Source: Thermodesulfobacterium geofontis (GTDB taxonomy: Bacteria > Desulfobacterota > Thermodesulfobacteria > Thermodesulfobacteriales > Thermodesulfobacteriaceae). Taken from it: a stretch of DNA of 37,141 nucleotides. The stretch is taken from NCBI GenBank assembly GCA_002877985.1, contig PNIK01000004.1, positions 1 to 37,141 of the forward strand, given 5' to 3'. The notes beneath the pieces are model-generated. The model was given only the letters and a program-made list of their open reading frames with translations, did not search any database and had not been told where the DNA came from. A program made the position numbers and the translations under genes. This document shows, one piece after another, positions 1 through 37,141 of the stretch (position 1 is its first letter; each line of letters starts with the position of its first letter).

Positions 1-44
1 CCCGGGGCCACAGCCCGGTGCTCTACCATTGAGCTACGGCCTCC
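1..44 (-). tRNA. tRNA-His(GTG), truncated by the left window edge (5' half only)
   Basis: Reverse complement G(-1)GAGGCCG-TA-GCTC-AATGGTA-GAGC-A-CCGGG-CTGTGGC-CCCGG: canonical D-arm, anticodon stem/loop with GTG, and the extra G-1 typical of tRNA-His. Confidence 0.9.
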
Positions 45-195
45 ATAAATAGAACTAACTTTTCAAAAAATAAATTTAATATATTTTATTAAAAAAACAA
101 CCGATTAAAGAATATTCTTAATTTGTTAAAGTACTTGAAATAATTAGATAGGGATCTTAAATTTTAATGAAAATTTTTTAAATTTTTTTAAACCT

Positions 196-2565
196 ATGAG
201 AGAAGAGCTTGAATACCAAATTCCAGAAGTTTCAGAAGGAGAAATTATAGATGTTCCAGAAATATTGCCTTTAATGGCAATAAGGGATATTGTTCTTTTT
301 CCCTCAATGGTGGTTCCTCTTTTTGTAGGAAGATTAAAATCTCTTAGAGCTATAGAAGAGGCTTTAAACAAAAATAAACTTATAGTTCTTTCCACTCAGA
401 AAAACTCCCGCGTAGAAAATCCTAAACCAGAAGATCTTTATAAATTAGGAACTGTAGCCTTAATAATTAAAACCCTTAACCTCTCAGAAAATAGATTAAA
501 GGTTGTAGTTCAAGTTTTATCAAGAGTTGAAATAAAAGAATTTATACAAACCGATCCCTATTTTAAAGTCAGGATAGAACCCTGTAAAGAATTTGAACCA
601 GAAAGCATCACTCCAGAAATTGAAGCCTTAATGAGATCTGTTAAAGAAAACATAGAAAAACTATTATCTTTAAAGGGGATTTTAAATCCTGAAATTTCTA
701 CAGTAATTCAATCTATAGAAGAACCTGGAAGACTGGCAGATCTTATTACAGCTTATTTGAAACTTAAAATAAAAACCGCGCAGGACCTTCTTGAAACCCT
801 AAACGGAGTAGAAAGATTAAAGAAAGTTTCAGAAATACTTATTCAGGAAATAGAAATAACTACTCTCCAAAATAAAATTCAAACTGAAGCTCAAGAAGAA
901 ATAGGGAAATCCCAAAGAGAATATTTTTTAAGAGAACAACTTAGAGCAATTAAAAAAGAACTGGGAGAATTTGAAGATATAGAAAGTGATATAGAGGAGT
1001 TAAGAAAAAGAATTAAAAAGGCAAAAATGCCAAAAAATGTAGAAAAAGAAGCCTTAAAACAGTTAAGTCGTCTTGAATTTATGCATCCAGATTCTTCTGA
1101 GGCAGCTGTTATAAGAAATTATTTAGAATGGTTAATAGAACTACCTTGGAGTAAATCTACTAAGGATAATCTGAATCTAAAACATGTCAAAAAAATTTTA
1201 GATAAAGAGCATTATAATCTTGAAAAGGTAAAAGACAGAATTCTTGAATTTCTTGCGGTGAAAAAGATAAATCCTAAAGCAAAGGGTGCTATTATTTGTT
1301 TTGTTGGACCTCCTGGTGTTGGAAAAACAAGTCTTGGAAAATCTATTGCCACTGCACTTGGAAGAAAATTTGTAAGGATTTCTCTTGGTGGAATAAGGGA
1401 TGAAGCAGAAATAAGGGGGCATAGAAGAACCTATGTGGGTGCTTTACCAGGAAGAATTATACAAGGAATTAAACAGGCTGGTACAAATAATCCAGTTTTT
1501 ATGCTTGATGAAATAGATAAACTTTGCAGTGATTTTCATGGAGATCCCGCTGCAGCATTACTTGAGGTCCTTGACCCTGAACAAAATAAAGAGTTTGTGG
1601 ACCACTTTTTAGATGTTCCTTTTGATCTTTCTAAAGTCTTGTTCATTGCCACCGCCAATATGACCGAGCCCATTCCTAAGGTTCTCCTTGACCGTATGGA
1701 AGTTATATATCTTTCTGGTTATACCTTTAAAGAGAAACTTGAGATAGCTAAAAGACATCTTATTCCAAAACTTTTAAAAGAACACGGTCTTACTAAGAAA
1801 GAAATTATTATATCTGATGAAGTAATTCTGAAAATAATAGAAGAATATACCTATGAGTCAGGAGTAAGAGAATTAGAAAGAAAGCTTGCAGCTATTTGTA
1901 GAAAAGTAACCAGAAAACTTGCTGAAGGTGAAAAAGGTCCCTTTGAAATTACAGAAGAGAATCTTACAGAATATCTTGGTCCACCAGAATATGTTGAAGA
2001 ATTAAAACAAGAAAAAGATGAAATAGGGGTTGCAACAGGTCTCGCCTGGACTCCCTATGGAGGAGAAGTTCTTTATGTAGAAGCTGTAACCATGCCAGGA
2101 AAAGGGAATCTAATCCTAACAGGACACTTGGGAGACATTATGAAAGAGAGTGCTCAAGCTGCATTATCCTATATAAGATCAAAATACAAAGAGCTTAATA
2201 TAGATCCTAAATTTTACACAAAATATGATATACATGTTCATGTTCCTTCTGGTGCTATACCAAAAGATGGTCCCAGTGCTGGAATAACCATTACAGTTGC
2301 CTTAATCTCAGCTCTCACCAAAAAGCCTGTTTCCAAGGACTATGCCATGACAGGAGAAATTACTTTAAGAGGAAAAATTCTTCCTGTGGGAGGAATAAAA
2401 GAAAAAAGTCTTGCAGCATTAAGAAAAGGAATTAAAAAAGTTCTTTTACCTTCCAAAAATAAAAAAGATTTAGAAGAAATTCCTAAAGAACTTAGAGATC
2501 AAATAGAATTCATTTTTGTCTCCCATTTAGATGAGGTCGTAAATTTAGTAATAATAAATAATTAG
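196..2565 (+). CDS. lon: ATP-dependent protease La (Lon)
   Basis: 789 aa ORF; N-terminal LonN domain (LPLMAIRDIVLFPSMVVPLFVG), Walker A GPPGVGKTS, catalytic Ser motif PKDGPSAGITI. Confidence 0.97.
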   Translation: MREELEYQIPEVSEGEIIDVPEILPLMAIRDIVLFPSMVVPLFVGRLKSLRAIEEALNKNKLIVLSTQKNSRVENPKPEDLYKLGTVALIIKTLNLSENRLKVVVQVLSRVEIKEFIQTDPYFKVRIEPCKEFEPESITPEIEALMRSVKENIEKLLSLKGILNPEISTVIQSIEEPGRLADLITAYLKLKIKTAQDLLETLNGVERLKKVSEILIQEIEITTLQNKIQTEAQEEIGKSQREYFLREQLRAIKKELGEFEDIESDIEELRKRIKKAKMPKNVEKEALKQLSRLEFMHPDSSEAAVIRNYLEWLIELPWSKSTKDNLNLKHVKKILDKEHYNLEKVKDRILEFLAVKKINPKAKGAIICFVGPPGVGKTSLGKSIATALGRKFVRISLGGIRDEAEIRGHRRTYVGALPGRIIQGIKQAGTNNPVFMLDEIDKLCSDFHGDPAAALLEVLDPEQNKEFVDHFLDVPFDLSKVLFIATANMTEPIPKVLLDRMEVIYLSGYTFKEKLEIAKRHLIPKLLKEHGLTKKEIIISDEVILKIIEEYTYESGVRELERKLAAICRKVTRKLAEGEKGPFEITEENLTEYLGPPEYVEELKQEKDEIGVATGLAWTPYGGEVLYVEAVTMPGKGNLILTGHLGDIMKESAQAALSYIRSKYKELNIDPKFYTKYDIHVHVPSGAIPKDGPSAGITITVALISALTKKPVSKDYAMTGEITLRGKILPVGGIKEKSLAALRKGIKKVLLPSKNKKDLEEIPKELRDQIEFIFVSHLDEVVNLVIINN

Positions 2566-2627
2566 CTCTTTTCAATTTAAAATTTTCTGGTAATAATAAA
2601 AAAAATTCAAAAAAATTTTTTTATTAA

Positions 2628-3203
2628 ATGCACGAAAAAATCAAAAAAAAAGGAAGAAAACCAAAAGAGACTCCAGAAGGAAGAAAAAGGGAAATTTTAG
2701 AAATTGTAGATAGAGATTGTAATCCTGTTAGTATTCTAAACAGAGAAAATATTCATAAGAAAGGTTTTTTTCATAAAGCTGTTCATATATTCCTTTTTAA
2801 TGAAAATGGAGAAATATATCTTCAAAAAAAATCCACAACAATGGATGAAAATCCAGGGCTTTGGACTTCATCAGCTTCTGGACATGTATTAGCTGGTGAA
2901 GGTGTTTTAATCTCAGCACAAAGAGAATTAAAGGAGGAACTCTCTATAAAGGTAAAACTTAGAAAAATTTTAGAACTACCTCCTTCAAAGGAAACAAATA
3001 TGCAATGTATATCTTTATTTGTAGGATATACCAAAAAAAATCCCAACCCAAACCCCCTTGAGATAGAAGAGGGAAGATTTTTCTCTATAAAAGAAGTTGA
3101 GGAACTTCTTCAAACTAATCCTGAAACCTTTTCTCCTACTTTTCGCTTTCTCTGGAGAAAATATTGGGAAATTGTTTCTCAAAAAGATAGCTTGGAAAAG
3201 TAA
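2628..3203 (+). CDS. NUDIX hydrolase (YfcD / isopentenyl-diphosphate isomerase-like)
   Basis: Nudix box GHVLAGEGVLISAQRELKEELSI; IDI/YfcD-like context HKAVHIFLFNENGEIYLQKKS. Confidence 0.85.
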   Translation: MHEKIKKKGRKPKETPEGRKREILEIVDRDCNPVSILNRENIHKKGFFHKAVHIFLFNENGEIYLQKKSTTMDENPGLWTSSASGHVLAGEGVLISAQRELKEELSIKVKLRKILELPPSKETNMQCISLFVGYTKKNPNPNPLEIEEGRFFSIKEVEELLQTNPETFSPTFRFLWRKYWEIVSQKDSLEK

Positions 3204-3831
3204 GTCCCTCTTTCTCAATTAAAACTTTCAATAACTTAAGGTCTCCATATTTGATATAACGGGTAATAGGTGCTAAAGCAAATTTTTGAAGTTTTTTTTC
3301 TTTTTCCTCAGCTGGAAGATTTAATTCCATAATCTGTTTTCTTAAGCTTTTCATAAGTTCTAAAAATAGAATATATTCTTCTCCTATTATTTCTTCCAAA
3401 GTTTCTCTAATTCTTCTTGCTACAGCAGGACTTACTCCAGAAGTAGAAATGGCAATAGTTAAAAAACCTCTTCTTATAATCGAAGGAACTATAAAACTGC
3501 AAAGTTCAGGAACATCAACTACATTACAAAAAATGTGTTTTTCTTCTGCTTCTTGAGATATCTCTTTTTGTACCTCAGGATCATTTGTTGCTGCAATAAC
3601 TAACCAGGCTGAATCAAGATCTCCCTTTTTATAAGTTCTTTTCTCCCATTCAATTTTTCCTTCTTCAGTTAATTTTTTAAGTACAGGTGTTAGATCTGGT
3701 GAAATAACCTTTACTTTTGCCTTAACCTTAAGTAGATTTTCTACCTTTCTTTCTGCAACCTTCCCCCCACCTATTACTATACAAAGTTTATCTTTAAGAT
3801 TTAAAAAAACAGGAAAAAATTGATCAATCAA
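3136..3831 (-). CDS. Precorrin-2 dehydrogenase / sirohydrochlorin ferrochelatase (CysG N-terminal / Met8-like)
   Basis: NAD-binding start FPVFLNLKDKLCIVIGGGKVAERKVENLL, CNVVDVPELCSFIVPSIIRRGFLTIAISTSGVSPAVARRIRE. Starts with TTG behind GGGGAG and overlaps the upstream ligase gene by 8 nt. Confidence 0.9.
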   Translation of the reverse strand: MIDQFFPVFLNLKDKLCIVIGGGKVAERKVENLLKVKAKVKVISPDLTPVLKKLTEEGKIEWEKRTYKKGDLDSAWLVIAATNDPEVQKEISQEAEEKHIFCNVVDVPELCSFIVPSIIRRGFLTIAISTSGVSPAVARRIRETLEEIIGEEYILFLELMKSLRKQIMELNLPAEEKEKKLQKFALAPITRYIKYGDLKLLKVLIEKEGLTFPSYLFEKQFPNIFSRESEK

Positions 3832-4978
3832 TTTCTCCCCACCCCTCCAATTTAGATTTCCAGAATTGAGTTGCCCTTGGGTATATTTTGGTAAACTCTA
3901 CATGTAAATATCCATTTTTCCATTCTGTTTTCTTTATTTCTACACTTACTTTAGCTAAACGAAAATGAGCAAGCATAGCAAGAAAATTCTTTTCTCTTTT
4001 AAATCTAACTTTAAAGGTTTCTTGTAATGGTTTTTCTGTTTTAAAAATTTCTATGGTTTCTTCAAATATATTTTTTCCAAGAATATTATAAACTTCCTCT
4101 TTAAATTCTTCAAATTCATAAAGATTGAGTGCAAGTCTTATTAATCTTAACGATACAAAGTGTGGATCTATCTCTCCAAGATAAGGAAAAACCACTTTTA
4201 AATCTTCAAGATTAGAAAAAGGGGTTACATATTTAATTCTTGAACCCTGATAATCTGGTTTAAAAACTACTCCTTCTCTCTTTTCAAAATGATATCTTTT
4301 AAGAAGATTCCTTATTTTTTCATAATCCCTTTCTGGATCAAATGGTCCCTGTATTTCCGGGAAATTTAATTTATATTTTTTTAAAAGTTTTAGCTTTTCA
4401 GATACATTTAAAAATTCCCCTCCACCTTTTTTCATAAAATCAAATACAAAAAAATTAATATCTTCTTTAATATAAGATGGATATTCATTAACAAAAGGAT
4501 TTTCAGGCCCTGCAACTTCTGCACATACTACTAAATCAGGATTCTCCTCAAAAAATCTCGGTAGCTGAGGTAAAAAATCTTCCCACCTATCAGTAGCAAA
4601 GGCACATACATATCCTCTTCTGGTGAAGGCAAGAATTTCATCTTCAACCTTGATAAGTCTCACATTATATCCCTCTATTTTTTCTTCTGCATAAAAAGGG
4701 TAAGTTAAATATCTTTTGAGTCCTGTTTTTAATACATAAATTCTTGGAATATGAGGATATCCTGGAATCAAAAAATTTTCATTAAAAAATGTTCCCATTG
4801 TAAAACTTTTGAAATCTTTGTTGAGTCTAAAAAAGTTTTTTTCTTTCCAATTGAAAAATAGAATTTTTCCTTTAAAGTAAGCCTCTTCCCAGTCTTTTAG
4901 GGAATATTTTTTTAAATAAGGATTTTTTGTCCAACAATATTTTAAATATTCCAATATTTCCTTATCATTTTCTCTCAA
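3824..4978 (-). CDS. ATP-dependent RNA ligase, Pab1020/MthRnl (Rnl3) family
   Basis: Nucleotidyltransferase motif I EEKIEGYNVRL, motif III-like FFVFDFMKKG, motif IV REGVVFKP, motif V GSRIKYV. TTG start with SD GGGGAGGT located in the 3' end of the upstream rtcA. Confidence 0.88.
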   Translation of the reverse strand: MRENDKEILEYLKYCWTKNPYLKKYSLKDWEEAYFKGKILFFNWKEKNFFRLNKDFKSFTMGTFFNENFLIPGYPHIPRIYVLKTGLKRYLTYPFYAEEKIEGYNVRLIKVEDEILAFTRRGYVCAFATDRWEDFLPQLPRFFEENPDLVVCAEVAGPENPFVNEYPSYIKEDINFFVFDFMKKGGGEFLNVSEKLKLLKKYKLNFPEIQGPFDPERDYEKIRNLLKRYHFEKREGVVFKPDYQGSRIKYVTPFSNLEDLKVVFPYLGEIDPHFVSLRLIRLALNLYEFEEFKEEVYNILGKNIFEETIEIFKTEKPLQETFKVRFKREKNFLAMLAHFRLAKVSVEIKKTEWKNGYLHVEFTKIYPRATQFWKSKLEGWGEID

Positions 4979-6023
4979 TTTCCACCTCCCCAGGTTCTCC
5001 TTCTTTTCCTGAAATTTTTATAGCAATTTTTTCTAAAAATTGAGGAATAAGCCAAGCTTGAGTAAGAAGATGTTTTGTAATCTTACAAATTGTAAAAGAA
5101 AATCCTTTTTCAATACTATTTATTAAAACAAAACTTAAAGGAATTAATATTTGATCTGCCAAGTGTTCTTCAAATTGAGCCTTTGTTTTTATAAATTCTA
5201 AAAATTTATAAACTGCATTTTCCCCTACTTTTTCTGCAGGATATCCTTTTTTCCCAAGTTCGGAAAATCCTGCTCTTTTTACCTTATCTTTATCAACAGC
5301 GTAAACAAAAACCATAGTACCTGAAGAATCACTTTTAACTCTTTCAAAAATTTCATCACTCGGCTCTAAGTTTTTTTCAAGAAGCTTTTTCTTTGCTGAA
5401 TTCATCTGCCTTTCAAGAATATGATGGGGTAAATCTTCTGAAACCATGCTGTGAATATAAATATTCTCTGGTAAAAATTCTTTACCCATATCTGGTAAAA
5501 TAAATTTATTCCATGGCAAAATGCTTACCCTTATTTTTCCCCCTCCTTTTGGATAAAATCCTGCTTTTTCAAGCTGAACCTCTGCTTTTAAGCCCAAAAC
5601 TTCAACAAAAGGTAAAAATACATATTTTATGTAGTGAAAAGAAGGGCTGAAAGGAACATGAGTTCCACCCTTAAGGATCAACTCTCCTCCCTCTGATAAA
5701 GCTAAGGGATAAAGTAGGGTTTGAAAAAGAAGAGAAGTTGAGCCTGCTGTTTTTATATTAAAAGTATATATAAGTTTTGCCGGCTTTTTCTTTGGAATAA
5801 AAACTATTTCTGTAGAATTAAGCTCTGCTCCGCTAACTTCTGCTTTTGAAATCTCTGCGCAGGCTTTCACACAGGCTAAATGCTGAGGTTGAAGACCTGG
5901 TTTTGGTCTGTTTTTTCTTATATTAAAAATCCTAAAAGGCTTATTTAACACTACAGAGAGAGAAAGACAAGTTCTTAAAACCTGTCCCCCTCCTTCTCCG
6001 TAAGAACCATCTATTAAAAGCAT
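4965..6023 (-). CDS. rtcA: RNA 3'-terminal phosphate cyclase
   Basis: IDGSYGEGGGQVLRTCLSLS, NIRKNRPKPGLQPQHL, KAGFYPKGGGKI, EEHLADQILIPL and the catalytic-His region KHLLTQ. ORF track starts at 6038 (GTG); the ATG at 6023 (MLLIDGSYGEGG) is preferred. Confidence 0.95.
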   Translation of the reverse strand: MLLIDGSYGEGGGQVLRTCLSLSVVLNKPFRIFNIRKNRPKPGLQPQHLACVKACAEISKAEVSGAELNSTEIVFIPKKKPAKLIYTFNIKTAGSTSLLFQTLLYPLALSEGGELILKGGTHVPFSPSFHYIKYVFLPFVEVLGLKAEVQLEKAGFYPKGGGKIRVSILPWNKFILPDMGKEFLPENIYIHSMVSEDLPHHILERQMNSAKKKLLEKNLEPSDEIFERVKSDSSGTMVFVYAVDKDKVKRAGFSELGKKGYPAEKVGENAVYKFLEFIKTKAQFEEHLADQILIPLSFVLINSIEKGFSFTICKITKHLLTQAWLIPQFLEKIAIKISGKEGEPGEVEIERK

Positions 6024-6027
6024 TGTA

Positions 6028-6744
6028 TTATTCTTCACTTTCTAAGTCTTTAATTTCTTTAACTAAAATCTCTACTAATTTATTTGCAAGAAATTTGCCT
6101 TTTTCTTTAGATGCTTTTAATGGATTACCCCATATTCCTGAAGACCAATATTTTTTCTTGTCAGCAACTACTCTAAACTTAGGAAAATTTGGATAATCCT
6201 CAAAAGCTCCCTCTTTTACAAGTTCTGGTTTAAAATAAAGAATAAGAGAAGTCTCCCACTCTCCTGCATGAGAATCATTCTCAAAAATTTTCAATTCTTC
6301 TAAAACTGGTTTTAAAAGTTGATATATGTCTGCAACAAAAAACTTTGCATCATCATGCATTTCAATAAAAGTTTCTGCAGTATCAATTAAATAGGCTTTG
6401 TGAGTTCCGCCAGCATGTCCTGAGAGAATAAAAAAATTTCTAAATCCCTGCCTATAAAACTCAGAAATAATGTTTAAAAGCAAAGTTTTTAAAATTTCAC
6501 CTTTTATACTAATAGTTCCAGCAAGAGGTTTGGTACTTCTGCAAAGTCCGTAATACAATGGTGGTGCCACAAGAACTTTTATTTTTTGGGCAACAAGTTT
6601 GCAAATTTCATAAATAGTATAAAGATCCGTAGCTAAAGGAAGATGAGGACCGTGAGCTTCAATAGAACCAATAGGTATGATAACTGTTTTTGTTTCCTTT
6701 TTAAGCTTTTCAAACTCCTTAGAAGTAAGATATTCCATTAACAT
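6028..6744 (-). CDS. Creatininase-family amidohydrolase
   Basis: IIPIGSIEAHGPHLPLATDLYTIYEI, FFILSGHAGGTHKAYLIDTA, DSHAGEWETSLIL. ATG at 6744 (MLMEYLTSKEF) follows GGGAG; the longer ORF would overlap miaB. Confidence 0.88.
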   Translation of the reverse strand: MLMEYLTSKEFEKLKKETKTVIIPIGSIEAHGPHLPLATDLYTIYEICKLVAQKIKVLVAPPLYYGLCRSTKPLAGTISIKGEILKTLLLNIISEFYRQGFRNFFILSGHAGGTHKAYLIDTAETFIEMHDDAKFFVADIYQLLKPVLEELKIFENDSHAGEWETSLILYFKPELVKEGAFEDYPNFPKFRVVADKKKYWSSGIWGNPLKASKEKGKFLANKLVEILVKEIKDLESEE

Positions 6745-6799
6745 AATATTCTCCCTTGGTTTGAAAATTATTTTAAAGTGAATTATATTTATTTTGGCC

Positions 6800-8146
6800 A
6801 TGAAAAAAAGGGTTTATATAAAAACTTTTGGCTGTCAGATGAATGAAAATGATACGGAGAAAATATATATTTTACTCTCAGATGAATATGAAGCTACCTC
6901 TAATCCGGAGGAAGCGGATCTTATTTTGATAAATACCTGCTCTGTAAGAGAAAAACCGCAGCACAAAGTTTATAGTGAAGCAGGAAGATATAAGCCTCTT
7001 AAGAAAAAAAATCCGGATTTGATTATAGGTATAACAGGTTGTGTTGCTCAGCAAGAAGGTGAAAATATAATAAAAAAGCTTCCTTATGTGGATATTGTCC
7101 TGGGGACTCAAGGATTTTACTTTATAAAAGAAGCCTTAGAAACATTCAAAAAAACAAAAAAGCCGGTTGTTTTTACTGAACTAAAACCTGATTTCAAGCC
7201 TCCTTTAATCCTTAAAGATGATAAAAATTCTGTTTTTACTGATAGAAAGGTCACTGCCTTTGTAACCATTATGCAAGGATGTGACAATTTTTGTTCTTAC
7301 TGTATTGTCCCTTATGTAAGAGGAAAAGAAATAAGTAGACCTCCAGAAGATATACTAAAAGAAGTAGAAGCTCTTGTAAAAATGGGAGTAAGAGAGGTAA
7401 CTCTTTTAGGTCAAAATGTAAATTCTTATGGTCTTAAAGAAAAGGGATATCCGGATTTTGCAGAACTTTTGGAAATGGTTTCTCAAATAGAGGGGCTCTG
7501 GAGAATAAGATTTACTACAAGTCATCCTAAGGACCTTTCAGAGAAGCTGATAAAGGTTATGGCTGAAAATCCAAAGGTATGTAAACATATTCACCTCCCT
7601 TTGCAAGCTGGTTCTAATAAGATTCTTAAAAAAATGAACAGAAAATATACTAAAGAGGATTATCTTGAAAAAATAAGAAAATTAAGAACTGCGATTCCTG
7701 AAATAGGTATTACAACTGATATTATAGTAGGATTTCCAGGAGAAACAGAAGAAGATTTTAAAGAAACTGTAGAAATGCTTGAAAAAGTGAGATATCAGGA
7801 AATTTTTTCTTTTAAATATTCAGATAGACCCTTTACTTTAGCTCAAAAATTGAATAATAAAATTCCTGAAGAAGTAAAAGAAAGAAGACTCAAAATAATT
7901 CATGAAACTCAAGCAAAAATAACTAAAGAAATTTACGAATCCTATGTAGGAAAAGAAGTAGAGGTTCTGGTTGAAGATTATAGTGCTAAAAATAAAGAAA
8001 AGCTTATGGGAAGAACAACCACAAACATCATTGTAAACTTTAATACCCCGCGTCTTGATTTAAAGGGTGCCTTAGTTAAAGTATTAATCACCGAAGCCGG
8101 AAAACATTCCCTTAAAGGTGAATATCTAAAGACTTTAAAAATTTAA
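6800..8146 (+). CDS. miaB: tRNA (N6-isopentenyl adenosine(37)-C2)-methylthiotransferase MiaB
   Basis: N-terminal YIKTFGCQMNENDTEKI, radical-SAM CxxxCxxC (CDNFCSYCIVPYVRGKEISR), C-terminal TRAM region. ATG at 6800. Confidence 0.96.
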   Translation: MKKRVYIKTFGCQMNENDTEKIYILLSDEYEATSNPEEADLILINTCSVREKPQHKVYSEAGRYKPLKKKNPDLIIGITGCVAQQEGENIIKKLPYVDIVLGTQGFYFIKEALETFKKTKKPVVFTELKPDFKPPLILKDDKNSVFTDRKVTAFVTIMQGCDNFCSYCIVPYVRGKEISRPPEDILKEVEALVKMGVREVTLLGQNVNSYGLKEKGYPDFAELLEMVSQIEGLWRIRFTTSHPKDLSEKLIKVMAENPKVCKHIHLPLQAGSNKILKKMNRKYTKEDYLEKIRKLRTAIPEIGITTDIIVGFPGETEEDFKETVEMLEKVRYQEIFSFKYSDRPFTLAQKLNNKIPEEVKERRLKIIHETQAKITKEIYESYVGKEVEVLVEDYSAKNKEKLMGRTTTNIIVNFNTPRLDLKGALVKVLITEAGKHSLKGEYLKTLKI

Positions 8147-8247
8147 ATTTGCAAAATTTGCAAACTCTTTTGTAAATTTTTACCAAATTAAATTTACTAA
8201 CAAACTTTTTACCTTCTAAATTGTTATATATTTTCAAAATTAAATTT

Positions 8248-8264
8248 TAGGCACATTTTTTGAA
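8248..8264 (+). promoter_or_regulatory. Candidate sigma-54 (-24/-12) promoter for the Spy-like gene
   Basis: TAGGCACATTTTTTGAA versus consensus TTGGCACGNNNNTTGCA (3 mismatches; GG-N10-GA instead of GG-N10-GC), 40 nt upstream of the ATG; an NtrC-type regulator is encoded nearby. Confidence 0.5.
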
Positions 8265-8303
8265 AACATTAGAAACAAATACCTTAAAAAGGAGGGGAAA
8301 ATT

Positions 8304-8705
8304 ATGTTTAAAAGATTTAGTAAAAGTTTAGCTGTTTTAGGAACTTTAGGAGTTTTAGCACTTGGGGTAGCTTTTGCTCAAAGTGAATCAGCTCCTCAGC
8401 CTGGTATGATGGGGCATAGTTATGGTAAAGGACCAAAAACTCGTGGTATGATACCCTCTCAAATAGATCCACAAAAAGCACAAGCTTTCTGCAAAGAAAT
8501 TAAACCTCAGTGGCAAAAAATATGGCAAATAAAAGGAGAACTTCGTGATCTCTGGAGTAAAACTCCACCTGATTGGGCAGCTATAGAAAAGAAAGAAATA
8601 GAATTTATTAAAACCAAACTTGAAATCGATAAAAAGGCTTATGAAATGGGATTACCTTACGGCCCAAAAAAAGGGCTTAGGCTAAGACAAGTTTGTGGTT
8701 GGTAG
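8304..8705 (+). CDS. Small secreted Spy/CpxP/ZraP-like periplasmic protein
   Basis: Signal peptide FSKSLAVLGTLGVLALGVAFAQ; short helical periplasmic domain with W/Q-rich segment KPQWQKIWQIKGELRDLW; strong SD AAGGAGGGG. Family assignment rests on general resemblance. Confidence 0.6.
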   Translation: MFKRFSKSLAVLGTLGVLALGVAFAQSESAPQPGMMGHSYGKGPKTRGMIPSQIDPQKAQAFCKEIKPQWQKIWQIKGELRDLWSKTPPDWAAIEKKEIEFIKTKLEIDKKAYEMGLPYGPKKGLRLRQVCGW

Positions 8706-8728
8706 TTTTTTGGTATAATATTAAAACT

Positions 8729-9154
8729 ATGAAACCTCTTGTTTTTTTAAGTTTTTTTTTGTTATTTTTATTTTTTCCTTTTTCAGTTAAGGCTGATAAT
8801 TTTTCTCATCTACAAATCTTTGAGGGTTATGATCCCAATACAGAAATTCTTATAAAAGGAAAAATTAAAAATGTTCAAATTTTACCTGAGAATAATTTTG
8901 TAGTTTTAGATTTAGAAAGAGAGGGAAAAATTTATAAGGTGATCTTGGGTCCTCAATGGTTTGTAAATGAAGAAAAGATAAATATTGAACCAGGAGAGGA
9001 AGTAATTATAAAAGGTTCTAAATTTTTTTCTGAAAAGAGAGGACCTTTTATTCTTACAAATACCCTATATTCTATAAATAAAGAACGGATTTATTACTTA
9101 AGAACCAAGGATTTTAAACCCCGTTGGAAAAAGAAAAAATTAAGAGGTTTCTAA
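8729..9154 (+). CDS. Small secreted protein, possibly OB-fold-like
   Basis: Signal peptide MKPLVFLSFFLLFLFFPFSVKA; beta-rich GKIKNVQILPENNFVVLDLEREGKIYKVILGP...GEEVIIKGSKF. ATG at 8729 preferred over the ORF-track start at 8693. Confidence 0.5.
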   Translation: MKPLVFLSFFLLFLFFPFSVKADNFSHLQIFEGYDPNTEILIKGKIKNVQILPENNFVVLDLEREGKIYKVILGPQWFVNEEKINIEPGEEVIIKGSKFFSEKRGPFILTNTLYSINKERIYYLRTKDFKPRWKKKKLRGF

Positions 9155-10462
9155 ATTATATTCTTTGATTTTATAATAAAGAGTTCTAAGAGAAATTCCC
9201 AGAAGTTCAGCTGCTTTTTTCTTATTGCCTCCTGTTTTTCTCAAAGCTTCTAAGATAGCTCTTTTCTCAAGTTCTCTTAGGCTTTCAGATTTTTCTTCAT
9301 TTTTTAGTATTTTCCCTCTATCAAAAATTTCTATCTCTATATTTAATTCTTTACCTTTAGCTAAAATAAAACTTCTTTCCAATATATTTTCAAGCTCTCT
9401 TATGTTTCCTGGCCAAGAATAATTTTTTAAGATTTCCTTTGATTTTTTACTTAGCTTCAAGGGTTCTCTTCCCAGTTTTTGAGAAAGTTTATTTATAAAA
9501 TATTCAGCAATTTTAAAAACTGCTTCCTTTCTTTCTCTTAAAGGCGGAATATTTATAGGAAATACATTTATTCTAAAATAAAGATCTTCTCTAAACTTTC
9601 CCTGTTTTACTAATTCCAAAAGATCCCTATTAGTGGCGACAACAAATCTTGCGTTTGTCTTTGTAGGTGTAAGTCCTCCTAATCTTTCAAAAGTTTTATC
9701 CTGTAAAACTCTTAAAAATTTTGCTTGGACTGAAGGACTCATTTCTGTTATCTCATCAAGAAAAAGAGTTCCATCCTTTGCCAATTCTATTTTGCCAGGT
9801 TTAGATTTTATAGCCCCAGAAAAAGCTCCTTTTTCATATCCAAAAAGTTCTGATTCTATGAGGGTTTCAGGAATAGCAGCACAATTTATTTCTACAAAAT
9901 TTCCCTTTCTTCCACTGAGAACATGTATAGCCCTGGCAATAGCAGATTTACCTGTTCCTGTCTCACCATAAAGAATTACTGTTGTTTCAGTTGGAGCAAC
10001 TTGTATCACCTTTTCATAAACATCTTCTATTCCTGCAAATAAAATTTCAAAAGGTGGAAGTTCAAAAAGTTTTTCCAAAACTTTGATCTTTTCACGAGGT
10101 AATAATCTAGCAACCAAAGATAAAAAATCTTCTGGACTTGATAAAGGCTTTGTTATATAATCAACAGCTCCTTTTTTCATAGCTTCTACTGCTGAGGGAA
10201 TAGTTCCATAAGCAGTAATTACTATAAATTGAGTGTCAGGGAAAATAACTTTTGCTTTCTCTAAGAAGGTTATACCATCCATCTTAGGCATTTTTAAATC
10301 AGTGATAACAAGCTGAGGTGAAAAATCAGGTAACCTTTTTAAAGCAACTTCAGGATCGTGATAAACTTTAACCTTATATCCTTCTTCCTCAAGAATTGTC
10401 TTCAAAAAAGTGGCAAAAGAAACATCATCCTCAACTACGGCAATTCTGGGATAATCAGACAT
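9140..10462 (-). CDS. Sigma-54-dependent NtrC-family response regulator
   Basis: REC domain (VITDLKMPKMDG), AAA+ GETGTGKS, sigma-54 loop motif ESELFGYEKGAFSGA, C-terminal Fis-type HTH NKKKAAELLGISLRTLYYKI. Confidence 0.95.
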   Translation of the reverse strand: MSDYPRIAVVEDDVSFATFLKTILEEEGYKVKVYHDPEVALKRLPDFSPQLVITDLKMPKMDGITFLEKAKVIFPDTQFIVITAYGTIPSAVEAMKKGAVDYITKPLSSPEDFLSLVARLLPREKIKVLEKLFELPPFEILFAGIEDVYEKVIQVAPTETTVILYGETGTGKSAIARAIHVLSGRKGNFVEINCAAIPETLIESELFGYEKGAFSGAIKSKPGKIELAKDGTLFLDEITEMSPSVQAKFLRVLQDKTFERLGGLTPTKTNARFVVATNRDLLELVKQGKFREDLYFRINVFPINIPPLRERKEAVFKIAEYFINKLSQKLGREPLKLSKKSKEILKNYSWPGNIRELENILERSFILAKGKELNIEIEIFDRGKILKNEEKSESLRELEKRAILEALRKTGGNKKKAAELLGISLRTLYYKIKEYNLETS

Positions 10463-11721
10463 ACCCTTGTTCCATCTCCTTTTTTGCTCTCTATCTTTAG
10501 TTTTATACTTAAAGCTTCACACAACTTATTAACAATTGCAAGACCCAGCCCAGAACCCTTTGGCTTTGTGGTAAAAAATGGCTCAGTAGCCTTTTCTAAA
10601 GTTTCTTTATCCATTCCTATTCCATTATCTATTATTTCAAATTTAATTTTATTTTCTCTTTTTTCTACATTTAAGCTTACAATCCTTTTTTCTTTGTTTG
10701 CTTCAAGAACTGCATCTATTGCATTTTGTAAAAGATTAATTATAATTTCCTTAAGCTTATCTCTATCACTTTTAACCTTAATTTCATTGTTAAGATTAAA
10801 TTTGAAATCTATTTCTGGATAGGTATTTTTAAAACTTATTAAAATCTCTTCAAGAAGTTCACTTAAAAAAAATTCAGTAAGGTTTATTTTTACAGGATTG
10901 GTATAAAATAAAAGTTCATCGGTTAGTCTTTCAATTCTTAATGTCTCATTAAATATTATTTTTAAAGGATCTTTAAATTTTTCATCAACCCTACCCATTA
11001 AATACTGAGAAAACCCTTTAATACTCCCCAGAGGATTTCTTATTTCATGGGCAAGAATCTTAGTCATAAGAGAAATGCTTTCTAATTCCTTAAATTTTAT
11101 TTGCATTCTTTCGATCTTTCTAACAAGAAAAGTCCCCAATATTCCAAATATAATAAGTCCTATAGAAGCTGTTATATTTATTAAAACAAAAATTTTGGCT
11201 TTTCCTATCATCAATTCAGCAGGATAGGTATGTAAAGCTACCCTTAAGATATAATAATTACCTTGAGGAAAGTTAATTTTGAAATCGGTCACAAAGACTT
11301 TTTCTAATGTTCCGAGGATTAAATAGTAATAATAGGGATAATAAGGATGCTTTTTAAGCTCTATTTTTTTTCCTATCAATTCAGGATTGGAATGTAAAAT
11401 AATATTTCCTTTTTCGTCATAGAGACTTATAAATGCAACCCCCTCCCATTTTTCATTAAGTATAATTTCAGAAAAAAGTGCATAATCCAGAACTTTTATT
11501 TCTTCTAATTCCAAGGATTGTAAAAAGCTTTGGACAGTTATAGCTATTCCCATAGCCTGCATTTTTAAAGAATTTTCTGCTGCTATTTTTGTGTTTTTAT
11601 AAGTAAAAAAGGCACCTACTAGCAATATAATAGAAGAAGTTAAGACTATACTCCATAAAATTATTACAGACCATAGATTTTTATATCTTGATAAAAAATT
11701 ATGAATTTTGAGATCTTTCAT
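10435..11721 (-). CDS. Membrane sensor histidine kinase
   Basis: Two TM segments flanking an extracytoplasmic region; H-box LAHEIRNPLGSIKGF, N-box NLLQNAIDAV, G-box DNGIGMD, GSGLGLAIV. Overlaps the downstream regulator gene by 28 nt. Confidence 0.95.
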   Translation of the reverse strand: MKDLKIHNFLSRYKNLWSVIILWSIVLTSSIILLVGAFFTYKNTKIAAENSLKMQAMGIAITVQSFLQSLELEEIKVLDYALFSEIILNEKWEGVAFISLYDEKGNIILHSNPELIGKKIELKKHPYYPYYYYLILGTLEKVFVTDFKINFPQGNYYILRVALHTYPAELMIGKAKIFVLINITASIGLIIFGILGTFLVRKIERMQIKFKELESISLMTKILAHEIRNPLGSIKGFSQYLMGRVDEKFKDPLKIIFNETLRIERLTDELLFYTNPVKINLTEFFLSELLEEILISFKNTYPEIDFKFNLNNEIKVKSDRDKLKEIIINLLQNAIDAVLEANKEKRIVSLNVEKRENKIKFEIIDNGIGMDKETLEKATEPFFTTKPKGSGLGLAIVNKLCEALSIKLKIESKKGDGTRVCLIIPELP

Positions 11722-11836
11722 AAGAAATTAAGAACTATTATAAACTTTATGATAAAAATTAAAAGAGATATCTTTAACTCCCCTGCATAAGTTTAGGTGC
11801 TCTTTCAAGAAAATAAACCTGTTTTACTTTAAGGAC

Positions 11837-12300
11837 GCAAAAATTAGAGTATCATGAGAAATATGGGACATTTGCAGAAGTTTTTGCATATGTGTTTTTT
11901 GAGCAACTATATATCGTTGGAAAAAGCAGTTTAGGGAAAGTGGAGGAAAAATATAAAGTATTTGAAGTTATTTATGCAAGAACTGGGGGGTTCTTGAGAG
12001 GAGTAAGAAAAAGAGAAAAGCTAAGAAGAGGATTAAATGTAGTGGGATAAAGGAAGCAGGGAGGCAACAAGATTTGGATTTGCCGAAGAAATGTCTATGT
12101 AGAGAGATTTATTCAAACACTTGAAACATTTTATAGATTATAAAGAGTGGCAATTAGAAGAAGATTTAGATGGATTTAACAGGGATTTAATGAAATAAAG
12201 GATAAAGCTTTTTTAAATTTTTTTCTTAGTAAATTTTTAAAAAATCAATCTCATTCTCAAATGGTATGGACGCATACATACAAATACTTGAAAAAATTTT
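11837..12300 (+). pseudogene. Decayed DDE/integrase-core transposase remnant (IS481-like)
   Basis: Frame-broken translation contains NVYVERFIQTLE (DDE Glu region), then in another frame FIDYKEWQLEEDLDGFNRDLMK, then SQMVWTHT, which resembles the common C-terminal motif of such transposases. No intact ORF. Confidence 0.6.
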
Positions 12301-12362
12301 ATTTAGGTGTTTAATCTTTTAAAAATTTAGCAATTTTAAAAATTTAAATAAAGGGAGCTCTT

Positions 12363-13610
12363 ATGTATAAAAATCTAAAGGGTCTAAAAATTTATTTATT
12401 TTTGAGCCTCTGTATTGTTTTTCTTTTAATTTTCAATTGCGGTTTTACTAAGGAAGCCAAGGAAAAAAATGACGAGGTTTATAAATATCTTAAACTTTTT
12501 TCTCAAGTTTTAAGACTTATAGAAGACAATTATGTAACTGAGGTTAATCCAAAAGACTTAATTTATGGTGCTATTAATGGAATGTTAAATGCTCTTGATC
12601 CTTATTCTTCTTTAATGAAACCAGAAGAATATAAAGAATTAGAAATTGAAACCAAAGGAAGTTTTACAGGAATTGGAATAGAAATCACTATTAAAGATGA
12701 TATTATAACTGTAGTTGCCCCTATAGAGGATACTCCTGCTTGGAAGGCAGGTATTAAACCAGGAGATAAGATCTTAAAAATTGATGATAAACCTACTAAG
12801 GGAATGAGTTTACTTGAAGCAGTAAAGCTTTTAAGAGGTCCTAAAGGGACTAAGGTTACTATTACTATTCTTAGAAACGATAAAGATATTAAAGAAATTA
12901 CCTTAGTAAGGGATGTAATTCCTATAAAAAGTGTTAAAGCCAAAATACTTGAACCAGGATATGCATATGTTAGGATTACAAGTTTTCAAGAAAAGACTTC
13001 TCAGGAATTGATAGAAACTCTTGAAAACCTTGAAAATAAACAGCAATTAAAAGGAATTATATTAGATCTGAGATTTAATCCTGGAGGACTTCTTTCATCA
13101 GCAATAGAAGTAGCAGATGAATTTTTAGAAAGTGGTCTTATCGTATCTGTAAAGGGTAAAAGTAAAGACGCACAAATGGAATTTAAAGCAAACCCTAATC
13201 CACCACAAAGAAAACATTCTTATCCTATTGTTATTTTAATTAATCATGGAACTGCATCAGCTGCTGAAATAGTTACTGGTGCTTTAAAAGATAATAACAG
13301 GGCTCTTGTTTTAGGACAAAAAAGTTTTGGAAAGGGATGTGTCCAAACTGTAATACCCTTAGAGGAAGACTATGCAGTAAAATTAACTACTGCTTATTAT
13401 TACACACCGAAAGGACTCTGTATTGATAAAATTGGAATTACACCTGACATAGAAATACCAGAAATAGAATTTTCTGAGGAAAAAAATACTGAAAAGGCAA
13501 AGGAAGAAAGAGTATTTAAATATTTTTCCAATCCTGAAGAAGATTTTCAAGTAAAATTAGCTCTTTCCATACTTAAAAATGTAAAGGAAATTTCTAAATT
13601 GAGATTTTAA
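12363..13610 (+). CDS. ctpA: S41 family C-terminal processing peptidase
   Basis: PDZ domain (GSFTGIGIEITIKDDIITVVAPIEDTPAWKAGIKPGDKILKID), catalytic region NHGTASAAEIVTGALKDNNRALVLGQKSFGKG. Confidence 0.95.
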   Translation: MYKNLKGLKIYLFLSLCIVFLLIFNCGFTKEAKEKNDEVYKYLKLFSQVLRLIEDNYVTEVNPKDLIYGAINGMLNALDPYSSLMKPEEYKELEIETKGSFTGIGIEITIKDDIITVVAPIEDTPAWKAGIKPGDKILKIDDKPTKGMSLLEAVKLLRGPKGTKVTITILRNDKDIKEITLVRDVIPIKSVKAKILEPGYAYVRITSFQEKTSQELIETLENLENKQQLKGIILDLRFNPGGLLSSAIEVADEFLESGLIVSVKGKSKDAQMEFKANPNPPQRKHSYPIVILINHGTASAAEIVTGALKDNNRALVLGQKSFGKGCVQTVIPLEEDYAVKLTTAYYYTPKGLCIDKIGITPDIEIPEIEFSEEKNTEKAKEERVFKYFSNPEEDFQVKLALSILKNVKEISKLRF

Positions 13611-14245
13611 TGTTTGATCCAAAAATATTTCTTTTTCTTACTCCACCTTTATTATTAGCTTTAACAATTCATGAGTTTTCTCATGGACTTATTGCTTATC
13701 TTCTGGGAGATCCTACCCCCAAATTAGCCAATAGATTAACCTTAAATCCTGTCAAACATTTGGATTTCTTTGGAACCTTAACTTTATTTATTACTCAAGC
13801 TATAGGATGGGCAAAACCAGTTCCTATAAATCCCAATTATTTCAAAAATCTCTGGAGAGATATGGCTTTAGTTTCTTTAGCTGGACCACTTTCTAATATC
13901 CTTTTAGCTGTTTTATTTGGCTTTTTCTTTAATTTGTTTGATAACTTAATTTTAAAATTCCAAGATTTTGCTATTTCTGAACCTTTATCTTTAATGTGTT
14001 ATCTGGGAGTAAAGATAAATATAGGACTTGGAATCTTTAACCTTCTTCCTATTCCACCCTTAGACGGAAGTAAAATAATAGTAAAATTTCTACCTCTTCC
14101 TATGAGAATAAGTTATTTAAGATTAGAAATTTTCGGTTTCTTTATAGTTATTTTTTTGGCTTTAACTGGAATCCTTTCTAAAATAATTTATCCTGTTATA
14201 ACCTTTTTTTCTGATTTTATTTTCTATTTTACTAATATTTTTTAA
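13610..14245 (+). CDS. Site-2 protease family (M50) membrane metalloprotease
   Basis: HExxH in ALTIHEFSHGLIAYLLGDPTPK; second metal-ligand motif NLLPIPPLDGSKI. TAATG overlap with ctpA. Confidence 0.92.
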   Translation: MFDPKIFLFLTPPLLLALTIHEFSHGLIAYLLGDPTPKLANRLTLNPVKHLDFFGTLTLFITQAIGWAKPVPINPNYFKNLWRDMALVSLAGPLSNILLAVLFGFFFNLFDNLILKFQDFAISEPLSLMCYLGVKINIGLGIFNLLPIPPLDGSKIIVKFLPLPMRISYLRLEIFGFFIVIFLALTGILSKIIYPVITFFSDFIFYFTNIF

Positions 14246-14248
14246 GTT

Positions 14249-14719
14249 ATGCTAGAAATTGAAATTCCAGGAAGAACAAGAATTACACTTAAATACTTAG
14301 TTTCAGATTTTACAGGAACTCTTTCTGTAGATGGCAATTTAGTACCAGGTGTAAAGGAAAAATTAAATCTTATTTCCCAGTTTCTTGAAATTTACATTTT
14401 AACTGCAGATACCTTTGGAAAGGTAAAAGAAGCCTTAAAAGAGGTTAAAGTAAAAATACACTTTTTAGATCCTGGAAATGAAGATATACAAAAGGAAAAT
14501 TTTGTAAAAGCTTTAGGAAGTGAATATGTAATTGCTTTAGGAAATGGAAAAAATGATAGAAAAATGGTCAAAATAGCTAAAATTGGGGTTGCGGTTATGC
14601 TTGAAGAGGGATGTGCAGTGGAAACTCTTTTAAATTCTGATATATTAGTAAAGTCTCCCTTAGATGCCTTGGATTTAATTTTAAATCCTAAAAGATTAAT
14701 AGCTGTTTTGAGGAGTTAA
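14249..14719 (+). CDS. Stand-alone HAD/P-type-ATPase P-domain-like protein
   Basis: DFTGTLS (P-ATPase DKTGT-like motif I), ILTADTFGKVKEAL (motif II), LGNGKNDRKMVKIAKIGVAV (motif III/IV); no transmembrane segments. Confidence 0.8.
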   Translation: MLEIEIPGRTRITLKYLVSDFTGTLSVDGNLVPGVKEKLNLISQFLEIYILTADTFGKVKEALKEVKVKIHFLDPGNEDIQKENFVKALGSEYVIALGNGKNDRKMVKIAKIGVAVMLEEGCAVETLLNSDILVKSPLDALDLILNPKRLIAVLRS

Positions 14720-14721
14720 AA

Positions 14722-15147
14722 ATGGAAAAAAAGGTTCTGATATTATGGCTTTTGACCGTACTTTTTTGGGGAGTTTCTCCTGTAATAGAAAAAATAGGAT
14801 TAAGAAGTGTTGAACCTTTAATTGCTCTTTTTATTAGAACTCTTGCTGCTTTAATTGGAATTTCTGTAGCTCTTCTACTAAATCCTTCTATTAATTTCTC
14901 TACCCTAAATTTTAAAAATGTAGGCATTCTTTCGCTCAGCGGTATCATTGCAGGTTTTTTTGGAATGCTTACTTATTTTTCCTTACTTAAAGTAAAACAG
15001 GCTTCACAAATTGTTCCTCTAACATCAACCTATCCTTTAGTAGCCACACTATTTGCTATTTTGTTTTTAAAAGAAGAATTCAACATTTATAAAATTTTAG
15101 GAACCACCTTTGTAGTGGTAGGAATATATTTATTATTTAAAAGTTAA
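14722..15147 (+). CDS. Small EamA/DMT-family membrane transporter
   Basis: About 5 TM segments in 141 aa; PVIEKIGLRSVEPLIALFIRTLAALIG and PLTSTYPLVATLFAILFLKEEFNIYKILGTTFVVVGIYLL typical of a single EamA repeat. Confidence 0.85.
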   Translation: MEKKVLILWLLTVLFWGVSPVIEKIGLRSVEPLIALFIRTLAALIGISVALLLNPSINFSTLNFKNVGILSLSGIIAGFFGMLTYFSLLKVKQASQIVPLTSTYPLVATLFAILFLKEEFNIYKILGTTFVVVGIYLLFKS

Positions 15148-15177
15148 ATTTTAATTCTTTCAAAAAGGAGGTAAAGA

Positions 15178-15600
15178 ATGGAAAGAACTTTAGTGATGAT
15201 CAAGCCTGATGGTGTTAAAAGAAACCTTATTGGTAAAATAATTAGCATTTTTGAAGAAAAGGGCTTGAAAGTAGTTGCTCTAAAAAAAATGAAACTTTCC
15301 AAAGAACAAGCTAAAGCATTTTATATAGTTCATAAAGACCGTCCCTTTTATGAAAGTCTCACAAATTACATAAGTTCTGGTTCAATAGTTGCTATGGTAC
15401 TTGAAGGAAAGGATGCAATTAAAAAAGTACGTGAAATAATTGGTGCAACAGATCCTGCGGAGGCTAAAGAAGGAACTATAAGAAGGCTTTTTGGTTTGGA
15501 CAAGGAAAAAAATACGGTACATGGTTCAGATAGTCTTGAGTCAGCTCAAAAAGAAATTAGCTTTTTTTTTAGCGAATCTGAATTAATTGCAGCTGAATAA
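15178..15600 (+). CDS. ndk: Nucleoside diphosphate kinase
   Basis: MERTLVMIKPDGVKRNLIGKI, catalytic-His region NTVHGSDSLESAQKEISFFF. Confidence 0.97.
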   Translation: MERTLVMIKPDGVKRNLIGKIISIFEEKGLKVVALKKMKLSKEQAKAFYIVHKDRPFYESLTNYISSGSIVAMVLEGKDAIKKVREIIGATDPAEAKEGTIRRLFGLDKEKNTVHGSDSLESAQKEISFFFSESELIAAE

Positions 15601-16542
15601 ATGACAGAAAAAGAGTGGCTTGAATATCTTAAAAAATATCTTGTAGAAAATTCTTTGTTATTAAGATCAAAAAGTGAAGACTGTGCAGTAATAAGATTAA
15701 GTAAAAATAAATATTTGCTTTTTACTACAGATGCTTTGGTAGAAAAAATCCATTTTCAATTTTCCTATACCTCATTTTTTGATTTAGGAGTAAAGCTTGC
15801 CACTTCAAATTTAAGTGATATAGCTGCTATGGGAGGAGATCCTAAATGGGCTCTCCTAACCTTAGGTTCTCCTAATCCTATCGATTCTTCTTGGATTGAT
15901 CCATTTATGGAGGGCCTTATTTTTACTCTAAAAAAATTCGGAGCCCTTTTAGTAGGAGGAGATACAGTAAAAAGTCCTTTTTTCTTTTTAAATCTGGCCC
16001 TTATAGGAGAAGCTAAAAATCCCATATTGAGAAAAGGGGCTAAACCAGGTGAATATATTTTTGTTTCAAGACCTCTTGGAGAAAGTTCAGCTTTTTTAAG
16101 ACTTATCAAGAATAGATCTTTAAAAGAAATTCCTGAATCTGTAAAATTAGCTCACCTAAGACCTGAACCGGAGATAATTTTGGGGAAAGAACTTTCTGAA
16201 AAGGGACTTGCTACTTCAATGATAGATATTTCAGATGGGCTTCTACTTGATCTTTGGAGAATATGTGAAGAAAATGAAACAGGTGCAGAAATTTGGGAAG
16301 AAAAAATCCCTGTAGGAAATTTTGCTACTTTAGAAGAAGCCTTATCTGGTGGAGAAGACTATGCCCTTTTATTCACAGTTAAAAAGGAAAATCTTAATAC
16401 CTTAGAGAGAGTAGCTAAAAAACTTAAAAAAACTTTTTTTAAAATCGGAAAAATAATAAAAGAAAAAAAGCTTTATTTAGTTAAAAAAAATATAAAAATA
16501 GAGATTAAACCTGAAGGATACAATCACTTTAAAGCTTCGTAA
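15601..16542 (+). CDS. thiL: Thiamine-monophosphate kinase
   Basis: EDCAVIRLSKNKYLLFTTDALVEKIHF, NLSDIAAMGGDPKWALLTLG, LVGGDTVKSP, MIDISDGLLLDL, SGGEDYALLFTV. Confidence 0.95.
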   Translation: MTEKEWLEYLKKYLVENSLLLRSKSEDCAVIRLSKNKYLLFTTDALVEKIHFQFSYTSFFDLGVKLATSNLSDIAAMGGDPKWALLTLGSPNPIDSSWIDPFMEGLIFTLKKFGALLVGGDTVKSPFFFLNLALIGEAKNPILRKGAKPGEYIFVSRPLGESSAFLRLIKNRSLKEIPESVKLAHLRPEPEIILGKELSEKGLATSMIDISDGLLLDLWRICEENETGAEIWEEKIPVGNFATLEEALSGGEDYALLFTVKKENLNTLERVAKKLKKTFFKIGKIIKEKKLYLVKKNIKIEIKPEGYNHFKAS

Positions 16543-17413
16543 GTTTCTAAAAGTTGATAAACCCTTTCTTTGTCTTTCTTAAAAGCACCCAAATTTTCTA
16601 TCTTTAATGTAGCTATGGGTGCTGCAAATTTATCTGCAAATTCTACATCAAAAAACTTAAATCTTTTGTATATATAAGCAGCCATATAGGTATCTCCGCA
16701 TCAAGTTACATCAACTTCTCTTTCTGGAGGATAAGCAGAATTTTAAAAATTTTTTTCGAAAAAAATCAAAGATCCCTTTCTTCCCATTGTAATAATAACT
16801 TCTTTTATATTGTATTTAGCTAATTTTTTCCTGCTTTTTTTAAATTCTTTATTCCTGTTAATATTTTAGCTTCCCTTTCATTTGCTTTTAATATATCTAT
16901 GTAAGCAAGCCCTTCATCCTTTTCTTCCCAACAAATTTCTTCAATTTTGCCTTCTTTTACATTCCTTACCAATCCTTGAACATCTAAAGATAGGGTTGAT
17001 CTCTGAGAAAGGTATTTTACAACCTCCAAAGGTATATCCCCTTTTGTGAGAGGTCCGAGATGAAAAATCTTTGCAGAAATATCAGAAAGATCTTCAATAG
17101 TAAAGGGAGGAGCTAAACTTCTAACTCTTTGAATTCTATAACTTAAACTTTCTGGATAAATATTTTCAAAGATTGTAGTATTTTCACTATTTTTATAAAA
17201 GATTTGAATATCCTTTTTAACTAATTTATAATTTATTTAACAAAGATCTATCTTCCTTTTTTAATTTGGTAACTACAGCTACCTTTAAATTAGGATCCAA
17301 ATTTTTTAAAGTGAGAGAAAAATAATATACTACTCCTCCAGGTAGTTCTCTTCTTTTTTACCTATAATTACTATATCTTTTGTAATATGACCAACAACAC
17401 AAATATCAAACAC
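16524..17413 (-). pseudogene. Degraded PfkB-family carbohydrate/nucleoside kinase
   Basis: Reverse-strand fragments VVGHITKDIVIIG, LPGGVVYYFSLTLKNL, SLDVQGLVRNV, KANEREAKILTGI, EVDVT*CGDTYMAAYIYKR in order but split by frameshifts and stops; the ORF track shows only a 69-aa piece (16820-17029). Confidence 0.88.
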
Positions 17414-17444
17414 AAATTAATAATAAATCAATTTTGCAAAATTG

Positions 17445-17481
17445 AAAGGGAGAAGGTAAAGCTTTATCCTTCTCCCTTTTT
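17445..17481. terminator. Intrinsic, possibly bidirectional terminator hairpin
   Basis: AAAGGGAGAAGG-TAAAGCTTTAT-CCTTCTCCCTTT: perfect 12-bp stem; T-rich flank on both strands; located just 3' of hsp20. Confidence 0.8.
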
Positions 17482-17493
17482 ATTTAAACGATC

Positions 17494-17937
17494 TTATTTT
17501 TCAACATTAATTTTAATTACTTTTTTCTTTTCTTCTGGTTTCTTAGGTAATACTATCTTTAACACACCATTTTTATAGGTTGCTGATATTTTTTCCTCTT
17601 CTACTTCACAAGGTAGCTGAATTGATCTCATAAAACTTCCATAATATCTTTCCATTCTATAAAAGTTTTCTTTCTTTTCTTCCTCTTCTTTTTTCTTTTC
17701 ACCTTTAATTACTAATACATTATCAGATAAACTAATTTCTATATCTTCAGGATTTACACCAGGAACATCAACTTTTACTACTATTTCATTATCTGTTTCT
17801 GAAACATCAATTGCTGGTACCCATTCTATACCTTCAAATCTCTCAGTTAACCAACCTTTACCAAAAAATTCTTGCCATATACGATCCATTTCTCTTTTTA
17901 ATTCTTGTAATGGACGCCATAAAATTAAATCTGCCAT
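17494..17937 (-). CDS. hsp20: Hsp20 / alpha-crystallin small heat-shock protein
   Basis: VPAIDVSETDNEIVVKVDVPGVNPEDIEISLSDNVLVIKGEKK, YGSFMRSIQLPCEVEEEKISATYKNGVLKIVLPKK. ATG at 17937 behind AAAGGAGGTGAG. Confidence 0.95.
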   Translation of the reverse strand: MADLILWRPLQELKREMDRIWQEFFGKGWLTERFEGIEWVPAIDVSETDNEIVVKVDVPGVNPEDIEISLSDNVLVIKGEKKKEEEEKKENFYRMERYYGSFMRSIQLPCEVEEEKISATYKNGVLKIVLPKKPEEKKKVIKINVEK

Positions 17938-18013
17938 ATTTCTCACCTCCTTTTATGTTTTTTTATTTTTAGTTTATGTTTAAAATAAGCATGATTTATT
18001 ATTTTTCAAGTAG

Positions 18014-18031
18014 TTCAATTTATATATTGAA
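18014..18031. promoter_or_regulatory. Inverted repeat in the hsp20/clpB divergent intergenic region
   Basis: TTCAAT-TTATAT-ATTGAA, embedded in AGTTCAATTTATATATTGAAACT. Confidence 0.35.
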
Positions 18032-18090
18032 ACTTAAACAATCGTAATTATTTTTAAATAAAAAATCTTTTGAATAGGAGGTTTCAGAAA

Positions 18091-20709
18091 ATGAAACTTG
18101 AAAAATTTACCTTTAAAGCTCAGGAAGCCTTACAAAGTGCTCAACGTTTAGCTGAGTCTTATAATCATCCACAACTTGAGCCAGAACATCTTTTAAAAAC
18201 TCTTGTTGAACAAGAAGGAGGAATAATCCCCACCATCCTTGACCGATTAGGAGTTAATTCAAAAATTATTTCCTCTGATTTGGATGAGATTTTAGAAAAA
18301 TTCCCCAAACTTACCTATGGGACCTATCAATTATATCTTTCTTTAAGTTTAAAGCAAATTCTTGATAAAGCTGAAAATTTGGCAAAGGAAATGAGGGATG
18401 AATATATTTCTACTGAACATCTATTTTTGAGTATTATTGATAGTCCAACAAGAGCTGGAGAAATTTTGAGAAAAAGAGGAATTACTTTCAGCAATGCTAA
18501 AGATGTAATTATGAAAATAAGAAAGGGACAAAGAATTACAGATCAAAATCCAGAAGAAAAGTATCAGGCTTTGGAAAAATTTGGTAGAGATCTTACAGCA
18601 CTTGCCAAGGCTGGGAAACTTGATCCTGTTATTGGAAGAGATGAAGAAATAAGAAGGGTTATGCATATTCTTTCCAGAAGAACCAAAAATAATCCTGTTC
18701 TTGTGGGAGAGCCAGGAGTTGGTAAAACAGCTATTGTAGAGGGACTTGCTCAAAGAATTGTTGCAGGAGATGTACCTGAAGTTCTAAAAGACAAAAGAAT
18801 TATTCAGTTAGATTTGGGAGCATTAATTGCTGGAACAAAATTTAGAGGAGAATTTGAAGAAAGACTAAAAGCTGTTTTGCGTGAAATTCAAGCAAGTGAA
18901 GGAGAAATCATTCTTTTTATAGATGAGATTCATACAATTGTTGGAGCAGGGGCTGCTGAAGGAGCAATGGATGCTGCTAATATGCTTAAACCTGCTCTTG
19001 CAAGGGGAGAATTAAGATGCATTGGTGCAACAACTATAGATGAATACAGAAAACACATAGAAAGAGATCCTGCGCTGGAAAGAAGATTTCAACCTGTTTA
19101 CGTGGATGAACCAACTCCAGAAGAGGCTATTGCCATTTTAAGAGGATTAAAAGAAAAATATGAAGTTCATCATGGAGTTAGAATTACCGATAATGCTATT
19201 ATCTCTGCAGTTATGCTTTCCCACAGATATATTACTGACAGATTTCTTCCTGACAAAGCTATAGATTTAATAGATGAAGCTGCTGCAAAACTTCGTATTG
19301 AAATAGATTCCATGCCTACAGAAATAGATGAAATAGAGAGAAAAATTAAACAGCTTGAGATTGAGAAAGTAGCTTTGGAAAAAGAAACTGATCCAAAAGC
19401 TAAAGAGAGATTGAATAAACTTCTTGAGCAATTAAACGAACTTAAGCAGAAAGCTGAATATTTAAAAGCTCGATGGTTGAAAGAAAAAGAGATTATTCAA
19501 AAAATTAGAAAATTAAAGGAAAAAATTGATCAGCTTAAAATTGAGGCTCAACAGGCTGAAAGACAGGGCGATTTAAATAGGGTTGCTGAAATCATATATG
19601 GAATTATTCCACAACTTCAAAAAGAATTAGAAGAAGAAAATAAAAAATTAGAAGAACTACAAAGAGAACATAAATTTTTAAAAGAGGAAGTAGATGCTGA
19701 AGACATAGCTGAAATTGTTTCTAAATGGACAGGAATTCCTGTAAGCAGACTCCTTGAAAGCGAAAGAGAAAAACTTTTAAGAATAGAAGAAAGAATAAAG
19801 GAAAGGGTGGTTGGTCAAGATCATGCTATTTCTGCAATAGCAAATGCCTTAAGGAGAGCAAGAGCAGGTTTAAAGGATCCAAGAAGACCCATCGGTTCAT
19901 TCCTTTTTATTGGTCCTACAGGTGTAGGAAAAACAGAACTTGCAAAGGCATTGGCAGAATTTATGTTTGATACAGAAGATGCTATGATAAGAATTGATAT
20001 GACAGAATACATGGAAAAACATTCAGTTTCAAGATTAATCGGTGCACCTCCTGGATATGTAGGGTATGAAGAAGGGGGACAACTCACTGAAGCAGTTAGA
20101 AGAAAACCTTACTCTGTAATCTTATTTGATGAGATTGAGAAAGCTCATCCTGATGTCTTTAATATTCTTCTACAAATTCTTGATGATGGAAGACTAACAG
20201 ATGGAAAAGGAAGAACTGTCAATTTTAGAAATACTATTATAATTATGACTTCTAATATAGGTGGATTTTATTTCCAAGATTTATCTCTTACCCGTAAAGA
20301 AATAGAAAGCAGAATTTTTGAACTTCTAAAGACTACCTTTAGACCAGAATTTTTAAACCGCATTGATGAAATAATAATCTTTAATAATTTGACAAGAGAA
20401 GATATAATTAAAATTGTAGATATTCAAATTAAATACCTTAATGAGAGACTTGCTGAAAAGGGAATGTTTTTAGAATTAACTGATAAAGCTAAGGAACTTC
20501 TTGCAACCTATGGATATGATCCTCTTTTTGGAGCAAGACCTCTCAAGAGAACTATACAAAAATATATTGAAAACGCTTTAGCTTTAAAGATTTTAGAAGG
20601 AGCTTTTTCTGAAGGAGATAAAATAATAGTTGATGTAAATTCTGCTGGAGAATTTGAATTCAGAAAAGCTGAAGAAGTAGAAGAATTAAAGAAGATTGCC
20701 CTTCATTAA
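18091..20709 (+). CDS. clpB: ATP-dependent disaggregase ClpB
   Basis: Clp-N repeats, Walker [10 protein letters not shown] and GPTGVGKTE, long coiled-coil middle domain. ATG at 18091 behind AGGAGG. Confidence 0.97.
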
Positions 20710-21644
20710 TGAAAAAATATAAAATAGTTTTTTTCGGGAGTCCTGAATTTGCCATACCTTCTTTAGAAGCACTCTATGAAAATGAAGATTTGAAAGCTGT
20801 TGTTACTCAATCTGATAAACCAAAGGGAAGGGGTTTAAAACCCTCTCCTTCTCCTGTTAAAGCCTGGGCTTTATCAAAGGGCTTAAAAGTATTAGAACCT
20901 TTAAAACTAAAAGATCCTCAATTTATTGAAACTATAAAAAGTTTTTCTCCAGATCTTATTGTCGTTTGTGCCTACGGTAAAATAATTCCTAAGGAACTTT
21001 TAGAAATTCCTAAATTTGGTTGCTGGAATATCCATGCCTCTCTTCTACCAAAGTATAGAGGTGCTTCACCCATTAATTGGGTAATTTTAGAAGGAGAAAA
21101 GGAAACAGGTGTAACTATTATGCTTATGGATGAAGGACTTGATACAGGACCTATTCTTTTACAGAAAAAAATTGAGATTTCTGAAAAAGATACAGCTATA
21201 ACCCTCTCTCAAAAATTGGCTCAACTGGGAAAAGAAGCTATTCTTGAAGCAATAGAACTTCACAAAAAAGGACAATTAAAGCCAGTTGATCAGCCAGAAG
21301 AAGGAATTTCTTGGACTCCTATTTTAAAAAAAGAAGATGGTTTCTTTACCTTTGAAGAACCAGCTAAAATAATAGAAAGAAAAGTAAGAGCCTTTTTACC
21401 TTGGCCTACTGCTTATACTTATTATAAAAATAAACTTTTAAAAATCTTTTCAGCAAAAACCGTATCTTTTCATCATAATGAAAAACCTGGAACTATTTTA
21501 GATATTAGCAAAGAGGGGATACTTGTTGCTACATCAGAAGATGCAATTTTGCTAAAGGAAGTTCAATTAGAAGGTAAGAAAAAAATTTCTGCTTACGAAT
21601 TTGCTTGCGGTCAAAGATTTAAAAAAGGTGATCTTTTGGAGTAA
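20709..21644 (+). CDS. fmt: Methionyl-tRNA formyltransferase
   Basis: IVFFGSPEFAIPSLEAL, QSDKPKGRGLKPSPSPVK, WNIHASLLPKYRGASPINWVILEGEKETGVTIM. Confidence 0.96.
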   Translation: MKKYKIVFFGSPEFAIPSLEALYENEDLKAVVTQSDKPKGRGLKPSPSPVKAWALSKGLKVLEPLKLKDPQFIETIKSFSPDLIVVCAYGKIIPKELLEIPKFGCWNIHASLLPKYRGASPINWVILEGEKETGVTIMLMDEGLDTGPILLQKKIEISEKDTAITLSQKLAQLGKEAILEAIELHKKGQLKPVDQPEEGISWTPILKKEDGFFTFEEPAKIIERKVRAFLPWPTAYTYYKNKLLKIFSAKTVSFHHNEKPGTILDISKEGILVATSEDAILLKEVQLEGKKKISAYEFACGQRFKKGDLLE

Positions 21645-24216
21645 GTCCAGGTATTTTTCCTCTGTGTAAAATTTTTAAAATGGGAGAGGCAATAAATATG
21701 GAACTATAAGTTCCTACAATAAATCCTATAGTTAAAGCAAAAGCAAAATCTCTAATTACAATTCCTCCAAAAAGAAGAAGGCTTAATGAACCAAAAAGAG
21801 TCGTAATAGTAGTAATAATAGTTCTTGCAAGCACTTCATTTATACTCATATTTATCAATTCATCAAAGTTCTTAAATTTTTTACTCAAAACATTTTCTCT
21901 TATTCTATCAAAAATAACCACTGTATCAGTTAAGGAGTAACCAGCAAGAGTTAGTAATGCAGTAATAAAAAGAAGATTTATTTCTTTTCCCAAAAGATAA
22001 AAAATTGCCAGAGTTATTAAAACGTCATGAAATGTAGCTACACCAGCAGCTAATCCAAAATTAAAATTAAATCTGAAGGTAAGATAAAAAATAATTCCTA
22101 TTACAGCACCTAAAATAGCAAATGTAGCTTTCTTTTTTAATTCTTTACTTATAGTGGCTCCTATTTCTTCTTTAGCCAATAAACTTAATTTGTATTCTGG
22201 ACAACGGTTTTCAAGGGCTGTTAAAATCTTATTTACTTCTTCAGTAAGCGATTCTTTGGAACTTTTCAATTTTAAAAGTATCATATTTTCACCCTTAACA
22301 TCCTGAATAACAAAATCTTTTAAACCTTCTTGAGAAAGTGCTTTTCTTATCTTATCAAGAGAGGGGGGTATTTCACTTTTTAAATAAAGAAGAGTTCCTC
22401 CTGTAAAATCTATACCAAGATTGGCCTTCCCTCTGAAAGCCTGGATAAATGCCAATATACCAATTATACACAAAATAAGAGAAATCACTGCAAAAATTTT
22501 TTTGTATTTCATATAATCAAATTTGGGATTTCTTATAATTTCAAAAAATTTAATTTTAAATTCCCTTCCTTTCTCGTATAAATATTCATAAAATATCTTG
22601 GTTGCAAAAATGGCTGTAAATAAATTTACAATTATAGAAACAGAAAGGGTTACTGCAAAACCTTTGATTGGTCCTGTTCCAAAGGTAAAAAGAATTAAAG
22701 AAGTTATTAAGACTGTAATGTGGGCATCAAAAATAGTCCAGAAGGCTCTTGAATATCCTTGAAAAATAGACGAATAGGTACTTCTTCCCAATTTCAATTC
22801 CTCTCTAATTCTTTCAAAAATTAAAACATTGGAATCAACTCCCATTCCAACGCTCAGGATGATCCCAGCAATTCCAGGAAGGGTTAAGGTTGCTTGAAAG
22901 GCTGATAAAATAGCTAAAAGAAAATAAACGTTTAAAATTAGTGCCAAAACTGCTATTACTCCAGATATCCTGTAATAAATGGAGGTAAAGATAATTACGA
23001 TTAATGCTCCTATTAATCCTGCTACAATTCCTTTTTGGATAGAATCCTTTCCCAGTGAAGGTCCGATAGTAATATTTTGCAAAATTTTAACTGGTGCAGG
23101 CAAAGCCCCTGCTCTTAAAACAAGAGCAAGGTCTGATGCTTCTTCCATAGTAAAACCACCTGTAATCTGAGCATTCCCACCTGAAATTTTTTCTCTAATA
23201 ACAGGGGCAGATCTTACTACCTCATCAAGAACAATTGCAAGTCTTTTCCCCACATTTTCTCCAGTAATCTGCTCAAAAATTTTTGCTCCTCTTGAATCAA
23301 ATTGAAGCCATACATATGGTTCGTTAAATTGAGGATCTATTCTAACTTGAGCATTTTTAAGATAGGTACCTGTAAGAATGGCTTCTTTTTTAAGAATAAT
23401 CGGTTTTTTTATTATTTTCCCTGTGATTCTGTCTTTTTCTATCCAAAAATAAAATTCCGAATCTATAGGAATATAAGGTCTGATAAGTTTTCTCCACTCT
23501 TCCAAGGGTGCATCAAAGGAAAGATTTTTTTCTCTTGCCAAAGAATTAACAAGAGCATTTAAATCTAATTTTTGCATGGTTTCTTCATCTACTAATTTAA
23601 ATTCTAACTGGGCTGTTTGCCCAACCACATTTATCGCTCTTTGAGGATCTTTTAAACCTGGCAGCTGAATTACTATTTTATCAGTTCCCTGTTTAGTGAT
23701 AATAGGTTCTGCTACTCCAAACTGATCAATTCTGTTTCTTATTACCTCAAGAACCTGATCTAAGATATGCTCCTTTATATAAGAAACCTTCTCCTGAGAT
23801 AAACTAACTTCTACAATATAGGTATTTCCTTCCTTTCCTTCTTTAAGTATTTGCAATTCTTTAAAGCCTTTCATTATGTCGTCTTTGAATACTTTTAAGT
23901 CTTCCTCTTTATAAAACTTGAAAGTTGCCTTTTTTTTGTCAGGAAGGGATTCAAAATTAATAGATGCTCTTACCAGCTGAGTCTTGATATCCTGTAAATA
24001 ATTATCAAATTGATTTTCTAAAGCCTTTTCCAAGTCCGGTTGCAAAACTAAATGAACACCACCTTTCAAATCAAGTCCAAGTTTTAGCTCGCCTCTGTAA
24101 ACATATTTTTTAAACCACGGAGGAAGATCTTTTATAAAAGTAGGCAAGATTAAAAAAAGGGAAAATAATATTAGAAAAATTAAAAGTCCTATTTTAAATT
24201 TTAATTTCAGTGACAA
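21619..24216 (-). CDS. secDF: Fused SecDF protein translocase subunit
   Basis: SecD signatures (LKLGLDLKGGVHLVLQ, SVGMGVDSNVLIFERIREE) and SecF signatures (NLGIDFTGGTLLYL, GYSLTDTVVIFDRIREN) in one 865-aa ORF. Confidence 0.95.
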   Translation of the reverse strand: MSLKLKFKIGLLIFLILFSLFLILPTFIKDLPPWFKKYVYRGELKLGLDLKGGVHLVLQPDLEKALENQFDNYLQDIKTQLVRASINFESLPDKKKATFKFYKEEDLKVFKDDIMKGFKELQILKEGKEGNTYIVEVSLSQEKVSYIKEHILDQVLEVIRNRIDQFGVAEPIITKQGTDKIVIQLPGLKDPQRAINVVGQTAQLEFKLVDEETMQKLDLNALVNSLAREKNLSFDAPLEEWRKLIRPYIPIDSEFYFWIEKDRITGKIIKKPIILKKEAILTGTYLKNAQVRIDPQFNEPYVWLQFDSRGAKIFEQITGENVGKRLAIVLDEVVRSAPVIREKISGGNAQITGGFTMEEASDLALVLRAGALPAPVKILQNITIGPSLGKDSIQKGIVAGLIGALIVIIFTSIYYRISGVIAVLALILNVYFLLAILSAFQATLTLPGIAGIILSVGMGVDSNVLIFERIREELKLGRSTYSSIFQGYSRAFWTIFDAHITVLITSLILFTFGTGPIKGFAVTLSVSIIVNLFTAIFATKIFYEYLYEKGREFKIKFFEIIRNPKFDYMKYKKIFAVISLILCIIGILAFIQAFRGKANLGIDFTGGTLLYLKSEIPPSLDKIRKALSQEGLKDFVIQDVKGENMILLKLKSSKESLTEEVNKILTALENRCPEYKLSLLAKEEIGATISKELKKKATFAILGAVIGIIFYLTFRFNFNFGLAAGVATFHDVLITLAIFYLLGKEINLLFITALLTLAGYSLTDTVVIFDRIRENVLSKKFKNFDELINMSINEVLARTIITTITTLFGSLSLLLFGGIVIRDFAFALTIGFIVGTYSSIFIASPILKILHRGKIPGLTPKDHLF

Positions 24217-24234
24217 GGCTCAAACCTCCTAATC

Positions 24235-25068
24235 TTAATTACATTCCAGTGCCAATTCAATATTTTTCAAATTATATTTTAAAAGTTCTGTATAGCTTCC
24301 TGGTATATAATAGGTCCCACCAGACCAGAGTTTAATTACCTTTATACCTTCCTTTTCAAAAAATTTTTTATACCTTTCAAATTCCGGATCTGTTAAGAAT
24401 ACAATTTTCCTTTTTCGCAATTTAAGTCTTTCTATCATTTCTGATACAGTTTTTATACTTGCCTCCCCTTCTTTATGGTAACCTTTAAGAAGAGTTATCT
24501 CCTTTATTCCTGAATTCTTAAGAAGGTAACCAAAAACAGGATGCCCCAAAATATAAATTTCTTTATATTTACAAAATCTAAGCCTCTGATAATTTTTTTG
24601 AATGTTTTCTATGGATTTCAAAAATAAAAAAGCTCTCGTCCTATAAAGTTCTTTTTTTGAAGGGTCTTTTTTACTTATATATTCTGAAAGTTCCTTAGCT
24701 AAAATTTTTACTCTTTCCAAATCAAACCAAAGATGGGGATCTAAAAATTTTGTCTCTCCTCTTGCAAGACTAATAGTTTCTTTATTTTTTCTTAATTCAT
24801 ATACTCTTTTAGCCCAAGCTTCACTTCCTACAATTATAACCAAATCTGCAGTTTTAATTTTCTGCCACTGATATAAGGTGGGTTCATAAAAATGAAAATC
24901 CTCTTTTTCACTCTGAAGCTGATAAATTTTATGACCACTTATTATTTCTTTTACAATTTTTTCTAAAGCTTGATTTGAGACCACAATTTCAAGGGCGTAA
25001 AGATGAGATTTAAAAAAAAGAATTAACCCAAAAATTATAAATATCCAAAAAAACTTGATTTTTTTCAT
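24235..25068 (-). CDS. Metal ABC transporter substrate-binding protein (ZnuA-like)
   Basis: Signal peptide; ADLVIIVGSEAWAKR, FLDPHLWFDLERVKILAKELSEYI, ILGHPVFGYLLKNSGI typical of the cluster A-1 (zinc/manganese) family. Confidence 0.85.
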   Translation of the reverse strand: MKKIKFFWIFIIFGLILFFKSHLYALEIVVSNQALEKIVKEIISGHKIYQLQSEKEDFHFYEPTLYQWQKIKTADLVIIVGSEAWAKRVYELRKNKETISLARGETKFLDPHLWFDLERVKILAKELSEYISKKDPSKKELYRTRAFLFLKSIENIQKNYQRLRFCKYKEIYILGHPVFGYLLKNSGIKEITLLKGYHKEGEASIKTVSEMIERLKLRKRKIVFLTDPEFERYKKFFEKEGIKVIKLWSGGTYYIPGSYTELLKYNLKNIELALECN

Positions 25069-25082
25069 AGCTTTTTAATATT

Positions 25083-26063
25083 TTACTCAGGAAGGGTTAC
25101 AATTTCTATTTTTTTCTTAGAAAAAACTTTTTCTTTTTTAATGGTTTTAATAGACAATAGGTTAGTTTGTAAAATTTCTCTTTTACCAAAAGGTACCTTT
25201 AAAGTATAAATTGTATCAGGTGGGGTTACTCTTTTTCTAAGTTCTGCATTCAAAAGTAAAAGCAAGTTATAGTCAATTTCTCCAGCTACAGAAAATACTC
25301 TTAAATCCACTCCACCATTTACTTTGATTTCTTCATAATCAAGAATTCCATTTTCTACTGCTGAAAACCCATATTTTTCAGGCTCTTTTGCTATCAAAGT
25401 AATTGCCATCCATTGAGGTAAATATATGCTTGTTTCAACCGGTATATTATCTGAATTTATAATTTGCCAGTAATCAGCAAAATTTTTTGCTTCTAAAATC
25501 CTTTTTAACTTACCGACTCCTGCATTATAACTTGCAATAGCTATTCTCCAGTCTCCAAAAATATTATATAAAGCTTTTAAATATTTAGCTGCTGCATAAG
25601 TAGATTTAATAAAATCCCTCCTTTCATCAATCCATTCATCTATTTTTAAACCATAACTTTTTGCGGTAATTTCCATAAATTGCCATATACCTGCTGCACC
25701 TGCAGGTGAAGTAGCTAAAGGATTACAGCCACTTTCTATATAGGCAAGATAAACCAAATCTTCAGGAAGATTAAATTCCTTAAAAATTACTTTAAAATAA
25801 GGCAAAAACAAAGAACATCTTGCAAGCCATCTTTCTATAACTTCTTTTTTTTCATTTTTATAATAATTTAAAAAATAAGCCACCTGAGCATTTATATCAG
25901 GAGGCAAATTTTTAACAATTTCAGGAGGTAATTCTCCGATAGCCTCATATGCTTCTTCTTGATAAAATTCCTTATTTAGCAACTCACTTTGTGAACCAGC
26001 TTGAAAAGGAAAAGAAATTAAAAAAATTAAAAAAATTAACCCAACAAAGATTCTAAAATACAT
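25083..26063 (-). CDS. Lytic transglycosylase (SLT domain, MltD-like)
   Basis: Signal peptide; DLVYLAYIESGCNPLATSPAGAAGIWQFMEITAKSYGL, IASYNAGVGKLKRI. Confidence 0.92.
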   Translation of the reverse strand: MYFRIFVGLIFLIFLISFPFQAGSQSELLNKEFYQEEAYEAIGELPPEIVKNLPPDINAQVAYFLNYYKNEKKEVIERWLARCSLFLPYFKVIFKEFNLPEDLVYLAYIESGCNPLATSPAGAAGIWQFMEITAKSYGLKIDEWIDERRDFIKSTYAAAKYLKALYNIFGDWRIAIASYNAGVGKLKRILEAKNFADYWQIINSDNIPVETSIYLPQWMAITLIAKEPEKYGFSAVENGILDYEEIKVNGGVDLRVFSVAGEIDYNLLLLLNAELRKRVTPPDTIYTLKVPFGKREILQTNLLSIKTIKKEKVFSKKKIEIVTLPE

Positions 26064-26820
26064 TAGAAAGAACCTCCATATTTATATAAGTATCCTCTTC
26101 ATTATGAGCCTCAGAAACCAATAAAGGCTTAATATTTCTTTCCTTAAAAAAATCAAATATTTTATCAAATTTTATTTTTCCTTTTCCTATAGCAAGATGG
26201 TCATCATATTTTCCTAAATTATCATGGCAGTGAATCTCTTTAATATAGGGATAAAGAATATTTAGCCACTCTATTTCCTCTCTTTCTGAAAAAACTCTTG
26301 CATGAGCAGGATCAAAACACCAAAAAAGTCTATCTTTAAACTTTTCGAAAACTGGTTTTAAAAACTCTGGTTCTGGCTCAAAAACATTTTCTAAAGATAC
26401 CACTAATCCTAATTCTTCTGCAAAATTTAAAACTTTCTCCAAGCTCTCAATAAAACTTTCTCTCCATTCTTTTTTTGCCTCTCTATGATAATCCATATGA
26501 TAACCAGAATGCAAAACCAGATTTAGAGGTTCAAAAAGAGAGGCTCTTTCCATACCAAGAAAGGTTCTTCTCAGACTTACTTCTTTTATCCAAGGGTCTA
26601 AGGCTCCTAAGGAAAGATCCATAAAAGGTAAATGAATGGTTGTTTTTATTTCTGCCTCTTTTAGTTTTTTAGCTATTTTTTTAAAATCAAAATAAGAATA
26701 GCTATCAAGTGCTTTTGCATTCAAAGCTATTTCTATATTTACTCTTTTTTCTAAAACTAAGGGTAAATATCTGTTTATCAAAAGCTCCCAAGGGATAGAA
26801 ATAAAAATAGGCTTTTCCAT
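26053..26820 (-). CDS. Sugar phosphate isomerase/epimerase-like TIM barrel (AP endonuclease 2 superfamily)
   Basis: TTIHLPFMDLSLGALD, LVLHSGYH, VVSLENVFEPEP, FWCFDPAHARVF, IKEIHCHDNLGKYDDHLAIGKGKIKF. Confidence 0.82.
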   Translation of the reverse strand: MEKPIFISIPWELLINRYLPLVLEKRVNIEIALNAKALDSYSYFDFKKIAKKLKEAEIKTTIHLPFMDLSLGALDPWIKEVSLRRTFLGMERASLFEPLNLVLHSGYHMDYHREAKKEWRESFIESLEKVLNFAEELGLVVSLENVFEPEPEFLKPVFEKFKDRLFWCFDPAHARVFSEREEIEWLNILYPYIKEIHCHDNLGKYDDHLAIGKGKIKFDKIFDFFKERNIKPLLVSEAHNEEDTYINMEVLSNVF

Positions 26821-26822
26821 GT

Positions 26823-27953
26823 TTATGCTCCATAAAATTCCTTTATAGAAAAAATAACATAATTTACTTCGTCTTTAGTTAAATAGGGATATAAAGGTAA
26901 ACTCAATACTTCTTTTGCTAATTTTTCGGTTACAGGTAGATCTCCATTTTTAAAGTTGAATTTTTTGTAAACAGGTTGTAAATGAAGGGGTTTATTATAA
27001 TATACCCCAGTTATTATACCTTTATTTTCTAAAAATTTTTTCAATCTATCTCTGTTTTTAGCTCTTACGGTAAATAAAGAATAAGATGAGAAATAATCTT
27101 TTGGAAAATAAGGAAGTTTAAGATAGGGAGATAAATCTTTTAAACCTTCCATATATTTTTCTACAATAGCTTTTCTTAAAGCTATTTCCTTTTCAAAATA
27201 TTTAAATTTTATTAATAAAATTGCACTATGGATTTCATCTATCCTGCCGTTTAAACCGTGATACTCATAAAAATAAGGTTTTGTCTGCCCATGTTCCTTT
27301 AAAATTCTTACTATTTTTGCCAGTTTTTTATTAGAAGTAAAAACCATTCCTGCATCACCAAAAGTAGAAAGAGGTTTGGTAGGGTAAAAGGAAGTTGCAG
27401 AAGCAATACCAAAGGTCCCTGCTTTTTTATTCCCTATTTTTGCTCCAAAAGCCTGACATATATCTTCAATTAAATAAATTCCCTTTTCTTCACAAAATTC
27501 CTTAATTTCTTTCAAACGAGCTGGCAAACCAAAAAGACTTACTGCTATAACTGCTGAAATTTTTTTTCTCTTTTTCTTTAATTTTTCATAGTTTTCTTTT
27601 AGGCTTTCTAAAGAGAGATTATAAGTTTCTTCCTCCACATCAACAAAATGAGGAATGAGTCCAGCTCTTACTACTACTTCAGCAGTAGCAACAAAGGTAA
27701 AAGAAGGTAACAAAACATAAGTATTTTGAGGAAGATCAAGAGCTTTTAAAATAAGAAAAAGGGCTTCTGTGCCTGAAGAAACTCCTATAGCATATGGTAC
27801 ATTTAAGTAATTGGCTAAAACTTCTTCCAACTCTTTTGTTTGCGGACCATTTAAATAAATTCCACTTTCAAATACTTTTAAAACTCTCTTTTCCAATTCC
27901 TCTTTATAAACTTGGTAGCTTCTTTTTAGATCTATAAAAGGGATTTTTTTCAT
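26823..27953 (-). CDS. DegT/DnrJ/EryC1/StrS-family PLP-dependent aminotransferase
   Basis: IPFIDLKRSYQVYKEEL, GVSSGTEALFLILKAL, EDICQAFGAKIGNKKAGTFGIASATSFYPTKPLSTFGDAGMVFT (PLP Lys), HGLNGRIDEIHSAIL. Confidence 0.95.
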   Translation of the reverse strand: MKKIPFIDLKRSYQVYKEELEKRVLKVFESGIYLNGPQTKELEEVLANYLNVPYAIGVSSGTEALFLILKALDLPQNTYVLLPSFTFVATAEVVVRAGLIPHFVDVEEETYNLSLESLKENYEKLKKKRKKISAVIAVSLFGLPARLKEIKEFCEEKGIYLIEDICQAFGAKIGNKKAGTFGIASATSFYPTKPLSTFGDAGMVFTSNKKLAKIVRILKEHGQTKPYFYEYHGLNGRIDEIHSAILLIKFKYFEKEIALRKAIVEKYMEGLKDLSPYLKLPYFPKDYFSSYSLFTVRAKNRDRLKKFLENKGIITGVYYNKPLHLQPVYKKFNFKNGDLPVTEKLAKEVLSLPLYPYLTKDEVNYVIFSIKEFYGA

Positions 27954-28033
27954 TAGTTTAATAAACTTTTAAAAACTTGAAATAAAAATTTGCAATAATT
28001 ATACTTTAATTTTTAAGAATTTCCAAATTAAAA

Positions 28034-28843
28034 ATGAAAAAAGTTCTTTTTTATAGAAGAGGGGCTTTAGGAGATACCCTTCTCACTTTTCCTATCTTTG
28101 AAGTTTTTAAAAAAAAGGGATATTATATCGTGGCTATAGGAAATACAGATTATTTAAAAATTGCTAAAGAAATAAATTGGGTTGATGAAATATATAGTGA
28201 TTTTTATAAAGATATTTTTAAAAAAGATTATGAACTTAGAATCATATTTTCTAAAAATGAAGGATTTCATCCTTTCCCCTCTGAAAGATTGTGGATAGTT
28301 GATTATTATTTTGATCTACTAAAGTTGGAGAAGGAATTTTCTTTTATTTTACCTATAAAAGATCACATAGAGAGTCCTTTGAAGGATAAAGTAGTTTTAC
28401 ATCCAGGAAGCGGTTCTTTTAAAAAAATTCCCCACTTTTCTCTCTTTGAAAAAATAGAAGAATATCTTTACTCCAAGGGCTTTGAAGTTATATATTTAGT
28501 TGGGGAAGCTGATAGCTGGATAAAAAATTTTACTCAAAATTTTTGGGAATGTTTAGATCCTCTGATTATAGCTAAAGCTCTTAAAGGAGCTAAACTTTTT
28601 GTAGGAGTTGACAGCGGAATTTCTCATCTTGCAAGTTACTTAGGAATCAAATCTTTTATTTTCTTTGGTCCCACTGATCCAGTTGTATGGAAACCAATCG
28701 GGAAAAATTATGAAATAATTTCTTTAAATTTAGACTGCAGCCCCTGTTTCCCAAAGGTATGTGAAAAAAGATTTTGTTTAGATACTGAGTCTCTTTTTAA
28801 TGCATTCCTTAAATTTTTGAAAATTAATAAATTTTTTCAATAA
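28034..28843 (+). CDS. Glycosyltransferase family 9 (heptosyltransferase-like)
   Basis: RRGALGDTLLTFPIFEVFKKKG, VVLHPGSGSFKK, FVGVDSGISHLASYLGIKSFIFFGPTDPVVWKP. Confidence 0.88.
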   Translation: MKKVLFYRRGALGDTLLTFPIFEVFKKKGYYIVAIGNTDYLKIAKEINWVDEIYSDFYKDIFKKDYELRIIFSKNEGFHPFPSERLWIVDYYFDLLKLEKEFSFILPIKDHIESPLKDKVVLHPGSGSFKKIPHFSLFEKIEEYLYSKGFEVIYLVGEADSWIKNFTQNFWECLDPLIIAKALKGAKLFVGVDSGISHLASYLGIKSFIFFGPTDPVVWKPIGKNYEIISLNLDCSPCFPKVCEKRFCLDTESLFNAFLKFLKINKFFQ

Positions 28844-28935
28844 ATTTTCAAATTTTTATTGATATTTTTTATTAGATTTCTTGAATTTTAAAAGATAAAT
28901 TATATAAAAAATTTGGTTTTTTTGGGGGTTATAAA

Positions 28936-29541
28936 ATGAAGGAAATTAATGCGAAGGGACTTCCCTGCCCTCAACCAGTAATTAAAACAAAAGAAGCTTT
29001 AGAAAGTTTGAAAGAGGGTGAAAAACTTAAAGTAATAGTGGATAATGAGACAGCTTTAAAAAATGTTCAAAAATTTGCTACTTCCCAGGGTCATAAAATT
29101 TTATCTATAGAAAAGATCAATTCAGATTTTTTCATAATCATTGAAAAAAGGACAGAAAAAGGTGAGGAAATAACCGTTACCTGTGAGATAGATACAAAAA
29201 AAGAAAGAGGGCTATTTGTTATTGTTGCTACCGACACTATGGGAAAGGATGAAAGTTTAGGTAAAATTCTCATGAAAGCCTATTTTGAAACCATGCTTGC
29301 TCATAATCTCTTTCCTAATAGGATTTTTTTTATGAATAGAGGTGTTTTCTTAACAACTCAGGATGAAGAAATTATTCCTTTACTTAAAGACCTTGAAAAA
29401 AAGGGTGTTGAAATTTTCAGTTGCGGAACCTGTTTAAAATATTATAATTTAGAAGATAGATTAAAAGTTGGATATAGAGCAGGAACTGACGTATATTTAG
29501 AAGGAATCTTTTATTTTAAAAAGACTATTTGGATTGGGTAG
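28936..29541 (+). CDS. yedF: YedF-type selenium-metabolism protein (TusA/SirA domain plus DsrE-like domain)
   Basis: N-terminal [19 protein letters not shown]-terminal DsrE-like domain with CGTCLKYY. Confidence 0.88.
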
Positions 29542-29549
29542 GAGGGGTT

Positions 29550-30059
29550 ATGAAAGTAGGTATCCTTATGGGAAGTGATTCAGACCTTCCTGTAATGAAA
29601 GAAACTGCAGAAATTTTAGAATCCTTTGATATTCCTTATGAAATTTCTATCATTTCTGCACACAGAACACCGGAGAAAGCTTTAGAATATGCAAAAACTG
29701 CTGAAGAAAGGGGGCTTGAAGTAATAATTGCAGGTGCAGGAGGAGCAGCTCATCTTCCTGGAGTAATAGCTTCTTTAACTACGCTTCCAGTTATAGGTGT
29801 TCCCATAAAGAGTAAAACTTTAGATGGGCTTGATTCTCTTTTATCCATTGTTCAGATGCCAGCTGGAATCCCTGTTGCTACAGTAGCTATAAATAATGCT
29901 AAAAATGCAGCACTTCTTGCGGTTCATATACTTTCCATAAAATATCCAGAATTAAAAGAAAAATTAAAAAATTATAGAGAAGATCTTAAAAAAATCGTAA
30001 TAGAAAAAAATGAAAAACTTCAAAATTTAGGATATAAAAAATTTTTAGAATCCACTTAA
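29550..30059 (+). CDS. purE: 5-(carboxyamino)imidazole ribonucleotide mutase
   Basis: [67 protein letters not shown] at 29550 behind GGAGGGG. Confidence 0.97.
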
Positions 30060-31331
30060 ATACTTAAAGGCTCTCTTCCCTATATCTTTTCTGTAATGAA
30101 CCCCTTCAAAGTGAATCATTGAAACTGCCTTATAAGCTTTTTCAATAGCAGAAGGAATATCTTTATCAAGAGCGGTTATTCCTAAAACCCTTCCTCCACT
30201 TGTATAAAATTCATTATTAATTTTTTTTGTTCCAGCATGAAAAACAATAACTCCTGGGATCTGTAAAGCTTTATCCAGTCCTTCTATCTTCTTTCCCTTT
30301 TCATATTTTCCAGGATAGCCTTTACTTGCCATAACCACACAAACTGCTGCTCCTTCTTTTTCCTTTAAATCTACTTTATTAAGATTTCCTTCTAAAACTG
30401 CTTCTATAATTTCAAGGAAATCATTTTCTATACGAGGTAAAATAACCTGAGCTTCGGGATCTCCAAGTCTGCAGTTAAATTCAAGTACATAGGGCTCTTT
30501 ATCAACTATCATTAAGCCTGCATATAAAAATCCCAAATAGGGATGTCCTTCTCTTTCAAGAGCTTTTAGAGTAGGGGCTACTATCTTTTCTTCTATCCTT
30601 TTTTTCAATTCCTGATCTATTAAAGGAGTTGGTGAATAGGCTCCCATTCCTCCTGTATTAGGTCCCTCATCATTGTCAAGAAGTCTTTTATGATCCTGAG
30701 AGGTTGGTAAGGTTTTAAAGTTAAAGCCATCTGTAATTACAATGTAAGAGGCTTCCTCACCCACAAGTTTTTCTTCTATTATGATTTTATTCCCAGCTTC
30801 TCCAAAAATTTTTTCTTCCATTATTTTTTCAACTGCCTTAATTGCCTCCTCTTTTGTTTCACAGACAAAAACCCCTTTTCCAGCACAAAGTCCATCAGCT
30901 TTCACAACTATGGGAGCTCCTTTTTTCTCAATATAAGCTTTAGCTTTTGATGGTTCATCAAAGACTTCAAATCTTGCTGTAGGAATTCCTGCTTTATTCA
31001 TTATTTCCTTAGCAAAAGATTTACTACCCTCTATAAGAGAACTAAAACTATCGGGACCAAATACTTTAATCCCTTCTTTCTCAAGATTATCCCTTAATCC
31101 TTTTACCAGTGGTTCCTCTGGACCAGGAATTACAAGATCAATTCTTTTTTCTTTACAAAATCTGGCAATATTTTCAAAATCTGTTACAGAGATATTTTCT
31201 GTTGTTTCTGCTATTTCTGAAATTCCTCCATTTCCAGGAATACAGAATAATTTTTCAAGTTTGGGGCTTTTAGAAAGAACATAACAAATGGTATGCTCTC
31301 TTCCACCTCCCCCTAAAACAAGTACCCTCAT
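30045..31331 (-). CDS. purD: Phosphoribosylamine-glycine ligase
   Basis: [67 protein letters not shown]. Confidence 0.97.
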
Positions 31332-31371
31332 TTTAACACCTCTTTTTAAATTTAATCTTAATTAATTTTTA

Positions 31372-32934
31372 TTATAGATATTTTTTAAATGTCAATCCTT
31401 TAAATTTATGAACCATTAAAGCCATAAGAAATATTCCACCTATTTGGGTCCAAAGAAAGGTTTGTCTAAAGGTATCTTGAAAAGCAAAACTTAAAGCTTG
31501 AATATATTCTGCTTTATAAAGAAGAGCTTTTACCTTTTTTAAAGCATAGGCTTCAGAAAAATATTTTTGAGCCATATTCCACCATTTTTCTATAAATATG
31601 TTTATATATCTAAGCTCCTGAAGTTCTGTAATTCTTAAAAAATGATAATTTGTTCTTTTCTCAAGAGTATTAGTAGCAATAGCAATTCCTATTGAACCAC
31701 CCACAAATCTCTGATAATGAAATAGTACCACTCCCAGTCCTGTTTTTTCTCCCAGATTTCTTAAAGCTAAAGTAGTTAAAGGAGCAAAAAAGCAACCCAT
31801 AGCGATCCCCATAGGAATGGTCAAAATTGCTGCTTTTAAAGCTGAAGTATAATAGTTTAATTTTGGTAAAAGAAAAATAGTTGTAAAACTAAGAATTAAG
31901 AAATTAGCAAAAAGAATAAATATAGGAGAAAGTTTATCAGAAAGTCTTCCTGAAATAATAGCAAAAATACCTGTAAAAGAAGCATAAGAAAGCATATGGA
32001 GTCCAGCCTGAAAAGTAGTAAGTCCTTTTAAATTTTGATAATATAGGGGAATTAAATAAAACACCTGATACATTACAAATCCCAAAATAAAAAATTGAAA
32101 AGCCATAGCTAAACCAAATTCTGGAATGGTATAAATTTTAAGATCTATAAGGGGTTTTTTACTTATAAGTTCAGAGGCAAAAAAGAGAGAATAGAAGGTT
32201 AAACTTAAAATTAAAAAAGAAACAATAAAAGTTGACTGAAACCAACCATATTGCTGACCCTTTGAAACAGCTATAAGTAAAAAAATAGTAGCAAGAGAAA
32301 TAAAGCTATAGCTTATAAAATTAAAGGAAAATTCTTTTCTTTTTCCTAATGCATAAGGTAAAAAAGAAATAGCTGCAACTAAATCAAAAATTCCAATAGG
32401 GACATTCACATAAAATGCCCATCTCCAGGATATATATTCTGTAAGGAATCCTCCCACTGTTGGTCCCAAAGCTGGTGCAAAACTTACTCCCAGACTATAA
32501 ATCCCCATTGCAGTCCCTCTTTTTTCTGGAGGATAAACTGCAAGAAGAATAGTTTGAGCTGTTGCCATGATAAACGCTTCTCCAATACCTTGAAGACTTC
32601 TAAAAATAATCATTTGAGGTAGACTATGTGCAAGTCCACAAAAGGCACTAAAAGTTACAAAAAGTACTAGGCCTGTTGTATAACAAAAAGCATATCCTAC
32701 ATATCTTGAAAAATTTTCCACAAAAAGAAGAGCTATAGCTGCGGAAATCATGTAACTTATACCAACCCACTGAACCCCATATAAATCTGTAGAAAGAGGA
32801 CCAAGAAGTTTTGGCATTATAGTATTTACTACCGTGGTATTAAGAATAGCCATAAAATGACCAATCATAAGAGTAATAGTAATAGCTATCCTTTCAAAAG
32901 TAGAAATTTGATTATAAAATTCTATAGGTCTCAT
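31372..32934 (-). CDS. DHA2-family MFS transporter (EmrB/QacA-like, about 14 TM)
   Basis: ILNTTVVNTIMPKL, FRSLQGIGEAFIMATAQTILL, GVSFAPALGPTVGGFLTEYISWRWAFYVNVPIG. Confidence 0.93.
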   Translation of the reverse strand: MRPIEFYNQISTFERIAITITLMIGHFMAILNTTVVNTIMPKLLGPLSTDLYGVQWVGISYMISAAIALLFVENFSRYVGYAFCYTTGLVLFVTFSAFCGLAHSLPQMIIFRSLQGIGEAFIMATAQTILLAVYPPEKRGTAMGIYSLGVSFAPALGPTVGGFLTEYISWRWAFYVNVPIGIFDLVAAISFLPYALGKRKEFSFNFISYSFISLATIFLLIAVSKGQQYGWFQSTFIVSFLILSLTFYSLFFASELISKKPLIDLKIYTIPEFGLAMAFQFFILGFVMYQVFYLIPLYYQNLKGLTTFQAGLHMLSYASFTGIFAIISGRLSDKLSPIFILFANFLILSFTTIFLLPKLNYYTSALKAAILTIPMGIAMGCFFAPLTTLALRNLGEKTGLGVVLFHYQRFVGGSIGIAIATNTLEKRTNYHFLRITELQELRYINIFIEKWWNMAQKYFSEAYALKKVKALLYKAEYIQALSFAFQDTFRQTFLWTQIGGIFLMALMVHKFKGLTFKKYL

Positions 32935-32939
32935 TTAAA

Positions 32940-33980
32940 TTAAAAATTTGCCTTAAGTTTTACATATTTCCCAGGTAAATTTTCAACTAATCCTTTAAGT
33001 TCTAATTCTGTTAAAATGGAAAGAATTTCAAAAGGTGGCCTATCTACTTTGGCAAAAATCTCTTCTACATGTTGAGGGTAAAAAGATAAATGCGAAAGTA
33101 TCTCCTTCTCTTCCTCTGTCACCTCAATTTCTTTCTTAATTTTTAATGAGTCAACTTCTTTTTTCCAACCAAAATAATCTAAAATCTCTTCTGGAGAGGT
33201 TATCATATTTGCTCCTTCTTTTATAAGATAGTGGGTGCCCTCACTCTGAGAAGAAAATACACTTCCTGGAATAGCAAAAACTTCTCTTCCTTGATTTAAT
33301 GCCCATTTAGCAGTTATTAAAGTTCCGCTTTTTCTACCTGCTTCTATAACTACAATTCCTTCACAAAGACCGCTTATAATTCTATTTCTCATAGGAAAAT
33401 TTTCTTTTTTTGGTTTAGTACCAAAAGGAAATTCCGAAATTATAACACCACCATTTTTAATTATTTTTTTAAAAAGTTCTCTATTTTCTGCTGGATAAAC
33501 AATATCAACGCCACAGCCTAAAACTCCTATTGTATATCCTCCACTATCCAGGGCTCCTATGTGAGAAATACTATCAATTCCTCTTGCAAGACCAGAAACT
33601 ATACCTACATTGTTCTCTGCTAATTTCTTAGAAAATTTGTAGGCTACTTCTTTTCCATAGGAAGTAGGTTTTCTTGAGCCAATAATAGCAATCAAATTTT
33701 TATCCTGTAAAAAATTCCCTTTTACATATAAAAATAAAGGTGGATAGGAAATGGTTTTTAATTTTTCAGGGAATTCTTTATCTTTGATAAAGAGTATTCT
33801 TACTTTCTCTTTTTCAGCTTTTTCCAACTCTTTTTGAGCTAAATTAATTATCTCAGTTTCTGAATATTTTTTAAACTTTATAATTTCCCTTATTTCTAAT
33901 CTTTCTTCAAAATATTTTATGCTTTTAAAAATATTTCTCTCTTTTAGATAAAAACCTAACCAAAGGAGCTTTTCTTCCAT
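32940..33980 (-). CDS. dprA: DNA-processing protein DprA
   Basis: IAIIGSRKPTSYGKEVAYKFSKKLAENNVGIVSGLARGIDSISHIGAL, NFPMRNRIISGLCEGIVVIEAGRKSGTLITA. Confidence 0.96.
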   Translation of the reverse strand: MEEKLLWLGFYLKERNIFKSIKYFEERLEIREIIKFKKYSETEIINLAQKELEKAEKEKVRILFIKDKEFPEKLKTISYPPLFLYVKGNFLQDKNLIAIIGSRKPTSYGKEVAYKFSKKLAENNVGIVSGLARGIDSISHIGALDSGGYTIGVLGCGVDIVYPAENRELFKKIIKNGGVIISEFPFGTKPKKENFPMRNRIISGLCEGIVVIEAGRKSGTLITAKWALNQGREVFAIPGSVFSSQSEGTHYLIKEGANMITSPEEILDYFGWKKEVDSLKIKKEIEVTEEEKEILSHLSFYPQHVEEIFAKVDRPPFEILSILTELELKGLVENLPGKYVKLKANF

Positions 33981-34571
33981 TCAGAACCGAAAAGAAATAG
34001 AGTTTCTCTCTACTTTAATACTTATCAAACTTCTTAATTGATTAGCCAGGCTTTCCAAATTTTCGTAAATCAAACTATTTATATCTTTATCCCACAAAAA
34101 TTCTACTTTTTTATCCCTTTTTATCACTATCTTTAAATTAGTATTCTCTTTTAAATTTAAAAAAACTTCTTGGCAGACATTACAAAAAATTCCCCTTAAT
34201 AGGTTATAGGGAATTTCTACTAAAACTTTTTCTTCTTCAATAATTTCTTTTTTAACCTTATGTTTAAATGGCATGAAAGCCTCCCAAAATAATATTTCCT
34301 TTTCTATGATCTCCTTAAGATCCCAAGGACCGGTTTTTTCATTATAAATTTCCTCAAAAGCTGTATCAATCTGATTTTGAAGTTTTTGCAAAAGATTTAG
34401 AGCTTTATTTATCCTTTCATGAACTTCTTTATCCAAGTTAAGATTTTTTTTTATAAATATAAGCTGGAGCTCAAGAAAAATCCCCTGTAATGTACCCCTT
34501 AAATTGTGAAAATAACCTTGGAGAAGTCCTCCTAAAGCTACTCTTCTACAAAGATTAAAATTTTCTTTCAT
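33981..34571 (-). CDS. Uncharacterised protein with DHp-like H-box and degenerate HATPase-like region (possible histidine phosphotransferase)
   Basis: H-box-like GYFHNLRGTLQGIFLELQLI and N-box-like IPYNLLRGIFCNVCQEVFLNLKEN, without recognisable G-boxes; ATGA overlap with recR and directly abutting dprA. Confidence 0.5.
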   Translation of the reverse strand: MKENFNLCRRVALGGLLQGYFHNLRGTLQGIFLELQLIFIKKNLNLDKEVHERINKALNLLQKLQNQIDTAFEEIYNEKTGPWDLKEIIEKEILFWEAFMPFKHKVKKEIIEEEKVLVEIPYNLLRGIFCNVCQEVFLNLKENTNLKIVIKRDKKVEFLWDKDINSLIYENLESLANQLRSLISIKVERNSISFRF

Positions 34572-35176
34572 TTTTCTTTTAAAATTTCTCTCCCAAAAAG
34601 AGCCTTTTTAAGGGTCAAAGGGTCTACAAATTGAATTTCCATGCCCATTGGAATACCACAGGCTATTTTAGTTATTCTAACTGGATAATTTTTAAGTACT
34701 TCAAGAATATAAGAAGTTGTTGCTTCTCCAGAAAGAGTTGGGGAAAGGGCTATTATTATTTCTTTTATATTTCTCAATTTTATAAGATAAAGCAGATGAT
34801 CAAGTCCGAGATCCTTTGGTCCTATTCCATCTTTGGGAGAAAGAAGATAATGTAAAACAAAGTAATAACCATTAAATACTCCAGTTTCTTCTATATAAGA
34901 AAGATTAACTGGATTTTCAACAATACATAGAAGCTCTGAATCTCTTTTTTCATTTTTACAGATATTGCAAACTTCTTCTTCACAAAGATTTCTACAAAAT
35001 TTACAGAGTTTAACTTTGTAAGGCAGATCTTTAATAAGTTCTCCCAAGACTTCACAAAGTTCAGGTTTAGATAAAAGAAAAAAAGAAATTCTTGTGGCAC
35101 TCTTTTCTCCTAATCCAGGAAGTTGAGAAATTGTTTCTATAAGTTTTTTTAAAGTATATGGATATATTCCAGACAT
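34568..35176 (-). CDS. recR: Recombination protein RecR
   Basis: LIETISQLPGLGEKSATRISFFLL, zinc finger CKFCRNLCEEEVCNIC, Toprim CIVENP, LSPTLSGEATTSYI, GIPMG. Confidence 0.97.
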   Translation of the reverse strand: MSGIYPYTLKKLIETISQLPGLGEKSATRISFFLLSKPELCEVLGELIKDLPYKVKLCKFCRNLCEEEVCNICKNEKRDSELLCIVENPVNLSYIEETGVFNGYYFVLHYLLSPKDGIGPKDLGLDHLLYLIKLRNIKEIIIALSPTLSGEATTSYILEVLKNYPVRITKIACGIPMGMEIQFVDPLTLKKALFGREILKEK

Positions 35177-35179
35177 AGA

Positions 35180-35515
35180 TTAAAAAAGTCCTGGAATATT
35201 TAAGCCTGGGAATTTAAGCCCACCTGTAATTTTAGCTAATTCTTCTTCTACCATTTCTTTAGATTTTTTTAAAGCTTCATTAACCCCTGCAACTATAAGA
35301 TCTTTCAACATTTCTTTTTCTTCTGGATTTATTAATTCATCCTCAATCTCAATAGAAAGGATTTCTTGTTTGCCATTTGCTATAACTGTAACCATTCCCC
35401 CACCTACTTGAACAGTTACTGTCTTTTCTTCAAGCTGTTTCTGTGTTTCTTCAAGTTTTTTTTGAATTTTTTGCATTTCTTTAACTAATTGCTGAAATTG
35501 GGGTGGTATTTTCAT
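35180..35515 (-). CDS. YbaB/EbfC-family nucleoid-associated protein
   Basis: QQLVKEMQKIQKKLEETQKQLEEKTVTVQVGGGMVTVIANGKQEILSIEI; lies between dnaX and recR as is common in bacteria. Confidence 0.95.
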   Translation of the reverse strand: MKIPPQFQQLVKEMQKIQKKLEETQKQLEEKTVTVQVGGGMVTVIANGKQEILSIEIEDELINPEEKEMLKDLIVAGVNEALKKSKEMVEEELAKITGGLKFPGLNIPGLF

Positions 35516-35518
35516 TTT

Positions 35519-37012
35519 TTACTCCTTTAAAGGTTGTATATAGGCTATTTTGGCAGAAAGGGTCTTTAAAACTGCTTTTACCTCTGGTCTTTCTTTCACT
35601 TCTTCTAAGGTTGATCTTTTTTTTTCTTCTATTTCAATTCTAAAGGGTCTATTAAAATAACTTTCTATTTTTTCTTTTAAGATTTTATAATAAGGTGAAT
35701 CAACGATGTTTGATGAAGAACTTAATTTTAAAAACACTTCCTCTGCTTTTATTTCAGGTTTAGACAAGCTACTTACTAATCCGTAAAGAGGTAGGCTTTC
35801 TTTTTTAATTTCTTCTACAAAATTTTCCCAGCTTTTCTCCTTGATTTCTTTATGTTCTTCTGGAGAACCAATAGAAAAGGAAAAATTATTAATGGAAATC
35901 TGATCAAGTTTTTCTATTAAATCTTTTAAGGGAATAAGTTTCCCATATTCGCAAATTTTTAATAGGGCAAGCTCAAACTGAAGCTGAGGGTAGCTACTTT
36001 TTCTTATTATTTCAAGATCCTTCACCAAGCTTTGAAAAATTAATAAAATATCCTCAAGTTCATTTTCCAGAACAAGATCTCTAACTACCGGAGTATGGAA
36101 ACTCATTTTACTTTCCTTAGGAAATGCTTTTATAACTAAAAGTTCTCTAAAAAATTCTGTCAGTTTTTCCATTAGGTATATTAAATCTATTCCTTGATCA
36201 TAAACTTTTTGAGCAATTTCTAAAGCTTTTTTAAGATTTTTTTCTAAAAGAATACTTGCAAGTTCTTCTATTAATAAAGTCTCATGCCAACCAAAAGCTG
36301 AAATTACATCTTCTTTAGTTTTGGTTCCATATGCCATTGCTTGATCAAGAAGAGAAAGAGCATCTCTTAAACTTCCTTGTGCTTCTTTTGCAATAAGTTC
36401 CAAAGCCTCTTCCTCAATTTCATAATTTTCTTTTTGGCAAACCTCTTTCAAATATTTAACTATTAAGGGATGTTCCAATCTTCTAAAATCGTATCTCTGA
36501 CACCTTGAGAGAATAGTGGGTAAAAGTTTATTAGGTTCAGTAGTGGCAAGAATAAAATAAACATGAGAGGGGGGTTCTTCCAGAGATTTTAGAAGTGCGT
36601 TAGAGGCTTCTCTTGTTAGCATATGTGCTTCGTCTATGATGTAAATTTTTGCTTTGCCTTTAGCAGGAGCAAATTTTAGATTTTCTATGAGATCTCTTAT
36701 TTGATCTATTCCTCTATTTGAGGCTGCATCAATTTCTATTACATCAACAAATATTCCTTTACTAATTTCTACACAATTAGAACATGCGTTACAGGGTTCA
36801 TATCCATCCATTAGATTTTGGCAATTTAAAGATTTAGCAATAATTCTTGCTACTGTAGTTTTACCGGTTCCCTTTATACCCGAAAATAAAAGTGCATGAG
36901 AAAGTTTTTGATGTTTAAGAGCATTTGTTAAGGTTCTTACCACATGTGGCTGTCCTATTACTTCTTTAAAAGTTTGAGGACGATACCTACGAGCTAAAAC
37001 CAGATAAGACAT
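35519..37012 (-). CDS. dnaX: DNA polymerase III subunit gamma/tau
   Basis: SYLVLARRYRPQTFKEVIGQPHVVRTLTNAL, Walker A SGIKGTGKTT, zinc ligands CNACSNC, DEAHMLTREASNALLKSLEEPP. Confidence 0.97.
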   Translation of the reverse strand: MSYLVLARRYRPQTFKEVIGQPHVVRTLTNALKHQKLSHALLFSGIKGTGKTTVARIIAKSLNCQNLMDGYEPCNACSNCVEISKGIFVDVIEIDAASNRGIDQIRDLIENLKFAPAKGKAKIYIIDEAHMLTREASNALLKSLEEPPSHVYFILATTEPNKLLPTILSRCQRYDFRRLEHPLIVKYLKEVCQKENYEIEEEALELIAKEAQGSLRDALSLLDQAMAYGTKTKEDVISAFGWHETLLIEELASILLEKNLKKALEIAQKVYDQGIDLIYLMEKLTEFFRELLVIKAFPKESKMSFHTPVVRDLVLENELEDILLIFQSLVKDLEIIRKSSYPQLQFELALLKICEYGKLIPLKDLIEKLDQISINNFSFSIGSPEEHKEIKEKSWENFVEEIKKESLPLYGLVSSLSKPEIKAEEVFLKLSSSSNIVDSPYYKILKEKIESYFNRPFRIEIEEKKRSTLEEVKERPEVKAVLKTLSAKIAYIQPLKE

Positions 37013-37036
37013 AGGTATATTTTAAAACTTTTTTAA

Positions 37037-37095
37037 AACTTGACAACTTTACATTTATCAACTTGACAAGCTAATTTTTAAAATTAATTTATAAT
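37037..37095 (+). promoter_or_regulatory. Tentative promoter region for tRNA-Pro with duplicated TTGACA elements
   Basis: AACTTGACAA at 37037-37046 and 37060-37069 (23-bp offset); TATAAT at 37090-37095. The spacer from the nearer TTGACA is 21 bp, longer than optimal. Confidence 0.4.
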
Positions 37096-37103
37096 AAGAT
37101 TAG

Positions 37104-37141
37104 CGGGGCGTAGCTCAGTTTGGTAGAGCACCGGCTTCGGG
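37104..37141 (+). tRNA. tRNA-Pro(CGG), truncated by the right window edge
   Basis: CGGGGCG-TA-GCTC-AGTTTGGTA-GAGC-A-CCGGC-TTCGGG: D-arm and anticodon CGG with G37. Confidence 0.85.

Follow-up and report, generated by a model that had tools for sequence, protein, structure and literature searches.

Why does a bacterial genome carry the gene for an RNA 3'-terminal phosphate cyclase (rtcA) immediately ahead of one for an ATP-dependent RNA ligase of the Pab1020/MthRnl type (Rnl3), and could the two products act on the same RNAs? The question is raised by a stretch of 37,141 nucleotides (the whole of the DNA analysed, hereafter the window) from a genome whose closest named kin is Thermodesulfobacterium. 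A run of minus-strand genes in the window has the order creatininase-rtcA-ligase-cysG(N) and consists of the following features:

6028..6801, minus strand: creatininase-family amidohydrolase (PF02633)
4965..6038, minus strand: rtcA, RNA 3'-terminal phosphate cyclase (TIGR03399, PF01137, PF05189)
4984..4991, minus strand: Shine-Dalgarno-like GGGGAGGT of the ligase, inside the last rtcA codons
3824..4978, minus strand: Rnl3-type ATP-dependent RNA ligase (Pab1020/MthRnl family), 384 aa, TTG start (TIGR01209, PF09414, PF18330)
3136..3831, minus strand: cysG-N, precorrin-2 dehydrogenase / siroheme synthase N-terminal domain (TIGR01470, 178 bits)

Two starts are possible for rtcA, GTG 6038 (357 aa) or ATG 6023 (352 aa), and the latter is separated by 4 nt from the creatininase gene upstream, whose own true start is probably an ATG within its first 20 codons. 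The rtcA and ligase genes overlap by 14 nt and the ligase and cysG-N genes by 8 nt. An earlier note on this DNA had placed the ribosome-binding signal and TTG start of the ligase within the end of rtcA and had proposed translational coupling. Both signals lie as described, with GGGGAGGT 5 nt before TTG 4978, and the overlap of the two genes is consistent with such coupling. Similar rtcA/ligase overlaps and TTG starts were observed in four relatives (L056, L058, L064 and L068), and no terminator-like site was found between rtcA and the ligase on the minus strand. Because the genes overlap, we infer that they share a single transcript. Promoter-like matches (19 versus 12.9 expected, sd 3.5) carried no weight in the analysis.

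By its sequence the ligase is a member of the Rnl3 family, with a predicted ATP-dependent activity joining 5'-phosphate to 3'-OH RNA ends. It matched the curated-cut-off family model TIGR01209 over its full length with 299.8 bits (cut-off 136.9), as well as PF09414 and PF18330, the latter (4.7e-35) corresponding to the family-specific C-terminal region. The motif-I lysine K100, within EEKIEGYN, is invariant in alignments of the ligase with its relatives, as are E154, E235, K240 and K249, while REGVVFKP and IKYV are invariant in, or aligned with, these relatives; the nearest solved sequences are 3qwu, 8uce, 2vug and 5d1o. The 357-aa cyclase scored 314.3 bits against TIGR03399 (cut-off 250) and matched both PF01137 and the insert domain PF05189. 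It is distinct from Rcl1, the model of which gave 42 bits only, and in the alignment with E. coli RtcA (1qmh/3kgd) its KHLLT motif is matched to SCHLLT, where the catalytic His lies; its nearest solved sequence is 4o89. These matches bear out the description of both genes as intact in the earlier note. A putative ligase fusion in a relative (an 839-aa frame in G056) was rejected, the ligase matches falling in two frames and the remainder of the frame being unaligned.

The pairing is not a peculiarity of the window. In the order Thermodesulfobacteriales, 32 of the 38 ligase-bearing genomes have rtcA immediately upstream of the ligase in the same orientation, and 34 of the 38 have the two genes co-directional and no more than 1.8 kb apart, so that the adjacency for which the earlier note had proposed a search is indeed kept in relatives. 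Two genomes carry an insertion between rtcA and the ligase: about 1.1 kb in G248 and, in G100, the closest single-contig relative, a PMT_2-type membrane glycosyltransferase gene (L028, 6347-7885). The two genes are on separate contigs in G297 and G298, the contig ends in G302, and in G269 rtcA is far from the ligase, which is abutted by a convergent gene for the protein-only RNase P HARP (TIGR03875). Among 29 named loci of the order, rtcA is upstream of the ligase in 25 and HARP beside it in none. A ligase tree, built with a quick method and containing some weak branches as well as a long branch for G269, displays one change between a position next to HARP and a position next to rtcA. The ligase of a contig labelled Heimdallarchaeota (L078, JAMOVR010000164.1) nests among Thermodesulfobacteriales and that of a contig labelled Acidobacteria (L096, RFFP01000017.1) nests in Aquificaceae; both contigs are probably binning errors, or otherwise recent transfers.

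In order to weigh this conservation, we measured how often close co-directional neighbours remain adjacent between G100 (Thermodesulfobacterium group, together with the window) and G204 (f2 family). In a small sample of 400 kb from each genome, with 43 reciprocal best hits, 23 of 60 directed neighbours (38%) were still adjacent. Since more than a third of such neighbours persist, conserved adjacency alone is weak evidence, and we rejected it as proof of function.

The surroundings of the pair differ between lineages. Thermodesulfatator and Thermosulfurimonas display oppD-oppF-rtcA-ligase followed by a Cu/Zn permease gene, Caldimicrobium and the L060/L063 lineage fabG-rtcA-ligase-cysGN, and Thermodesulfobacterium, including the window, creatininase-rtcA-ligase-cysGN. 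Thermodesulfobacterium and Caldimicrobium thus both keep cysGN downstream of the ligase, and the first gene of the run is creatininase in Thermodesulfobacterium proper and fabG or oppDF in relatives. G269 has oppD-oppF-rtcA without the ligase, the latter being located elsewhere with HARP. If this represents the old state, the gene orders are most simply read as a joint departure of rtcA and the ligase from oppDF. G314, a draft genome (99% complete, 3% contamination), groups with the fabG-type L060/L063 (support 94/95) and has fabG directly preceding cysGN; this site without rtcA and the ligase lies inside a 100-kb contig. Searches of this genome did not find rtcA, the ligase or HARP, while RtcB and archease are present. 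The absence of HARP is less secure because the genome is a draft in which an RF00010 search did not find the bacterial RNase P RNA either. In G314 (L202, G314:C70, 4108-6368), the creatininase gene is directly followed by a repeat stretch resembling a CRISPR array, accompanied by Cas2, a gene of Cas4-Cas1-like type and one other gene. From these gene orders the rtcA-ligase pair appears to have changed context, from oppDF to fabG/cysG, and to have been lost as a block. Its survival through the flank changes and its joint absence from G314 add weight to the pairing, albeit as one single event each.

The distribution of the ligase points to another partner. Profile searches of 297 genomes of the phylum placed the ligase above cut-off in 15, and the genomes with HARP are exactly those 15, counts that are not independent since 12 of the 15 genomes belong to one order; RtcA was detected in 102 (13 of the 15 ligase-bearing and 89 of the 282 ligase-free genomes). 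The earlier note's proposal of RtcA as the partner of the ligase consequently stands as regards adjacency, whereas by co-occurrence the partner is HARP (15/15 versus 13/15). This linkage of a protein-only RNase P with a Pab1020-type ligase was published by Seshadri and Gopalan in 2025 (PMC12153264), and TIGR03875 itself carries the name 'RNA ligase partner'. The main text of that article makes no mention of RtcA or of Thermodesulfobacteriales, and we found no earlier report of an rtcA-Rnl3 linkage in the literature searched.

The window's genome also encodes HARP (G000:C49:20879-21436), which matches structures of RNA-free RNase P, the best being 7e8k (1.4e-55). Within the order, 36 of the 38 genomes with the ligase have HARP. 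The HARP and ligase genes are on different contigs in the window's genome; in relatives where a single contig carries both, more than 70 kb separates them, and within the order they abut only in G269. Of 51 named ligase loci outside the order, 35 have a convergent HARP gene immediately beside the ligase under the criterion applied here, and several of the remainder are truncated at a contig end; in none of the 51 does rtcA stand directly next to the ligase. RtcA was found in 23 and not found in 25 of 48 ligase-bearing genomes outside the order, a set drawn from those in which the ligase had been identified beforehand, many of them incomplete; RtcA is therefore not an obligate partner of the ligase. 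Several Aquificaceae (L094, L097 and L110) display the run rtcA-gyrA-purQ-ligase with a convergent HARP gene; the gyrA gene of L097 contains an intein with a LAGLIDADG domain. HARP was also considered as the sole RNase P of the order, and this was rejected on finding the bacterial RNase P RNA in 33 of 41 genomes; an RF00010 search did not find it in the window's draft genome (93.65% complete).

The statement in the earlier note that the window contains no RtcB holds; in the genome, the search that it had suggested revealed a single copy of RtcB on contig C44 and archease on contig C64; the absence is thus limited to the window, RtcB being encoded elsewhere. Across the order RtcB was detected in 38 of 41 genomes and archease in all 17 examined. 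The rtcB gene was not found beside rtcA, which is on contig C25, and the two genes are distant from each other in single-contig relatives. No RtcR sigma-54 activator was found next to rtcA. The nearest sigma-54 activator, a response regulator at 9140-10462, was rejected as RtcR, as it carries a receiver domain and scored 290 bits against an RtcR cut-off of 650.

We know of no established substrate for any bacterial Rnl3. Among characterized enzymes, Rnl3 joins 5'-phosphate to 3'-OH ends and can also make 2',3'-cyclic phosphates, MthRnl converting a 3'-phosphate into a cyclic end that RtcB can join, forming App-RNA and being able to strip 5'-AMP from it; RtcA likewise makes 2',3'-cyclic ends from 3'-phosphates (PMC5599603). 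In Thermococcus, Rnl3 deletion abolishes C/D box sRNA circularisation with no growth phenotype (PMC9014305). Functional cooperation of RtcA and Rnl3 is plausible in this light, and we give about an even chance to rtcA and the ligase being a co-expressed unit for sorting RNA ends, in which the ligase of a HARP-Rnl3 system has been brought under rtcA control while HARP stays in the genome (the G269 lineage excepted). From the biochemistry of the two families, Rnl3 would join 5'-phosphate to 3'-OH ends, either in repair or to circularise RNAs that have been cleaved, for example by HARP, and RtcA would turn 3'-phosphates into 2',3'-cyclic phosphates, ends that Rnl3 could not join and that RtcB and archease, encoded elsewhere, could join to 5'-OH. 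The pair may in this way direct RNAs that have been broken or processed to one of two sealing routes, ATP ligase or RtcB; the proposal excludes any claim of direct contact or substrate hand-off between RtcA and Rnl3. The intact domains and motifs, the gene overlap, the direct adjacency in most ligase-bearing genomes and the flanks that changed around the pair argue for such a unit. Counting against it, rtcA keeps oppDF and fabG, which are unrelated, as neighbours too, an insertion splits the pair in G100 and G248, the two genes lie apart in G297 and G298, and RtcA is common without the ligase in the phylum. Since the product of RtcA blocks Rnl3 joining, the two enzymes could also be merely parallel, and the sequence results fit sorting and mere co-transcription without shared substrates equally.

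The latter would be expected if the ligase had landed behind rtcA once, the rtcA promoter transcribing both genes with no shared pathway and the real partner of the ligase being HARP elsewhere in the genome, a history that we hold to be possible, though we doubt it. The exact coincidence of HARP and ligase in the phylum and their abutment in most loci outside the order (see also PMC12153264) suit it well, as do the baseline of neighbour retention, the other ligase-bearing bacteria that do not require RtcA, and the lack of an evident RNA link for creatininase, cysGN, fabG and oppDF. However, it is the pair and not its other neighbours that has persisted while the genes on either side changed and that seems to move and disappear as one unit, and its retention within the order is high.

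It seems unlikely that the HARP-Rnl3 system of these bacteria includes RtcA as a third component, with cleavage by HARP, preparation of the 3' end by RtcA and sealing by either Rnl3 or RtcB. This would amount to a bacterial RNA circularisation or repair pathway, in which rtcA, the ligase and HARP would be retained or lost as a set, something that the G314 assembly suggests, and the Aquificaceae run would fit it. RtcA can adenylylate RNA 5'-phosphates. A hand-off in which Rnl3 seals or deadenylates App-RNA so made, as a shared activated intermediate, draws on family biochemistry, namely this RtcA activity together with App-RNA formation and 5'-AMP removal by MthRnl (PMC5599603), and is most improbable, since Rnl3 can generate App-RNA for itself with ATP and does not depend on a supplier, and ligase-bearing bacteria without detectable RtcA exist.

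HARP and Rnl3 accompany each other in both bacteria and archaea, and here is a whole order in which the ligase would have moved from HARP to the genome's only rtcA, with RtcB and archease also present. As the order includes cultivated species, it offers a natural system for the substrate of a bacterial Rnl3 and the role of RtcA. When compared to the archaeal MthRnl, Pab1020 and TkoRnl, the window's ligase is alike in its ligase core, Pab1020-type C-terminal region, motif-I lysine and full length, and differs in being bacterial and in lying in an rtcA gene run; the part that archaeal Rnl3 plays in circularising C/D box sRNAs (PMC9014305) is not one that can simply be assumed for bacteria. With the HARP-Rnl3 system it shares the ligase family and the presence of HARP in the genome, the ligase being however located behind rtcA and not beside HARP. 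Finally, an intact RtcA, with RtcB and archease in the genome, is held in common with the RtcR-controlled rtcBA RNA repair operon of the E. coli type, but whereas that operon pairs RtcA with RtcB, the window pairs it with a predicted ATP-dependent 5'-phosphate/3'-OH ligase.
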